Shown here one piece after another: positions 1 to 54,700 of a stretch of 54,700 nucleotides of DNA; the first letter of the stretch is position 1, and each line of letters opens with the position of its first letter. A program made the translations under genes and the position numbers. The notes under the pieces are model-generated. The model did not search any database, was not told where the DNA came from, and saw only the letters and a list, made by a program, of their open reading frames with translations. Source of the DNA: a virus; IMG/VR virus record IMGVR_UViG_3300028897_000119, positions 1 through 54,700 of that record, one strand, 5' to 3'.

Positions 1-72
1 CAGGATGCTTACGCGAAGCTGCGGCGCGAATTCGAGGACGAGGAGGACCGCCGTGCCGCTACACGTTCCTGA
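1..72 (+). CDS. C-terminal end of a small unknown protein (gene split by the contig join)
   Basis: This is the last part of the gene that starts at 54458; the full gene is readable at 54458-54628 and encodes 56 residues. The fragment ends at TGA 70-72. It overlaps the start of the following gene at 53, with the ribosome site of that gene (GAGGAGGA at 40-47) inside its coding sequence, a typical translational coupling. No function is recognised. Confidence 0.75.
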   Translation, partial: QDAYAKLRREFEDEEDRRAATRS

Positions 73-144
73 CTGGTGCGAGAAGCACCGCGTACAGTTG
101 CGCGGCTATCCGATTGGCGACAAGCAAAACGGCGCATTCCATTT
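1..144. repeat. Left copy of 144-bp terminal redundancy
   Basis: These 144 bases are identical to 54557-54700. The repeat lies inside genes (the tail of a 56-residue ORF and the start of the next one) and not in a non-coding end. The simplest reading is that a circular or circularly permuted molecule was opened at an arbitrary point. A true short direct terminal repeat of virion DNA cannot be excluded from sequence alone. Confidence 0.95.
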
Positions 145-394
145 CAGGGAGCGAGGGTTGAGTGTGATCGTGTCGGTTGGCGCGGGGTGGGAACACGCCT
201 CCGTCAGCCGGCGCTCAAAGATGCCGAGCTATGACGACATGACATGGATCGCCTGCACGTTTTGGGGCGATGACGACTGCCTTATGCAGCTCCACGTTCC
301 GCTCAAGGACCATGTCAACAATTTCAATTACTGCCTGCACTGGTGGCGGCCGCTCGATCAGGAGATCCCGAGGCCGCCGCAGTTCTTGGTGTGA
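53..394 (+). CDS. Conserved phage hypothetical protein, DUF7694-like
   Basis: A 113-residue protein. I chose GTG at 53 because GAGGAGGA sits at 40-47 and the frame upstream reads as an unlikely arginine-rich leader. The C-terminal half contains a segment around DDMTW, FWGDDDCLMQLHVP and NNFNYCLHWWRP, ending near IPRPPQFLV. I recall this pattern from a widespread phage and proteobacterial family in which a Tyr/Asp-rich block precedes MQLHVP and CLHLWRP. The biochemical role is unknown. It belongs to the plus-strand early operon that begins at 54088, and the 5' part is duplicated at the window end (54609-54700). Confidence 0.8.
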   Translation: MPLHVPDWCEKHRVQLRGYPIGDKQNGAFHFRERGLSVIVSVGAGWEHASVSRRSKMPSYDDMTWIACTFWGDDDCLMQLHVPLKDHVNNFNYCLHWWRPLDQEIPRPPQFLV

Positions 395-403
395 GGAGGA
401 CGC

Positions 404-595
404 ATGAAAATCTTTTGGTGGGGTGACGTCGATGATCTCTACGCACAATTGCCGACGCTGCATTTCACGCAGCCGGAAACGATGACGGTCATGGTCGAGT
501 ATGGCGACAAGGCCGGCAAGCTCGAGGAGCTGATTGGTGCCGGCTACATCGAGGTCAGCCGGCGCACGGCGTTCACGATGGGGCTGCCGGCATGA
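404..595 (+). CDS. Small unknown protein (63 aa)
   Basis: A 63-residue acidic protein starting MKIFWWGDVDDLY, preceded by GAGGAGGAC seven bases before ATG, so the start is well supported. Its stop overlaps the ATG of the next gene (592) in an ATGA arrangement, showing operon coupling. It has no transmembrane segment, cysteine cluster or recognisable domain. I do not recognise a family. Confidence 0.7.
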   Translation: MKIFWWGDVDDLYAQLPTLHFTQPETMTVMVEYGDKAGKLEELIGAGYIEVSRRTAFTMGLPA

Positions 596-933
596 TTGAT
601 CGAAGTGACGAGAAGCCCCGCTTTGTGATCGCGCAGCCGGCGCCGACGCACATTGCATTCATGGCGCAGGGCGAGGAGGTCGGCCGAATGTACCTCGAGG
701 ATCCGCTGCGGTTCGAGGGGCGCGCGGATTGCGCGGCGCAAGTGTTCTTCAACCATGTGGTGAATCACCACTTGCAGATCCGCGAACTCCTGATGCGATA
801 CATCCGGCATGTCGGAAACTGCGAGGGTGTTGACTTCATCTCGCGCCCAGGTGATCGGCGCGGCAGCAACGAATTCACCGACGACCAGTGGGCAAAGCTC
901 GAAGCTCTTGCGAGGGAAGCGTGGAACACGTAG
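592..933 (+). CDS. Unknown protein (113 aa)
   Basis: A 113-residue soluble protein overlapping the previous gene by ATGA. It contains a His-rich middle (FNHVVNHHLQIREL) and a C-terminal DDQWAKLEALAREAW segment that looks helical. No known domain is recognised. It is the last gene before the 304-bp non-coding stretch, and a 12-bp stem-loop follows 37 bases after its stop, so it may close a transcription unit. Confidence 0.7.
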   Translation: MIDRSDEKPRFVIAQPAPTHIAFMAQGEEVGRMYLEDPLRFEGRADCAAQVFFNHVVNHHLQIRELLMRYIRHVGNCEGVDFISRPGDRRGSNEFTDDQWAKLEALAREAWNT

Positions 934-1237
934 ATTCGACAGCTCGGCATTTTCAGGTGCCGAAAATTTTAGGCCCCCGGAGTAACCAGCTCCGAGGGCC
1001 TCGGGAATCGGGTAGTCGATTACCGGCGCACACGGATTGTAACGCAAAATCCGCGTGTCGCCCTACCGGCGCCGCTTCCTGCGGTGCTAATTCCACACTC
1101 GACCGGAACTCGAGCAGGCAAAAATCTCGGGGAGGTCCGACCGGCCGACCAGTGATCCGAGTGGCCATAAGGGCAACGGCAGCGACCAAAGGCGAGCCTA
1201 GTAGCCTGTCACCCGACAGGGCCAAAGGCCGGTAGAT
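934..1237 (+). other. Non-coding stretch with several hairpins, possible structured RNA or leader
   Basis: No credible gene fits on either strand in these 304 bases. Four inverted repeats are visible: arms at 971-982 and 990-1001 (12 bp, one mismatch, loop TAACCAG); 1030-1038 with 1048-1058; GCGCCGC 1069-1075 with 1081-1087 (one wobble pair); and CCTGTC 1205-1210 with GACAGG 1215-1220, followed at once by GGCC-AAA-GGCC at 1220-1230. The last two lie within 30 bases of the next ATG (1238), which has no clear Shine-Dalgarno site. None has a convincing U-tract. It could be a small RNA, a leader controlling the 1238 gene, or a replication-associated region. No tRNA is recognisable here. Confidence 0.5.
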
Positions 1238-1732
1238 ATGCCCGCGAATCACGAATTGTTCCTCGAGCGGCTCGACGCCAGTCAAACGGCGGTGTGGTGG
1301 GTCGCGCATTACCTGTGGCAGCGCGGCCATACCGTGAAGCTGCCGCCATACGAGCGGGCACCCACTTACGAGGAGCGGGGAGGCTACAGCGACAACGGGG
1401 ATCTCTACGTGGACGCCGGCGACGATGCCGGCTGGCACCGCTGCGAGGTCAAGCGGCTTGGCTACCCGTTTACGTGCCGCAAGGACTGGCCGCACAAGAC
1501 ATACATGGTTTGCTCGACATCGTCATTTGATCGAGCGACCGAGAAACCTGACTGGTATTTCCACCTCAATCCCGACATGACGCACTTTGGCTTTGTGGAT
1601 GTCGGCAAGACGGTGGACCAGTGGCAAAAGCAAACTGCAAAGGACAGCAATTTCGGCGGTCTCGAGCAGGAGGTGTACGTGGTCAATCCCGACCGCGTTC
1701 GATTCATGGAGCTGAGGTTTGATAATGGCTAA
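1238..1732 (+). CDS. Possible PD-(D/E)XK nuclease-like protein
   Basis: A 164-residue protein. Residues near 48-75 read GDLYVDAGD, then CEVKRLG, an arrangement resembling the D-x(n)-ExK core of PD-(D/E)XK nucleases; the later aromatic-rich segment KPDWYFHLN fits the core sheet. This is an inference from a short motif, not a family match. The start at 1238 has no good ribosome site, but a hairpin-rich leader precedes it, so translation may be controlled by RNA structure. It leads into a nucleic-acid-processing operon (ParB-like, helicase, resolvase, Ref), which supports a DNA role. Confidence 0.6.
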   Translation: MPANHELFLERLDASQTAVWWVAHYLWQRGHTVKLPPYERAPTYEERGGYSDNGDLYVDAGDDAGWHRCEVKRLGYPFTCRKDWPHKTYMVCSTSSFDRATEKPDWYFHLNPDMTHFGFVDVGKTVDQWQKQTAKDSNFGGLEQEVYVVNPDRVRFMELRFDNG

Positions 1733-2033
1733 GAAAAAACAAGCGAAAGCAATGACGTTCCGGCAGCGCCTTCGGGCTGACTGTGCTGACCGGCTCGAGA
1801 AGATCTGCGAGGCAGTGCGGCTCAACGCCATCAATGCCGTGCAGGCATCGGACTCGGCAATCAATCCGTATGACGTCATGCGGCTGATTACCGGGGGGCA
1901 GACAAAGACGCTGCGCGAGCGGCTGATTACCGAGCTGGCCAATGAGATCGAGGCCGAGCTCGAGCAGATCTACAACCGGCAGATCGGTCTCGACTTGGAG
2001 GACGGCAATGGCGTCGAAAAAACCGAAGATTGA
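1725..2033 (+). CDS. Unknown basic-N-terminus helical protein (102 aa)
   Basis: Start ATG 1725 overlaps the end of the preceding gene by 8 bases and is preceded by GGAGCTGAGG. The 102-residue product begins with a Lys-rich stretch (AKKKQAKAM) and is predicted by eye to be mainly helical, with a charged C-terminus (ELANEIEAELEQIY). No domain is recognised. Its last 26 bases overlap the ParB-like gene, so the two are likely co-translated. Confidence 0.65.
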   Translation: MAKKKQAKAMTFRQRLRADCADRLEKICEAVRLNAINAVQASDSAINPYDVMRLITGGQTKTLRERLITELANEIEAELEQIYNRQIGLDLEDGNGVEKTED

Positions 2034-2724
2034 GTCGCTGCCGGTCGAGTCAATCGAGGCCACTGCGGCGACGCAGGTACGCAAGCGTCTCGACAAGGAC
2101 ACCATCGAGCAGTATCGGGAGGATCTCGAGAATGGCGACCAGTTCCCGGCGATCATCGTGTTCCGCGAGAAAAACAGCAAGCGCACGGTGCTGGCTGATG
2201 GCTTCCATCGCCTGCTCGCACACATTCACGCCGAGAAGGAAACCATCGACTGCGAGATCCACGAGGGCGACATTCACGCGGCGCTGCAATATGCCCTGGG
2301 TGCCAATGCGCAGCACGGCCTGAGACGCACGAAACAGGACAAGCGCAACGCGGTGGAGCTGGCCCTCAAGGATCCTGAGATCTCGTCTCTCGAGCGTCAG
2401 GAGATCGCTGACTTGTGCCGTGTGCATGTGCGCACGGTCTACAAGATTCAGCGGGAGCTGAATATCGGCGACGAGCCGGCGACCGAGAAACCCAAGAAGC
2501 CGGAAAAGGCCAAGCCCGAGGACAATCGACCCTCGGCCAAGCCGGAGCCGACGCAGGAGGAGGTCGAGCTCGAGGAGCTGCGACAAGCCTGCTCGCTCAT
2601 CAAGGCGTTTCCCTATGGTGGCGAGGACTCCACCAAGCTCGAGCTCACGCCTGACGATGTCGCGGATCTCGAATACGTGAGCACTTGGACGGCGGCGGCC
2701 GTGATCGTGGCGAGGAAAAAGTGA
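2008..2724 (+). CDS. ParB-like N-terminal domain protein with helix-turn-helix
   Basis: A 238-residue protein starting at ATG 2008; the overlapping upstream frame is arginine-rich shadow. Residues about 10-100 match the ParB/sulfiredoxin-like fold: an opening ESIEAT...QVRKRLD segment, then the signature ADGFHRLLAH at 63-72, equivalent to the ParB box with its conserved Gly and Arg. Residues about 127-150 (SLERQEIADLCRVHVRTVYKIQREL) form a helix-turn-helix. A Lys/Pro/Glu-rich linker follows (about 160-185), then an acidic C-terminus. ParB-family phage proteins bind DNA and some act as CTPases or nucleases. Upstream of a helicase, it may recruit replication or recombination proteins. A partition role is unlikely because no ParA is present. 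Confidence 0.8.
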   Translation: MASKKPKIESLPVESIEATAATQVRKRLDKDTIEQYREDLENGDQFPAIIVFREKNSKRTVLADGFHRLLAHIHAEKETIDCEIHEGDIHAALQYALGANAQHGLRRTKQDKRNAVELALKDPEISSLERQEIADLCRVHVRTVYKIQRELNIGDEPATEKPKKPEKAKPEDNRPSAKPEPTQEEVELEELRQACSLIKAFPYGGEDSTKLELTPDDVADLEYVSTWTAAAVIVARKK

Positions 2725-4238
2725 AGATCGAGACGCGCGAGTATCAGGCGAGCGATGTTGACTATGCGATGGGGCATGGCGTCAACGACCGCGTGATCCA
2801 CTGTGCGCCGACCGGCTCAGGCAAGACGATCATCCAATGCCTGATAGCAAAGCGGGAAATGGATCGCGGCAATTCGACCGCGATCCTGACCCCGCGCAAT
2901 GAGATCTTCACGCAGACGCACGGCGCAGCCGCCTCGATCTGCGGGGCGAACAACGTCTCGACGATGCGCGCCAAGCGTCAGGGCGAATACTGGAATCCAA
3001 TGAATCCGGTGCATGTCATATCCTGGCCGACGCTCATCGCCCGAGTCCGCAAAGACAAAGACTTCTGGTTCCCGAGGGTCGATCGCGTCCTCGTCGATGA
3101 GTGTCACCTTTCGATGGCACCGAAGATCCTCGAGATCCTCAACCACTACGAGCTCAAAGCCCGCGTCGATGGCTACACGGCGACGCCGGCACGGCAGACT
3201 GGCCGAGGCTTGGGCTACTACTTCACCGAGATCAAAAACGTGGTCTCGGTGCGCCAGCTCATCAAGGAGGGATACCTCGCGCCGGTCGAATACTATGGCG
3301 CTGACGCGCCGGATCTCACCGGCATTAAGATCAGGAAGGGCGACTATGAGGTCGGCAAGTTATCGAAAGCCTGCGTCGAGCTGGTGGGCGACGCGATCGA
3401 CAATTGGCTCAGGCTGGCATCCGACCGACACACCATCACGTTCGCCGTTGACATCCGACACTGCGAGGCCCTCGCCGACCGCTTCAATCGGGTCGGCATC
3501 AAGGCCGAGGCGCTGCACACCGGACTGTCGCAGGGCGACCGCGACAGAGTCGTGGCTGCGTTCAAGGCCCAAAAAATTCAGGTGCTCGTCAACGTAGGCA
3601 TAGCGTCATACGGATTCGACGCACCCTCGGTTCGCTGCGTCCAGGTATGCCGGCCGACCAAAAGCATCGTGTTGCACTTGCAGATGATTGGTCGAGGCAT
3701 GAGGCCCAAGCCTGACGGTGGCGAGTGCATGGTCCTCGATCATGCCGGCAACGTGCCGCGCCTCGGCATGGCTGACGATCTGTTCCGCTGGCGCCTCGAT
3801 GATGGCAAGAAAGCCTGCGATAACTGGTCGCGTCATCCGAAATCGGGCGAGGCCGAGGAGTCCAAGCAATACGAGTGTCAGGAGTGCCGGCACATATTCA
3901 GCCGCCAGCGGATCTGCCCGAAATGTGGCTGGCAAGTACCGTTCTCGAAGCGTGACATCGAGGCCAAGGACGCGGATCTGGTGCCGATCGGCAGGAACAC
4001 GGCCAAGCCGCTGCCGCCCGACTGGCCGAGCTATGAGGTGTTCTACGCCATGCTTCGGCACTACGCTCAGGAGAAGGGCCGCAAGCCCATGTGGGCCGTG
4101 TTTACGTTCGAGAAAAAGGCCAAGTGCCGGCCGCCGCACGAATGGAATAATCACGCGCTGGTGCCGCCGTCGCCGCGCGTACTCAACTACATCAGGAGCC
4201 GAGAGATTGCCTTCTATAAAGCCAAGCAACGAGCATAA
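2721..4238 (+). CDS. SF2 DEAD/DEAH-box helicase with C-terminal zinc finger
   Basis: A 505-residue helicase translated from GTG 2721, which overlaps the previous stop (GTGA) behind a GAGG site. Motifs are clear: Walker A APTGSGKT at about 29-36, motif II DECH at 126-129, motif III TATP at 153-156, and motif VI QMIGRGMRP at 321-329. A four-cysteine finger (C386, C389, C399, C402) follows, in the CQEC...CPKC pattern. Phages lacking their own polymerase often carry such a RecG/Rad3-like SF2 enzyme to remodel forks or help recombination. It is probably ATP-driven and cytoplasmic. The operon context with a resolvase and Ref supports a recombination-dependent replication role. Confidence 0.93.
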   Translation: MKIETREYQASDVDYAMGHGVNDRVIHCAPTGSGKTIIQCLIAKREMDRGNSTAILTPRNEIFTQTHGAAASICGANNVSTMRAKRQGEYWNPMNPVHVISWPTLIARVRKDKDFWFPRVDRVLVDECHLSMAPKILEILNHYELKARVDGYTATPARQTGRGLGYYFTEIKNVVSVRQLIKEGYLAPVEYYGADAPDLTGIKIRKGDYEVGKLSKACVELVGDAIDNWLRLASDRHTITFAVDIRHCEALADRFNRVGIKAEALHTGLSQGDRDRVVAAFKAQKIQVLVNVGIASYGFDAPSVRCVQVCRPTKSIVLHLQMIGRGMRPKPDGGECMVLDHAGNVPRLGMADDLFRWRLDDGKKACDNWSRHPKSGEAEESKQYECQECRHIFSRQRICPKCGWQVPFSKRDIEAKDADLVPIGRNTAKPLPPDWPSYEVFYAMLRHYAQEKGRKPMWAVFTFEKKAKCRPPHEWNNHALVPPSPRVLNYIRSREIAFYKAKQRA

Positions 4239-4521
4239 CCCTGGGCGCCAGCAACGGCGCCTGATATTCCTCGCCGACCGAATGGCCTTGCTGTTATTGG
4301 AGCTGGTGCGCCGAGACTTTGAGTTTGGCAAATTTTGCTTCGAGGAATTCTACGAGGGTGAGATCCCCGACCATCACCGCAAGAGCAGGGACTACGAGAT
4401 CTGCCTCGATTTTGTCCGCATGATGCTGAGGAAACACGATGAAAAAGAAAGGGCCGAGAGTCAGGAATCCACGGCGCAAGCCGGATCGCTACCAGAACAT
4501 CGAAAAGCACAAGCATCCTGA
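4207..4521 (+). CDS. Unknown acidic protein (about 104 aa, TTG start proposed)
   Basis: The frame is open from inside the helicase gene to 4521. I favour TTG 4207, preceded by AGGAG at a spacing of 8 and giving a normal-looking N-terminus (MPSIKPSNEHN); ATG 4282 is the alternative and would give 79 residues without a good ribosome site. The middle, LELVRRDFEFGKFCFEEFYEGEIPDHHR, is rich in aromatics and acids. It overlaps the DUF1064 gene by 83 bases. Function unknown. Confidence 0.55.
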   Translation: MPSIKPSNEHNPGRQQRRLIFLADRMALLLLELVRRDFEFGKFCFEEFYEGEIPDHHRKSRDYEICLDFVRMMLRKHDEKERAESQESTAQAGSLPEHRKAQAS

Positions 4522-4840
4522 CGGCACGGTCTGCGACTCGAAGCGGGAGCTCAAGCGATACGAGGAGCTGCTACTCATGCAGCGCGCCGGCGTGATCCGA
4601 GATCTCACGGTGCATCCACGGTATGCCATCACCATCGGCGGCACACCGATCAAGATTCGCTCGGCTGGCTACCCGAACGGCCGGCACCTCACCTACGTCG
4701 CTGACTTCGAGTATCACGATCTCGAGCGATCCAAGCTGGTCATCGAGGATGTGAAAATGCAAAGCGGCTTCCGCACGGAAGTCTACAAGATCAAGAAAGC
4801 ACTCATGGAGGCGATGGGCTATGCCATTACCGAGTATTGA
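4439..4840 (+). CDS. DUF1064 endonuclease, Holliday-junction-resolvase-like
   Basis: A 133-residue basic protein of the DUF1064 phage family. The order of features fits: an N-terminal RY...DSKRELKRYEELLLMQRAGVI block, then LTVHPRYAI, then YVADFEY and LVIEDVKM, which supply the Asp and ExK-type residues of a PD-(D/E)XK core, and a C-terminal helix (KIKKALMEAMGY). Members are thought to cleave branched DNA. ATG 4439 follows GAGGAAACACG. Placed between the helicase and Ref, it would debranch recombination intermediates before packaging. Confidence 0.85.
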   Translation: MKKKGPRVRNPRRKPDRYQNIEKHKHPDGTVCDSKRELKRYEELLLMQRAGVIRDLTVHPRYAITIGGTPIKIRSAGYPNGRHLTYVADFEYHDLERSKLVIEDVKMQSGFRTEVYKIKKALMEAMGYAITEY

Positions 4841-5000
4841 GGCCAAGCGCCGGCAGCTACAGCGCCGAGGCTGGTCGCCGAAGCGGATCGAGCAGTACCT
4901 CAAGGACTGGAAATGGAAGATCCACCCACCACTCGAAACGCGCGGCAATGCCCGCCGGCCCAAGGCGGTCGGCAAGGGGAGCCTGCCTCATGGTAGGTAA
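4821..5000 (+). CDS. Small basic protein (59 aa)
   Basis: ATG 4821 lies within the end of the DUF1064 gene, preceded by GGAGGCGATGGGCT, and the frame runs 59 codons to TAA 4998-5000, overlapping the Ref gene start (4990). The product is very basic (many Arg/Lys; RRQLQRRGWSPKRIEQYLKDWKWK), so it could bind nucleic acid. It fills exactly the gap between DUF1064 and Ref with coupled overlaps on both sides, which argues that it is real despite its size. Family unknown. Confidence 0.65.
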   Translation: MPLPSIEAKRRQLQRRGWSPKRIEQYLKDWKWKIHPPLETRGNARRPKAVGKGSLPHGR

Positions 5001-5445
5001 AACCGCGCCGATCAAGGTCTCGCACCGCCAGCGATTCAAGATCATCAAGGAGGCCATTGGCTGTCTGCCTTGCGCCTGTGTCGGCTACCTCGATGTGCAT
5101 ACGAGCATCGAGCATGTCACCGATGCGGGGCGCCGCCTTGAGGGCGAACACGATGCGACGATAGGGCTATGCGCATGGCACCACTTCGGCACTTGTCACC
5201 CTGGAAGAACTCGGCAGTGGATGTCCGGCGAATTCGGGCCTAGCCTTGCTTGGGGCCGGCGAGTGTTCGAGGAGCACTTCGGCGACGAGGTCACGGTGCT
5301 GCTACCCTTGCAGGATCTCGTCATCGGCTGGTACTTGGAGTCGCCGTGGCCTGACTATACAATGCCCCGGAACATTGCCCGCAAGCTGCGAATAGAATGG
5401 ATCGAGCTGAATCATGCCTACACTACACGGTCGAGCGAAGCGTAA
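4990..5445 (+). CDS. Ref-like RecA-dependent nuclease (HNH superfamily)
   Basis: A 151-residue protein; ATG 4990 is chosen because GGGGAG lies 8 bases upstream and longer versions read through the preceding small gene. The motif series C25-x2-C28-x-C30, IEHV (H42), GEH (H54), C61AWHH65 and C69H70 matches the P1 Ref family, whose HNH-type fold cuts DNA only when RecA filament is present. A role in targeted double-strand breaks or stimulation of RecA recombination follows from the family. The neighbouring helicase, DUF1064 and the ERF/YqaJ pair elsewhere in the genome form one recombination set. Confidence 0.85.
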   Translation: MVGKTAPIKVSHRQRFKIIKEAIGCLPCACVGYLDVHTSIEHVTDAGRRLEGEHDATIGLCAWHHFGTCHPGRTRQWMSGEFGPSLAWGRRVFEEHFGDEVTVLLPLQDLVIGWYLESPWPDYTMPRNIARKLRIEWIELNHAYTTRSSEA

Positions 5446-5533
5446 AGAAAAATCCGCTGTTTCCCCGCCTCGCCTTGATTTGTGGAGATTTCATCAGAAT
5501 TCGGGACCGGAACTCGGTGCCGGAGAGGTTTGA
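5414..5533 (+). CDS. Possible tiny basic ORF (39 aa)
   Basis: ATG 5414 inside the end of the Ref gene opens 39 codons to TGA 5531-5533. The N-terminus is basic (MPTLHGRAKRKEK). The ribosome site is weak and no homologue is recognised. It fills the gap to the gene at 5540, which is the main argument for it; it may equally be chance. Confidence 0.35.
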   Translation: MPTLHGRAKRKEKSAVSPPRLDLWRFHQNSGPELGAGEV

Positions 5534-5539
5534 TCGCCT

Positions 5540-5869
5540 ATGTCAAAGATGGGTCGAGGACCAGCCGCCAAGATAGACGCGCCTCGCGATCTGCCGAGCG
5601 GCATTCCCTGGGTGCAATGGCGGGTCGAGAATGAGGACGAGATCGCGCGGTTCCTTGAGGGCTTCGAGGTCCGTATGCGGCCGGCTCCGGGGAATCAATT
5701 GCTGATTCAGGGCCGCTATCATCGCTGGTCGCTACAACTCAGCCCCGGCGACTGCCTCGTGCTACAGCCTGCCTCGGCTGAGTACCCGCGCGAGCGGCTC
5801 GGGCTCGTCCGTGTGCCCGAGTCCGCAAAGTTCCGCGAGTCAGAGAACCCCGAGGACTTCCGCTTCTAG
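5540..5869 (+). CDS. Unknown protein (109 aa), last gene of the plus-strand early block
   Basis: A 109-residue protein whose core, GIPWVQWRVENEDEIARFLEGFEVRMRPAPG then LLIQGRYHRWSLQLSPGDCLVL, looks like a compact beta-rich fold and resembles hypothetical proteins of other phages. The ribosome site is GAGAGG, 13 bases upstream. Its last 30 bases overlap the converging minus-strand HTH gene (5840-6043), so the two blocks run into each other with no intergenic terminator visible. Confidence 0.7.
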   Translation: MSKMGRGPAAKIDAPRDLPSGIPWVQWRVENEDEIARFLEGFEVRMRPAPGNQLLIQGRYHRWSLQLSPGDCLVLQPASAEYPRERLGLVRVPESAKFRESENPEDFRF

Positions 5870-6043
5870 CGTGAATTGCACGGCGTAGGGAAAGCGGCGG
5901 TCGCCGGCGATCCACATGCGAATAGCCCGCTCCGAGCAGCCAAGTATTTCCTCGGCCACTTGGCGCTGAGTCTTGCCAGTGCTGGCGATTAGCTGGCGCA
6001 GGTACTCAGGATCGGGATTGTATTCGGCCGGATTGGGTTTCAC
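5840..6043 (-). CDS. Small HTH protein (Cro/YdaS-like)
   Basis: A 67-residue protein whose segment TGKTQRQVAEEILGCSERAIRMWIAGDRRFPYAV is a classical helix-turn-helix, typical of YdaS/Cro-like phage regulators that bind operator DNA as dimers. It starts at GTG (6043-6041), overlapping the upstream stop, with GGGAGG upstream. It is the promoter-distal gene of the minus-strand block, an unusual place for a master regulator, so it may act late in early infection. Its 3' end overlaps the convergent plus-strand gene. Confidence 0.75.
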   Translation of the reverse strand: MKPNPAEYNPDPEYLRQLIASTGKTQRQVAEEILGCSERAIRMWIAGDRRFPYAVQFTLEAEVLGVL

Positions 6044-6267
6044 CGCGCCTCCCTTGCGGCCTGCCGCCTTGCCATATATTCGAGCACCGGGACCGGCAGA
6101 CTACGCCACTCGACGGCCAGCGCGTCGAGCAGGTATTGCCGGCCCTCGGCGGCCGTCTCGGAGTATTCCGAGTCCGGCGGCCATAGGCAGCTAATGGTTT
6201 CGATGGCGTCTACTCGGCGCCGGTCAAGCTCGCGACGGTCGTCGCAGTGGTGGCAACAATTGCTCAT
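6040..6267 (-). CDS. Unknown small protein with N-terminal Cys/His cluster (75 aa)
   Basis: A 75-residue protein beginning MSNCCHHCDDRRELDRRR, a compact Cys/His cluster that could bind a metal, followed by an acidic helix and an Arg-rich C-terminus. ATG 6267 follows AGGAGG. It overlaps its upstream neighbour by ATGA and its downstream neighbour by GTGA, so translation is tightly coupled. No family recognised. Confidence 0.65.
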   Translation of the reverse strand: MSNCCHHCDDRRELDRRRVDAIETISCLWPPDSEYSETAAEGRQYLLDALAVEWRSLPVPVLEYMARRQAAREAR

Positions 6268-6509
6268 GGCTCGCCTCCTGGGTAAGTAAGCATGAAATCG
6301 TCAAGCGCGTCATCGGTGACGCCTGCCTCGCGATCCTCCTTGTCTCGCTGCTCGATGGCCGCATACCAGCCCTGCACGAATGCGTCCTGCTGTACGCAAT
6401 GCAGCGGGTCAACGTCGCCCTCGTAGCAGTCGCAGCAAATTGGTTCGCCAGTGGCGGCGGCGAACACCTCAAAAATCGGGTCGCCGCACTTCTCGCATAG
6501 TCTCGTCAT
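6264..6509 (-). CDS. Zinc-ribbon-like small protein (81 aa)
   Basis: An 81-residue acidic protein with CEKC near residues 5-8 and CCDC near 25-28, spaced as in a treble-clef or zinc-ribbon finger, then an acidic helical tail (EQRDKEDREAGVTDDALDDFM). ATG 6509 follows GGAGGG. It is ATGA-coupled to both neighbours. Small early zinc proteins of this kind often bind host RNA polymerase or other host targets, but that is only inference here. Confidence 0.7.
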   Translation of the reverse strand: MTRLCEKCGDPIFEVFAAATGEPICCDCYEGDVDPLHCVQQDAFVQGWYAAIEQRDKEDREAGVTDDALDDFMLTYPGGEP

Positions 6510-6739
6510 TGGTTCGCCCTCCGGTGCTTGGCCTGTCCTGGGCCGTGGAAGTGGTGACGCTCGCCCGAGGTGAACACGACTGTTCCCACCTCGAACCAGC
6601 TTTGCCAGTGGCAGACCCGATGCACAAGGCCGTCATCGCCTATGCACTGAATCTGCTGCCCCGGCAATGGATTGCCGAGGCGCCATGTTGTCGCGGGCTC
6701 GCCCTTGCCCTTGCTGATAGATACGTGTGTCGGTTTCAT
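6506..6739 (-). CDS. Unknown small protein (77 aa)
   Basis: A 77-residue protein starting at ATG 6739 behind GAGGGTCCACG. The central segment WRLGNPLPGQQIQCIGDDGLVHRVCHWQSWFEVGTVVF looks like a small beta-barrel; a Gly-Asp-Gly turn followed by HR recurs in the gene upstream (LGDGEALHR), hinting at distant relatedness. It overlaps both neighbours by ATGA. Function unknown. Confidence 0.65.
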   Translation of the reverse strand: MKPTHVSISKGKGEPATTWRLGNPLPGQQIQCIGDDGLVHRVCHWQSWFEVGTVVFTSGERHHFHGPGQAKHRRANQ

Positions 6740-7338
6740 CGTGGACCCTCCGAAAATGCGCCAATACATTCGAGCGAGTGCCGGACGCAATAGCCGAACT
6801 CTTTGGCCGCGTCGGTGTCGCTGGTGGTTTCTGTCGCCTGCTTGCCGTAGGTAATGCGGTGCAGGGCCTCGCCGTCGCCGAGGTACTTGTATTCCCACTT
6901 AACGGGATGATCGCCCTCGCTCCACTCGGTGAGAATCATCCACGGCGGCGGCGGCGGCAGCCCCTCGCGGAACATGCCGGCCGCGTCGCAGTGGGCAAGG
7001 TCACGCTCGCGCGCAAGCCTCGCGATCTCGTCCAGGGTGTCGGCGCTCCACTCCTCCTCAGCTTCGAGGAGGTGCAGCACGGCGGCCGCGAAGTCGGCGC
7101 GCCGCTGGTTGGTCTCCTCGATACTGCCTCGCGGGCCGGAGCCGTTGAACCAGTTATCGGAAACCCAAGCGGTGCCGCACTCCTCGCCCTCGGAGGTGCG
7201 CAGTATCGCCGTGCCGGCCTCGGAGTCGGCCAGCGTATTGATTAGCTTCGGCGCGTTGAGTACGTGCGCCATCTCCTCGCTCAAGCGGTCATCGAAAGCC
7301 TCGGCGTGAGTGTCAACGCTGATATGTATGAACCTCAT
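6736..7338 (-). CDS. Unknown acidic protein (200 aa)
   Basis: A 200-residue acidic protein starting at ATG 7338 behind GAGGAGGTGC. It has an N-terminal beta-like MRFIHISVDTH, a Glu-rich helical middle (LLEAEEEWSADTLDEIARLARERD), a run of six prolines near 128 and a C-terminal KWEYKYLGDGEALHRITYG. It is ATGA-coupled to the genes on both sides. No known domain. Confidence 0.65.
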   Translation of the reverse strand: MRFIHISVDTHAEAFDDRLSEEMAHVLNAPKLINTLADSEAGTAILRTSEGEECGTAWVSDNWFNGSGPRGSIEETNQRRADFAAAVLHLLEAEEEWSADTLDEIARLARERDLAHCDAAGMFREGLPPPPPWMILTEWSEGDHPVKWEYKYLGDGEALHRITYGKQATETTSDTDAAKEFGYCVRHSLECIGAFSEGPR

Positions 7339-7559
7339 GGCTGCACCTCCTCGGCGCTGTCGAAAAACGCGCCCGAATAGGTGCCGATATGCAAGTCGCC
7401 CGCCTCGTCGATCTCGGCCGGATAGATACCGCTCGGGACATCGTCGGGGTCGTCTTGGCGCAGGATTAGCGCCTTTGCGTCGCGCTGGTCGGGGTCGTCA
7501 TAGGGCCCGTAGAGCGTGGGCTCGACATCCTGATAAATGAACAAAACGTAAAATTTCAT
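7335..7559 (-). CDS. Unknown acidic small protein (74 aa)
   Basis: ATG 7559 is preceded by ACGCGAGGAG at 7 bases, deciding the start; the open frame continues upstream through the hairpin but has no ribosome site there. The 74 residues are strongly acidic (PYDDPDQRDAK, RQDDPDDVPSG) and start with an aromatic beta segment MKFYVLFIYQDVEP. Possible nucleic-acid mimic or host-protein binder; no family recognised. Confidence 0.65.
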   Translation of the reverse strand: MKFYVLFIYQDVEPTLYGPYDDPDQRDAKALILRQDDPDDVPSGIYPAEIDEAGDLHIGTYSGAFFDSAEEVQP

Positions 7560-7565
7560 CGTGTT

Positions 7566-7576
7566 ACTCCTCGCGT
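7566..7576 (-). promoter_or_regulatory. ACGCGAGGAG extended ribosome-site motif, copy A
   Basis: Minus-strand ACGCGAGGAGT ends 6 bases before ATG 7559. It includes a Shine-Dalgarno core (GGAG) with a conserved ACGCGA extension shared with six other minus-strand genes. Confidence 0.75.
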
Positions 7577-7580
7577 GAAC

Positions 7581-7605
7581 GGGCGCCGACACTGTGCCGG
7601 CGCCC
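7581..7605 (-). terminator. GC-rich hairpin between minus-strand genes
   Basis: GGGCGCCG (7581-7588) pairs perfectly with CGGCGCCC (7598-7605). It lies directly after the stop of the 7615-7866 gene and just ahead of the ACGCGAGGAG motif. There is no U-run on the minus strand (the T-rich side is on the plus strand), so it may be an attenuator or mRNA-stabilising or processing hairpin and not a simple terminator. Confidence 0.5.
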
Positions 7606-7614
7606 TTGTTGGTT

Positions 7615-7866
7615 TCAGTAGCGCGCAAGCTGCTCGATCCAGTCGAGGCCGTTGCTTATGGGTGCCTCGATCCGCTGGCAGCCCTCGCCATTGCTGAACG
7701 GGTACAGGATCGTGCCCCGCCTTGCTTCTCGGTCGTAGTAAAGCCAGCGGTCGCCGTGCGCGGCGAAGCCGAGACCCTGGGCGAGCGCCTCGACATACTC
7801 GCGCTGCGCCCATACCTGCCGAGCCTCGCCCTCGCGGGGCTCGGTGAGTGTCTTGCTGATTGTCAT
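7615..7866 (-). CDS. Unknown small protein (83 aa)
   Basis: Start ATG 7866 behind CTAGGAGGTACGCC. The 83 residues begin MTISKTLTEPREGEARQVW and end with WLYYDREARRGTILYPFSNGEGCQRIEAP. The WxYY...FSNGEGxQ block resembles WHYFSNGQGRQIV of the 220-residue protein at 8151-8813, so the two may be paralogues sharing a small beta module. Function unknown. Confidence 0.65.
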   Translation of the reverse strand: MTISKTLTEPREGEARQVWAQREYVEALAQGLGFAAHGDRWLYYDREARRGTILYPFSNGEGCQRIEAPISNGLDWIEQLARY

Positions 7867-7876
7867 GGCGTACCTC

Positions 7877-8161
7877 CTAGAATTCGTCGGCCTCGATAAT
7901 TCCCCGGCCGCACTCGTTGCACGTTTGCCCGATGGCGTCGGGCTCGGCCCAAGTCCCGCAGTCGGGACAAATAGCAGACTCCGGCGCGGTAGCCTCGAAG
8001 CTCCACGCGCCGCAAGTGTTGCCGTTAATGTCGAGCAGGTTCCCGCAGTCATGGCCGGCCTCGATACGGTTGGCGGCCTGCCGTAGCAGGCGCGCCGTCT
8101 CAGTCTCGCCGCCGTCCGCGAAAGCGGAGCCGTTGCCCTCGATCTCAAGACTAAGCCGCAT
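7877..8161 (-). CDS. Zinc-ribbon protein (94 aa)
   Basis: A 94-residue acidic protein from ATG 8161, preceded by GGAGGCGAAAG and overlapping the previous gene by 11 bases. The C-terminal half contains CPDC, then CNEC after 15 residues, a clear four-cysteine zinc ribbon; a further pair of cysteines flanks GNLLDINGNTCGAW. It could be a DNA/RNA- or RNA-polymerase-binding early protein; that role is inferred from fold only. Confidence 0.7.
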   Translation of the reverse strand: MRLSLEIEGNGSAFADGGETETARLLRQAANRIEAGHDCGNLLDINGNTCGAWSFEATAPESAICPDCGTWAEPDAIGQTCNECGRGIIEADEF

Positions 8162-8813
8162 CTTTCGCCTCCTTCGCGCGGTAGTCGCGCAGGAACTCGA
8201 TAACGGCCGCCATCTCGCGGGCGCTGAGGTCAATCTTTACGCTGCCGGGGCTGCGGTATTCAATCGTCAACGGCCCGCCCTCGATCTCGCGGACAAAATA
8301 GGGCCGGTCGGCCTGCCGGTGCTCGTTGTGAGTGTCGCGCGTTGCTTTCCATAGCAAGTCGATAAGCTCGGCCTCGCCGTCGCTGCTCTTTTGCCGGTCG
8401 GCTGCGATCTCCTCGGCCCTCGCATAAAGGCGCTCGTATTCCGGCAATAGCCGGCGCTCGATGTCGCGCGCGATAGCCTCGGGAGTCCTTGAACGGGCGC
8501 ACGAGATAACCGGCCGCGACTCTTTCGGGTTCCACATTGTCGAGGGGTCCACGGTCATCGTGCGGCCATCGGGGTCGGCGTAAGTCGGCCAGCCCAGGGC
8601 GCGGAACTCGAAGCGGTCGGGCTTGTTCCATACCACCTCGGCCACTATCTGCCGGCCTTGCCCGTTGCTGAAATAGTGCCAGCGGCTCCATGCGTCCTGT
8701 TCCTCGGGGTCGGGGTCAAGCTGCCAGCCGTTGCCGAGTGCCTCGGCTACTGGTGCAAGCTGCTCCCGCATATATGCGCGCTCCTCGGCGCGTTCTTTCT
8801 GGTAGTCGTTCAT
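8151..8813 (-). CDS. Unknown protein (220 aa)
   Basis: A 220-residue charged protein from ATG 8813 behind ACGCGAGGAG. It opens with a coiled helix (YQKERAEERAYMREQL), continues with WHYFSNGQGRQIVAEVVWNKPDRFEFRALGWPTY (beta-rich, similar to the 7615 protein), and ends with helical segments (LSAREMAAVIEFLRDYRAKEAKDAA). No catalytic motif is evident. Confidence 0.65.
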   Translation of the reverse strand: MNDYQKERAEERAYMREQLAPVAEALGNGWQLDPDPEEQDAWSRWHYFSNGQGRQIVAEVVWNKPDRFEFRALGWPTYADPDGRTMTVDPSTMWNPKESRPVISCARSRTPEAIARDIERRLLPEYERLYARAEEIAADRQKSSDGEAELIDLLWKATRDTHNEHRQADRPYFVREIEGGPLTIEYRSPGSVKIDLSAREMAAVIEFLRDYRAKEAKDAA

Positions 8814-8819
8814 GCTCTT

Positions 8820-8830
8820 ACTCCTCGCGT
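8820..8830 (-). promoter_or_regulatory. ACGCGAGGAG extended ribosome-site motif, copy B
   Basis: Minus-strand ACGCGAGGAGT six bases before ATG 8813. It follows a 10-bp-arm hairpin and a smaller GGGTC/GACCC stem in the same gap. Confidence 0.75.
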
Positions 8831-8857
8831 AAGGGTTACGGGTCCAATGCGACCCAC

Positions 8858-8882
8858 CAAGCCGCCGACTCGCGGCGGCTTG
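8858..8882 (-). terminator. 10-bp-arm hairpin, first of two identical-arm copies
   Basis: CAAGCCGCCG (8858-8867) and CGGCGGCTTG (8873-8882) flank the loop ACTCG. It stands 10 bases after the stop of the 8892-9038 gene. The same arms recur at 10358-10382. No U-tract follows on either strand, so it is more likely an attenuator or RNA-processing hairpin than a strong terminator. Confidence 0.55.
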
Positions 8883-8891
8883 AGGGGGGCA

Positions 8892-9038
8892 CTAATGCCA
8901 GTCGTGGACGTAGCCGCCAAGGCGGCGAATCTCGGCCATTGCCTCGCGGTGCTCGGCCTCGCTGCGGGTTATCCACGTATTGCCGGCCATGCCGGCGCGC
9001 GGGGGCGAATAGCCCCAATGTATGACGCTGTACCTCAT
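8892..9038 (-). CDS. Tiny unknown protein (48 aa)
   Basis: ATG 9038 with GGAGGCGCGGCT upstream gives 48 residues, MRYSVIHWGYSPPRAGM... ending RRLGGYVHDWH. It overlaps the preceding gene's stop by ATGA (9035-9038), which fixes the start. No family recognised. Confidence 0.6.
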   Translation of the reverse strand: MRYSVIHWGYSPPRAGMAGNTWITRSEAEHREAMAEIRRLGGYVHDWH

Positions 9039-9295
9039 AGCCGCGCCTCCTGCGTTGTTAGCCAGCGGTCGAGGCGTCGCTCCTCGGCTTCGAGGTCGGC
9101 GATAAGCTGCAACGACTCGGCCAGCGTCCACGCGGTCGAGCCGGTCGCCTTTTCGCGCGCTCGCTGCGCGATCTCGACAATGGCGCCGGCTAGTTGCTCG
9201 TCTACCGGCCGCGCCGACTGCATGATGCAGCCGACACGCCGGCCCAGGGTGCGGGCGCCTTGCTCCCGCAGTAGCTCCACCGCGCTAGTAGTCAT
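9035..9295 (-). CDS. Unknown helical protein (86 aa)
   Basis: ATG 9295, with GGGAGGCTTACGGCT upstream, gives 86 residues that look fully helical (AVELLREQGAR..., EQLAGAIVEIAQRAREKA, LQLIADLEAEERRLDRWL). The segment coding for VGCIMQSA carries a 22-base palindromic sequence that recurs near the end of terS. No domain recognised. Confidence 0.65.
   Translation of the reverse strand: MTTSAVELLREQGARTLGRRVGCIMQSARPVDEQLAGAIVEIAQRAREKATGSTAWTLAESLQLIADLEAEERRLDRWLTTQEARL
9213..9234. repeat. 22-bp palindromic repeat, copy inside the 9035-9295 gene
   Basis: This 22-bp stretch, centred on TGCATGATGCA (9219-9229), matches 12432-12453 at 21 of 22 positions; the single difference is the central base. 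A shorter version of the core, TGCATTATGCA, spans the terS start at 11897-11907. Confidence 0.7.
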
Positions 9296-9653
9296 AGCCG
9301 TAAGCCTCCCCGCCCTCGGCGTCGCACCAATTGGCCAGCCGCTTCGCGGCATAGATGGCGCTCAGCCCGTTAATGTATTCGGCCTGCTCCTCGTAGTCGG
9401 TGAACGTGTCGGCGATGCGCTCGCCGTCGCGGAACACCTCAAGGCCGGCATAGCCGAGCGAATCGCGGCGGGCCAGCACGTAGAGCGCGCCGCCCTCCTC
9501 GAATAGATCGAGGTCGTCGCCGGTGCCGGCGCCGATGGCGTAGCGGTGCCCGCGCCATATGACGACAGTGGCGGGGTTATAGCGGCCGGCGGCTCGCTGC
9601 TCCTCCCATGTCTCGCGGTCTAGCTGATACTCGAACGGTTTAAGGGTTCGCAT
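9285..9653 (-). CDS. Unknown acidic protein (122 aa)
   Basis: A 122-residue protein from ATG 9653 behind ACGCGAGGAG. It contains TVVIWRGHRYAIGAGTGDDLDLFEEGGALYVLARRDSLGYAGLEVFRDGERI, a series of short beta strands and turns, then an acidic helix. It overlaps the downstream gene (9035-9295) by 11 bases. No known function. Confidence 0.65.
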   Translation of the reverse strand: MRTLKPFEYQLDRETWEEQRAAGRYNPATVVIWRGHRYAIGAGTGDDLDLFEEGGALYVLARRDSLGYAGLEVFRDGERIADTFTDYEEQAEYINGLSAIYAAKRLANWCDAEGGEAYGYDY

Positions 9654-9870
9654 GTCGTGACTCCTCGCGTTGAATCCAATAGGTGAGATCGCCGAGGGTG
9701 CGGCCGACTGGCCGCCACTCCTCGGATTTATCGCAGGGCTGCGCGTACCATGCGCGGACCCACTCGCCCCGGTCGTTGTAGACTTTGCGCCGGGGGTTAA
9801 TGGTCAAGCCCTTGCGGGCGCGCCACTGGCGGCCCGCGATGCGGAATACTCGGGTTTTCTCGTAGGCCAT
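9640..9870 (-). CDS. Unknown basic small protein (76 aa)
   Basis: A 76-residue basic protein (MAYEKTRVFRIAGRQWRARKGLTINPRRKVYNDRGEWVRAWY...). ATG 9870 follows GAGGTGTGACCG. Its coding end overlaps the start of the next gene by 14 bases, so it also encodes the whole of that gene's ribosome motif (copy C). Function unknown. Confidence 0.65.
   Translation of the reverse strand: MAYEKTRVFRIAGRQWRARKGLTINPRRKVYNDRGEWVRAWYAQPCDKSEEWRPVGRTLGDLTYWIQREESRHANP
9660..9670 (-). promoter_or_regulatory. ACGCGAGGAG extended ribosome-site motif, copy C
   Basis: Minus-strand ACGCGAGGAGT six bases before ATG 9653. This copy is inside the coding sequence of the 9640-9870 gene, where it encodes residues near its C-terminus, so the motif is kept even under coding constraint. 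Confidence 0.7.
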
Positions 9871-9873
9871 CGG

Positions 9874-10302
9874 TCACACCTCGAAGCGGTCAAAAACGGG
9901 GATAGGCGAGGCGCTCGGGCCTCGGCTGTCGCTGGTGTCGATGTAGTGGCCGCCGAACATACCGCCGAGGCGGGGCCGGCCGTTGTCATCGACCGGGACG
10001 GCCTTGGCGCGCATTAGCTTGTGCTGCTTGGCGTAGCAAAGCGGCCGGCCGTCCGCGTCGTAGCGGTCAAGCTGGCCGATCTCGCCGAGCCACTGCGGCG
10101 ACGCCGCCAGCATGTAGCCACTGGCGCAGCCCTGCGGGTCGAGGTCATAGACCAGCGCCAGCGCCGGCATATCGTCGCGCGCCTCGAATATCTCCGGCAT
10201 ACCGTCGCCGATCAGGCAGGCGTGACGCTTGCCGCTGGTGACGCCGCCGGCGGTGCAATCCATGCCCTGCACGAAAACCATTAAGCCTTTCAGTGTTGTC
10301 AT
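9874..10302 (-). CDS. Unknown protein (142 aa)
   Basis: A 142-residue protein from ATG 10302 behind ACGCGAGGAG. Features include GLMVFVQGMDCTAGGVTSGKRHACLIGDGMPEIFEARDDMPALALVYDLD at the N-terminus and RPLCYAKQHKLMRAKAVPVDDNGRPRLGGMFGGHYIDTSDSRG at the C-terminus, suggesting an alpha/beta fold with Gly-rich loops. No motif I can assign. Confidence 0.65.
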   Translation of the reverse strand: MTTLKGLMVFVQGMDCTAGGVTSGKRHACLIGDGMPEIFEARDDMPALALVYDLDPQGCASGYMLAASPQWLGEIGQLDRYDADGRPLCYAKQHKLMRAKAVPVDDNGRPRLGGMFGGHYIDTSDSRGPSASPIPVFDRFEV

Positions 10303-10308
10303 TGTCTT

Positions 10309-10319
10309 ACTCCTCGCGT
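10309..10319 (-). promoter_or_regulatory. ACGCGAGGAG extended ribosome-site motif, copy D
   Basis: Minus-strand ACGCGAGGAGT six bases before ATG 10302, in an 89-bp gap that also holds two hairpins (GCGGGCC/GGTCCGC just upstream, and the 10-bp-arm repeat at 10358-10382). Confidence 0.75.
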
Positions 10320-10357
10320 TGTCGCGGACCCTGGGCCCGCTGTTGTGAAAGCACTAA

Positions 10358-10382
10358 CAAGCCGCCGGCGCGCGGCGGCTTG
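10358..10382 (-). terminator. 10-bp-arm hairpin, second copy
   Basis: CAAGCCGCCG (10358-10367) and CGGCGGCTTG (10373-10382) flank the loop GCGCG, 10 bases after the stop of the methylase-like gene. Both arms and the distance to the upstream stop are the same as in the copy at 8858-8882, while the loop differs, so selection appears to act on the stem. Confidence 0.6.
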
Positions 10383-10391
10383 GTGGTGCCC

Positions 10392-11336
10392 TCAGATAAG
10401 GGCAAGCTGTACCGGCTCGGCCAGCGGCTCGGCCGCCCGCCTCGCGACGCTTGCGACGCCGCCCCACTGGTCGGCCATCGCGCGCGCTATGCCGGCAAAG
10501 AATCGGCTCCGCTTGTGGCCTCGGTCGTCGCTCGGGCCCATACGGTCGGCGCCGCATGGCGACTGATTCGCCCACCGCTTAACCGGCTTGCCCTTGTAGG
10601 TGTCGAGGCGGGGCGCGACATAGTCGGCGGGGTCCGCTTCGAGCTTGGGCAGGCCGTGCAACCATAGGCCGGTTTTCTTGCTGTGGTCGTGGCCGTACTC
10701 GTAGGGCTGCACGTATTGGTCGGCCGGCCGTATCTCGGTGCCGATGCAGCCCACCGGATTTTCAAGCGCCCACCGCTCGACCGGCGCCGCCATGAGATCG
10801 CGGACAAAGTCGAGCGCCTCGATACGCTTGGCCTCGCGCTCGGGGTCACGCTGGCAGCGCCAAAGCTGGCAGGCGGCGAGGTAGGTACAGGGTGGGTGGA
10901 AAATGGCGAGGTGGTAGCCGTCGCCGATAATGTCCCGAACGTCGCCGGTGTAGTGCTGCCCCTCCGGCGACTCGGTCGGCAGGATGTCGCAGCTTGTGGC
11001 GTCGTGGCCGGCGGCCGCGAAAGCATCGCGGACAGTGCCCGAGAATTCGCAGCCGACGAGTACGCGGCTCAGGTGGTAGCCGCTGGCGCTGGCGCGCTCC
11101 TCGGCCGCTGCGATCTCGTCGCCATAGTCGGCGATCGACTCGGCGCCGGGGCGCTGCGTATAGACCGCCTCGGCGAGTAGCTCGCCGGTGTCGATGTAGT
11201 CGGCGGCCACGGCGTCGCCGTTTCGCACGTTGAGAAGCTGCGAGGCGGTCAGTGCGGCCCGCACGGCTGCCGAGTAGTCGGCAGCCAAGCGGGTCACGTT
11301 CAGCCGGTCCAGTCGAATCAGGCGGCCGCTGGTCAT
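10392..11336 (-). CDS. Cytosine-DNA-methylase-like protein with unknown N-terminal extension
   Basis: A 314-residue protein starting at ATG 11336 (GGAGGCGAAGCA upstream, ATGA overlap with the preceding gene). Residues about 91-300 match phage DNA C5-methylase-like proteins: SAM-loop-like VLVGCEFSG at 92-100, CDILP near 116, HPPCTYLA with the PC pair at 149-150, and ENPVG at 192-196. A target-recognition domain as in bacterial enzymes is not evident. The first ~90 residues are an extra domain I do not recognise. If active it would methylate phage DNA against host restriction, but many phage members of this family have unproven activity. Adjacent genes include an HNH-associated module. Confidence 0.75.
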   Translation of the reverse strand: MTSGRLIRLDRLNVTRLAADYSAAVRAALTASQLLNVRNGDAVAADYIDTGELLAEAVYTQRPGAESIADYGDEIAAAEERASASGYHLSRVLVGCEFSGTVRDAFAAAGHDATSCDILPTESPEGQHYTGDVRDIIGDGYHLAIFHPPCTYLAACQLWRCQRDPEREAKRIEALDFVRDLMAAPVERWALENPVGCIGTEIRPADQYVQPYEYGHDHSKKTGLWLHGLPKLEADPADYVAPRLDTYKGKPVKRWANQSPCGADRMGPSDDRGHKRSRFFAGIARAMADQWGGVASVARRAAEPLAEPVQLALI

Positions 11337-11749
11337 TGCTTCGCCTCCACGTTGCGGCGTACCTGCGTCGCGTTGTACTCGGCGGCGTCGGCAGCATAGG
11401 CGCGCTCGGCGCTGCGGCGGTCAAGCTCGGCGCGCATGGCGTCCCTGAGTGCCCGCTGATAGTTGGGCAGGCAGCGATAGCCGTGGCCGTCCATTGTCAT
11501 CGCCTTGTCGCCGCCAGCCATATCGGCATGGCAGGCGCTCGCGTTCATCAGCTTGGCCTCAATGCTTCCCCGGCTGCGGCCGGCTAGTGGTCCGGTATCG
11601 CCGGGGCCGTTGCTGCGGCTGATATGGCGAATCATGGCGGCCTTGTTGTAGTCCTCGCGGCGCCGGACTCGGTCGAGCATGTCGAAGTAAAGGCGGCAAA
11701 GCGCAAGATTCTCGGCAGCCGTCCAAGGGGTGCGTTTCGTGACAGTCAT
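11333..11749 (-). CDS. HNH-nuclease-associated module, stand-alone (138 aa)
   Basis: First gene of the minus-strand block, from ATG 11749 behind ACGCGAGGACC. Residues 8-110 read TPWTAAENLALCRLYFDMLDRV...KAAMIRHIS...RSRGSIEAKLMNASACHADM...DGHGYRCLPNYQRAL. From memory, the same order (WT..E...Y..ML, RS.GSIE.K..N.SA, GY.P..N.Q..L) forms the N-terminal domain of many bacterial HNH endonucleases and restriction-linked proteins. Here it is alone, without an HNH motif. It may bind DNA or recognise modified DNA; that is inference. The final third is an Ala/Arg-rich helix. Confidence 0.6.
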   Translation of the reverse strand: MTVTKRTPWTAAENLALCRLYFDMLDRVRRREDYNKAAMIRHISRSNGPGDTGPLAGRSRGSIEAKLMNASACHADMAGGDKAMTMDGHGYRCLPNYQRALRDAMRAELDRRSAERAYAADAAEYNATQVRRNVEAKQ

Positions 11750-11755
11750 GGTGTT

Positions 11756-11766
11756 GGTCCTCGCGT
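11756..11766 (-). promoter_or_regulatory. ACGCGAGGAC motif, copy E
   Basis: Minus-strand ACGCGAGGACC, six bases before ATG 11749. First-gene copy of the early minus operon; the core reads ACGCGAGGA with C in place of the final G. Confidence 0.65.
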
Positions 11767-11825
11767 TGTAGTGTCGGCCTAGTGAGGGCCGGCTCGCTCG
11801 TTTGAGGGAGCATCGCGGATTCTGA

Positions 11826-11838
11826 GGCACAATGTGCC
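11826..11838. promoter_or_regulatory. Perfect 6-1-6 palindrome, candidate operator
   Basis: GGCACAATGTGCC is a perfect inverted repeat around a single central base, in the middle of the divergent gap. Its size and symmetry suit a dimeric HTH repressor; the small HTH protein at 5840-6043 is one candidate reader. Confidence 0.5.
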
Positions 11839-11902
11839 GGGATGTCAAGCGGCTAGGCTGAGGAGTAGAATTCCCGGCAATCCGGCAGGCATAGGGTGCA
11901 TT

Positions 11903-12556
11903 ATGCAAAACACTGACGCGCAAACGAAAACCGACCCGGCAGGCAGCAACTCACACAAGGGAGGGAGACCCACCACCTACCGGGAAAGCGTCGGCGCTCT
12001 TATCTGCGCGCGGCTCAGCGAGGGCGAAACACTGACCGAAATATGCAGGACACCGGGAATGCCAGCACGGCAAACGGTCCACCAGTGGCGGCGCCGATTT
12101 CCGCAATTCGACGACGATTACATGCGCGCGCGGGCCGATGGCATGGAGTCAATGGCCGATGAGCTACTGACGATAGCGGACGACGACACCGGCGACCTAC
12201 TGCCGGACGGCTCGCCGAATCACGCCAACGTCGGCCGTGCCCGCCTCATGGTGGACGCTCGCAAGTTCCTCATGTCGAAGCTGTCGCCCCGGTACGCCGA
12301 CAAGGTGGAGCACCAGCACACCGGGGCAGTGGCGCACCTCGTGACCCTCGACGACCGGGAGCGTATGCGCCGGCTCGCCTCGTTCATGCTTGAGGACCAG
12401 CGCGCCGGGGCCTTGATCGAGGGGCAGGCCGGCCGACTGCATAATGCAGCCGAGGAGGGCAGCCAAGCCGGCGACCCTGCCCGCCCCACCTCGGAGGGCG
12501 AACCGCAGCCGGGGGCAATGAGTAAGGACAGCGACGGCGATGGCGATGGATCGTGA
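11903..12556 (+). CDS. terS: Terminase small subunit, Sf6-like
   Basis: A 217-residue protein from ATG 11903 (AGGG upstream; the start lies within a palindrome). It carries the Sf6-type order: GGRPTTYRESVGALICARLSEGETLTEICRTPGMPARQTVHQWRRRFPQFDDDYMRAR (DNA-binding helices), then ADELLTIADDDTGD, then VGRARLMVDARKFLMSKLSPRYADK, which is typical of small terminases that form a ring and select the packaging site. The C-terminal tail is acidic and low complexity (EEGSQAGD...DSDGDGDGS). It recruits TerL and marks the start of headful packaging, which fits the permuted ends. Confidence 0.9.
   Translation: MQNTDAQTKTDPAGSNSHKGGRPTTYRESVGALICARLSEGETLTEICRTPGMPARQTVHQWRRRFPQFDDDYMRARADGMESMADELLTIADDDTGDLLPDGSPNHANVGRARLMVDARKFLMSKLSPRYADKVEHQHTGAVAHLVTLDDRERMRRLASFMLEDQRAGALIEGQAGRLHNAAEEGSQAGDPARPTSEGEPQPGAMSKDSDGDGDGS
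12432..12453. repeat. 22-bp palindromic repeat, copy inside terS
   Basis: A near-identical copy of 9213-9234 (21 of 22 bases), centred on TGCATAATGCA (12438-12448). It lies near the 3' end of terS, a place where P22/Sf6-like phages may carry pac-type signals, so it is a candidate TerS site. Confidence 0.65.
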
Positions 12557-12570
12557 TAGGGTTCCTTATC

Positions 12571-12592
12571 CCACGGCGGGGGGCCGCTGTGG
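12571..12592 (+). other. GC-rich hairpin after terS
   Basis: CCACGGCGG (12571-12579) pairs with CCGCTGTGG (12584-12592) with one G-U pair and a GGGG loop, in the 105-bp gap between terS and the next small gene. No U-tract follows, so it is more likely a processing or attenuating stem than a terminator. Confidence 0.5.
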
Positions 12593-12661
12593 CGCGGCCA
12601 GGGCTGCTGCTGCACCATCCTCCCCACGATTTTCCGAAAAAATCCCGCGTGGAGGTGAATA

Positions 12662-12847
12662 ATGCTCGAATATGCACTTTGGTTTTGGTTGGTTCTTCCG
12701 GGCGGTCCCATTTCGGCGCCGGTCGAGATTGGGGTGTATCGCACCTTGGAGGCATGTGAGGCTGAGGCAGCCCGCCAAGCTGATGCAGATGCCCGCGAGG
12801 AGGCGCGTTTTGGAGCGGTATGGCGGTGTGTAGAGCGTCCGAAGTGA
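12662..12847 (+). CDS. Small protein between terS and terL (61 aa)
   Basis: ATG 12662 behind GTGGAGGTGAATA. The 61 residues begin with a hydrophobic segment (MLEYALWFWLVLPGGPISAPVEI), then VYRTLEACEAEAARQADADAREEARFGAVWRCVERPK, with two cysteines that could pair. Small proteins of this layout (short apolar start, then a C...C helical part) occur in other phages. The role is unknown; membrane or periplasmic association is possible. Confidence 0.65.
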   Translation: MLEYALWFWLVLPGGPISAPVEIGVYRTLEACEAEAARQADADAREEARFGAVWRCVERPK

Positions 12848-13125
12848 TTGGCTGTGAGGAGTTTATTGAGGGCTTGAAGCGGCAGAAGCCGGCTGATGGA
12901 TTTGGGCTGGTTTTTGTGGATCCGCGTCGTTCGGGTGTGGAGGTGATTCAGGTTGAGAATCCGAGTTTTGCGTGGCCGTTGCCGGTGGAGGACATGGATC
13001 GGTGTCGGCGGTTGTTGGTGGTGAGCCCGCTGATTGCGGACGATTTGGTGTCGGAGTTGAATGCGTCGCCGGTTGAGACGATGGTGAGGTGGTATCGGTT
13101 TGCGATGTGGGAGGAGCGCGGGTGA
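12820..13125 (+). CDS. Unknown protein upstream of terL (101 aa)
   Basis: Start ATG 12820 with GGAG four bases upstream; it overlaps the previous gene by 28 bases. The 101-residue product (GCEEFIEGLKRQKPADGFGLVFVDPRRSGVEVIQVENPSFAWPLPVEDMDRCRRLLVVSP) looks like a small alpha/beta protein. Its base composition changes here to T/G-rich codons and continues so through terL. Function unknown; position suggests a packaging accessory. Confidence 0.65.
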   Translation: MAVCRASEVIGCEEFIEGLKRQKPADGFGLVFVDPRRSGVEVIQVENPSFAWPLPVEDMDRCRRLLVVSPLIADDLVSELNASPVETMVRWYRFAMWEERG

Positions 13126-14765
13126 GCGATGCGGTGATTGACGAGTTATTGGCGTCGTATCGGTCGATGACGCCGGAGGCTCGAGCGGAGTTGGATTCGC
13201 TGATAGATGCGCGCAGCCAGGGCAAGATGTGGGTGCCGTCGCCGGGGCCGCAATTTGAGGCGGTGCATTGCAAGGCTGATGTGTTGTTGTATGGCGGTTC
13301 GGGAGGGTCGGGCAAGACGGATCTGATACTCGGGCTGGCGTTTGAGCATCACAAGCGATCGTTGATTGTGCGCAAGCACTATGTGGATCTGACGGCGATC
13401 ACGGATCGCGCGAAAGAGATCAACGGCACGGACAAGGGTTACAACGGTTCGTTGCCGCCGAGGCTGACCACGGTGAATGGTCGGGTGATTGATTTTGGTG
13501 GTTTGGCGAAGCCGGGGGATGAGGAGCACTGGCAGGGTCAGGCGCACGATTTGCTGGCGATTGACGAGGTGGTTCAGAACCGCGAGGCGCAGGTGCGGTT
13601 TTTGATGGGTTGGGTGCGCTCGGCCGATCCTGAGCAGCGTTGTCGGACGGTATTGGCGTCGAATCCTCCGACCTCGAGCGCGGGCGATTGGATCATTCCG
13701 ATGTTTGCGCCGTGGCTCGACAATCGTTACGACAATCCGGCGGCTCCTGGGGAGCTGCGGTGGTGCGTGACGATGGTGGGTTCGGATGGCAAGAGTTTCG
13801 ATTTGTGGGTGGATGGGCCGGACTCGAAGATCGAGTCGGGTCGTACCGATCCGGTGACAGGGGAGCCGATTTACCTGATTCCGCAGTCGCGCACGTTCAT
13901 TCCGGGCCGGCTGGCTGACAATCCGTTTTTGGCGCGCACGAATTACGCGGCGCAGCTCGATGCGTTGCAGGAGCCGTTGCGATCGGCGATTCGTGACGGC
14001 AATTTCATGGCGGCGCGGCAGGACGAGCCGGATCAGCTCATTTCGACGGCGTGGATTCATGCGGCGCAGAATCGCTGGCGCGAGTGCAATGGTCAGCCGC
14101 CGCGTGGGGTGCCGATGTGCGCGATTGGTGTGGACGCGGCGCGCTCCAAGGATGAGACGGTGCTGGCGCCGAGATATGACGGTTTTTATCCCGATCTGAT
14201 TTGTGTGCCGGGGGTGGAGACGCCGCACGGTCGCGATGTGGCGGCGCTGGTGTTGAAGTACCGCAAGCATGGCGCGTTGCCGGTGATTGACTGCGGTGAG
14301 ATGAACGGTGCGGAGGCGTTTGCGCATCTTGAGGAGAACGGGGTGCGCTGTATCCGGCATGTGGGCATGGACAAGTCATCGGCGCGCACCAAGGAGAAGA
14401 TGCTCAAGTTTTTCAACAAGCGCGCCGAGGTGTACTGGAAATTCATGGAGGCGCTCGATCCTGAGCAGGATGGTGGTTCGCCGATCATGTTGCCGGACGA
14501 TCAGAAGCTCGTTGCGGATCTCACGGCGTTGTCGTGGGAGCTGACGCCGAACGGTATCAAGGTGACGTCGAAGCGTGACGTTGTGGAGATGCTCGGTCGT
14601 TCGCCGGATCGTGGCGATGCGGTGGTGCAGTCGTGGAGTGCGGGTGACAAGGCGATTACGCACCTCGGCGAATGGCGCAGCGATCAACGCGGGGGTATCA
14701 TCGGCAAAAATCGGCGGCCGGCCGTGAACATGGGGCCACGGAGGGCTCGCGTAAGGAGGCACTGA
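13122..14765 (+). CDS. terL: Terminase large subunit
   Basis: A 547-residue packaging motor. Start GTG 13122 follows GGGAGGAGCGCGG and overlaps the previous stop. The ATPase half shows a Walker A-like GGSGGSGKT at 58-66 and Walker B LLAIDE at about 144-149, then a coupling segment ASNPPT. The nuclease half has GVDAARSKDET (first acidic residue), VIDCGEMNG and RGDAVVQSW (last acidic residue), fitting an RNase H-like endonuclease. It cuts and translocates DNA into the prohead with TerS. Codon use is unlike its neighbours (many GTG, TTG and CGG/GCG codons with fewer C-ending ones), suggesting replacement by recombination. Confidence 0.96.
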   Translation: MSDAVIDELLASYRSMTPEARAELDSLIDARSQGKMWVPSPGPQFEAVHCKADVLLYGGSGGSGKTDLILGLAFEHHKRSLIVRKHYVDLTAITDRAKEINGTDKGYNGSLPPRLTTVNGRVIDFGGLAKPGDEEHWQGQAHDLLAIDEVVQNREAQVRFLMGWVRSADPEQRCRTVLASNPPTSSAGDWIIPMFAPWLDNRYDNPAAPGELRWCVTMVGSDGKSFDLWVDGPDSKIESGRTDPVTGEPIYLIPQSRTFIPGRLADNPFLARTNYAAQLDALQEPLRSAIRDGNFMAARQDEPDQLISTAWIHAAQNRWRECNGQPPRGVPMCAIGVDAARSKDETVLAPRYDGFYPDLICVPGVETPHGRDVAALVLKYRKHGALPVIDCGEMNGAEAFAHLEENGVRCIRHVGMDKSSARTKEKMLKFFNKRAEVYWKFMEALDPEQDGGSPIMLPDDQKLVADLTALSWELTPNGIKVTSKRDVVEMLGRSPDRGDAVVQSWSAGDKAITHLGEWRSDQRGGIIGKNRRPAVNMGPRRARVRRH

Positions 14766-15010
14766 TGTCAGGACTAAAAAACACCGGCAAGCGGTTGGTC
14801 AATTTCTCGCTCGGCAAGGGCTACAAGACCAACAAGGAGCGGCGCATGGAGAAGGAAGCCAAGCAGCAGGCCGCACTCGACAAGATCTACCAGTCAGCGG
14901 AGATGCCGGATGACGAGTACATTCGCCGCAACGAGCGGCGCAAGGCCGCCAAGCGTCGCGGCTCTCGCACCTCCAACATTCTTACCGAAGCCGATGAGAC
15001 ACTCGGATGA
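14765..15010 (+). CDS. Small basic protein between terL and portal (81 aa)
   Basis: ATG 14765 overlaps the terL stop (TGATG) behind GGAGGCACTG. The 81 residues are charged and helical (NKERRMEKEAKQQAALDKIYQSAEMPDDEYIRRNERRKAAKRRGSR) and end SNILTEADETLG. The ending RRGRxSTILT...LG is a recurring tail of small phage head-region proteins in my recollection. Likely a minor virion or head-assembly protein; unproven. Confidence 0.7.
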   Translation: MSGLKNTGKRLVNFSLGKGYKTNKERRMEKEAKQQAALDKIYQSAEMPDDEYIRRNERRKAAKRRGSRTSNILTEADETLG

Positions 15011-16638
15011 TGCGACCCAAGGATCTCATTGCTCGTGGCGAGCAGCTTTTCAAGGAGCGAAAGGCCATCACGACGCTGTGGCAGGAGATCGCGGAGAATT
15101 TCTACCCGCAGCGCGCGGATTTCACGATTCGGCGTTACGTGGGCGAGGAGTTCGCCGAGCATCTCTACTCATCGTATCCAATCCTGGTTCACCGGGATTT
15201 GAGCAATTCCTTCGCCGCCATGTTGCGGCCGCGCAAGAAAGAGTGGTTTCAGATCATCGTCGATGATTACGACGAGCTGCCGATCCCCGGCAAGATCTGG
15301 CTCGACGAGGCTGGCAAGCGAATGCGTCGCGCGATGTACGATCGCAAGTCGCAATTCGTGCGCGCGACGGCCGAGGGTGACGCGGATTTCGCGGCGTTCG
15401 GGCAGTGTTGCATCACGCGCGATGTGAACTGGCACACCGAGTCGCCGCATCTTCTTTATCGGTGCTGGCATCTCAGGGACGTAGCCTGGGCCGAGCGCGC
15501 TGACCAGCAGGTCGGCGAGGTTTACATCAAGTGGCAGCCGCGCATCAAGGAGCTGAAAGCGATGTTCGGTGCTGGCGCGATGCACCCTAACATCGACAAG
15601 GTCAAGAAGGACCAGAATCTCAGCAAGGTCGATTGCATGAGGCTCGCGGTGACGAGTGACGTCTACGCGGGGCAGATGGATCAGGGTGCCGGTTATCCGT
15701 GGATGATCGTGTACCTCGATGTGCAGAACAGCCACATCATCAATGAGCATCCGGCGTGGAGCTCGGGTGTGACGTTGCCGCGCTGGCAGACGGTATCGGG
15801 CTCGCAGTATGCGTATTCGCCGGCGGCCGTGGCCGGTTTGCCGGACGCGCGTTTGCTGCAGGCGATGAGCCTGACGCTGCTCGAGGCTGGCGAGATGAGT
15901 GTGCGCCCGCCGATGATTGCGACGCAGGATGCGATTCGCGGTGACATTCAGCTCTACTCGGGCGGCATCACATGGGCTGATGTCGAGTACGACGAGCGCA
16001 AGGGTGACGTATTGCGGCCGATCACGCAGGACCGGCGCGGACTGCCGCAGGGCTACAACGAGCGCGACAATCAGATGGCGATGCTCGCTGAGGCGTTTTA
16101 CATCAACAAGCTAACGCTGCCGCCGCCGGAGGGCGACATGACAGCGTTCGAGGTCGGTCAGCGCGTGGAGGAGTATGTCAGGGCAGCCTTACCACTATTC
16201 GAGCCGATGGAACACGAGTACAACGGCCAACTTTGCGAAGATACCTTCGACACCCTCCTACGCGCTGGCGTTTTTGGATCCGTGCAGGACATGCCGCGCG
16301 AGCTCCAAGGACGCGAAATTCACTTCCGGTTCGAGTCGCCATTGCACGAGGCGATCGAGCGCAAGGACGCATCGACGTTCATGGAGTCAGCGGAGCTGAT
16401 TCGGGTGGCGCTCGAGATGGATCCGACTGCGCTGGCGCATTACGACAGCGGTTCGGCCCTGCGCGCGGCGCTCGAGGGCATCGGTGTGAAGCACAAGCAC
16501 ATCCGTACCGAGCGCGCGGCCCAGGAGATCATTCGCTCGAATGCCGAGCAGGCTCGTGCCGAGGAGGAGGCCGAGCTGGCCAAGACGCAGGCCACGGCGG
16601 CGAATCAGTTTGCGGCTGCGCAGGAGAAAGTAGCGTAG
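15007..16638 (+). CDS. Portal / head-tail connector protein, T7 gp8-like
   Basis: A 543-residue portal of the podovirus head-tail connector family. Typical parts are seen: N-terminal LIARGEQLFKERKAITTLWQEIAENFYPQRADF, then LVHRDLSNSFAAMLRPRKKEWFQI (the SxxxxxL..R.WF region), FGQCCITRDVNW, and a C-terminal Glu/Ala-rich helix (AEQARAEEEAELAKTQATAANQFAAAQEKVA) forming the barrel. It makes the 12-fold ring at the capsid vertex through which DNA passes. ATG 15007 overlaps the preceding TGA. Length matches T7-like portals. Confidence 0.95.
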   Translation: MMRPKDLIARGEQLFKERKAITTLWQEIAENFYPQRADFTIRRYVGEEFAEHLYSSYPILVHRDLSNSFAAMLRPRKKEWFQIIVDDYDELPIPGKIWLDEAGKRMRRAMYDRKSQFVRATAEGDADFAAFGQCCITRDVNWHTESPHLLYRCWHLRDVAWAERADQQVGEVYIKWQPRIKELKAMFGAGAMHPNIDKVKKDQNLSKVDCMRLAVTSDVYAGQMDQGAGYPWMIVYLDVQNSHIINEHPAWSSGVTLPRWQTVSGSQYAYSPAAVAGLPDARLLQAMSLTLLEAGEMSVRPPMIATQDAIRGDIQLYSGGITWADVEYDERKGDVLRPITQDRRGLPQGYNERDNQMAMLAEAFYINKLTLPPPEGDMTAFEVGQRVEEYVRAALPLFEPMEHEYNGQLCEDTFDTLLRAGVFGSVQDMPRELQGREIHFRFESPLHEAIERKDASTFMESAELIRVALEMDPTALAHYDSGSALRAALEGIGVKHKHIRTERAAQEIIRSNAEQARAEEEAELAKTQATAANQFAAAQEKVA

Positions 16639-16639
16639 C

Positions 16640-16960
16640 GTGGCGATTCAGGAGAAGATCGAGGACTGCCGGCCGCACAAGGATCCACTTGAGCGGCCGG
16701 ATTACACGGAAGCCGAGATACAGGCGCTACGTGCTTGCTGGCGTGGCGAGGCCACGGAAAGGCAGCAGCGCATGTGTCTCGATTACCTGATTCGGGCATC
16801 GGGCACTCACGATGTGAGTTACCGGCCCGGAGATTCACACGCGACGGCGTTTGCCGAGGGCAAGCGATTCGTCGGCACGACGCTGGTATGGATGCTGAAA
16901 GCGGCCCCGACACGGACGGACCCCGACAAAATAAGTACAAGGAATCCTGACAATGAGTGA
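16640..16960 (+). CDS. Bbp19-like phage protein (106 aa)
   Basis: GTG 16640 directly follows the portal stop, with AGGAGA upstream. Residues about 35-85 (RACWRGEATERQQRMCLDYLIRASGTHDVSYRPGDSHATAFAEGKRFVGTTLVWML) resemble the Bbp19 family of BPP-1-like podoviruses: a short helical protein with a conserved EGxRxV..TL segment, usually placed between portal and scaffold. The role is unknown, probably head assembly. Confidence 0.65.
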   Translation: MAIQEKIEDCRPHKDPLERPDYTEAEIQALRACWRGEATERQQRMCLDYLIRASGTHDVSYRPGDSHATAFAEGKRFVGTTLVWMLKAAPTRTDPDKISTRNPDNE

Positions 16961-17894
16961 CCCCGCAGAGAACCTCGACAACCCGATCAACGACGACTGG
17001 AAATCCGATTTTGCTGGCGACGACGCCGAGAAGCTCGAGCTGGTCAAGGACTTCGATTCACCGGCGGCGCTGCTCGACGAGTTCTCGAAGATGCGCTCGC
17101 ACGACTGGCGTTCGGACTTTGCTGGCGACGACGAGAAATTTATGGAGCAGTTGCAGCGGTTCAAGTCTCCGGGCGATTTCGCGAACAGCTACCGCGAGGC
17201 GCAGCAGAAGATCCGCTCGGGCGAATTGAACCAGCCGCCGGAGACTGGCCTGCCGAAGCCGCCGGAGGGCATCGAGGAGGAGAAGCTGGCCGACTGGCGC
17301 AAGGAGCATGGCCTGCCGACCGAGGCCAAGGGCTATCTCGAGAACCTGCCCGATGGGCTGGTGATCGGTGACGACGATCGCGAGATCTTCGAGGACTTCG
17401 CCGGCGAGCTCCTGGCCAACAACATGCCGCCGGAGGCCGCGCATGTGGCGCTCGGCTGGTACAACAAGTTCATGGAGCAGTCGCAGGACGATCTTGTCGA
17501 GATCGACCGCGAGCACAATCAGGCGTTGCAGCAGGAGCTCCGCGAGGAGTGGGGCAAGGACTACAAGGCGAACATCAATCTTGCCACGGCACTCGTGAAA
17601 AAGACGTTCGGCGAGGAGGCGGCCGAGCGGTTCCTGAATGCGCGCGACCCCGATGGCGTGAGCATTTTCAACGTCAAGGAGATCATGGAGGGGTGGGTGC
17701 AGCTCGCCCGTACCGTGGATCCGCTGAGCGCGATCGTGCCGAGCGGCGGCGATGCGCAAAAGGCGCTGAATGACGAGATCGCGGATCTCGAGAAGTACAT
17801 GCGCGACAAGCGCAGCGAGTACAACAAGGACACCGAGGCGCAGGAGCGCCTGCGTTACCTGTACGATCTGAGGCTAAAAGCCGAGTCAAAATAG
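16953..17894 (+). CDS. Scaffold / capsid assembly protein
   Basis: A 313-residue very acidic helical protein directly before the capsid genes, start ATG 16953 with AAGGA upstream. The position, charge and helical, coiled-coil C-terminus (NDEIADLEKYMRDKRSEYNKDTEAQERLRYLYDLRLKAESK) fit T7 gp9-like scaffolds, which line the inside of the prohead and leave before packaging. The N-terminus holds an internal duplication: residues 15-46 and 51-83 both run DWxSDFAGDD, then a helix, then a DSP/KSP turn. Confidence 0.85.
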   Translation: MSDPAENLDNPINDDWKSDFAGDDAEKLELVKDFDSPAALLDEFSKMRSHDWRSDFAGDDEKFMEQLQRFKSPGDFANSYREAQQKIRSGELNQPPETGLPKPPEGIEEEKLADWRKEHGLPTEAKGYLENLPDGLVIGDDDREIFEDFAGELLANNMPPEAAHVALGWYNKFMEQSQDDLVEIDREHNQALQQELREEWGKDYKANINLATALVKKTFGEEAAERFLNARDPDGVSIFNVKEIMEGWVQLARTVDPLSAIVPSGGDAQKALNDEIADLEKYMRDKRSEYNKDTEAQERLRYLYDLRLKAESK

Positions 17895-17904
17895 GAGGTT
17901 AGGG

Positions 17905-18123
17905 ATGAGCTCGTTGCTGAAAAAGGCCGTGAACAAGGCGCGTTACGGCACCATTCAGGGATCCATGCGCTACACCGGGATTCGCCCGCCATCGGGCACC
18001 CAGGGCAGCAATGTGACGGCTCGAGACCGCGCCGATGACGAGGGTGGCCAGCCGCCGCGTCGTCCCGGCAGGCCCCGGCGCGTCCGGCGCATGGGAGGCG
18101 GCGTCACGCCGTTGTCACCGTGA
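17905..18123 (+). CDS. Small basic head-region protein (72 aa)
   Basis: ATG 17905 behind TAGGAGGTTAGGG. The 72 residues are rich in Gly, Arg and Pro (KKAVNKARYGTIQGSMRYTG; PPRRPGRPRRVRRMGGG) and look largely unstructured. It overlaps the next gene by GTGA. It could be a minor capsid component; no family recognised. Confidence 0.6.
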   Translation: MSSLLKKAVNKARYGTIQGSMRYTGIRPPSGTQGSNVTARDRADDEGGQPPRRPGRPRRVRRMGGGVTPLSP

Positions 18124-18317
18124 GCGGGCTTCTCGGAGCCAAGGCGCCTCCGGGTCCGGTATCGCGGCAGATTCAGCTCCACCGCAAGCTGATGGGCCGT
18201 GGTGAGGACAAGGGCGAGGCGGCCGGATTCAAGACCACTCAAGGCCAGCGGGCTCGCCGGCGTGGCAAGAAGAAAGTGGACATCAAGGACGTCAACGTAC
18301 CGGATCGCTACCTATGA
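18120..18317 (+). CDS. Small basic head-region protein (65 aa)
   Basis: GTG 18120 overlaps the previous stop. Residues are basic with a central RARRRGKKK block and an end VDIKDVNVPDRYL. It overlaps the next gene (18314) by ATGA. Likely part of the same capsid micro-operon; function unknown. Confidence 0.6.
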   Translation: MSGLLGAKAPPGPVSRQIQLHRKLMGRGEDKGEAAGFKTTQGQRARRRGKKKVDIKDVNVPDRYL

Positions 18318-18478
18318 GCGAAACGGCAGGGATGGTGACATACGTGCCTTTCAGGAAAACAGGACGCAACGCCTACCGCTCACCGAGTGGTCGCAAGTTC
18401 ACAAAGCGACAGGTCGCGATGTACTACGCTACCGGCGGCTTCCGCAAGGGAGTTGACCGGAAAAAGAAACGAGCGTAA
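18314..18478 (+). CDS. Small basic protein before the capsid gene (54 aa)
   Basis: ATG 18314 overlaps the upstream stop (ATGA); the frame runs 54 codons to TAA 18476-18478. The sequence YRSPSGRKFTKRQVAMYYATGGFRKG is of a type I recall in phage head clusters, a short basic protein ahead of the capsid gene. Its end overlaps a good promoter-like sequence for the capsid gene. Function unknown. Confidence 0.7.
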   Translation: MSETAGMVTYVPFRKTGRNAYRSPSGRKFTKRQVAMYYATGGFRKGVDRKKKRA

Positions 18479-18481
18479 ATT
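18453..18481 (+). promoter_or_regulatory. Candidate sigma70 promoter for the major capsid gene
   Basis: TTGACC (18453-18458) and TAAATT (18476-18481) are separated by exactly 17 bases, a good -35/-10 layout. A 162-bp leader then runs to the capsid ATG. An internal promoter here would boost capsid synthesis. The -10 match is only 4 of 6. Confidence 0.4.
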
Positions 18482-18642
18482 CCGAGCTGAACCACATCGC
18501 CGGCCAACCCGCACTCGCGGCCCCGGCATTCCGGCCCCTGCCGGCAGAGCAAGGCCCTCGTCCTGAGCCAACCCTTGTGAAGCCACACGCAGGCTAACCC
18601 GACCAGTGGAAAAGGACTTTTCATTGTTTGGAGGATGCCTCA

Positions 18643-19494
18643 ATGGCTGAAACTGCTTTTCAGATTCAATACCGGCAAGAGTTCATTGCGGGTTTCGAGC
18701 AGCTACAGTCGCTCCTGCGTTCCTCGACGACCACCGAATCGGTCATCAAGGGCAATCAGGCGACTTTCCTCGTAGCTGATTCCGGCAACGCTACGGCCAA
18801 GACGCGCGGCGTCAACGGCCTGATCCCGGCTCGCGGCGATAACCTGTCGCAGCCCGTTGCAACGCTGGTCGAGTGGCACGATCTCGTGCGCAAGACCGAT
18901 TTCAACATCTTTGCCTCGCAGGGCAACCAGCGCGCCATCATGCAAAAGACGACGATGGGTGTCATCAATCGCAAGATTGACCAAGACATCATCGCCGAAC
19001 TGGCAACGGGTACGCAGAACCTCGGTGTTGCGGCCACGGCCGACACGCTCCGCACCCTGCGCGCAAAGACGATCCTGGGCAACAACGAGGTGCCGTGGGA
19101 TGGCTGGATCACCGCTCTGGTGACGCCCGGTTACGAGGCGTACATGATGGGCGAGAACGATTTTGCCAGCCGCGACTACACCATGAACGGCCCGTTCGAT
19201 GCCGCCGATCCGGCATGGAAGGACCAGCCGGTCACGTACCGCTGGCTCGGCATGAACTGGATCGTTCACCCGCGTCTCCCCGGTCAGGGCACGGCGGCTG
19301 AAACGTGCTTCTTCTTCCACAAGTCGGCGATCGGCCATGCCTACAACGCCGACGACATGGAAATGCGGGTAGGTTACGACGAGGAGCAGGACTACTCCTG
19401 GGCCCGTTGCTCGATCTACATGGGCTCACAGGTCTTGCAGAACAGCGGCATCGTGCTCAGCGCGCATGACTCGTCTGCACTGGCCGCAGCGTAA
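18643..19494 (+). CDS. Major capsid protein (Phage_capsid_2-like)
   Basis: A 283-residue protein from ATG 18643, with TTTGGAGGATGCCTCA upstream. Position after the scaffold and before decoration proteins, and segments such as AFQIQYRQEFIAGFEQLQSLLRSS, FLVADSGNATAKTRGVNGLIPARGDN, IMQKTTMGVINRKIDQDIIAELATG and a C-terminal ARCSIYMGSQVLQ, fit the HK97-fold capsid proteins of BPP-1/Bcep22-like podoviruses. Hundreds of copies form the icosahedral shell. A 164-bp leader with a promoter-like site precedes it. Confidence 0.9.
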   Translation: MAETAFQIQYRQEFIAGFEQLQSLLRSSTTTESVIKGNQATFLVADSGNATAKTRGVNGLIPARGDNLSQPVATLVEWHDLVRKTDFNIFASQGNQRAIMQKTTMGVINRKIDQDIIAELATGTQNLGVAATADTLRTLRAKTILGNNEVPWDGWITALVTPGYEAYMMGENDFASRDYTMNGPFDAADPAWKDQPVTYRWLGMNWIVHPRLPGQGTAAETCFFFHKSAIGHAYNADDMEMRVGYDEEQDYSWARCSIYMGSQVLQNSGIVLSAHDSSALAAA

Positions 19495-19508
19495 GGAGGT
19501 AACGAGTA

Positions 19509-19805
19509 ATGGCTTACAAGTCTGCATCTCTGAACCAAATCACTCCTCGCGTCGGCACGGCAGAAGGTGCTCCGGGCGATCCGTCCGGTCTCGGCTCGGC
19601 GATCCACACGTATCGCTCCGACGATCCGGTTGCGACGGTAATCGCAGCCGCCTATGTCGATGACGGCTACGACAAGGGTGTTCGTGTCGGTGACACGGTT
19701 ATCGTCATTGACGACAACCTCGGCACCATTGATCTCTGCCTCGTCACGGTGGTCGATATTTCGACCAATCCCGCCGGCGATGTCACGATGATTAACGGCA
19801 CGTAA
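19509..19805 (+). CDS. Probable head decoration / cement protein (98 aa)
   Basis: ATG 19509 behind AAGGAGGTAACGAGTA. The 98-residue protein is beta-rich: IHTYRSDDPVATVIAAAYVDDGYDKGVRVGDTVIVIDDNLGTIDLCLVTVVDIS. Small proteins with a YxSxDxxATVxAAxY...V.VGD pattern sit just after the capsid gene in many podophages and are thought to stabilise the head. It shares capsid transcription and is followed by a terminator-like hairpin. Confidence 0.7.
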   Translation: MAYKSASLNQITPRVGTAEGAPGDPSGLGSAIHTYRSDDPVATVIAAAYVDDGYDKGVRVGDTVIVIDDNLGTIDLCLVTVVDISTNPAGDVTMINGT

Positions 19806-19837
19806 TTGCCGTAGAGGGTAAAACTGCGCGACAATCG

Positions 19838-19875
19838 AAGGGCGGCTCCGGCTTGGGGTCGCCCTTTCGTTTATT
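19838..19875 (+). terminator. Terminator-like hairpin after the capsid/decoration genes
   Basis: AAGGGCGGC (19838-19846) pairs with GTCGCCCTT (19858-19866) with one G-U pair; the tail TCGTTTATT is T-rich. It would reduce read-through from the highly expressed capsid genes into the tail genes. Confidence 0.65.
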
Positions 19876-19886
19876 CGGAGAAACCA

Positions 19887-20417
19887 ATGCCCAAAGAAGC
19901 TACCGCTAAAAAGACGCCCGCCAAAGAGGCCAAGGAGCCGGAGGTCACGCAGGAGCCCGCAAAGGAAGCGGCACCGGAGGCGCCCGCGAAATCAGCACCA
20001 GTAACGCAGTCGCGATTCGGCCTGCAGGCCGAGTTCAATACGCCGTGGCGCGTGAACGTCGAGCTCGGCACGACGCCGGAGGAGACCCTCGACGAGAAAT
20101 ACTGGCAGCACATCTCGCAGCACTTTCGCCCAGGAGACACGATCGTTGTCATGCCGGATGACATGAGCTGGAAGCAAGTGCTGCATGTCGTCGCGTCAGG
20201 TCGGAACTACACGATCGTCGAGCAGGAGGAGTTCTACCAGTACAAGTCAGCGATGGTGGCATCCGTGGATGCACCGAGCGAGTACGACATCGAGTTTGCC
20301 GGCTCGCATTACAAGTGGCGTGTGCGCCTCGGCGACCGCGTACTCAAAGACGGCTTTGAGACGCGGCCACTGGCTGCACGATGGGCCGCGAACCACCAAG
20401 CGGCTACCGAGCGGTGA
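19887..20417 (+). CDS. Unknown virion-associated protein with Lys/Glu/Ala-rich tail (176 aa)
   Basis: ATG 19887 behind TTCGGAGAAACCA. The first ~45 residues are low complexity (repeats of K/E/A/P), then a folded part: EFNTPWRVNVELGTTPEETLDEKYWQHISQHFRPGDTIVVMPDDMSWKQVLHVVASGRNYTIVEQEEFYQY. The position between decoration and tail tubular A suggests a head or neck component; no family recognised. Confidence 0.65.
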   Translation: MPKEATAKKTPAKEAKEPEVTQEPAKEAAPEAPAKSAPVTQSRFGLQAEFNTPWRVNVELGTTPEETLDEKYWQHISQHFRPGDTIVVMPDDMSWKQVLHVVASGRNYTIVEQEEFYQYKSAMVASVDAPSEYDIEFAGSHYKWRVRLGDRVLKDGFETRPLAARWAANHQAATER

Positions 20418-20473
20418 GCCGATCTAGGATTGAACAGTAGCGCAGGGATGCGCTGGCCCTTTGGAGGACTGAT

Positions 20474-21118
20474 ATGCCGACGAAACTGACGCTTTACAAT
20501 GGTGCCCTCAGCATCATTGGTGAGCGCAAGCTCGCAGATCTCACCGAAAACCGTGAGCCGCGCTACAAGCTCGACGACATATGGGACAACGATCTTGTCC
20601 GGCGTGTCCTGCAGATGGGGCAGTGGAATTTCGCCAAGCGCACGGTCGAATTGGGGTCGTCGCCATCGGTGACACCCTCGTTCGGCTACCAGTACGCATT
20701 CGACAAGCCAGCCGATTTCGTGCGCACGATCATGGTGGCGCACGATCAATACTTCAACATCCCGATCACGCGCTACTCGGACGAGGGAGCGTGGATATTC
20801 TGCGATCAGGAGACGATCTACTTCGCCTACGTCTCGGATGACACTCAGTGGGGTTCCGACTTCACCTTGTGGCCGCCGAATTTCACGGAGATGGTCGAGC
20901 ACTATCTCGCCTACAAGGTGGCGCCGCGCATCACCGGCATGGACTTCAATGAGCGCGAGCTCGAGCGCAAGTGGAAAACATGGCTGGCCGAGGCCAAGGC
21001 TACCGATGCGATGGAGTCGCCGGCGAAGTTCCCGCCGAAAGGCGGTTGGGCGCGTAGCCGGCAAGGGTTCCGTGGAGGCAGTCGCGATCGCGGCAACCGT
21101 GGCCAGCTCATAGGCTGA
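20474..21118 (+). CDS. Tail tubular protein A / adaptor, T7 gp11-like
   Basis: A 214-residue protein from ATG 20474 (TTGGAGGACTGAT upstream). The opening LTLYNGALSIIGERKLADLTENREPRYKLDDIWDNDLVRRVLQMGQWNFAKR is characteristic of podovirus tail tubular protein A, as is the FAYVSDDTQW...FTEMVEHYLAYKVAPRI segment. It forms the 12-fold adaptor ring between portal and nozzle. The C-terminus is Arg/Gly-rich. Its stop overlaps the tail nozzle gene start. Confidence 0.9.
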   Translation: MPTKLTLYNGALSIIGERKLADLTENREPRYKLDDIWDNDLVRRVLQMGQWNFAKRTVELGSSPSVTPSFGYQYAFDKPADFVRTIMVAHDQYFNIPITRYSDEGAWIFCDQETIYFAYVSDDTQWGSDFTLWPPNFTEMVEHYLAYKVAPRITGMDFNERELERKWKTWLAEAKATDAMESPAKFPPKGGWARSRQGFRGGSRDRGNRGQLIG

Positions 21119-23892
21119 TGGCCAAGCAAGATAAAATGCTGCTCGCCTTCAACCGAGGGGTGGTGTCCTCGAGGGGGCTGGCGCGCGTAGATCTCGAGCG
21201 CATGGCGATGTCGGCCGAGATCCAAAAGAATTTCGTGCCCAGGGTACTCGGCTCCATGATGCTGCGCCCCGGCACCGCCTACATCGGAAGCTGCTACGAG
21301 GATCTCAACCGAGTGCGTCAGCTTCCGTTCGTGTTCGGCGTCGATGACACGGCACTGGTCGAGCTCAATTCCGGCGGTGTCGCGCGGATCCGTATTGACG
21401 ATCAGCTCCTCGAGCGCGTTGCGGTCTCGACGACGATCACCAATGGCGGTTTTGGCAGCGGCCTGACCGGATGGATCGACGCCTCGGATCCCGGTGCGTT
21501 CGCGTGGAATGATGGCGGCATCAACGCGATCCTGCGCGGCAACGGCACCAATTACGCGCGTATCCGGCAGCAGGTTACGGTGGCCGTGCCTGACCAGTTT
21601 GTCGCGCACGGTATCAGGATCTCATGCGGCACTGGCACGGTGTTCCGTGTCGGCTCGAGCGCCGGCGACGATGACTACATCCCCGAGCAGATTCTTAACG
21701 GCGGCACCTACGACTTTGAGTTCACTCCGGGCGGCGATTTCTGGATCGAGCTGGCGAACGGCAAGGACTACAACGTCTTTGTCAACGACATCAACATCTC
21801 CGGCGCTGGTCCGGTGCTGTTCTTCCACCCGTACTCGAGCGATCAGGACATCCTCAACGTGCGCTATGACCAGTCCGGCGACGTCATGTACCTCGCCTGC
21901 AAGGACACGGATCAGCGCAAAATCGAGCGCCGCTTCAATTCCCGATCCTGGGGCATCGTCACCTACCGGCCGGAAAACGGGCCGTTCAAGGTGCAGAACA
22001 CCGGCCCGATTGCGATGTCAGTGTCAGCGATTCAGGGCGATGCGGACTGGTCGCTCAGCTTCGAGCAGGCGCCAGTCATCCTGACCGCTACCGCGCCTTA
22101 CTTCGAGGCGCCGCAACATCACGGCGCCCTGTTCCGTCTCGAGAGCTCCGGTCAGGTGGTGACTGAATCAATCACCTCACCGCCGTCCGATGAGTGGACC
22201 AATCCGATCCGCGTCACCGGCAGCGAGGAGGCGCGCCGCTTCGGCATCATCATCGAGGGCACGTTCACGGCGACGGTGACGCTGCAGTTCGCGTTCACCG
22301 AGGATGGTCCGTGGAATGACCAAGGCACCACATGGACTGCACCGACAGACACCAGCTTCCTCGATGGTCAGGACGGTCAGATCATCTATTACCGCATCGG
22401 CGTCAAGGTGGCCGATTACACCAGCGGCACGGTCACGGTCACGCTGAACTATTCCGGCGGCTCGATTCAGGGCATTTGCAGGGTCTACGAGGTGACGAGC
22501 TCGACCACGGCGAAAGTGCGAGTCCTGCAGCCGTTCGGCAACTTGCTGCCGACAAAGGACTGGTGGGAGGGCGAGTGGTCGAATCAATCCGGCTGGCCGT
22601 CAGCCGTGGCGATTCACGAGGGCCGGCTCGCGTGGGGCGGCAACGAGAAGCTCATCCTGTCGGAGTCCGATAATTTCGAGTCCTTCGATGACCAGCTCGA
22701 GGGCGACGCGCGCACGATCTCGAGAACCATTGGCCAGGGCCCGATCCGCGACATCAACTGGTTGTTGTCAATGGCGCGCCTGCTCATCGGCACGACTGAC
22801 AATTCACACAACGTCGCCGCGATGCGCATGGACGGCAATAACCCACTGTCGGCGAGATCCTCGAATTTCGATGAGCCGCTGACGGTCTCGAATTTCAACA
22901 TCAAGACGATCAGCTCAAAGGCGGTATTTGTCGATCGCACCGAGCAGCGTCTTTACGAGCTCCTGTATGACATCGACGTTCAGGACTACAAGAGCGTCGA
23001 TCTGTCGGTCTACGCGCCGGACTTCAACGTCGCCGGCATCACGCACATTGCCGTGCAGATGAAACCTGATGTGCGCATTCATTGCGTCCGTGAGGACGGC
23101 ACTGTCGGGATGCTGGTCTACGACAGGCTCGAAAATGTGATCTGCTGGATCGACATTGAGATGGGGCTCTATAACTCCGTGCCGAATGGGTGGGTCGAGG
23201 ATGTTTGTGTGCTCCCCGGCAGGGAGGAGGATCAGGTCTATTACACGGTGATCCGCAACACCGGACCCTCCGGCTTGGGCGAGGAGCGTTATCTCGAGAA
23301 GTGGGCGCTCGAGTCCGAGGCCATTGGCGGTGCGATCAACAAGTGCGTCGATTCGCATGTCGTCTACGATGGCGCGCCGACATCACTGCTCACCGGCCTC
23401 GATCATCTACAGGGCCTCACGGTGAGCATATGGGCTGACGGCGCCGACAAGGGCACGGCTCAGGTGACGATCTTCGGTACTCCGGGCGAGCTCGATCTCT
23501 CCGGTCTCGCTGGTGCGCCATTCTCTCAGGTCGTTGTCGGCCTGCCTTACACGGCGCAGTTCAAGTCAACCAAGCTCGGCGACATCAATGGCCTGAGCTT
23601 GCTCGAGGAAAAGAAAATCAATCGGATCGGCTTCATTGCTGAAAACCTGCACCACCAGGGTTTGCAGTACGGACCCGATTTCAACAACCTCTACGATCTG
23701 CCAGCGGTCGAGGACGCTCAGGTAACGCCTGCGGACACGATCTATGGTCGGTATCACGAGGGGCAGTTCGGTTTTGGTGGTGAGTGGGATTCGGATTCGA
23801 GAATATGCCTGCAAGCGCAGTCGCCGAGGCCGTGTACGATTCTGGCGGCATTAGCCGAGATGGAGTCGATCGAGAAACGCGGCCGGAGATAA
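21118..23892 (+). CDS. Tail tubular protein B / nozzle-like protein (924 aa)
   Basis: A 924-residue protein directly after tail tubular A with a TGATG overlap. The N-terminus (LLAFNRGVVSSRGLARVDLERMAMSAEIQKNFVPRVLGSMMLRPGTAYIG) is the standard opening of podovirus nozzle proteins, and PTKDWWEGEWSNQSGWPSAVAIHEGRLAWGGNEKLILSESDNFESF is a conserved beta-propeller core. An inserted beta domain (about residues 110-240) and a tail segment near 780-830 follow. It makes the hexameric tail nozzle, holding back DNA and carrying fibres. Confidence 0.9.
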   Translation: MAKQDKMLLAFNRGVVSSRGLARVDLERMAMSAEIQKNFVPRVLGSMMLRPGTAYIGSCYEDLNRVRQLPFVFGVDDTALVELNSGGVARIRIDDQLLERVAVSTTITNGGFGSGLTGWIDASDPGAFAWNDGGINAILRGNGTNYARIRQQVTVAVPDQFVAHGIRISCGTGTVFRVGSSAGDDDYIPEQILNGGTYDFEFTPGGDFWIELANGKDYNVFVNDINISGAGPVLFFHPYSSDQDILNVRYDQSGDVMYLACKDTDQRKIERRFNSRSWGIVTYRPENGPFKVQNTGPIAMSVSAIQGDADWSLSFEQAPVILTATAPYFEAPQHHGALFRLESSGQVVTESITSPPSDEWTNPIRVTGSEEARRFGIIIEGTFTATVTLQFAFTEDGPWNDQGTTWTAPTDTSFLDGQDGQIIYYRIGVKVADYTSGTVTVTLNYSGGSIQGICRVYEVTSSTTAKVRVLQPFGNLLPTKDWWEGEWSNQSGWPSAVAIHEGRLAWGGNEKLILSESDNFESFDDQLEGDARTISRTIGQGPIRDINWLLSMARLLIGTTDNSHNVAAMRMDGNNPLSARSSNFDEPLTVSNFNIKTISSKAVFVDRTEQRLYELLYDIDVQDYKSVDLSVYAPDFNVAGITHIAVQMKPDVRIHCVREDGTVGMLVYDRLENVICWIDIEMGLYNSVPNGWVEDVCVLPGREEDQVYYTVIRNTGPSGLGEERYLEKWALESEAIGGAINKCVDSHVVYDGAPTSLLTGLDHLQGLTVSIWADGADKGTAQVTIFGTPGELDLSGLAGAPFSQVVVGLPYTAQFKSTKLGDINGLSLLEEKKINRIGFIAENLHHQGLQYGPDFNNLYDLPAVEDAQVTPADTIYGRYHEGQFGFGGEWDSDSRICLQAQSPRPCTILAALAEMESIEKRGRR

Positions 23893-24230
23893 CGTGGCGT
23901 CTCGCCACGGCTGATGATGTTCGGGACTACTACGGCAAGATCCCGAACACGCTGCGCGCCTATGCCGTGTTCATGGACGGCAAGGTCGAGGGACTGGTAG
24001 GCGTCTCCCGCGAGCGCGACTACGGCATCTATTTTTCGGATCACTCGGAGAAGCTGCGCCCCTACCTGAATTCGATTACAGTTATGCGCGCAATCAGGGC
24101 GAGCCTGGATCTCGTCGATCAGTACCGGGGGCCGGTCATGTCAATTGCTACGGACGCCGAGGCTTGCAGATTGCTGCATCGCCTCGGTTTCACACACCTA
24201 CATGGAGCGTGGTACGGATGGCTCAACTAG
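23805..24230 (+). CDS. GNAT-like protein in the virion gene cluster (141 aa)
   Basis: ATG 23805 lies in the end of the nozzle gene. Residues from about 30 (WRLATADDVRDYYG, then VFMDGKVEGLVGVSRERDYGIYFSDHSEKLRP, then LLHRLGFTHLHGAWYGWL) follow the order of a GNAT acyltransferase fold, although the acetyl-CoA loop RxxGxG/A is not evident, so it may be a structural relative. Podoviruses often carry such a gene before the first ejection protein (in the T7 gp13 position). Overlaps on both sides tie it to virion assembly. Confidence 0.7.
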   Translation: MPASAVAEAVYDSGGISRDGVDRETRPEITWRLATADDVRDYYGKIPNTLRAYAVFMDGKVEGLVGVSRERDYGIYFSDHSEKLRPYLNSITVMRAIRASLDLVDQYRGPVMSIATDAEACRLLHRLGFTHLHGAWYGWLN

Positions 24231-24763
24231 CGATAGTGGCAGCGGTCGTCGCCGGTGCCGGTCAAGCCTACAAGGCGTATCAGACCAAGAAGCTCAAGGA
24301 TCAGGAGGCCAAGGGCTACCGCGAGGCGGCTACTCGTCGCATGGCGGCGGCGACCCGCGAAGCCGGCGAGGAGGAGCGCAATCGCAAGCGCATTCATTCG
24401 CGCGCCATTGCGGTCAGTGCAGCCTCCGGTGCTGGCGTCGATGATCCGAGCATTGTCGCGCTGCTCGGCGATCTCAATGCCGAGGGCGAATACCGCGTAA
24501 TGTCGCGGCTATGGGCCGGCCAGAATGATGCCGAGGGCCTGCAGTTCCGTGCTGAGGCGGCCGAGCGTGAGGGCAAGACAGCAATCAAGATCGGCGTCGT
24601 CAATACGATCACGGCGGCCATGTCCACGTATTCAGCATTCGGCGGCAGCTTCGGCGGCGGTGGTGGTGGTGGCGCAAGCGGCTACAGCGTGACGACATCG
24701 CAACCGGGAGGCATGGAAATTCCGGGTTACGGTTACACCTCGACAGGAGCGATGAACGCATGA
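24218..24763 (+). CDS. Internal virion / ejection protein, T7 gp14-like
   Basis: ATG 24218 (GGAG upstream) overlaps the previous gene by 13 bases. The 181-residue protein starts with an apolar Ala-rich segment (AQLAIVAAVVAGAGQAYKAYQ), then a long charged helix with many Arg/Glu, then SAASGAGVDDPSIVALLGDLNAEGEYR, and a Gly-rich loop (FGGGGGGG) near 145. This arrangement is typical of T7 gp14-class proteins that leave the capsid first and enter the outer membrane during DNA ejection. Confidence 0.8.
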   Translation: MAQLAIVAAVVAGAGQAYKAYQTKKLKDQEAKGYREAATRRMAAATREAGEEERNRKRIHSRAIAVSAASGAGVDDPSIVALLGDLNAEGEYRVMSRLWAGQNDAEGLQFRAEAAEREGKTAIKIGVVNTITAAMSTYSAFGGSFGGGGGGGASGYSVTTSQPGGMEIPGYGYTSTGAMNA

Positions 24764-25857
24764 CCGCGCAAAAGAATTTCCGCTCCGATAGCTTCGTCTC
24801 TGGCCTCGCCATCAAGGCGCCATGCCAGCATCTCGCGACGACACCGATCACGCTGAGCGGAGAATACTTCCCGTACAGCGTCGGCGATCGAGTTCTGGTC
24901 ACGGCTCAGGCCGATCCGATTCAGAATGGCATATGGGTGTGCGAGACGTCAGCATGGCAGCGCGCCGGCGACTTCGACGGCAATCGGGATCTTGTCGGCG
25001 GCACACTGGTTCCTGTCGATGACGGTGCCGGCGCACTGGTGCTCTACCAGCTCGACGGTGCAATTGCGGAGATCCTCGAGCCGGACGTCGATGCGCTGAC
25101 GTTCACGCTGTATCTGGTGGGGTCAGGCGGCGGTGGCGGCGACGATCTGCAGGCAGTGACAACGGTCGGCAACACGACCGATCAGGGCATCGTCATTCAG
25201 ACCGGCGCCTCGCTGATTATTCAGACGCCGGACAATCTCGACACGATCACGTTCCGCGTCAATGACACCGAGCAGCCGTTTCCGTTCCTCGAGGTGCTCG
25301 GCAGCGCAGCGGTCGAGGTCATGCGGTTCAACGAGCCATTCTGGTCAACTGGCAACGGTATCTTTATCAGCGGCGTCGGCACTCGGCGGTTCGCCTTCTA
25401 CGGCTATGGCGACGCGATTGAAGGCAGCATCGCACAGGACGGCAGCAGCAACATCACGGTCACGGCGCTCGGTGATTTCGAGATCATCACCGGCGGCAAC
25501 ATCAATCTGAACAGCTACCCGATCCTCGATTTCACCATCAAGCAGCAAACGGTCATAGCGAACGGCGGTGGCATCACCATCAACTACGCACTCGGTCAGT
25601 CGGTGTGGCTCATCGTCAATCAGGACATTCCGAGCATCACATTCAGCAATCTGCCGATTTCCGGCGAGCTGGCGCAGATGGAGATTGAGGTGCTGATGAA
25701 CGGCCCGCAGCGCACGATCACATGGCCGGTATCGTTCGAGTGGCCAGGAGGCAATGCACTGCCGGATCCGGCGCCGAATGACACGGCGTTACTCGCAATT
25801 CGCTCTCGTGACGGAGGTTCGACATGGCTCGCCACATTTGCCGAGGCATTTGCGTGA
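24760..25857 (+). CDS. Tail fibre-like protein 1 (365 aa)
   Basis: A 365-residue beta-rich protein, ATGA-coupled to the ejection gene. Its first ~130 residues (FVSGLAIKAPCQHLATT..., YSVGDRVLVTAQADPIQNGIWVCETSAWQRAGDFDGNRDLVGGTLVPV, then DLQAVTTVGNTT) match the N-terminus of the 1496-residue fibre at 43535 closely. That points to a shared anchor domain bound to the same tail partner. The rest is beta-solenoid-like, with a C-terminal ALLAIRSRDGGSTWLATFA motif common at the ends of short phage fibres. Probably a receptor-binding fibre. Confidence 0.75.
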   Translation: MTAQKNFRSDSFVSGLAIKAPCQHLATTPITLSGEYFPYSVGDRVLVTAQADPIQNGIWVCETSAWQRAGDFDGNRDLVGGTLVPVDDGAGALVLYQLDGAIAEILEPDVDALTFTLYLVGSGGGGGDDLQAVTTVGNTTDQGIVIQTGASLIIQTPDNLDTITFRVNDTEQPFPFLEVLGSAAVEVMRFNEPFWSTGNGIFISGVGTRRFAFYGYGDAIEGSIAQDGSSNITVTALGDFEIITGGNINLNSYPILDFTIKQQTVIANGGGITINYALGQSVWLIVNQDIPSITFSNLPISGELAQMEIEVLMNGPQRTITWPVSFEWPGGNALPDPAPNDTALLAIRSRDGGSTWLATFAEAFA

Positions 25858-26606
25858 AGCTATTGCTCGGATCAGTGCTTGGCGGCGCGGCTGCTCCTAC
25901 TGGTGGTTACACCGGCTTTGTCGAGGGCACACCGATCGCGCTGCCGGTCGGCAGTTTTGTCGGCAATGCTGAGCGCACGGTTGCAGCGCCGCCACGATCT
26001 GTCGGCGACATTATGATCGCTATTGCCGCAAACGGGCCGAATGTTCCTGGCATGGGTTCGGTCACGCTGCGCACACCGACATTTCAGATCTGGTCAAGCA
26101 CTGGCGGCGTCCTGAATTTCAATTCGCTGCAGAGTCGATTCAACCTCGGTATTTTTCCGCGCATTGCGACCGGAGACTCAGAAGATAACTGCCTGATATT
26201 CGGTCAGGGATCGCCGTCGATCCTGCATGTCATCGTGCTTACCGGCAATCAGTATGCTGGCGCGCTCAGCGGCATCACGGTTGACAACGAGAATTCACAG
26301 AATACGTCCGACAGCGCATTGTTCCGCGAAAATATGCCGGGGGCTGCACTTTGGACATTCAAGATCGCGGCGTCCATCAAGGACAATACTGCCGACGACA
26401 CGGTCGATGTGGTTGGTGTCGATAGTGGCGCGACGTTTATGCGCGGCATCAATACAGGTCTCAATTTCAATTCGATGTCGATGGGCATTGCTTACAGGAT
26501 CGAGCCTGCCGTATTCGATCCCGGTGTCGGTAATTTCTCAGAATCAGGTGGGCTGACGGCATTCTCGACATCGGTATCCGCAACATTCAGGAGTGGTGAC
26601 AGCTAA
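25854..26606 (+). CDS. Unknown structural protein (250 aa)
   Basis: GTG 25854 overlaps the previous stop (GTGA) with GAGGC upstream; earlier ATG codons are in the fibre's coding region without a ribosome site. The opening KLLLGSVLGGAAAPTGGYTGFVEGTPIALPVGSFV and the later PRSVGDIMIAIAANG...ILHVIVLTGNQYAGALSGITVDNEN suggest a beta-sandwich, perhaps lectin-like. It is likely a fibre tip or an accessory attached to fibre 1. The family is not recognised. Confidence 0.65.
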   Translation: MKLLLGSVLGGAAAPTGGYTGFVEGTPIALPVGSFVGNAERTVAAPPRSVGDIMIAIAANGPNVPGMGSVTLRTPTFQIWSSTGGVLNFNSLQSRFNLGIFPRIATGDSEDNCLIFGQGSPSILHVIVLTGNQYAGALSGITVDNENSQNTSDSALFRENMPGAALWTFKIAASIKDNTADDTVDVVGVDSGATFMRGINTGLNFNSMSMGIAYRIEPAVFDPGVGNFSESGGLTAFSTSVSATFRSGDS

Positions 26607-28459
26607 TGGCAAGGCTACCGACAGTTGAGGACTACGGCGCACGGCCAAGCCTGCGCTCGAATCGCATCGACTTACCCGACAAGAGCGGCGTCGAGCTGGC
26701 TGACGCGCTGAATCGTTCGATTGCCACGTTCGTCAACATGGCAGCCGAGAAAAAGCAAAAGAATGATCGGCTGCAATACGCGCTGGCGAAAAACGCACTC
26801 ATCGACGCCGAGCTCGAGGAGCGCGAGGCGCTCAAGGACGATCCCGATACCGAGACGCATGATCGTCGCTATCGGGAGGCCACTGCTCGCCGGCGAGAGG
26901 AGGTCTTTGGTCGGTACGCAATGGACCCGAGCGATCAGGAGCTACTGACCGCTGAGTCCGAGGTCATCTTCGAGCGTGGCGCAGTCTCCGTAAATGACCG
27001 CGCGCGTGAGGTGCGCAACGAAAAACGTCTCGTCGAGCTCGATGGCAACCTGCGTCGCAATGCCGAGCGCATTCGGCTGGCTGACCCGAACACCGCCAAT
27101 GATCTGATGTTTACGACGCTCGATCAGGTGGACGCGGCCGTTGAGCAAACTGGCCTCGATCCGCTCGAGGCCGAGAAGATGAAACAGGGTTTCGTGCAGG
27201 AGGTCGCCCAGGACCGGCTCACGGTCATGGATCCCGAGGTGCGCGTCAAGGAGCTCGAGCGATCGCTGATGACGCGGCGCACCGATGGGCCGATCACGCA
27301 GGAGGACATTCGCGAGGGCAAGGGCTCTGGTTCGATTGCTGACTTCCTGCCGGCAGACACGGTCAAGAAGATGCTCGATGCGACCAAGGAGGAGCTGAAA
27401 ACCGAGAACGTCAAAGGCGACGTCTACGACATCATCGACACGGTCACGCGCATGTATGGCGAGACCGATGCCGCGAGCCTGTCGCTGCGCAAGCGCAAGG
27501 CGCGCGAGATGCTCGATCGTAATGATCCTGATTACGCGCAAAAGCGTGACTTCCTCGAGATGGAGCTGACGCAGCGCAACAACGAGGACAAGGCTGTCGA
27601 TGAGATGGCGCGCGACGAGATCGTCACCACACTGTCGCAGGCCATCGAGGGCGGTGCGAGCTACGGTCAGCTCGACTCCGGCTTGCTGTCGCTACTCGAT
27701 GTGCCGACCAAGAATCAGCTCCGGGTGTACGCCGAGCGGTGGCAGGACAATGACGGCTTCGCCGAATCCACGAATGAGGATATGTATTACGCATGGACCC
27801 GGATGCCGCAGGGTCAGCGCGCCAAGCTGAATATCAACACGCCGGAGTGGAAAACGCAGTTCACGCGCGAGGACTGGAACAGGCTCGCGACTGAGCAAAA
27901 GGTCATTCAGGACGCGCAGGCGACCGGCAAGGATCCGAACATCTATCGCGGCGATCCCGATGACGAGGTGCTGCGCGGATTGCTGGTCGGTCCCTCCGGC
28001 ATGTTCAAGCGGGTGCCGCCTCCGGGCACCGCCGAATACGAGCGGTATCTGCGCATCGACACCGAGGTCAACAAGCGTCTCGTGGACGAGTCGCTGCGCA
28101 AGTACAACCAGACTGGCTCCGGCTACCTGTCGCCGCAGGAGGTCCGCGAGATCACTGCGCAGACCGTGGCTGAGCGCGTATTCGTGCGCGAGATCGGCAC
28201 CGATCCCGAGCGCGTCGCAGCCGGTCTCACCGAGGACGAGAAAAAGAAAGCCTACATCCCGATCGAAAAGGCTCAGGCTCAGATCGTGGATACCGATGGC
28301 CAGGGCCGTCCGCTGTCGTTCGCCGACTACGCTCGCAATCTGGCCGAGTCGGCCGGCAAGGAAATCGACGACAAGGACATCGAGGAGGCGTACTACTACT
28401 ACGTCACCGGCGACACTGCCGCCGCCAAGTCTCGGATCCTCGGCATAGGTGACTACTGA
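26606..28459 (+). CDS. Large internal virion protein, T7 gp15-like
   Basis: A 617-residue, highly charged, almost fully helical protein (TAATG start at 26606). Its length, position after the gp14-like gene and coiled-coil segments (AAEKKQKNDRLQYALAKNALIDAELEEREALKDDPDTETHDRRYREATARRREEVFG) fit the T7 gp15 class, which forms a periplasmic tunnel during ejection. No enzymatic motif is visible. The stop overlaps the following gene. Confidence 0.75.
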   Translation: MARLPTVEDYGARPSLRSNRIDLPDKSGVELADALNRSIATFVNMAAEKKQKNDRLQYALAKNALIDAELEEREALKDDPDTETHDRRYREATARRREEVFGRYAMDPSDQELLTAESEVIFERGAVSVNDRAREVRNEKRLVELDGNLRRNAERIRLADPNTANDLMFTTLDQVDAAVEQTGLDPLEAEKMKQGFVQEVAQDRLTVMDPEVRVKELERSLMTRRTDGPITQEDIREGKGSGSIADFLPADTVKKMLDATKEELKTENVKGDVYDIIDTVTRMYGETDAASLSLRKRKAREMLDRNDPDYAQKRDFLEMELTQRNNEDKAVDEMARDEIVTTLSQAIEGGASYGQLDSGLLSLLDVPTKNQLRVYAERWQDNDGFAESTNEDMYYAWTRMPQGQRAKLNINTPEWKTQFTREDWNRLATEQKVIQDAQATGKDPNIYRGDPDDEVLRGLLVGPSGMFKRVPPPGTAEYERYLRIDTEVNKRLVDESLRKYNQTGSGYLSPQEVREITAQTVAERVFVREIGTDPERVAAGLTEDEKKKAYIPIEKAQAQIVDTDGQGRPLSFADYARNLAESAGKEIDDKDIEEAYYYYVTGDTAAAKSRILGIGDY

Positions 28460-31038
28460 TGCCCGAGAGCTACCTCCCCGAGCTCCGCGACTACTCCGAG
28501 GTCAAGCGGGAGGAGGAGCAGCGCCAGCGGCTCGCGGCCGGTAACGCGGTCAACGTCGAGCCGAACCGCGCCTCGAGGATCCTCGAGCTCGGTGGGCAGA
28601 CTGGTTTGCCGCTCGAGGTCATCGACGCTGACTTCGACAATATCAGTCAGCTCGTCGAGATGCGGAAGTTCGACCCCGATCAGTACCGCGACAGCAATCC
28701 GAAGTGGCTCGAGTTTGCGGCCGACAATCCGTATCACCTTTCCGTGCTCAAGGCCGACAAGGAGAACCTCACGCGCATGGAGCGCGCCTTTCGGCCGATT
28801 CAGCAGGCGTGGCATCACTCGTGGGCAATGCAGGAGCTCGGCGAGATTGGCGCCCGCCAGCAGGAAGGTGTGTTTCTTCCCGGTGACGAGGAGCGCATCA
28901 AGGAGCTCAAGAAGTATAGCGTTGACCACGATTTCGACACCTCCGGCATTCACTCGCTGGTCGTTGCGCTGACCAAGCAATCGGCGAATTTCATTGGCGC
29001 GTGGGAGTCGGGCGCGAAAGGCGCAATGGTCGGCGGCACTGTGGGCGCCACGACTGGCGCCATCACTGGCGGCACGATCTTTCCGGTCGTCGGCGCGGGC
29101 CCCGGCATGTTGGCCGGCTGGTCAAGCGGCCTGACGATCGGCTTCGGTGCCGGCGCATTCAGCTACTCAGAGACGCAGGAGGGCGGTCATGCCTACCTAG
29201 AATATCGAGAGATGGGTTTCAGTCACGAGGACGCAGCCTGGGCCGCGACCATTGTCGGCAATCTCGGCGGTGCGGCCGAAGCCCTTGGCGGCGGCGTATT
29301 GCTGTCAAAGCTGCCGGGGATCAGGGAGATCAAAGGTCAGCTCGCCAAGGAGGTCGTTGCAGACGCGCTCAAGCGCAAGACGTTCCGCGACGCCGTGTGG
29401 CAGGGCACCAAGGATTTCGGCATCGGCATGACGTCCGAGATCGCGACTGAGATCTTTCAGGAGTCGGTGACGATGGCCGGCGGTGAGGCCCTCAAGTACA
29501 TGAACGATCGCGACGACTACCTGACCCGCGAGCAGGTTATCGAGCGCATCGGCGCCATTGCAGCCGAGACCATGAAAAGCACGGTGCTGCTTGCCGGCGC
29601 CGGCGGCACCACCACCATCATCCGTGACGGCATGAAAGCGCGCCGCGCGAAACAGATGGAGCTCGTGTATCAGGCACTCGGCGACTCGGCCGAAGCGTCA
29701 CGGCTGCGGCAGGAGGTGCCGAAAACCTATCAGGACTTCGTCAGCCGCGTGACGGCCGATGGCGATGTGCAATCGCTGCATGTCGATGTCGAGCAGTTCG
29801 ATCAATACTGGCAGGAGAAGGGCCACGATCCTGACGAGGTGGCGGCGCATCTCAACGTCAAGAAGGAAGATATTGAGCTGGCGCGCGAACGCGGCGGCAC
29901 GGTTGAGATCCCGATAAACGACTACGCCACGAAAATAGCTGGAACCGAGCATCACCAGTTTTTCCAGAAGCACATCACCAGCGACCCCGAGACGCAGATG
30001 TCGGCGCACGAGGCCGATCTCTACGATAAAAACAAGCCAGCCATGATCTCCGAGCTCGAGGAGCTGGCGGCGAAGATCCTCGATCCTGAGCAGGATGTCG
30101 ATGAGCAGATCATCAACGATGTCGTGAACCAGCTTGTCGCCACGGATGCGTTCGACCCGCAGACGGCCAGGACAACGGCCGAGATCATGCGCGGCATTCC
30201 GAATCTGGCGCGTCGCGCCGGCGAGGATCCGATGCAGCTCTACAAGCAATTCTTTGGTGGAGTGCGTCGGGTTCTCGCTGACGCACATACCGACAAGGAC
30301 ATCGACGCCTATGTAGATCCGTACATCAACATGCTGCGGGAGGGCACCGGCCCCAAGGAGCAAGACTTGTTCGGCACCAGACTGAGCGAGTTCCTGCGCA
30401 AAGCTGGCGGTGTCATGGACGAGGGTGGCGAATTGTCGGCTATGGACGCCGGTAAGGCGATCAGGGGGCTGGTGAAGCGGGACGGCATGACATTGGCCAC
30501 GGCAGCGGAAAAGGCCGCTGAGGCGGGCTACATTGCGTCACGCGACGAGAACCTGCTCGTGGAGGCCATACGGGACGAGATCGGCGGTAAGCCCGTTCTC
30601 GGGCCTGACGCTGACCCGCAGGCGATGGAGATGCAGCGGCGTCTCGATGAGCTCGAGGCGCTCATTGGCGAGGCCGGCCTCGATCTGAACACCATGACCA
30701 ATGCGGAGGTGCGTGAGGCACTCGATGCGCTCGACACCTTCGATCAGATGGACGATCTCAGCTTTCAGCAGCTCGTCGAGCTGGTTGGCCTGCTCGACTC
30801 CGTGGATACGATGCAGGACGAGCAATACGGTGTGGACCACCTCGTGCAGCAGGTAATGGACCACATGCCCGATATTTGGGAGCGGCAGGACTTTGGCGAT
30901 TTAACATTTACTGATAGAGTTCGCGTCAGGGAAACGGGCAAGGTGGCTGAATTGAAAGTTGCTGCACAACGGAGATTTGACGCAGCAGTTGAGCGTCGAA
31001 ACTTGCTCAAAAAGCTGCGAGATTGCGTAAGTGGCTGA
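28459..31038 (+). CDS. Large ejection protein with membrane-interacting Gly-rich region (859 aa)
   Basis: An 859-residue protein. Residues 1-160 are charged; a Gly/Ala-rich apolar stretch at about 180-235 (MVGGTVGATTGAITGGTIFPVVGAGPGMLAGWSSGLTIGFGAGAFSYSE) could insert into membrane; the remainder is helical with acidic linkers. The similarity in layout to T7 gp16/Bcep22-like ejection proteins (an apolar insertion segment after an N-terminal region) is the basis of the call. No transglycosylase motif is seen here. It probably crosses or spans the inner membrane with its partners. Confidence 0.7.
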   Translation: MPESYLPELRDYSEVKREEEQRQRLAAGNAVNVEPNRASRILELGGQTGLPLEVIDADFDNISQLVEMRKFDPDQYRDSNPKWLEFAADNPYHLSVLKADKENLTRMERAFRPIQQAWHHSWAMQELGEIGARQQEGVFLPGDEERIKELKKYSVDHDFDTSGIHSLVVALTKQSANFIGAWESGAKGAMVGGTVGATTGAITGGTIFPVVGAGPGMLAGWSSGLTIGFGAGAFSYSETQEGGHAYLEYREMGFSHEDAAWAATIVGNLGGAAEALGGGVLLSKLPGIREIKGQLAKEVVADALKRKTFRDAVWQGTKDFGIGMTSEIATEIFQESVTMAGGEALKYMNDRDDYLTREQVIERIGAIAAETMKSTVLLAGAGGTTTIIRDGMKARRAKQMELVYQALGDSAEASRLRQEVPKTYQDFVSRVTADGDVQSLHVDVEQFDQYWQEKGHDPDEVAAHLNVKKEDIELARERGGTVEIPINDYATKIAGTEHHQFFQKHITSDPETQMSAHEADLYDKNKPAMISELEELAAKILDPEQDVDEQIINDVVNQLVATDAFDPQTARTTAEIMRGIPNLARRAGEDPMQLYKQFFGGVRRVLADAHTDKDIDAYVDPYINMLREGTGPKEQDLFGTRLSEFLRKAGGVMDEGGELSAMDAGKAIRGLVKRDGMTLATAAEKAAEAGYIASRDENLLVEAIRDEIGGKPVLGPDADPQAMEMQRRLDELEALIGEAGLDLNTMTNAEVREALDALDTFDQMDDLSFQQLVELVGLLDSVDTMQDEQYGVDHLVQQVMDHMPDIWERQDFGDLTFTDRVRVRETGKVAELKVAAQRRFDAAVERRNLLKKLRDCVSG

Positions 31039-31432
31039 AAAGACTATCTCTCTGCGGGAGCTCGATGAGCTCGAGGAAGATGGCGCTGAGGTCGAATACG
31101 AGCGCGAAATCACCAAGATCGAGCAGTTCGACCAGCTTGTCGATAAACTTGACAGGCTCATCGCAGCCCAGGAGGAGCGCGCCCGCGCCGATCTTGCCCG
31201 CTCACAGACTCAGCTCGAGGTGCTGGCAACCCTGCAAGCACTGATTCGTGACAAGCGACTGAATAATGCAGTCGTGAATGTTGACCTGACTCCCCTCCGC
31301 TCCGTGCTAGAGGAAATTCAGGCGGCCCAGGAGCATCGCTCTCGGGTCGCCTATTTTTTCGATGTGAAGCGGGACGGCAGGGGCTACATAGATTCAATCA
31401 CTGCTCAGCCAAGAGGCGAGACACTAAACTAG
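31031..31432 (+). CDS. Unknown coiled-coil protein (133 aa)
   Basis: GTG 31031 overlaps the previous gene by 8 bases. The sequence is acidic with a long coiled coil (EEDGAEVEYEREITKIEQFDQLVDKLDRLIAAQEERARADLARSQTQLEVLATLQALIRD), then a short beta end (YFFDVKRDGRGYIDSITAQ). It may be an assembly chaperone or minor virion protein. Its place between the ejection and appendage genes supports a role in tail assembly. Confidence 0.65.
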   Translation: MAEKTISLRELDELEEDGAEVEYEREITKIEQFDQLVDKLDRLIAAQEERARADLARSQTQLEVLATLQALIRDKRLNNAVVNVDLTPLRSVLEEIQAAQEHRSRVAYFFDVKRDGRGYIDSITAQPRGETLN

Positions 31433-31442
31433 GGGTTCAAGG

Positions 31443-33863
31443 ATGACCGTTTACTACAACGTGACCTACAGCAACCGCGCCGGCGGTAGCTTTGTGGAGG
31501 AGGGAGCCTTTGTCACATGGAATGCTGGCGCCGACTCCGGTTTCATCGTCTCCGACATTCCGGGCGTTCCGACGACGACCGGCAAGCTGGCCATTGCCAT
31601 CATCGACGGCTCAATCCCGCCGGATGCCGCCGACACGCTGACGCAGGGAGCTGTGACGGCTGACGTCGATACCTCGAATCTCCTGCTCTATCCCGCGTAC
31701 CTGCGCGATGACGTTTCGGTCACAGACACGGCCGGCGACATCGACATCGCGTGGACCGGCCCCGCCATCGGGGCAACGCACAGTTTCCTGTTCGACGGAC
31801 AGACGTCGAACGTGGTTGCCGGCGAGATCCTCACGTTCTCCGGCGGCCAGCAGGCCGAAGTCATCACGGTAGTCTCTGACGCTGGCGCGACCGGCGAGCT
31901 CGACGTCCGCTTCATCACCGAGATCGACACCTTTGGCCTGCCGGTCAACAACGACACATTCACTGGCGACATCGCTGGTGACGGCACGGTCAACGGTGAG
32001 GTGCATCCTCGCGGCTACACGCCGCTCGAGCTGCATCGCTTCCTGTCGGATCTCAACGATGACGAGACCATCGCGGGTGACGACGATCTTTCGATGATCG
32101 ACCCGACCGCGACGGATCGGCAGACCGACCAGATCATCCGACTGCTTGGCTTGGTGACGATCAACGATACGGTCGCGCAGCATATGTACGGCGGCTCGGT
32201 GGAGCAGGGCTCGGGCAACACGCGCACCCTGTACTCGGGCCTTGGCGTACAGGTGACGACGCCGCTGACGACGACGCGGCCGATCCTCATTCAAGAGGAC
32301 GCGATCATCACCGACTACTGGAACAACGCCTACTTCCCCGATTCGGTATCCGGCAAGGTCCGAATTCTGGTCAAGACGATCGAGAATGGCGTCGCTATCG
32401 ACGGCCAGCGCATCAAGGGCAAGCTGCTCGAATATGGCGAGTCCTACTTCGAGGGCTTCACGACAGTCGGCACCGCCGAAACGTCGCTCGCCCTGTTCTC
32501 CTCGGGCGACTCGAACAACAACACGGCAGCCGGCACGGTTGCAGGCGCGCCGTACAACACGATTGTTGTCACCGAGGGCTACCAGACGCTCGACTTCAAC
32601 GAGGGTTCGGGCCCGACACCTTTCGGCCTGTCGATCGACTTCGGCTCAGCGAGTGCGCTGCAGACTTACGAGCGCACCAAGTACATTCAGCGCCGTGGCA
32701 CGGCCGAGACGCTGTTCGGTCGCAACGCTCAGCTATTCACCGGCTTCAATCGCAACTTTGCGTATGACGGCGAGACCGCCAATCTGACCGAGCCCGAGGT
32801 TCTGGCCTACGGCACCGAGATCCCGTACACCGGCGGCAGCGGCACACTGGTCACTGAGGGCGAGGTGGTCGAGGGTGCCGGCGGTGCTCGAGGTCGCGTC
32901 ATCTACGTCGATGATACGGCTGGCACTGGCACGATCATCGTTGCCGACCCGTTCGGGCAGTTCAACAACACCGAGGCGATCACGACGCTGCGCGGTGCTG
33001 GCGAATGGACGGCTACGACCGGCACGGTAGTCAACAACACGGCCAGCGGTCAGATCCTCCTGCTCGCACTCGACGACCAGGGTACGACCGGCAACGTCTA
33101 CGGGCAGCAGCTCACCGGCGTTGTGCCGCTCGACAATCAGACGCTTTTCGGCAAGACGTCCGGCAATCAGATCGACGTCAACGGTGCAGTCGCTACGCGA
33201 ACGATCAACAACCAGTTCGTCGGCAACTTCACCGGCACAAACTTCCAGACCAATTTCGGTATTGCCATCGACCCGAGCGACGCGATCGCCGGCGACAGCT
33301 TCCCGAACCTGCTCGAAGTCACGATTCAGCCGCCGGACAATCGCTCTGGCACAGTCACAAACCTTGTCATCGGCGACCGCATCTCGGTTTATCCGTGGGA
33401 CGGTGCCTCGCTCGACGTCAACGGCGATGCCGAGCCCAACTTCGACGAGATGACGATTACCGCCGGCGTGACTGGCGGCGTATCGACGACCGTTGTGGTA
33501 GGCGCAGGCAACATCCCGAACAACACGCCGGCGGCCGGCTTCCTGCGGCTCGAGCGTGACTCCGATGGCAACTACGATCTGCTCGAGTACAGCTCCTACA
33601 CCAACACGACCGGCACGTTCACGCTGGTAGGCACGGCTCCGAATACAGCGACCATCGGCAATAACCTGATGCGCGCGCTGATTGACAAGGAGCACGTTTC
33701 TGGCAGCGGCAACGAAAGCTACACCGCTACGTGGACTAACCCTGGCGAGCAGGTAGCCGTCACGGTGCGTCGTGGAGGCTCGCCGAATCCGATCAAGACG
33801 TTCAAGACGACGACCACTTTTGGCCCGTTCTCCGTCTCGACGATTCGGACACCGGATGAGTGA
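31443..33863 (+). CDS. Large beta-rich appendage protein (806 aa)
   Basis: An 806-residue Thr/Gly/Asn-rich protein with very few lysines or cysteines, full of short beta repeats (GDGTVNGEV, GTVTNLVIGD, TATTGTVVNNTASG). The N-terminal MTVYYNVTYSN and a middle YTPLELHRFLSDLNDDETIAGDDDLSMIDPT match a style of appendage proteins in other large podo- and myophages, in my judgement. It is likely a component of tail fibres or head fibres and leads a run of four appendage genes. The receptor is unknown. Confidence 0.7.
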   Translation: MTVYYNVTYSNRAGGSFVEEGAFVTWNAGADSGFIVSDIPGVPTTTGKLAIAIIDGSIPPDAADTLTQGAVTADVDTSNLLLYPAYLRDDVSVTDTAGDIDIAWTGPAIGATHSFLFDGQTSNVVAGEILTFSGGQQAEVITVVSDAGATGELDVRFITEIDTFGLPVNNDTFTGDIAGDGTVNGEVHPRGYTPLELHRFLSDLNDDETIAGDDDLSMIDPTATDRQTDQIIRLLGLVTINDTVAQHMYGGSVEQGSGNTRTLYSGLGVQVTTPLTTTRPILIQEDAIITDYWNNAYFPDSVSGKVRILVKTIENGVAIDGQRIKGKLLEYGESYFEGFTTVGTAETSLALFSSGDSNNNTAAGTVAGAPYNTIVVTEGYQTLDFNEGSGPTPFGLSIDFGSASALQTYERTKYIQRRGTAETLFGRNAQLFTGFNRNFAYDGETANLTEPEVLAYGTEIPYTGGSGTLVTEGEVVEGAGGARGRVIYVDDTAGTGTIIVADPFGQFNNTEAITTLRGAGEWTATTGTVVNNTASGQILLLALDDQGTTGNVYGQQLTGVVPLDNQTLFGKTSGNQIDVNGAVATRTINNQFVGNFTGTNFQTNFGIAIDPSDAIAGDSFPNLLEVTIQPPDNRSGTVTNLVIGDRISVYPWDGASLDVNGDAEPNFDEMTITAGVTGGVSTTVVVGAGNIPNNTPAAGFLRLERDSDGNYDLLEYSSYTNTTGTFTLVGTAPNTATIGNNLMRALIDKEHVSGSGNESYTATWTNPGEQVAVTVRRGGSPNPIKTFKTTTTFGPFSVSTIRTPDE

Positions 33864-34258
33864 TTGTTGTTGGCGTATGGGAGTCTGGTTTCACCGATGA
33901 GCAGCTATTCGTCGAGTGGCGCATGTGGAAACAGACGATCGCCGCCTACCAGATTAAGGATTGGCGCATGGTCGGAAATGTACCGGGGTGCGGCGCGTAT
34001 CGAGAATTCGACAGGATTGCAGATGCGATAGCCGACATCGACGAGGAGCGCAGGATCTTTCTGATTCCCGGCGCTCGGGAGACGATTGACGAGATCCAGC
34101 CGGTGAAAAATCCGGCTGTGATCTTCGGCAATTACGATGAGAACCTCCGTCGCTACGTGACGCCGGCCGCACAGGCCGCGCGCATCTCAACACCGCAGGA
34201 CACAGATATGTTTGCCGCAGCATGTCTGCCGCTGGTGCTCGATAGGGTGTGTCGATGA
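33860..34258 (+). CDS. Unknown alpha/beta protein within the appendage cluster (132 aa)
   Basis: GTG 33860 overlaps the upstream stop. The 132 residues contain IVVGVWESGFTDEQLFVEWRMWKQTIAAY, DEERRIFLIPGARETID and AVIFGNYDENLRRYVTPAAQAARISTPQDTDMFAAACLPLVL, an alternating alpha/beta pattern very different from the beta-rich neighbours. The last segment slightly resembles the cofactor-binding end of SPOUT methyltransferases (a glycine turn, then a short strand and helix), but this is speculative. It could be a fibre chaperone or an enzyme. Confidence 0.6.
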   Translation: MIVVGVWESGFTDEQLFVEWRMWKQTIAAYQIKDWRMVGNVPGCGAYREFDRIADAIADIDEERRIFLIPGARETIDEIQPVKNPAVIFGNYDENLRRYVTPAAQAARISTPQDTDMFAAACLPLVLDRVCR

Positions 34259-35916
34259 GCACGGATCTCCGCACTGAAATCAACGACTGCGAAGATGTCT
34301 CAGTTACATTTTCGACATCCGGCGGCGCACTCGCTGATGAGCCTCTGGCCGGTCAGTTTTACGAGGGTACTCAGGCTGTCAGGGCGCAGCACTCGAACAA
34401 CGACGACGAGCTCTACACGACGACCGACTCCGGTGGCACTGGCCTGAATATAGATCTCAGTGACGCCACGGCCTACGTGCTTCTCAAGGACGCATTGCCG
34501 CAGACATTTGCGAATCGTGGGGTGCAGATCCTTCTTGGCGACGGCACCGATCGCATCGGCTATTCCGTTGGTGGCAACGATGCACAGGGAATGCCTGTTG
34601 GTCCGTTCTTCAACGTCTATAAGCTCGATGTTTCAGAGATCGTCGCAGCGCCGGGAACAAACTTTGCGGTCTATGCCGGTAGCGAGGCGAACCTCGACCA
34701 GACGGCTGTAACTCAATTCGGTATCGGCACATTCCACAACGCCAAGGCCCAGGGTAACGTCGCGAACCTAGCCCTCGATCGCATGACGTATCACGCCAAT
34801 GGCAGCTATGCGTTGCGCATCAATGGCGGCACGGTCGGCACTCCCGAGACGATGGCCGATGTGCAGGGCGACGATGTCACAAACGGGTGGGGCATGGTCG
34901 CCAATCCAGTCGGCGAATCGTATTGGTTCTTTGCGCCTACTGAGTGGGGTGAGCCGACAGCCAATGCTGATGCGTATTTTTCAGCCGCAAATGAGCAGTG
35001 GTTTTGGGTTGGCGATAACGCTGGCGGCCGCGCTGTAGGTGCGACGCACTTTCCGTTTCGGGTTGTCGGCAATGCCACTGACACGATCAGCTTCGTGCTC
35101 GACAACGTGGTCATCGTCAATACCGGGACGCGCGCTCAGTTCGATATGTCGAGCGCCGATGTCAATACGCTGCAGCTCGATTCAGTCACGTTCACCGATC
35201 TAGGTGCTATCACTTTCCCGGCGAACACCGCGAGCAAGTACGCCAATGACTGCATTTTCAATAACTGCGATCAGGTGTATTTCGAGGATCTCACTTGCAA
35301 TCGGCTGACGTTCAACGGCTCGAATGATGCCAATGGTGCGATTCTGTGGGATGGCAATTCCGATCCCTCCGCGCAAGACAACATCACGCTGAATTCCGAT
35401 GGCACTGGCTACGGTATTCAGATCAACCTCAACACGGCCAGCCTGACGACATTCAATATCGACGGCTATGAGGTAAATGGTTACGAGACGACCAGTGGCG
35501 GTTCCACGGGAAACACGGTCTTTTTCATCGACAATGCCTTGGATGGCGATGTCACCATCAACATCACAAACGGCGTCGGCACTTTCAGCTACGAGGTAGC
35601 CGGCGGCTATACAGGCACGGTCACGATCAACCAGACGGTGACGGTCACAATCACGGTGCTCGATACTGAGGGTAGCCCGATCGAGGGTGCCAAGGTGTTC
35701 CTCGAGACGACTCCGGGCGGTGTCGATGTCATCACCTACGGCATCACCAATGCGAGCGGTCAGGTATCAGCGAGCTATGCCGGCTCGACGCCGCAGGCGG
35801 TCACTGGTTACGTGCGCAAGGGCACGGCATCGCCGGTCTACAAGGCGGCCAACATCAACGACACCATCGGCGCGGGAGGGCTTGCTGCGACGATTACCCT
35901 GGTGAGTGACGAGTAA
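34255..35916 (+). CDS. Appendage / fibre protein with Ig-like C-terminus (553 aa)
   Basis: ATG 34255 overlaps the previous stop (a GTG two codons earlier is possible). Residues 1-440 are Asp/Asn/Thr-rich beta sheet, probably a beta-helix (FDMSSADVNTLQLDSVTFTDLGAITF...). The last ~90 residues (VTITVLDTEGSPIEGAKVFLETTPGG...TNASGQVSASYAGSTPQAVTGYVRKGT) form a carboxypeptidase-regulatory/Ig-like beta sandwich, a module that phages use to hold onto sugars or neighbouring fibres. It probably works with 31443 and 35916. Confidence 0.75.
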   Translation: MSTDLRTEINDCEDVSVTFSTSGGALADEPLAGQFYEGTQAVRAQHSNNDDELYTTTDSGGTGLNIDLSDATAYVLLKDALPQTFANRGVQILLGDGTDRIGYSVGGNDAQGMPVGPFFNVYKLDVSEIVAAPGTNFAVYAGSEANLDQTAVTQFGIGTFHNAKAQGNVANLALDRMTYHANGSYALRINGGTVGTPETMADVQGDDVTNGWGMVANPVGESYWFFAPTEWGEPTANADAYFSAANEQWFWVGDNAGGRAVGATHFPFRVVGNATDTISFVLDNVVIVNTGTRAQFDMSSADVNTLQLDSVTFTDLGAITFPANTASKYANDCIFNNCDQVYFEDLTCNRLTFNGSNDANGAILWDGNSDPSAQDNITLNSDGTGYGIQINLNTASLTTFNIDGYEVNGYETTSGGSTGNTVFFIDNALDGDVTINITNGVGTFSYEVAGGYTGTVTINQTVTVTITVLDTEGSPIEGAKVFLETTPGGVDVITYGITNASGQVSASYAGSTPQAVTGYVRKGTASPVYKAANINDTIGAGGLAATITLVSDE

Positions 35917-36503
35917 TGGCTATCAGTGTCGATCCGATCACCGGCGAGATCTTCGTTCCTCGCGCGGACATGCCGATCATTCAGGCATCGCCGGAGGTTC
36001 GGCAGCTCGACACAGTGCAGTTCTGGCGAGATCTCAAGGATTGGGAAAAGTCGGTCGATGGAATTCCGTGGCCTGACACGCAGCAAAACTTTCCGTCCTA
36101 CACGATTTCCGGCTTCACCTACGCTCAGGCGTTCCTGATTATCCCGCCGTATTTCGTCAGGTTTGAGGACGGTCAGTACGGTGTCGCCCTGCAGGGCACC
36201 AACAACAACATCCTCGATGTCGCAGCCTCGAATCAGGTGCGCATCCTGTCGCAGAATTCCGGCGGCTTGATTGAGGGTCGGATCTCTGATGCGGACATCG
36301 CCAACATCTTCAACTACGTCATCGAGAACAACGAGACGTTCGCTGAGCAGATGAGGCTGATTCGTGCTGATGCCGCCGGCCGCGTGGTACAGGCTGGTGA
36401 CGGCAGCTATGCGATCAGGGATGCCGCTGACAGCAAGAATCGAATCGAGGGCGATGACGCGGTCAACGGTGGCCGTGACATCACCAACACGGACGGCACA
36501 TGA
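35916..36503 (+). CDS. Appendage-associated protein (195 aa)
   Basis: ATG 35916 overlaps the previous stop (TAATG). The opening MAISVDPITGEIFVPRADMPIIQASPEVRQLDTVQFWRDLKDWEKSVDGIPWPDTQ recalls a family found beside fibre genes in other phages, with a C-terminal IRDAADSKNRIEGDDAVNGGRDITN. It is probably a connector between the appendage proteins and the virion. ATGA-coupled to the next gene. Confidence 0.65.
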   Translation: MAISVDPITGEIFVPRADMPIIQASPEVRQLDTVQFWRDLKDWEKSVDGIPWPDTQQNFPSYTISGFTYAQAFLIIPPYFVRFEDGQYGVALQGTNNNILDVAASNQVRILSQNSGGLIEGRISDADIANIFNYVIENNETFAEQMRLIRADAAGRVVQAGDGSYAIRDAADSKNRIEGDDAVNGGRDITNTDGT

Positions 36504-36730
36504 GTAGCCACTATGAAAGCTCTCATTACGGTGCAAGCCACTACCTGTCGAGCCACTTCGGCAGGACTGGTGTCACGCCGCCGGTGCCGCCGATCACGCC
36601 TGAGCCTACCTACCCGCCGGGGATGGGGGAGGCTGAGCAGCTCAGGCATAGGCGTATATTGCAAGAGGACGAGCTGCTCATCGCACTGGTGACGGCGTTC
36701 CTTGATGTGAAGGACAACGATGGCGGTTAG
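36500..36730 (+). CDS. SSHY-repeat small protein (76 aa)
   Basis: A 76-residue protein whose N-terminus is four tandem copies of a five-residue unit (SSHYE, SSHYG, ASHYL, SSHFG), then a Pro-rich linker (VTPPVPPITPEPTYPPGM) and an acidic helix. Such His/Tyr repeats could bind metal or stack aromatically; I recall similar SSHY-start proteins beside phage appendage genes. It overlaps both neighbours, so synthesis is coupled to the giant protein that follows. Confidence 0.7.
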   Translation: MSSHYESSHYGASHYLSSHFGRTGVTPPVPPITPEPTYPPGMGEAEQLRHRRILQEDELLIALVTAFLDVKDNDGG

Positions 36731-39700
36731 GGACTGCATACGCAAACTCGAGGCGGCTGGCTACAAGGTCAGTGACCGCGACAAGCGGTTGCTCGAGCAG
36801 TGGGTCCGCGACGGCCTAAGCGATACGCAGGCCGTCAATCGGATGCTGGCAATGGCTGAGTTCGATGTCGTTGACATCGCCAGTCGTGCGCGCGATCGCG
36901 GTGCCGAGATCCGCAAGCGTCCTGATGTCCTGGGCGAGATCCGCGAGTACCGGGAGGGCCAGCTCAAGCAATTGCGCAAAGATCTCGCTGCCGTGCAAAA
37001 GGAGTCCCGCGAGCTCGACATTCAGTACGGCGATATTCAGTGGATCAAGGACACGGTGAAGCACTGGACGCCGCTGAATCCTGATACCGAGCGAGGCGCG
37101 CCGATCGTCGGTGCCGGCCCGTTCGAGGGCATGGATCCTCCGGTAGATCTCAACGATGATCTCGCGCTGCAGAATCGCCTGAGCGCCATGCTGTTCGCCA
37201 ATCCCGATATGTGGACAAAGGGGCAGATGGCCGGCGGCCTGCTCCGTGGCAATAGCCCGCGCGAGCTGTTCAACAACTTCCGCAAGATGGAGGAGCAGCA
37301 GCGGAAGATCAGGGATCGACTGCGCGAGCTGCGTCCGCAGGAGGCGGCGCTGGTCGATCAGATCGACGAGATGACCGGCCAGCGGCCGAACCAGTTTTAC
37401 CAGTCCACGGATCTCGGTTTTTACTCGGCCGTCGAGGTAGCGGTGCGCACCATGCCGATGCCGAAGGGTGACGCAAAGACGGTCCTGGGCTGGTTGCAGA
37501 AGCAACCGGGAGTCACGGCCGATGAGATCACTTGGCTGCAGATCCCCGAGTACCTCGATCTCATGGAGAACGTCACGCGCGAGGAGCTGCTCGATTACGT
37601 GCGCGCCAATGGCGTTGTCGTTGAGGAAATTCAGCAGGGCGGTGGTCAGCAGATTCAGCCGAGCCTTGATGCGCAGCCGGCACCATACGATTTCGCGGCT
37701 GAGAAATGGGAGGTCGATTTCGATGACGTCATGGACGGTCGCATCGAGATATGGGATGTAACCGAGCGCGAGACTGGCCACGTTTTTGAGGTGCTGGTCG
37801 ATCACGACGCCGGCAACGTCGCGGTTCGCAATGAGCAGGATGGCGAGTTTCTGCCGATCGACGCACCGATCAACAAGCAAGACTTCGACGATGCGATGGC
37901 CGCCATCGAGAAGCATTACCTCGGTCTCGATCCTGCCGGCACATTCGATGCGCCGGCTTCAATCAACGAGGACCAGACGCTCGGCGGCGGTCGTAACTAT
38001 CGCGAGATCATCCTCAAGCTGCCCGAGGTGCAGGAAGCGCAGATTCTCTACACCGGCGAATTCAAGGGCGCCGGCATGGGATCAGCCGAGCTGCGTAATG
38101 CAGTCGTGCAAAAGGCGCTGAGCCGCAAGATCGAGATGCGACTGGTTGAGGCCAGCGACGGCTACGAGCGATGGATGTTCAATGGCCTGCTCGAGAAGGA
38201 CGTCGATTGGTTCATGCGGGCAATGGGCGACTACGGTCTGCGGTTCGAGTTCAAGCGCGAATACTCAATGACCGACGCGGAAGTGAATCCGGTCGGGATG
38301 CAGCAGAATTACGATTTCAGCCACTTCGACTATCCGAACATCATGGGATGGGCGAGGGTCAAGGACCGCATCGGCCCGAACGGCGAGAAGATCCTGTTCA
38401 TCGAGGAGATTCAATCGGATCTCCACCAGCGCGGTCGCAAGCGTGGCTACCGTGAGGGCATCCCGCCGGCGCCGAATTTCGTCGTCGGTCAGGATGAGTT
38501 TCAGTGGATCGCCCTGGACCCCAAGACTGGTGAGCAGATCTATTACGGCACGAATCAAAGCGGCCAGCCGAGCAAGATGTCAGTCGGCAAAGGTGCGGTC
38601 GCTGACCAGTTCGAGGCTGAGGTCTACCTGCAGCGACTCATTCACGGCAAGCACAAGGAGATGGTCGATGCGCAGATCGACGCCGTGCCTGATGCGCCAT
38701 TCAAGAACAACAAGTGGGTCGATCTCGTTCTGAAACGCATGGTCAGGCTGGCAGCCGAGCAAGGCTACGATCAGGTCGCATGGACGACTGGCGAGACTCA
38801 GGTCATTCGCAATTCGCTGGCTACCTACGCCGACGAGGTGCAGTACAACTGGGTCAAAGAGGAGCTCAAGGTCTACTCGAAGGACAGCGAGGGACGCATA
38901 GGGCTCAACTTCTCGGAGACGGTGCCGCGCGCCAAGCTGGCAACGTATGTCGGATCCGAGATGGCTCAGATGCTTGAAACCGAGCAGCGCAAGCGTTTCG
39001 AGAACAATCTCGAGCGCGGCACCATTCAGGTAATGACCGGCCGGGAATACCTCGAGCAGACCGGCGGCATGATTCGCTTCCCCGAGATGGATAAGGGTGA
39101 GCCGGCGGCGGCTGATATTGGGCAGCAGCTATGGGGTGATCCGGCACGGCCGTTCCTCGATGCCTATGTCGTTGTGCAGCACGGCGACACGATTCAGCGC
39201 AACCAAGCCATGCACGATCTGATGGTGTTCGCTGACAAAGATAAGGCCATGCGTGAGGCCGAGCATCACTTCAACTACCAGTATCCTGTGACGCTGACCG
39301 GCGATGATATGCAGGTCAAGGGCTGGCCGATGCGCAACTTCTACGACAAGACGGTGCCGCAGCAGCTCCGCAAGATTGTCAAGAAGCTCGACCGCGACGC
39401 GAAAGTGCGACTCAACGGCCAGCAGGTACGCACCAAGGATGGCGAGCCATTCCGGCTCGACACGGTCTTGGATCACGCGCGCTACAAGAACACGAATGGC
39501 CAGTGGTCTCGGACCACGACCAAGGTGCCGCAGTATTACATCCTCGATCGTGACGGCCGCCGGCGCGCTGGTCCGTTCGATACCAGTGACGTCGCTCAGG
39601 CGAAGCTCGACGAGTACAACGGCGAGCAAGAGATCGTTCATGTCATGGATCTGACCAACAAGATCCGCAACAACGTAATGAACGGTCAGCAGCTCTTTCA

Positions 39701-42700
39701 GGGCAAGCGCGGCTCGATCACGTTCAACAATGCCCGCCAGGGTGTCATCCGTCTCTACGAGTCGCACAACCTATCGACGTTCATTCACGAGGCCGGCCAT
39801 CTCTATCTCGAGATCATGGGATCGCTGGCGTCGAGGGCTGACTCGCCGCAGCAGATCAAGGATGACTGGCAGACGATCCTCGATTATCTCGGCGTTGACA
39901 GCTATCACGAGATCACGCGCGAGCACCATGAGAAGTGGGCCGAGTCATTCGAGGCTTACACGATGGAGGGCAAGGCACCGAGCATCAAGCTGCGGGATGC
40001 CTTCAACGCATTCCGCTCATGGCTGCTCAACGTGTACCGCACCATTCGCGGCGGCCCCAAGGCGCAGGTACTCACGCCGGAGATCCGTGGCGTCATGGAC
40101 CGGATGCTGGCGAGCGATGAGGAAATCGCGATCGCCGAGAATCATCAAGAGTACGCCTCGCTGTTTATGACGCAGGAGGAGTCCGGCATGTCGCCGGAAG
40201 CCTACGCGGTGTATCGCAATGAGCTGGTGCGCGCCCACAACGAGGGCGTCGAGAAGGAACACCAGACGGTGCTGCAGGCGCTCAAGCGTGAGTCGATGGC
40301 ATGGTGGAAGCACGAGCGCGAAAAGGTGCGCGCCGAGGTCGAGACCGAAGCTCACGAGATGCGCGTCTACAAGGCGCTGTTTATGCTGCAGCGCGGGACG
40401 CAGCCGGATGGCAGTGCGCCGACGATGTCGCCGTTCAAGATCAACAAGCAATCGCTGCTCGATCTGCTCGGCCCTGACCAGACGTTTCTCAACCAGCTCC
40501 CGAGGCCGTGGGTGTACGCGGCCAAGGGTGGCGTCGATGTGAATGAGGCGGCCAGGATCTTCGGCTACCGGGATGCTCACGCCATGATGAACGAGCTGGC
40601 CAGTGCTCCGAAGATGACCGATTGGATCGAGGCTGAGACCGATGTCCGTATGCGGCAGCGGTATCCCGACCCGCTGCATGACGGCACACTGTCTGAGACG
40701 GCCCTCAAGGCGGTCCACAACGAGCGCAGGGCGAATGTACTGATGACCGAGCTGCGGCAGCTACGGGCCCTGCAGCGTCGCGACAGGGGCATTGTGAGGG
40801 CTACCGAGCGCCGTATTGCCCGCGAGGAGCGTCAGGCCAAGGCGGCGAACCGTGGCATCCTGCCGAAGCGGGCCGAGCTGGCAGCGATCAAGGCCGGCGC
40901 CAAGGAAGCCATAGGCCGGCGTCGTGTGCGTGAGGTGAAGCCGCATATCTACCTCGCAGCCGAGCGCAAGGCGGCACGGCAGGCATTCGAGGCAGCGACC
41001 CGCAAGGATTGGGAGGCGGCCTACAACTTCAAGCGGCAGCAGATCATCAATCACGAGATGTATCGTGCAGCCGTGCGCGCCGAGGCCGAGATGACCAAGG
41101 CGCGGAACTATCTCGCGAAATTCGAGAAGCCTCGCAAGCGGCAGCAGATGGGCAAGGCTGGTTTCCTCGATCAGATCGACGCGGTCCTCGAGGGCGTAGA
41201 TCTGCGCAAGAAGTCGCTGTCTCAGGTCGATCGCGAGGAGCGTCTCAAGGATCTCCGCGACATGGTCGAGGACGGTCGCATGATCGTGACGCCGGAGACG
41301 CTGGCGAAGATTGTCGATGAGACGGTCAACTGGCAGCAGCTCACGGTCGAGGAGATGCGCGGCCTGCGGGATGTCGTCAAGCAGCTTGAGCACATGGCCA
41401 AGCAGGCCGAGATGAACAATTACCTCGTCAACGGCGAGACGCTGAATCTCGATGATGTGGCTGTGGAGCTCGAGGCATCGGTGCTCGAGAACAATACCGA
41501 GATCGCGCTGCACGGTGGCCACAAGACCAAGAAACAGGGCGTCGTCAAGGCGAAGGATCAGGCGATCACCAACTGGTTGCGGCCGAGCTCGATCGCGAGG
41601 GTGCTCGACAAGGCTGGCTTTGGGGCCGTGTCGCGCTACATCATCGTGCCGCTCAGGCGGGCCTACTCCGAGCGATTGATTCCGGCGCTGCACAAGGCGC
41701 AGGAGGATGTGTCAGGGATCTACCTCAAGCACTACAGCACCAAGGATCTCGCCAAGCTCCACAAGAAAAACATCACGATCGAGTCGCAGGGCGTCACTTA
41801 CAGCAAGGCTGATGCAATCGCGGTGGCGCTCAATTGGGGCAACGAGGGCAATCGCCGCGCGCTCCTGGGCGGCGTACTCGACAACGGTCAGCTTGCGTAT
41901 CCCGAGCCTGTAGCGCGCCAGCTTCTCGCGCAGCTCAGCGAGAAGGATTGGGCATTCGTGCAGGATGTGTGGGATTACATCGACACCTACTGGAAGGATC
42001 TCAGCGAGGCCGAGCAGCGCCGGCGTGGCATTGCGCCATCAAAGGTCGAGGGTCAGCCGTTTCAGATACGCACCGCCGATGGCAAACAGATCACTGTGCG
42101 CGGCGGCTACTACCCGCTGATGTACGATCACGAGCTGTCGGATCGCGTCAAACAGGACAGCCTCGAGGACATCTACAAGAAGCTCGGCACTGGCGTCTAC
42201 GTGTCAGCGAGCACTCGTGCCGGCGCTACGCACGAGCGCACACGCCAGCAAGGTCTTGTTGTCAGGCTCGATCTCAATGTCATCGACATCCACTTGCGCG
42301 AGATCATTCGCGACATCGCAATCGGCGATGAGGTCAATTTCGTCAAGCGGATCCTGAATGACCGCAGGTTCCGCTCCGCGATGAAACGCACCGGCAACAA
42401 TGAGGCGCTCAAGTCGCTGAACCTGTGGCTGACTGATGCAGCCGTGGGTGAGATGCCGGCGCAGAATATCTACCAGAAGGGCGCGCGGTGGATCCGTGGC
42501 GGCTTCACCAAGTCACGGCTTGGCCTGAACCTGCTCGTCACGGCGCTGCAGTGGACCGGCTTTTTCCAGTCGATCGCGTTTGTCGGCACCAAGGGCATGA
42601 TGATGGGTGTCGGCAAATTCATGCAGAACCCCGCGAAATGGTGGAACTACGTCAGCGAGAGCAGTGACTTCATTCGGACTCGCTACGATGTAGGCGCATG

Positions 42701-43532
42701 GCACAAGGATGTGCAGGACGTCGATGCGCACCTCAATGCGTGGTTCGGGGCAGCCCCGACGATCGCCAAGGAGACCATGACGCGGATCAGCTACGGTCTA
42801 TTCCTGCCGATCAAGTACGCGCAGAAGGTGGTCGATGTCATTACGTGGCTCGGTGCTTACGAGAAAGCGCGCAATGTCGATGGCGAGAATCACCAGCAGT
42901 CAGTGCTCATGGCTGATGCGGCCGTCGAGGGCGCGCAGACTTCCGGCTTTTTCACGGATCGCTCGAACATCGAGCGCGGCACCCTGAGCGAGAACACGCG
43001 GCAGGCTGAGTACATCCGAATCTGGACGACGCTCATTGGCTACATGCTGGCCAAGGGCAACATCGCCTACGAGAAAACTAAGAACACGAATTTCAGGAAG
43101 CCGTCGCAGATCTTGTACTGGTCGATGGACATGATCTTGCTGTTCACGGTTGAGGGCATTGCCAGCTATCTGCTCTACGGCAGGCTGCCGGAGGAGGATG
43201 ACGAGGGCGACGAGCTCAAGCGGTGGGCGAAATGGACGGCGGCCGCCACGGCAGACTCGATAGTCAGCGGCATCCCGTTCGTGCGCGAGATCCCGAGTCA
43301 GCGGTATGGCAGCGGCAGCACTCCAATCGGTGCATTCGCCAAGGATCTGTTCAACGTGTGGGTGCAGGCCGAGCAGGGTGAGGCCGACGAGGCTCTGCGC
43401 AAGGCCCTGGTCAATGCGGTTGGCACGGCCACTCACTTGCCGTCATCGCAGACCAATCGGGTGCTCGATGCAATTTGGGACGAGGACGACACGGAGCTAT
43501 TGGAGTACATTACAGGCCCCAAGGATGATTAA
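36720..43532 (+). CDS. Giant polyvalent virion protein with HEAGH zincin-like motif and LPD38-like C-terminus (2270 aa)
   Basis: The largest gene. N-terminal ~100 residues are coiled coil. Around 555-580, ILFIEEIQSDLHQRGRKRGY, and around 675-690, GYDQVAWTTGETQ, are signature blocks of phage large polyvalent proteins. A zincin-like metalloprotease motif HEAGH stands at 1023-1027, followed by EKWAESFEAYTMEGKAPS, which may give the third ligand. Residues 1200-1650 are very charged helices. About 2060-2270 (TSGFFTDRSNIERGTLSENTRQAEYIRIWTTLIGYMLAKGNIAYEK, then SMDMILLFTVEGIASYLLYGRLP) matches the LPD38 membrane-active end. It is probably carried in the capsid and injected, acting on host proteins and membrane. 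Confidence 0.85.
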   Translation: MAVRDCIRKLEAAGYKVSDRDKRLLEQWVRDGLSDTQAVNRMLAMAEFDVVDIASRARDRGAEIRKRPDVLGEIREYREGQLKQLRKDLAAVQKESRELDIQYGDIQWIKDTVKHWTPLNPDTERGAPIVGAGPFEGMDPPVDLNDDLALQNRLSAMLFANPDMWTKGQMAGGLLRGNSPRELFNNFRKMEEQQRKIRDRLRELRPQEAALVDQIDEMTGQRPNQFYQSTDLGFYSAVEVAVRTMPMPKGDAKTVLGWLQKQPGVTADEITWLQIPEYLDLMENVTREELLDYVRANGVVVEEIQQGGGQQIQPSLDAQPAPYDFAAEKWEVDFDDVMDGRIEIWDVTERETGHVFEVLVDHDAGNVAVRNEQDGEFLPIDAPINKQDFDDAMAAIEKHYLGLDPAGTFDAPASINEDQTLGGGRNYREIILKLPEVQEAQILYTGEFKGAGMGSAELRNAVVQKALSRKIEMRLVEASDGYERWMFNGLLEKDVDWFMRAMGDYGLRFEFKREYSMTDAEVNPVGMQQNYDFSHFDYPNIMGWARVKDRIGPNGEKILFIEEIQSDLHQRGRKRGYREGIPPAPNFVVGQDEFQWIALDPKTGEQIYYGTNQSGQPSKMSVGKGAVADQFEAEVYLQRLIHGKHKEMVDAQIDAVPDAPFKNNKWVDLVLKRMVRLAAEQGYDQVAWTTGETQVIRNSLATYADEVQYNWVKEELKVYSKDSEGRIGLNFSETVPRAKLATYVGSEMAQMLETEQRKRFENNLERGTIQVMTGREYLEQTGGMIRFPEMDKGEPAAADIGQQLWGDPARPFLDAYVVVQHGDTIQRNQAMHDLMVFADKDKAMREAEHHFNYQYPVTLTGDDMQVKGWPMRNFYDKTVPQQLRKIVKKLDRDAKVRLNGQQVRTKDGEPFRLDTVLDHARYKNTNGQWSRTTTKVPQYYILDRDGRRRAGPFDTSDVAQAKLDEYNGEQEIVHVMDLTNKIRNNVMNGQQLFQGKRGSITFNNARQGVIRLYESHNLSTFIHEAGHLYLEIMGSLASRADSPQQIKDDWQTILDYLGVDSYHEITREHHEKWAESFEAYTMEGKAPSIKLRDAFNAFRSWLLNVYRTIRGGPKAQVLTPEIRGVMDRMLASDEEIAIAENHQEYASLFMTQEESGMSPEAYAVYRNELVRAHNEGVEKEHQTVLQALKRESMAWWKHEREKVRAEVETEAHEMRVYKALFMLQRGTQPDGSAPTMSPFKINKQSLLDLLGPDQTFLNQLPRPWVYAAKGGVDVNEAARIFGYRDAHAMMNELASAPKMTDWIEAETDVRMRQRYPDPLHDGTLSETALKAVHNERRANVLMTELRQLRALQRRDRGIVRATERRIAREERQAKAANRGILPKRAELAAIKAGAKEAIGRRRVREVKPHIYLAAERKAARQAFEAATRKDWEAAYNFKRQQIINHEMYRAAVRAEAEMTKARNYLAKFEKPRKRQQMGKAGFLDQIDAVLEGVDLRKKSLSQVDREERLKDLRDMVEDGRMIVTPETLAKIVDETVNWQQLTVEEMRGLRDVVKQLEHMAKQAEMNNYLVNGETLNLDDVAVELEASVLENNTEIALHGGHKTKKQGVVKAKDQAITNWLRPSSIARVLDKAGFGAVSRYIIVPLRRAYSERLIPALHKAQEDVSGIYLKHYSTKDLAKLHKKNITIESQGVTYSKADAIAVALNWGNEGNRRALLGGVLDNGQLAYPEPVARQLLAQLSEKDWAFVQDVWDYIDTYWKDLSEAEQRRRGIAPSKVEGQPFQIRTADGKQITVRGGYYPLMYDHELSDRVKQDSLEDIYKKLGTGVYVSASTRAGATHERTRQQGLVVRLDLNVIDIHLREIIRDIAIGDEVNFVKRILNDRRFRSAMKRTGNNEALKSLNLWLTDAAVGEMPAQNIYQKGARWIRGGFTKSRLGLNLLVTALQWTGFFQSIAFVGTKGMMMGVGKFMQNPAKWWNYVSESSDFIRTRYDVGAWHKDVQDVDAHLNAWFGAAPTIAKETMTRISYGLFLPIKYAQKVVDVITWLGAYEKARNVDGENHQQSVLMADAAVEGAQTSGFFTDRSNIERGTLSENTRQAEYIRIWTTLIGYMLAKGNIAYEKTKNTNFRKPSQILYWSMDMILLFTVEGIASYLLYGRLPEEDDEGDELKRWAKWTAAATADSIVSGIPFVREIPSQRYGSGSTPIGAFAKDLFNVWVQAEQGEADEALRKALVNAVGTATHLPSSQTNRVLDAIWDEDDTELLEYITGPKDD

Positions 43533-43534
43533 AC

Positions 43535-46500
43535 ATGGCAGTCAGCAACTCCACGGATAGGTTCAACGGGATCATCGCCAGCAAGGCGATCAAGGTGCCA
43601 TGCAAGCGCGCGGCGACGACCAACATCGCCAGCCTGAGCGGCCCGCTGTTTCTCGATTTCTACAACTTCAATGACGGCGACCGCGTCCTGCTCACGGCGC
43701 AGACCAATCCTGTCGAGAACGGCATATGGGAGGTCAACACCTCGAGCGCATGGAGTCGTGCGCCGGATTGGGATGGCTCTCGCGACATCACCCTGAACAC
43801 ACTGGTCACGGCTGAGCGCAGCTCGGGTGTGCCGGTCATGTACCGTGTCTCGTCGCCGGCCACGGATCCGATCGTTGTTGGCTCGACGCCAGTCCTGCTC
43901 GATTTCTATTTCGATCCTGACAATCCGGCTGCCGCCGATCTGCAGACAGTTACGGATGTTGGCAACACGACCACCAATCCTATTCAGATCACAAATGGCT
44001 CGGCGCTGATTCTCACCGAGGGCACTGGTCGCACTCTGACGATGGAGGCGACCACCAATCCGATCAACTTCACGGTGTCTGGTGCTGCGTCAGGTATTCA
44101 GTTCCTTGGTGCTGCCACTGAGTATTTCTTCTCGAACGATGTGCGCGTAGCCGGCAACGTCACAGCGCAGCAAAACGGCATCTTCGTCGGCTTCAATAGC
44201 ACTGGCGCCGAGTCCATTCAGATGTCACACAATGACACTGACGGAATAATCTCTGCGTCTCTCGGCTACCTCCGCTTGCAGCCAGCAACCGCAGTCATCA
44301 TTCCAGATGGCAGCTCATCGCAGGCCGGCATAGGTTTCGATGGCGAGGAAGGCATGGGCATGTATCGGCACCAGCCGAACATGATTGCATGGACCGTCGC
44401 CAGCGCGAGACGCATGTCGCTATCGCTTGGCGGTCTCATCGTTCACGACAACTTCATGTCAGTGAACGATGGCACTCAGTCGATCTACCTGAATAGTGAC
44501 GATCTTGGGTCGGCCATTCTCGGCACGACTGGCCGCACAAACCTGCAGGTCAATGGCGTCGGTCTCGATTACTTCACGCTGCGCGAGCCCAATTTCAGGA
44601 TGCTCGAGAAAGCGGCAGCACCGGCAGATCAAGCGGGTTTCGGTCAGGTGTGGGTTCGGAATGATGTGCCGAATACGCTCATGTTCACCGACGATGATGG
44701 CAATGACTATGTGGTAGGTGGTCAAGCCTTCGGTGATCCGCTGATTGTCACGCGCCTTATTGCCGGAGACCCAGGAACAGAATCGACCGGCATCTCGATC
44801 GACGGTGTCAATTACCTGGGCTCAGCCAAGGTCTCGGATCTTGGTGGCACCAATCTCGCGCAGTTTATCCTGCACCGGCATTCGACGACGATTGCTCCTG
44901 TCATCGTTTCGGCTCGATCGAACAGTGACGACGCGACTCATGCGCTGGTCACTGACGGTCAATCGCTGTTGTGGATTACGGCAACGGGTTGGGATGGTGC
45001 GGCTTATCAGCGAGCAGCCGAGATCGAGCTCGAGGTCGATGGCACTGCGGCGCTCAACGATATGCCGGGGCGCGTCATCTTCTCGACGACTCCGGCTGGC
45101 GCGAAAGTGCCTGTCGAACGTATGCGCATCTCGAGCGAGGGTAGCCTTTATCTGAGCGAGATTGCTGCGGCAGACACCGACATTGTCGGCAAAGGTCAGC
45201 TATGGGTGAACAGCGCCGATGCGGGCTTGCTGTACTTCACCGACGAGGCCGGTAACGATTACTCGCTGACGGCCGGCGGCGGCGGCGGCTTCGACAGTTT
45301 CAACTACGTCTACGACTCAACCACGACGATCAATGATCCTGGTCCCGGTAACATCCGGTTCAACAATGCCGGAGGACCGGGTTCGTCACAACAATTTGCT
45401 ATCGACACGACTGATAGTGACGGCACCGATCTTTACCAGTGGATGCTCGACTGTTGGGGACCGACAAACGGTGCAGTCAACGGCATCCTGTTCCGCATCG
45501 TCAAGGCAGACGATCCGACTGTCTACGCCTACGGCTCGATCAACGAGACGGCCACCATCAGCGCAGGCTACGTTGCTGCCTACATCAACTGGACTGAAAC
45601 CAACGGCACCTTCACGAATGGCGATGCCTGCAAGGTCCAGATCACTCCGCAGCCTTACGTCGCGCCGCCAACAACGGCCTTCGGTATTTATGTCGGTCGC
45701 GAGGATATTGGTGGCCAGCCGCTCAACGGTGTGCTGCAGTCGAGCCTTATCACGCACCCGCTGAATGTTGGCACCGCAACACTGAACTTCATTCAAGGCG
45801 GCACCTACTCGATCACGATGAACGCGGGTTCGGTGACAACCAGTGGCGCTGCCATCTGTCGCCACAACGCCAGCAACCGGCACGAGTGGTACGGCTCTGG
45901 AAACATTCTGCCCCGGCTGCAAGTCACTGAGACCAGTGTCGTCATCGGTCATGGCAACGACGCCGGCAACGGCGCCCCGCAGCTTTACTTGCGTGAGCGC
46001 ACCAGCTTGACGGCTCCGGGCACTGGATGGGGCGGCCTCGCTGTTCTCAACAGCACTCCGAATCAACTGTGGTTCATCGACGATGCCAATAACACCTACA
46101 ACCTGACGAATCCGGGGGCAGCGGCAACGGTGATTTCGGCCGGCTGGTCCACTGGCTCAGGCGGCTCGTTCACGGTGGGCGCCAATGCGCCGTTCTTCTA
46201 CACGGAGCAGGCCGCTAACGATACTCCTGCCGCCGGTCAGGGACAGGTATGGGTGCGGAATGACACGCCGAACACCCTGATGTTCACCGACGATGCTGGT
46301 GGCGATCACCCTCTCTCGATCATATTCACCAGCACCGAGAACGGCTTGGCACCGGCATCCGGTGGCGGTACGACTAACTTCCTGCGCGCCGATGGCACAT
46401 GGGCAGCACCTCCGGGCGGCGGCATTACGCAGCTCACCGGAGACGTAACCGCAGGCCCAGGGTCAGGGTCTCAGGCGGCCACGATTGCGAACGACGCAGT

Positions 46501-48025
46501 CACCTACGCCAAGATGCAAAATGTCGTCGGCAACAATGTCCTGCTCGGTAACAATGCAGGCGCCGGCGGCATCGTCGATGAGCTGACTGGCACCGAGGTC
46601 ACGGCGCTACTCGATCAGTTCACGACTACGCTGCAGGGACTCGTGCCGGGATCAGGCGGTGGCACGACAAACTTCCTGAGAGCTGATGGCACATGGGCTG
46701 CGCCGGCAGCCGGCGGCTCGATCGGCGGCTCGATCACCGACAATCAGATCGCTGTCGGTGCGGCAGCGGCCAATGACATCGAGGGCAGCGCCAACTTCAC
46801 CTACGATGGCACGACGCTCGCGATTGCGACTGGCATCCTGCCGTCAGCACCGGCGATCGAGGTGTCGAACACTCGGCCTGTAATCGTTCTCGATGAGAGT
46901 GATGCGACGGCAGACAATGGTCGCTGGTATCTCCATGCGTCAGCGGAAACCTTCGAGATTGTAGCGATCAATGACGCTAACACGGTGAGCGATCCGGCAA
47001 TCACGATCAATCGCACTGGCGCGGCAATCGACAATCTCATATTCGGTGCGCCGCTGCAGGCTCCGACCGGAAGCGCAGCAGCTCCGGGCATCGTGTTCTC
47101 GAGCGCGACAACGACCGGCTTCTACAACGTCACGACCAACACGATCGGCTTTGCCGGTGGCGGCGTGGCGCTGTGGCAGGCGAACAACAATGCGATGACG
47201 TTCCTGACCGGCAAAGATCTCATCATGGAGGACAACTCCGAGATCCAGCTCGGCACCGCAGGAGCGGACGGCAGGATCTACTCCGATGGCACGAATGTAA
47301 TCATTCAGCACTTGGTCGGGGGCGGCGACATCCTGCTCAACACGGCGACGTCAGGGCTGGTTGCCATTCAGGAGGGCGGCAGCACCAAGTTCGAGGTCAA
47401 TCACGGATCTGACCGAGTCATCATCAACGACTACACGCTCTATCTCGAGGAGCGCGCGGCGGCGCAAGGCGACACGGCCGCTTACGGTCAGCTATGGGTG
47501 CGCAACGATACGCCGAACAGCTTGATGTTCACGGACGATGCCGGCAATGACATCGTCCTGGCCAGCCAAGGTAATCCCGCCGGCATCCAAGGCGACTTCA
47601 ATACTGGCTCGCTGACGCTGACCGGCACGACATTTGCTGGTGCTCTGAACCTTGGTCTGCCGGTCTCGAGCACGTTCATGCTCTACATCGTCTTTGATTG
47701 TCAGGCGCCCTCGGCCGATGACGTCAAGATTCAGTTCGCCACGAATGCTGGCACGGTGGTCAACGGCATGGTGACGGAAAGCAACACGAATACGTCGCAG
47801 CCAATATGGGCTACTGCAGCTCAGGTTGTCACCAACTCGGTAGTCATTCCGACCAATGGCGGCGCGAATTCGCAGGGCTCAGGCACCTATGTCACGATCA
47901 TGGCGCTGGTCAAGACGGACGCCAATCCGCACACGTTCTCGCTGCGAGCAGCCAAGAACGGCACCAGCGGCGGCAACGGCTTCTTCCGCATCCATGCCGG
48001 CATGATGGCCATTCAGATCCCGTAG
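43535..48025 (+). CDS. Large tail fibre protein 2 with repeated modules (1496 aa)
   Basis: A 1496-residue fibre. The N-terminal ~150 residues match fibre 1 (24760), the likely anchor. Four copies of a module (GQxWVRNDxPNTLMFTDDxGND) occur near residues 370-395, 550-575, 900-930 and 1315-1340, each preceded by an AAxxDxxxxGQ linker. Two copies of a TTNFLRADGTWAAP motif, a classic fibre-shaft element, lie near 950 and 1050. The C-terminus (TVVNGMVTESNTNTSQPIWATAAQVVTNSVVIPTNGG...) is the probable receptor-binding tip. It likely forms a trimeric long fibre. Confidence 0.88.
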   Translation: MAVSNSTDRFNGIIASKAIKVPCKRAATTNIASLSGPLFLDFYNFNDGDRVLLTAQTNPVENGIWEVNTSSAWSRAPDWDGSRDITLNTLVTAERSSGVPVMYRVSSPATDPIVVGSTPVLLDFYFDPDNPAAADLQTVTDVGNTTTNPIQITNGSALILTEGTGRTLTMEATTNPINFTVSGAASGIQFLGAATEYFFSNDVRVAGNVTAQQNGIFVGFNSTGAESIQMSHNDTDGIISASLGYLRLQPATAVIIPDGSSSQAGIGFDGEEGMGMYRHQPNMIAWTVASARRMSLSLGGLIVHDNFMSVNDGTQSIYLNSDDLGSAILGTTGRTNLQVNGVGLDYFTLREPNFRMLEKAAAPADQAGFGQVWVRNDVPNTLMFTDDDGNDYVVGGQAFGDPLIVTRLIAGDPGTESTGISIDGVNYLGSAKVSDLGGTNLAQFILHRHSTTIAPVIVSARSNSDDATHALVTDGQSLLWITATGWDGAAYQRAAEIELEVDGTAALNDMPGRVIFSTTPAGAKVPVERMRISSEGSLYLSEIAAADTDIVGKGQLWVNSADAGLLYFTDEAGNDYSLTAGGGGGFDSFNYVYDSTTTINDPGPGNIRFNNAGGPGSSQQFAIDTTDSDGTDLYQWMLDCWGPTNGAVNGILFRIVKADDPTVYAYGSINETATISAGYVAAYINWTETNGTFTNGDACKVQITPQPYVAPPTTAFGIYVGREDIGGQPLNGVLQSSLITHPLNVGTATLNFIQGGTYSITMNAGSVTTSGAAICRHNASNRHEWYGSGNILPRLQVTETSVVIGHGNDAGNGAPQLYLRERTSLTAPGTGWGGLAVLNSTPNQLWFIDDANNTYNLTNPGAAATVISAGWSTGSGGSFTVGANAPFFYTEQAANDTPAAGQGQVWVRNDTPNTLMFTDDAGGDHPLSIIFTSTENGLAPASGGGTTNFLRADGTWAAPPGGGITQLTGDVTAGPGSGSQAATIANDAVTYAKMQNVVGNNVLLGNNAGAGGIVDELTGTEVTALLDQFTTTLQGLVPGSGGGTTNFLRADGTWAAPAAGGSIGGSITDNQIAVGAAAANDIEGSANFTYDGTTLAIATGILPSAPAIEVSNTRPVIVLDESDATADNGRWYLHASAETFEIVAINDANTVSDPAITINRTGAAIDNLIFGAPLQAPTGSAAAPGIVFSSATTTGFYNVTTNTIGFAGGGVALWQANNNAMTFLTGKDLIMEDNSEIQLGTAGADGRIYSDGTNVIIQHLVGGGDILLNTATSGLVAIQEGGSTKFEVNHGSDRVIINDYTLYLEERAAAQGDTAAYGQLWVRNDTPNSLMFTDDAGNDIVLASQGNPAGIQGDFNTGSLTLTGTTFAGALNLGLPVSSTFMLYIVFDCQAPSADDVKIQFATNAGTVVNGMVTESNTNTSQPIWATAAQVVTNSVVIPTNGGANSQGSGTYVTIMALVKTDANPHTFSLRAAKNGTSGGNGFFRIHAGMMAIQIP

Positions 48026-48033
48026 GAGGGAGC

Positions 48034-48354
48034 ATGAAATTCAGAATCGTCTACAACGCATGGTGGATGCGACGCGGGTGGGGCATGGTGTTCTGGTCGT
48101 GGATGTGGTTTGGCCTCAAGGAGTCCGAGGTCAGCGATCGGCACTACCGGCACGAGCTGCAGCATTGCTATCAGGTGAAGCGCAAGGGGCGGCTATGGTT
48201 TCTGATTTCCTACGCGCTCTTGTGGCTGCGGCACGGAGCATTTTGGGGCGGCTATCGCAATCATCCCTACGAGGTCGAAGCCCGCCAGCACCAAGACAAT
48301 CCGCTGACAGCGGAGGAAATCGCATGGCGGGAGCGCCGGAGGATAACGCTATGA
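48034..48354 (+). CDS. Membrane-associated mini-gluzincin-like metalloprotease (106 aa)
   Basis: ATG 48034 follows TAGGAGGGAGC, well placed. The 106-residue protein has a Trp-rich N-terminus (YNAWWMRRGWGMVFWSWMWFGL), then HELQH at 40-44, an apolar segment LWFLISYALLWLRHGAFWGGY (54-74), and NHPYEVEAR at 76-84. HExxH plus a distal N-x-x-Y-E..EA is the layout of mini-gluzincin zinc proteases. It sits between the long fibre and the endolysin, overlapping the latter by ATGA, so it may act at the envelope or during late maturation. Activity is inferred. Confidence 0.65.
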   Translation: MKFRIVYNAWWMRRGWGMVFWSWMWFGLKESEVSDRHYRHELQHCYQVKRKGRLWFLISYALLWLRHGAFWGGYRNHPYEVEARQHQDNPLTAEEIAWRERRRITL

Positions 48355-48800
48355 ACGTGACCGCATTCGACATCGCACAGCGATTCACCGGGATTCAGGA
48401 GGTCGGTGGCAGCGTCGATAACCCGCAGATCCTCGCCATGCTCAAGCTCGACAACTCGTGGCCTGAGAATGACGAGGTGCCGTGGTGCTCGGCCTTCGTG
48501 AACTACATCGCGTGGCTGCTCCGGCTGCCGAGATCCAAGGATCTGCGGGCCCGCTCATGGCTCAGTGTCGGCAAGGGCATCACGCTCGAGCAGGCCGAGC
48601 CCGGATTCGACATCGTGATTCTCAAGCGCGGGCAGGGAGACCAGCCGGGGCCGGAGGTCATCGACGCTCCTGGGCATGTGGGTTTCTACGCCGGCAGGAG
48701 CGACGCTCTCATTGAGGTGCTAGGCGGCAACCAAAGCGACACGGTCAAGGTTTCGCGATATGCTTCGAGCCGACTTCTCGGTGTGCGGAGACTGCTATGA
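48351..48800 (+). CDS. Endolysin, CHAP/NlpC-P60-like (TIGR02594-type)
   Basis: A 149-residue cysteine amidase/endopeptidase from ATG 48351 (GCCGGAGGATAACGCT upstream). The pattern GIQEVGGSVDNPQIL, DEVPWCSAFVNYIAW (Cys46), FDIVILKRG, PGHVGFYAG (His109) and VLGGNQSDTVKVSRY (Asn127) gives a Cys-His-Asn triad. It has no signal peptide, so it needs a holin to reach the peptidoglycan. It digests peptide bridges of the cell wall at the end of infection. Confidence 0.9.
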   Translation: MNVTAFDIAQRFTGIQEVGGSVDNPQILAMLKLDNSWPENDEVPWCSAFVNYIAWLLRLPRSKDLRARSWLSVGKGITLEQAEPGFDIVILKRGQGDQPGPEVIDAPGHVGFYAGRSDALIEVLGGNQSDTVKVSRYASSRLLGVRRLL

Positions 48801-49255
48801 GGGATTGGATTTCGGACAGGTGGGCGCGGCTCAAGGTGTGGAGTCGCCGGCAGTGGCAGCGGTTCAAGGCGTGGATCTACAGCATTCTGGTGGGCCTCGG
48901 CCTGATTACCGGCGTTGCCCTGGCTGACAATGACGTCAATCTTTCGTGGACCAATGCGACGCAGTACGAGGATGGCACCGCCATGCCGGTCGAGGAGATC
49001 GAGGAGACGGTGCTCTACAAGCAATCGTTCCCGCTCGACGGCACTGGCATGTCGGATCCTCGCAGCTACACGGAGCTCGCGCGGGTGCCGCCTTCGGTAA
49101 CTACTTACTTGGACGCGAACCAGCCGAACGGGGTGCATTGCTACGTGGCGACACACATTGCGACCAATGGCGAGGAGTCGCAGCAATCGAACGAGTCCTG
49201 CAAGACGATAGATGTCCGGCTTCCGGGCGCTCCGCAGGGCCTCAGTGCCAACTGA
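48797..49255 (+). CDS. Secreted protein with fibronectin-III-like domain (152 aa)
   Basis: ATGA-coupled to the endolysin. A very basic N-terminus (RRQWQRFKAW) precedes a 17-residue apolar segment ending ALA, consistent with a signal peptide or anchor; the mature part (DVNLSWTNATQYEDGTAMPVEEIEETVLYKQSF, YTELARVPPSVTTYLDANQPNGVHCYVATHIATNGEESQQSNES) has the strand order of an FN3 domain, with two Cys. It may work in the periplasm during lysis or act on the cell surface. Confidence 0.7.
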   Translation: MRDWISDRWARLKVWSRRQWQRFKAWIYSILVGLGLITGVALADNDVNLSWTNATQYEDGTAMPVEEIEETVLYKQSFPLDGTGMSDPRSYTELARVPPSVTTYLDANQPNGVHCYVATHIATNGEESQQSNESCKTIDVRLPGAPQGLSAN

Positions 49256-49270
49256 CAAGGAGGTATGGCA

Positions 49271-49633
49271 ATGGCAGTAAAACGACCGGGATTCAACAAC
49301 GCGAGCGGCTCGCGCAATCGGCGCGTCAATCGCTACGCGAACGCAGGCGACAATCGTCCTGACCGCCGGCACAAGGTAGTGGCCGGCACCACGATCGGCT
49401 TCAATACAGTGCCGACGCCGGACGAGGTCACGGATTCGGCAAACGGTCTCGGCGGCTACGAGGTCGGCGAGTACATCGGGGTCGAGGGATCCACCGGCAA
49501 CGATGGTGTGCTCAGTGTGCAGACCGTTGCGGCCGGTGCCCTTGGCGTGAATGAGGCGCTGACGCTCGAGGGGGCAGGCGCAGCAGTCAGGCTGGCGTCG
49601 CTCAACAACGAAATCGTCAACCGCTTCTCATAG
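49271..49633 (+). CDS. Unknown protein, possible head-associated protein (120 aa)
   Basis: I place the start at ATG 49271, six bases after AAGGAGGT; ATG 49265 touches the ribosome site and is less likely. The basic start (KRPGFNNASGSRNRRVNRYANAGDNRPDRRHK) precedes a beta-rich part (TTIGFNTVPTPDEVTDSANGLGGYEVGEYIGVEGSTGNDGVLSVQTVAAGALGVNEALTLEGAGAAVRL). Unusual for the lysis region, since it looks like a structural or adhesion protein. Followed by a terminator-like hairpin. Confidence 0.6.
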   Translation: MAVKRPGFNNASGSRNRRVNRYANAGDNRPDRRHKVVAGTTIGFNTVPTPDEVTDSANGLGGYEVGEYIGVEGSTGNDGVLSVQTVAAGALGVNEALTLEGAGAAVRLASLNNEIVNRFS

Positions 49634-49667
49634 GGGCGCCCCGGAGGAGAACAGCGTCAGGGGCTTG

Positions 49668-49710
49668 CCGGCGAGGTTTTTGCTGTTTCTCTCGCCGGAC
49701 CCTTTTTTGA
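49668..49710 (+). terminator. Rho-independent-like terminator
   Basis: CCGGCGAG (49668-49675) pairs with CTCGCCGG (49691-49698), followed by ACCCTTTTTTGA. The 15-base loop is also T-rich. It separates the 49271 gene from the holin/spanin genes. Confidence 0.7.
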
Positions 49711-49723
49711 CAAGGAGGTCAAT

Positions 49724-49921
49724 GTGCCTAAGAAGCCATCAAGTACGATCACCGCAGCTACGCTGGCCGGCATGGGAATGGCGGCCATATGGGCGCTCGT
49801 CGATAACTTCACTGCCGTCTCGGTATCGCCGACCGTGGTCAGCACCACGACGACATTCATTTCGGCGCTGGTCGGCTACATGAAACGCGAGCTGGTACTC
49901 AAGCCGGAGGATCTCGGTTGA
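49724..49921 (+). CDS. Putative holin (65 aa)
   Basis: GTG 49724 behind CAAGGAGGTCAAT. The 65-residue protein has an apolar helix (TAATLAGMGMAAIWALVDNF) and a second, weaker one (VVSTTTTFISALVGYM), then a charged end (KRELVLKPEDLG), as in small class II holins. It lies just before the spanin pair and shares its operon. It would open the inner membrane for the signal-less endolysin. The identity rests on size, topology and position. Confidence 0.6.
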   Translation: MPKKPSSTITAATLAGMGMAAIWALVDNFTAVSVSPTVVSTTTTFISALVGYMKRELVLKPEDLG

Positions 49922-50223
49922 AAAAGTGGCTCATCATCCTCGGCGGGGCATTGCTGGCGGCGGCGCTGGCGATCCTGGGTCGGGACTCGAGGGCGCTCAG
50001 GCGCACCGAGGAGCAGCGTGACGAGATCCTGCAGACCGGCATCGACGAGAATAGCGCCAAGGCCCGCAAGCTGGCTGCCAAGGCTGAGAAGCGCAAGGCT
50101 GACGCGCAGGCGGCAGTCGATGAAACCGTGAGGAGGCTCGATGCTCTCGATGAAAAGGACAACGACATGGGCGATCTGCTTTCTGATTGGCAGTCTGAGC
50201 GGGTGCGCCAGCGATCCGGTTGA
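49918..50223 (+). CDS. i-spanin-like protein (Rz-like), TTG start
   Basis: TTG 49918 overlaps the holin stop and follows CCGGAGGATCTCGG. The 101-residue product has an N-terminal membrane segment (WLIILGGALLAAALAILG, about 4-21) and a long charged coiled coil (RTEEQRDEILQTGIDENSAKARKLAAKAEKRKADAQAAVDETVRRLDALDEKDNDM), the layout of an inner-membrane spanin. Its end overlaps the lipoprotein gene by 83 bases, as Rz/Rz1 genes do. It fuses inner and outer membranes with its partner in the last step of lysis. Confidence 0.75.
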   Translation: MKKWLIILGGALLAAALAILGRDSRALRRTEEQRDEILQTGIDENSAKARKLAAKAEKRKADAQAAVDETVRRLDALDEKDNDMGDLLSDWQSERVRQRSG

Positions 50224-50581
50224 GCTCCCGCCGTGGGATCTTGAATACGCGACGGTCGAGGTCGCCAAGCCTGTCAGGCTGCCTGAGATGCCCTCTCCCG
50301 TATCCTCGACCGAGGAGACGGTGACATTCAGCAAGGATGGCTTCGAGGCGCTGGTGCGATACACGGTGGTTGCTGGCGGCAATTACGAGGCTGCCGAAGC
50401 GAACGCCGAGGCCCTCGAGGATCTCAGCAAGGCGTATAACCATCTCATCGACGCCGGCCAGCTACAGCAGCAGTTCACTCAGGTACGCGAGGAGCAGCTC
50501 GAGCGCGAGCGGCGCGATCACTTCATGGATAACTGGTTTCATCGGGGCTTGATAGCCCTCGGATTATTGGTGGCCCTATGA
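50141..50581 (+). CDS. Spanin lipoprotein with a C-terminal membrane segment (146 aa)
   Basis: ATG 50141 lies inside the i-spanin gene, behind GAGGAGGCTCG. Residues 8-22 form a lipoprotein signal ending in the lipobox LSGC (Cys22), so the mature end would be attached to the outer membrane. A Pro-containing region (EVAKPVRLPEMPSPVSS) and a helical, acidic domain follow, then a C-terminal apolar segment (WFHRGLIALGLLVAL, 132-146). Lipobox plus C-terminal membrane helix is the u-spanin (T1 gp11) architecture, unlike the short Rz1 type. Confidence 0.75.
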   Translation: MLSMKRTTTWAICFLIGSLSGCASDPVELPPWDLEYATVEVAKPVRLPEMPSPVSSTEETVTFSKDGFEALVRYTVVAGGNYEAAEANAEALEDLSKAYNHLIDAGQLQQQFTQVREEQLERERRDHFMDNWFHRGLIALGLLVAL

Positions 50582-51336
50582 CTCTCAAGACAAAGGTTCG
50601 GCTCTACTACGCGCTGGTATGGGCGGTATTCATCCTGTGGTTCGCCTTCGGGTGGAACATCGCCGAGGCCGGCGGCAACAAAAACGACGAGGTCGATGTC
50701 GATGTCAACGTGGATACGCCTGTCGATGTTGACGTCACCGGCGGCGACGTCAACGTGCCGGTGGATGTTACGACTGGTCCTGTATCGGTGCAGGGCGGTG
50801 ACGTCAGCACTAACATGCAGTTCGACTCCAAGGCGCTCGGCATTGCGAATAGCCTGGGCGATGTCGATATTGCTGACTGCCTCGGCTCGACGCAGTGGTC
50901 AACGCCGGTGTTCGGACGGCAGGGTCTCGTGCTGAATCAGGTGTGCATGGCTGAGTTTTACCTGACGGCTGGCAAGTACAAGCTGGCGGCCATGTCGCTG
51001 TGCAACGTCAAAGAGATCCTCAAGGAATTCGAGAGCGAGGAGGAGTGTGAGGAGGCTCACGACTTCACGCCGGTCGCGCCGGCCCCGGAGCCCGCCAGCG
51101 AGATCCTCGAGCAACGAATGCAGATCGAGGAGTATCACGAGGAGGACATCGAGCAGGTGCAAATGCAGCAGCAGCAGCTCGTCGCCCGCATCGAGGCCCT
51201 CGAGAAACGGCCGGAGCCAGCCCCGCGAGTAGTCCGGGCGCCGGCCCCGGAGCCCAAGCCGGCATTCTCGGAGGAGCAAAAGCGCGCTGCTTGGGCTGCT
51301 CTCATGGGTGGCAGTGAGGACGAGGACGATGAGTGA
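50578..51336 (+). CDS. Unknown secreted/membrane protein with VDV-rich repeats (252 aa)
   Basis: ATGA-coupled to the spanin lipoprotein. An N-terminal apolar segment (YYALVWAVFILWFAFGWNIAEA, about 10-31) may be a signal peptide cleaved after AEA. Then comes a repetitive stretch (DVDVNVDTPVDVDVTGGDVNVPVDVTTGPVSVQGGDV), a part with four Cys, and a Glu/Gln-rich coiled coil with a Pro-rich tail. It is presumably periplasmic and may assist or regulate lysis; no family recognised. Confidence 0.65.
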   Translation: MTLKTKVRLYYALVWAVFILWFAFGWNIAEAGGNKNDEVDVDVNVDTPVDVDVTGGDVNVPVDVTTGPVSVQGGDVSTNMQFDSKALGIANSLGDVDIADCLGSTQWSTPVFGRQGLVLNQVCMAEFYLTAGKYKLAAMSLCNVKEILKEFESEEECEEAHDFTPVAPAPEPASEILEQRMQIEEYHEEDIEQVQMQQQQLVARIEALEKRPEPAPRVVRAPAPEPKPAFSEEQKRAAWAALMGGSEDEDDE

Positions 51337-51643
51337 GGAGATAACCGTAAAGGACGCCGCCAAGGCGATCGCTACCAGCAAGGCGCTGCTCGCGTCGATC
51401 ATTGCCGCATTCACGCTCATGTCAGCGGTCGGCATCGCGATCCTCGAGTGGCGCGTGAGCGTCAATGTAGCTGAGGCGCTGGCTGCCCAGGATCTCGGCA
51501 CCGATGCCAAGATCGTCGCTATGGATTCAGCGATCGCCGACAACAAGCGCACCGGCTCTGAGAATGCCGAGGACATCGAGCAAAATCGAGAGCGTGTCGA
51601 GGCTGCCTTCGCCGCGCTGTTGGGGAGGCAGAATGACCCCTGA
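51329..51643 (+). CDS. Small membrane protein (104 aa)
   Basis: ATG 51329 overlaps the previous stop (ATGAGTGA). After a short cytoplasmic start, one membrane helix (LLASIIAAFTLMSAVGIAILEW, about 22-43) and an acidic, helical tail (DAKIVAMDSAIADNKRTGSENAEDIEQNRERVEAAFAALLG). It may be a second holin, an antiholin or an accessory membrane protein; the following gene has a similar one-helix plus coiled-coil layout. Confidence 0.6.
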   Translation: MSEEITVKDAAKAIATSKALLASIIAAFTLMSAVGIAILEWRVSVNVAEALAAQDLGTDAKIVAMDSAIADNKRTGSENAEDIEQNRERVEAAFAALLGRQNDP

Positions 51644-51836
51644 GTTATGGACCGCCATCATCGGGCAGACCATTGTGATCGTGCTTGCGATCATCGGTGG
51701 GCTGCGCCACACCGAGAAGCGCATCACCAAGATCGAGACCAAGGTCGAGGGTCTCGAGCAGCAGGTTCAGGCGGTTCCGGGGATCTCGCGCGCGGTCGCT
51801 CGTCTCGAGGGTAGGGCTCAGGCCCAAGCCAAATAA
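51633..51836 (+). CDS. Small membrane protein with coiled coil (67 aa), last late gene
   Basis: ATG 51633 behind GGGGAGGCAGA, overlapping the previous gene. One membrane helix (LWTAIIGQTIVIVLAIIGGL) followed by a coiled coil (HTEKRITKIETKVEGLEQQVQAVPGISRAVARLEG), resembling haemolysin XhlA-like phage membrane proteins in layout. It ends the late plus-strand block; its stop lies within the T-tract of the convergent terminator. Confidence 0.65.
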   Translation: MTPELWTAIIGQTIVIVLAIIGGLRHTEKRITKIETKVEGLEQQVQAVPGISRAVARLEGRAQAQAK

Positions 51837-51857
51837 AAAGGGCGCCTTTCGGCGCCC
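51835..51857 (-). terminator. Intrinsic terminator of the minus-strand recombination operon
   Basis: On the minus strand GGGCGCC (complement of 51851-51857), loop GAAA, GGCGCCC (complement of 51840-51846), then TTTTTATTT. A stable stem, tetraloop and U-tract make a good Rho-independent terminator for the 54039-51961 operon. On the plus strand the same stem sits right after the last late gene with only a short downstream pyrimidine run, so it may act in both directions. Confidence 0.85.
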
Positions 51858-51960
51858 TCTCCCTGCACTTTTCACTAGCCGCAGCAGGCTCGGCTTACGC
51901 GAGGTGTCAGCCTCTCAGCCGACCGGGGGTTGTTTTAGATTCCAGACGTCATCGCTACCC

Positions 51961-52281
51961 CTAATGCGACGTCTCTGGTTCTGCGGAGGGAGGAGCCGCA
52001 GGCTCAGGGGGGAACACATCGGATTCCGGCGCCCTGGGGGCATCGTTCCATGCCTTGCTCGCCCGCGTCAATGTCTCCTGCGGATCCTGCGTGTAGTTAT
52101 TGCGAAACTCTACGGACCAGTCGCCGCAGCAGCTACCCATTGCGCGACCGTACTTGGCGCGCTCCGGCATCTCGATCAGCAGGCCATCGGGAAACTGCCC
52201 GCATGGACACATCTTGATCGGCGGCTGCTCGAGTTTCGGTGGCTGTTGCTGCAATGGGATTGTGGGTGGTCTTGAGCTCAT
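51961..52281 (-). CDS. Lar-like (restriction alleviation) zinc-finger protein
   Basis: A 106-residue protein from ATG 52281, with AAGGAGAAGCT upstream. The middle, KMCPCGQFPDGLLIEMPERAKYGRAMGSCCGDWSVEFRNNYTQDPQETLTRASKAWNDAPR, follows the Lar pattern: a paired Cys motif, a second Cys pair, then a helix with acidic residues and AWN. A Pro-rich tail follows. Lar of Rac prophage relieves type I restriction by stimulating host modification; here it may protect phage DNA, perhaps together with the methylase-like protein. Cys spacing is less regular than in standard Lar. Confidence 0.6.
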   Translation of the reverse strand: MSSRPPTIPLQQQPPKLEQPPIKMCPCGQFPDGLLIEMPERAKYGRAMGSCCGDWSVEFRNNYTQDPQETLTRASKAWNDAPRAPESDVFPPEPAAPPSAEPETSH

Positions 52282-52296
52282 AGCTTCTCCTTGTCG

Positions 52297-52947
52297 TTAG
52301 GCCAGTCCGGCCAGTTCATAGCACTCGAGCATGAATTCCTGACAGCGGTGCTCCATTTGCTCGATCAGCTTGTTGTCTCTCGGCACCGCGACTCGGTGGA
52401 TCTTCTGCACGAGGCCGCCTTCGAGGTTGTCGCCGATGTAGTAGTTGATGAACCACCAGTAGGAGAACCCGGTCAGCATCATGTGGCCTTGCACTTGGTG
52501 CCGGTTTTCGGCGGGGCAAGCTCGCGTGGTGCCTTTGTGCTGCTCGGCAATCTCCCGGTACTTCTTGTAGTTCTTGAACAGCGCGCGGCATTTTACCTCA
52601 CCGCCGGCATCGTAGTTGGGAAGATGCAGGAGGTCAGGCGAGCCGGCGAGCCAGTCGAATTTCTCCGAGATCAGGAACACGTTGTGCTCAACATCGACAT
52701 CGTACTTGAACTCGTAGCCGGCGATCGCACGAGGCTCGTGCTCCCTGCCGTGCTGAGCCCACTCGGGGTTCTCCTCGACATGCTTGTGACCGAGGAGCTC
52801 GAGGACTTTCTCATGCCGATATTTCTGATACCGTTTCGTTGTCGGCTTGGCCATTACATCGGCGAGGCGGGAGCAGGTAATCCGATTTCTGCGGAGGTCT
52901 AACCACTCATCGGATCCCTGCTCAACGGTGACTATGCGGCAGTCCAT
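52297..52947 (-). CDS. YqaJ-like recombination exonuclease
   Basis: A 216-residue lambda-exonuclease/YqaJ superfamily protein. Motifs in order: QGSDEWLDLRRNRITCSRL (10-28), HGREHEPRA with Glu71, AGSPDLL with Asp105, GEVKC with Glu117 and Lys119, and HQVQGHMMLTG (150-160). These match the catalytic D-ExK core and the Q-x(n)-Q box. It resects 5' ends at double-strand breaks and makes single strands for ERF. The start ATG 52947 overlaps the ERF stop by one base (TAATG), so the pair is translationally coupled. Confidence 0.92.
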   Translation of the reverse strand: MDCRIVTVEQGSDEWLDLRRNRITCSRLADVMAKPTTKRYQKYRHEKVLELLGHKHVEENPEWAQHGREHEPRAIAGYEFKYDVDVEHNVFLISEKFDWLAGSPDLLHLPNYDAGGEVKCRALFKNYKKYREIAEQHKGTTRACPAENRHQVQGHMMLTGFSYWWFINYYIGDNLEGGLVQKIHRVAVPRDNKLIEQMEHRCQEFMLECYELAGLA

Positions 52948-53777
52948 TACGACTCGTCCGCGTCACTCTTGCTCGCCTTCGCCTGTGGCTTCTTATCGGC
53001 CGGTTTCTTGTCCTGCCCCGCTTGCTGCTTCTGCGCGGCTTCACGCTTCGCTTGGTTGCGGAGCAGATTGATCGCTGCGTCAGCCTGACCAGCGGGGATG
53101 TCGCGTACCTGCGTGATCGGCACATCGCTGGTGCTGAATACCTTGGCCAGCATCCGGTCAACGACACGGTCGCCATCGTCGCCGAACAGATTTTGAGCCT
53201 CGACCAGAATGTCATCGGCTTCCTTCGGCGAGATCCGGTCATACTGACTCGGGTCTTTCATGGCTGCCTGCGCATCGTCATCGGCCTGAGCCACGGCGCA
53301 GATCGCCGACAGCATGTAGCGGCGCATGTAGGTGAGCGTCGAGCCGATGCCCTGGGGGTTGGGCTTCTCGCAGTACATCTGCCACTCGGTCGAGATCGAC
53401 TGGCCTGACTGGTGCGTCAGCATGGTAATCAGGCGCACGTAATTCGAGGTCGGTGTGCCGTCATCGTTGTAAGCCTGCACCGGAAGCTGCACGACAGCGA
53501 GCCCGTTCTTGGCCAGCGGCTCGCGCACGACATCGAGCACGGCAGCGAGGTTCGCGTACTTGCTGTTGAGAAACTCGTTTTCCGTGTTCTTCTCGGCGTT
53601 CCTGATTTCAGTCTGCGCCTTGGCGAGTGCGGTGTAGAGCTCCTTGCAATCGTCGGCCTCGGTGAGCGCGGCGTGGCTGTTCAGTCGTTGCTCGACAAGG
53701 CTCTCGATCAGATCCTTGAAAAACTCCTGCGTCATGCGGATCGGCAGGTCAGGTGCTTCGGTGTATTGGTCATTCAT
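52947..53777 (-). CDS. ERF-family single-strand annealing protein
   Basis: A 276-residue ERF superfamily recombinase. The conserved series is present: LYTALAKAQTEIRNAEKNTENEFLNSKYANLAAVLDVVREPLAKNGLAVVQLP, then SNYVRLITMLTHQSGQSISTEWQMYCEKPNPQGIGSTLTYMRRYMLSAICAVAQADDDAQAA (the GSxxTYxRRY box). The C-terminus is Lys/Gln-rich (QKQQAGQDKKPADKKPQAKASKSD). ERF anneals complementary strands and circularises phage DNA. Start ATG 53777 follows ACGCGAGGAG; with YqaJ it forms a Red-like pair. Confidence 0.92.
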   Translation of the reverse strand: MNDQYTEAPDLPIRMTQEFFKDLIESLVEQRLNSHAALTEADDCKELYTALAKAQTEIRNAEKNTENEFLNSKYANLAAVLDVVREPLAKNGLAVVQLPVQAYNDDGTPTSNYVRLITMLTHQSGQSISTEWQMYCEKPNPQGIGSTLTYMRRYMLSAICAVAQADDDAQAAMKDPSQYDRISPKEADDILVEAQNLFGDDGDRVVDRMLAKVFSTSDVPITQVRDIPAGQADAAINLLRNQAKREAAQKQQAGQDKKPADKKPQAKASKSDADES

Positions 53778-54039
53778 TGCGGTCTCCTCGCGTTGCTTTT
53801 GCTACTCGTCCATCACCGCCGCACGTTTTGCACGGCAGCCAGTTGACGTTGTCGGAAAGTGGATCGGCGCCGTGACCCTTGCACTCGGGGCAGCGGTCAG
53901 TGGTGTCGATCTCGTGTTGCCGGTGGCGCTCGTAAGCATCATCCTCGTCCTCCTGACCGAACCAGCGATCCCAGGATTCAGCGGCGTCCTCCGGTGTCTG
54001 TGGGCCGTCAGATATACGGCACGGCATTTTCGGATCCAT
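53770..54039 (-). CDS. DnaJ-type zinc-finger protein (89 aa)
   Basis: Start ATG 54039, with ACGCGAGGAAAA upstream; ATGs further upstream are in the operator region. The C-terminal part shows CPECKGHG (residues about 57-64) and CKTCGGDG (about 77-84), the paired CxxCxGxG repeats of DnaJ-type fingers. The acidic middle (ESWDRWFGQEDEDDAYERHRQ) is helical. It is the first gene of the ERF/YqaJ operon, and its stop overlaps the ERF start. It probably binds single strands or a host protein; role inferred. Confidence 0.75.
   Translation of the reverse strand: MDPKMPCRISDGPQTPEDAAESWDRWFGQEDEDDAYERHRQHEIDTTDRCPECKGHGADPLSDNVNWLPCKTCGGDGRVAKATRGDRNE
53783..53793 (-). promoter_or_regulatory. ACGCGAGGAG extended ribosome-site motif, copy F (ERF gene)
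   Basis: Minus-strand ACGCGAGGAGA, five bases before ATG 53777. This copy lies 42 kb from the early cluster yet has the same 10-base core, so the motif is shared by both minus-strand operons. Confidence 0.75.
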
Positions 54040-54042
54040 TTT

Positions 54043-54053
54043 TTTCCTCGCGT
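54043..54053 (-). promoter_or_regulatory. ACGCGAGGA motif, copy G
   Basis: Minus-strand ACGCGAGGAAA, three bases before ATG 54039. It matches the shared core at nine positions (ACGCGAGGA) but ends in A-rich sequence. Confidence 0.65.
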
Positions 54054-54063
54054 AAGTATTGCT

Positions 54064-54085
54064 TGTCAGTACAAGTGTCAGTACA
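54064..54085. promoter_or_regulatory. Tandem TGTCAGTACA operator at the divergent promoter
   Basis: TGTCAGTACA occurs at 54064-54073 and again at 54076-54085, start-to-start distance 12 bases. The gap between the divergent ATGs (54039 on minus, 54088 on plus) is only 48 bp, so both promoters must overlap the repeats. A TTGTCA at 54063 and a minus-strand AATACT near 54054-54059 may be promoter elements. Ribbon-helix-helix repressors often bind tandem sites close to this spacing, and such a gene begins at 54088. Confidence 0.75.
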
Positions 54086-54087
54086 TT

Positions 54088-54246
54088 ATGCCTATGAAAA
54101 AGAGAACAGACAAGGTCCAGTTTCGGCTCACCGCACAAGAGCTCCGGGCCCTCAAGCTGCTCGCGGCGCGCGCCGGCCTATCGCTGTCGGCGTACCTCCG
54201 CGAGTCCATCCGTAACGACGCCAAAGACAAGGGGATTCCGATATGA
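54088..54246 (+). CDS. Ribbon-helix-helix (CopG/Arc-like) regulator (52 aa)
   Basis: ATG 54088 (or ATG 54094) begins a 52-residue protein, RTDKVQFRLTAQELRALKLLAARAGLSLSAYLRESIRNDAK: a short basic beta strand (VQFRL), a helix, a turn (AGLS) and a second helix, the exact order of a ribbon-helix-helix DNA-binding dimer. It is adjacent to a tandem operator (54064-54085) and heads the plus-strand early operon, so it likely controls itself and the divergent ERF operon. No ribosome site is seen, so the mRNA may be short-leadered. Confidence 0.8.
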   Translation: MPMKKRTDKVQFRLTAQELRALKLLAARAGLSLSAYLRESIRNDAKDKGIPI

Positions 54247-54461
54247 AAATCCAGAATAGGTCGGTTGACTACAACACGCCGGGGCTCTATTGGGACGGCA
54301 CAACGCTGTGGGCCGTGGGCACTGACGGCATGGGCTACATGATCGGCAATGACCGCTCGGCATTTACTTACCTCGAGAGCGACGACGAGACGCCGGCGCC
54401 GACTGAACCGCGCCTCAGCGTGACCGACATCATTGCCCTGGCTGGTGCATTCAAGCGATGA
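54243..54461 (+). CDS. Unknown small protein (72 aa)
   Basis: ATG 54243 overlaps the previous stop by ATGA and has AAGGGGATTCCGAT upstream. The 72 residues contain YNTPGLYWDGTTLWAVGTDGMGYMIGNDRSAFTYLES (short beta strands) and a helical end (VTDIIALAGAFKR). No family recognised; early operon member. Confidence 0.65.
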   Translation: MKIQNRSVDYNTPGLYWDGTTLWAVGTDGMGYMIGNDRSAFTYLESDDETPAPTEPRLSVTDIIALAGAFKR

Positions 54462-54628
54462 AAGATCCCGACAAGATGAGCATGTCCGAGCTGCGCCGTG
54501 TGGCCAAGGCCGCCAAGCGCGTACTCAAATGCAGCGGCTACGGTGGTTGGGATCTGCAGGATGCTTACGCGAAGCTGCGGCGCGAATTCGAGGACGAGGA
54601 GGACCGCCGTGCCGCTACACGTTCCTGA
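54458..54628 (+). CDS. Unknown small basic protein (56 aa), complete copy
   Basis: ATG 54458 overlaps the previous stop (ATGA). The 56 codons end at TGA 54626-54628. The sequence is basic and helical (SELRRVAKAAKRVLKCSGYGG, then DAYAKLRREFEDEEDRRAATRS). The gene crosses the point where the window's ends overlap; its last 72 bases appear again at 1-72. Confidence 0.7.
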   Translation: MKDPDKMSMSELRRVAKAAKRVLKCSGYGGWDLQDAYAKLRREFEDEEDRRAATRS

Positions 54629-54700
54629 CTGGTGCGAGAAGCACCGCGTACAGTTGCGCGGCTATCCGATTGGCGACAAGCAAAACGGCGCATTCCATTT
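54557..54700. repeat. Right copy of 144-bp terminal redundancy
   Basis: Identical to 1-144. Joining the ends gives an uninterrupted circle of 54,556 bp with intact genes across the join. Confidence 0.95.
54609..54700 (+). CDS. 5' part of DUF7694-like protein (repeat of 53-144)
   Basis: GTG 54609 corresponds to GTG 53 of the window start; only the first 30 codons are present before the window ends. The full gene is described at 53-394. Confidence 0.8.
   Translation, partial: MPLHVPDWCEKHRVQLRGYPIGDKQNGAFH

Follow-up and report, generated by a model that had tools for sequence, protein, structure and literature searches.

A conserved phage gene pair encoding a predicted cytosine-C5 methyltransferase and a stand-alone domain of candidate defense nucleases: a possible two-subunit methyltransferase

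Why would a phage keep a DNA methylase gene directly behind a gene for a domain that, in bacteria, stands at the head of nuclease proteins? The question is raised by a viral record 54,700 bases long (the window, that is, the whole stretch of DNA analyzed here), which carries a 144-nt direct terminal repeat at positions 1 to 144 and 54557 to 54700, a sign that the assembly may be complete and circularly closed. Nearly the same sequence is present in GenBank/GTDB as contig LJVB01000001.1 (54,650 bases), which is binned as Acidithiobacillales bacterium SM1_46: the small protein encoded by the first gene of the pair is found there at 100% identity, and all but one of the sampled DNA stretches of that contig match the window. 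Upstream of the pair, the terminase small subunit gene is followed on the plus strand by the gene for the large subunit; the neighbors on the other side, one of which was scanned against families, are short, unnamed, and not conserved across contigs. No nuclease is encoded within the pair itself, the terminase being its neighbor on one side. Elsewhere, the window encodes a 2270-aa protein (36720 to 43532) with a C-terminal half that matches phrog_9880, a family of unknown function (E = 3e-274), a Ref-like RecA-dependent nuclease (PF16786; 4837 to 5445), and an ERF-family annealing protein (PF04404; 52947 to 53777).

Table 1. Coordinates of the gene pair, its predicted parts, and the adjacent terminase gene in the window
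Feature	Position	Strand	Description or basis
Small gene, first of the pair	11333..11749	-	138 aa; stand-alone PDC-S36-type N-terminal domain, predicted all-helical
Methylase gene, second of the pair	10392..11336	-	314 aa; predicted two-domain DNA cytosine methyltransferase
ATGA overlap, small-gene stop and methylase start	11333..11336	-	Read from sequence
GGAGG, Shine-Dalgarno-like, for the methylase	11344..11348	-	Within the small gene, 7 nt upstream of the methylase start codon
N-terminal helical domain of the methylase, residues 6-90	11067..11321	-	Profile scans and predicted helices
Catalytic C5-methyltransferase domain (predicted)	10458..11066	-	phrog_757, 75-sequence alignment, AlphaFold, Foldseek
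Motif IV PPC (P148, C150), predicted catalytic cysteine	10887..10895	-	Invariant in 75 sequences
Motif VI ENP (E192-P194)	10755..10763	-	Invariant in 75 sequences
Small-protein core motif, residues 58-72 (RSRGSIEAKLMNASA)	11534..11578	-	Most of predicted helix 3
Terminase small subunit gene, Sf6-type	11894..12556	+	Divergent from the pair; synteny in 19/22 paired contigs

The two genes, which had been singled out by a first-pass annotation, are both real and lie where that annotation had placed them, overlapping by ATGA. Chance ORFs can be ruled out because both genes are conserved in other contigs, at 36 to 53% and 51 to 66% identity. The overlap between the stop codon of the small gene and the start codon of the methylase gene probably couples the translation of the two.

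The methylase was classified by a family profile search, in which residues 89 to 303 matched phrog_757 ("DNA methyltransferase"; E = 3e-53); no Pfam or NCBIfam family was matched at or above its cut-off. Across 75 homologs, C96-E97, S115-C116-D117, P148-x-C150, E192-N193-P194, K220, and T222 are invariant. The P-x-C and E-N motifs are catalytic signatures of cytosine-C5 enzymes, and they occur in the methylase in the expected C5 order, PC before EN. Structural modeling with AlphaFold (pLDDT 92.6) predicts a Rossmann-type fold of the DNA cytosine-C5 methyltransferase kind, with DNMT3B, DNMT1, and DNMT3A as the top Foldseek matches (E down to 4e-6, probability 1.00) at low TM scores, 0.3 to 0.4, that are partly due to the extra N-terminal domain. 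In a profile comparison with M.HhaI, the methylase HPPC aligned to GFPC, albeit weakly (E = 0.056). The region that corresponds to the target-recognition domain of M.HhaI lies between the last core strands and the final helix and comprises at most about 40 residues in the methylase; a stretch this short is general among phrog_757 members. Read together, the model and the alignment suggest that a target-recognition domain is small or missing in the catalytic domain.

The N-terminal region of the methylase, of roughly 90 residues and previously left unassigned, turned out to be a conserved helical domain of ∼88 residues that carries no Pfam name. Four confident helices (14-28, 31-38, 50-61, and 68-84) are predicted by AlphaFold within residues 1 to 88, and the core LDVTRLAADxSxxxR is almost invariant in the alignment of members, 9 of 24 of which show a weak match to the unnamed phrog_21393 (best E = 2e-5). 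When 2.9 million viral contigs were scanned with this domain alone, it was recovered in 30 contigs, in each of them as part of the methylase and with the small gene upstream; no other fusion was found in this set. The domain therefore appears to be confined to methylases that are paired with the small gene.

The small protein matches the PADLOC model PDC-S36, a model also matched by all 22 of its aligned relatives. Full-length PDC-S36 proteins consist of the small-protein domain followed by NOV_C (PF13020, formerly DUF3883), and DUF3883 has been described as an REase domain (PMC3710099). In the small protein, the match is limited to positions 3 to 109 of 280 (E = 2e-14); the protein ends after the N-terminal domain and has no C-terminal NOV_C/DUF3883, so that the initial description of the gene as lacking the nuclease is upheld. 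An HNH motif was likewise not detected by Pfam, and this absence, along with the conserved stand-alone length, rules out a truncated HNH nuclease. The AlphaFold model of the small protein (pLDDT 94.5) contains helices at 11-29, 36-44, 60-77, and 99-137. Residues R58, S62, I63, E64, K66-N69, and A72 are invariant among the relatives of the small protein; across the phage and the bacterial, nuclease-fused forms of the domain, W9, Y21, M24, R58, and N69 are invariant, and E13, K36, E64, G90, and Y91 are nearly so. Fold searches with the model produced no significant structural match, the second-ranked hit, to the C-terminal (Myb-type) domain of TBF1 (E = 3.4, probability 0.23), being a lead at most. 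A profile search of the PDB gave chance matches only, no HsdS-family specificity match was found in Pfam or NCBIfam, and the protein is not notably basic. The fusion of its domain to nucleases nevertheless suggests that the small protein binds DNA.

To place the small protein among its bacterial relatives, 398 genomes of the phylum to which the MAG holding the phage belongs were surveyed. The domain is present in 28 of these, one of which is the phage of the window itself. The fusion partner in this phylum-wide sample is NOV_C/DUF3883 in about 22 of 27 cases and HNH in 5, with partners confirmed by Pfam in ten bacterial proteins. Thus, the first-pass annotation was right that HNH fusions exist, but these are a minority and not, as it had stated, the normal arrangement. 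The sequences show that the small domain and the bacterial nuclease proteins share ancestry; the pair may have been derived from a host restriction system. With respect to phrog_757, the bacterial PDC-S36-type genes are almost always solitary. A NOV_C-fused domain protein that is divergent from a phrog_757 methylase (genome G033; L207:7552-9336) is the sole such adjacency among about 60 loci, a lead rather than a pattern, and the idea that bacterial PDC-S36 proteins generally act as the nuclease partners of phrog_757 methylases in R-M pairs was therefore rejected. No paper on PDC-S36 was found in the literature searched.

The first-pass annotation had suggested that the two genes function together and should co-occur in other genomes. 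Scans with the small gene identified 38 viral contigs, which form 29 clusters at 90% identity, with a median identity of 46% among 27 representatives clustered at 80%. The methylase is adjacent in 32 of the contigs, and two more end at the methylase start, with either the beginning of the methylase or the ATGA left. Together with the N-terminal domain contigs, all 30 of which carry both genes, this total of 34 of 38 bears out the expected conservation of the pair. The remaining four contigs (L014, L022, L024, and L025) have no methylase nearby. In L014, a contig of 29.5 kb that contains no phrog_757 methylase, the small-gene relative (5001 to 6145) overlaps the gene behind it, which encodes an unknown phage protein of 273 aa. 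In all paired contigs, the methylase start codon lies within 11 nt of the small-gene stop, at -1 in most of them, and most show an ATGA- or GTGA-type overlap. A reversed order was found in L124 (4231 to 5321), where a methylase without the N-terminal domain comes first and is followed by the small gene, again overlapping by ATGA. Conversely, most phrog_757 methylases have no small-gene partner, and solitary ones are common in phages: at the 80 loci recovered by a methylase scan, the N-terminal domain and the small gene were both present in 10 and both absent from the available DNA in 70. No small gene was detected in the collection of sequenced named phages that was searched, even at an E value of 10. 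Overall, the evidence from sequence supports well a pairing that is not due to chance but is conserved and, in all likelihood, translationally coupled. In small Arthrobacter phages (L126:2175-3151 and L129:2298-3115), the phrog_757 methylase overlaps an upstream small HNH or helix-turn-helix gene by 4 nt, so phrog_757 methylases may be coupled repeatedly to small DNA-binding proteins of other kinds.

Because a homolog of the terminase small subunit neighbors the pair in 19 of 22 paired contigs, with changing genes on the other side, much of this co-occurrence reflects the inherited synteny of one diverse lineage. In two contigs, L011 and L019, the terminase context is a different one, and the pair is kept. 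Covariation was examined by comparing distances, with permutation P values, across the 16 loci for which all parts were available. Distances of the small protein correlate with those of the N-terminal domain once the large and small terminase subunits and the catalytic domain are controlled for (partial r = 0.34, P = 0.002); no such correlation is seen with the catalytic domain (0.15, P = 0.12) or with the terminase small subunit (-0.03). With 23 loci and no terminase term, the partial correlation is 0.41 (P = 0.0003) for the N-terminal domain, and a weaker effect appears for the catalytic domain (0.24, P = 0.016). This pattern fits an N-terminal domain that serves as the docking site of the small protein, although linked recombination or DNA adjacency could contribute to it.

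Restriction pressure on this lineage is apparent from the composition of the DNA. In the window, 42 of the 64 palindromic hexamers are wholly absent. For 24 of these hexamers, a set chosen from the window itself, each with an expectation of at least 5, none was observed versus 330 expected, whereas the remaining palindromic hexamers occur at expectation (832 observed versus 874 expected), uniformly along the genome. Single hexamers such as GTCGAC (0 observed versus 31 expected) are decisive on their own, and the GenBank copy displays the same avoidance (0 versus 47). Also absent from the window are GCCNGGC (0 observed, 52 expected), GATNNNNATC (0 and 24), GGCGGA (0 and 37), GCACGC (0 and 32), and CACGTC (0 and 23). 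Ten related pair-bearing genomes each lack 4 to 21 palindromes with an expectation of at least 8, the sets differing among genomes; in the comparison set, 3 to 7 palindromes are fully absent from four other viral contigs, 1, 3, and 8 from three named phages, and none from three bacterial stretches. Avoidance of restriction sites as such is well known in phages, and the pair-bearing lineage is at its strong end. Given such strong purging, an anti-restriction role, or the DNA-marking function that had been proposed for the pair from the outset, is plausible. The hexamers GGATCC, CTGCAG, CTCGAG, and GCCGGC escape purging in all 11 of the pair-bearing genomes; an attempt to deduce the methylase target from surviving palindromes was set aside as no more than suggestive, the controls being too few and the test post hoc.

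We propose, at a probability of roughly 45%, that the pair is a two-subunit phage C5-methyltransferase in which the small protein recognizes or regulates sites and docks on the N-terminal domain, and which marks DNA against restriction. The catalytic subunit would be a short phrog_757 C5-methyltransferase whose own target-recognition domain is much reduced or lacking. The small protein, which represents as a separate chain the domain found at the front of NOV_C- and HNH-type nuclease proteins, would be translated from the same message as the methylase and coupled to it. It probably binds DNA, selects or regulates the sites to be methylated, and forms a complex by docking on the helical domain peculiar to paired methylases, and the resulting methylation would mark the phage DNA as protected from host restriction. 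In its more specific and more tentative form, the proposal is that the recognition domain of a bacterial nuclease family acts here as a separate specificity subunit that can be swapped; it would serve a methylase without a target-recognition domain and be held in place by the docking domain. Several observations count against a two-subunit enzyme: the small protein is without marked basic character, fold searches with it gave no significant match, synteny is shared, four contigs lack an adjacent methylase, and phrog_757 enzymes are mostly partnerless.

Comparison with known systems shows which parts of this arrangement are familiar. The phrog_757 methyltransferases of Rhizobium phage Pasto, Burkholderia phage Bcep1 (gp12), and Prochlorococcus phage P-SSP7 (gp12) share the catalytic domain, its motifs, and its size, but the usual members of this family, unlike the paired methylase, have neither the N-terminal helical domain nor a coupled partner gene. 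The small protein has the same domain and core residues as PDC-S36 and its HNH-fused relatives, from which it differs by insertions between helices 2 and 3 and after helix 3, and by having a phage methylase partner in place of a nuclease domain. M.HhaI, DNMT3, and DNMT1 resemble the methylase in fold and in the order of motifs I, IV, and VI; the methylase differs from them in its catalytic domain of about 210 residues, the short stretch at the target-recognition position, and the extra N-terminal domain. Finally, the separate catalytic and putative recognition subunits encoded by overlapping genes recall Type I EcoKI HsdM/HsdS, and hsdM/hsdS provides an earlier case of M and S subunits whose translation is coupled (PMC3510504). 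Unlike a Type I system, however, the pair has a predicted cytosine-C5 rather than adenine-N6 catalytic subunit, no HsdS match, and no R subunit.

Other explanations are compatible with part of the evidence. The small protein could be a decoy that imitates the domain at the front of host NOV_C/HNH nucleases and so takes up either the DNA sites or the partner surface of these enzymes, while the methylase masks sites independently, the two forming an anti-defense cassette without a complex. A nuclease-less copy of the nuclease front domain with the same core residues is what such a decoy would look like, and the relatives that it would mimic are defense candidates and fairly common in the phylum surveyed. 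We consider this explanation unlikely: it does not account for the restriction of the N-terminal domain to paired methylases or for the covariation of this domain with the small protein, and no PDC-S36 nuclease was seen in the draft genome of the MAG holding the phage.

Control of packaging or expression is less probable still. Dam methylation at the pac sites of phage P1 licenses packaging, and methylation together with binding of the small protein might similarly license DNA for packaging or regulate the shared intergenic region, as the prevalent divergent terminase neighbor, next to a changing other side, would suggest; yet the pair is kept in L011 and L019 despite their different terminase context and in L124 in reversed order. 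It is about as improbable that the two genes are functionally independent neighbors in one phage lineage, the methylase being an ordinary solitary phrog_757 enzyme. Shared synteny and the abundance of solitary phrog_757 methylases in phages speak for independence, but the start/stop overlap, the lineage-wide retention at about 46% identity, the confinement of the N-terminal domain to paired enzymes, the separate arrangement in L124, and the specific covariation all speak against it.

Each half of the pair belongs to a known family, and no description of their combination with a dedicated N-terminal domain was found in the literature searched. In C5-methyltransferases, specificity normally resides in one chain. 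If the two-subunit proposal is correct, the pair would be a natural split C5-methyltransferase with a small recognition subunit common to nucleases, and would offer a testable model for self-marking by phages with parts that they have in common with bacterial nucleases. It would also provide a route to what is recognized by the domain at the front of the PDC-S36/NOV_C and HNH defense candidates, which are widespread. Because the phage lineage that carries the pair is under visible restriction pressure, the question of counter-defense is directly testable.
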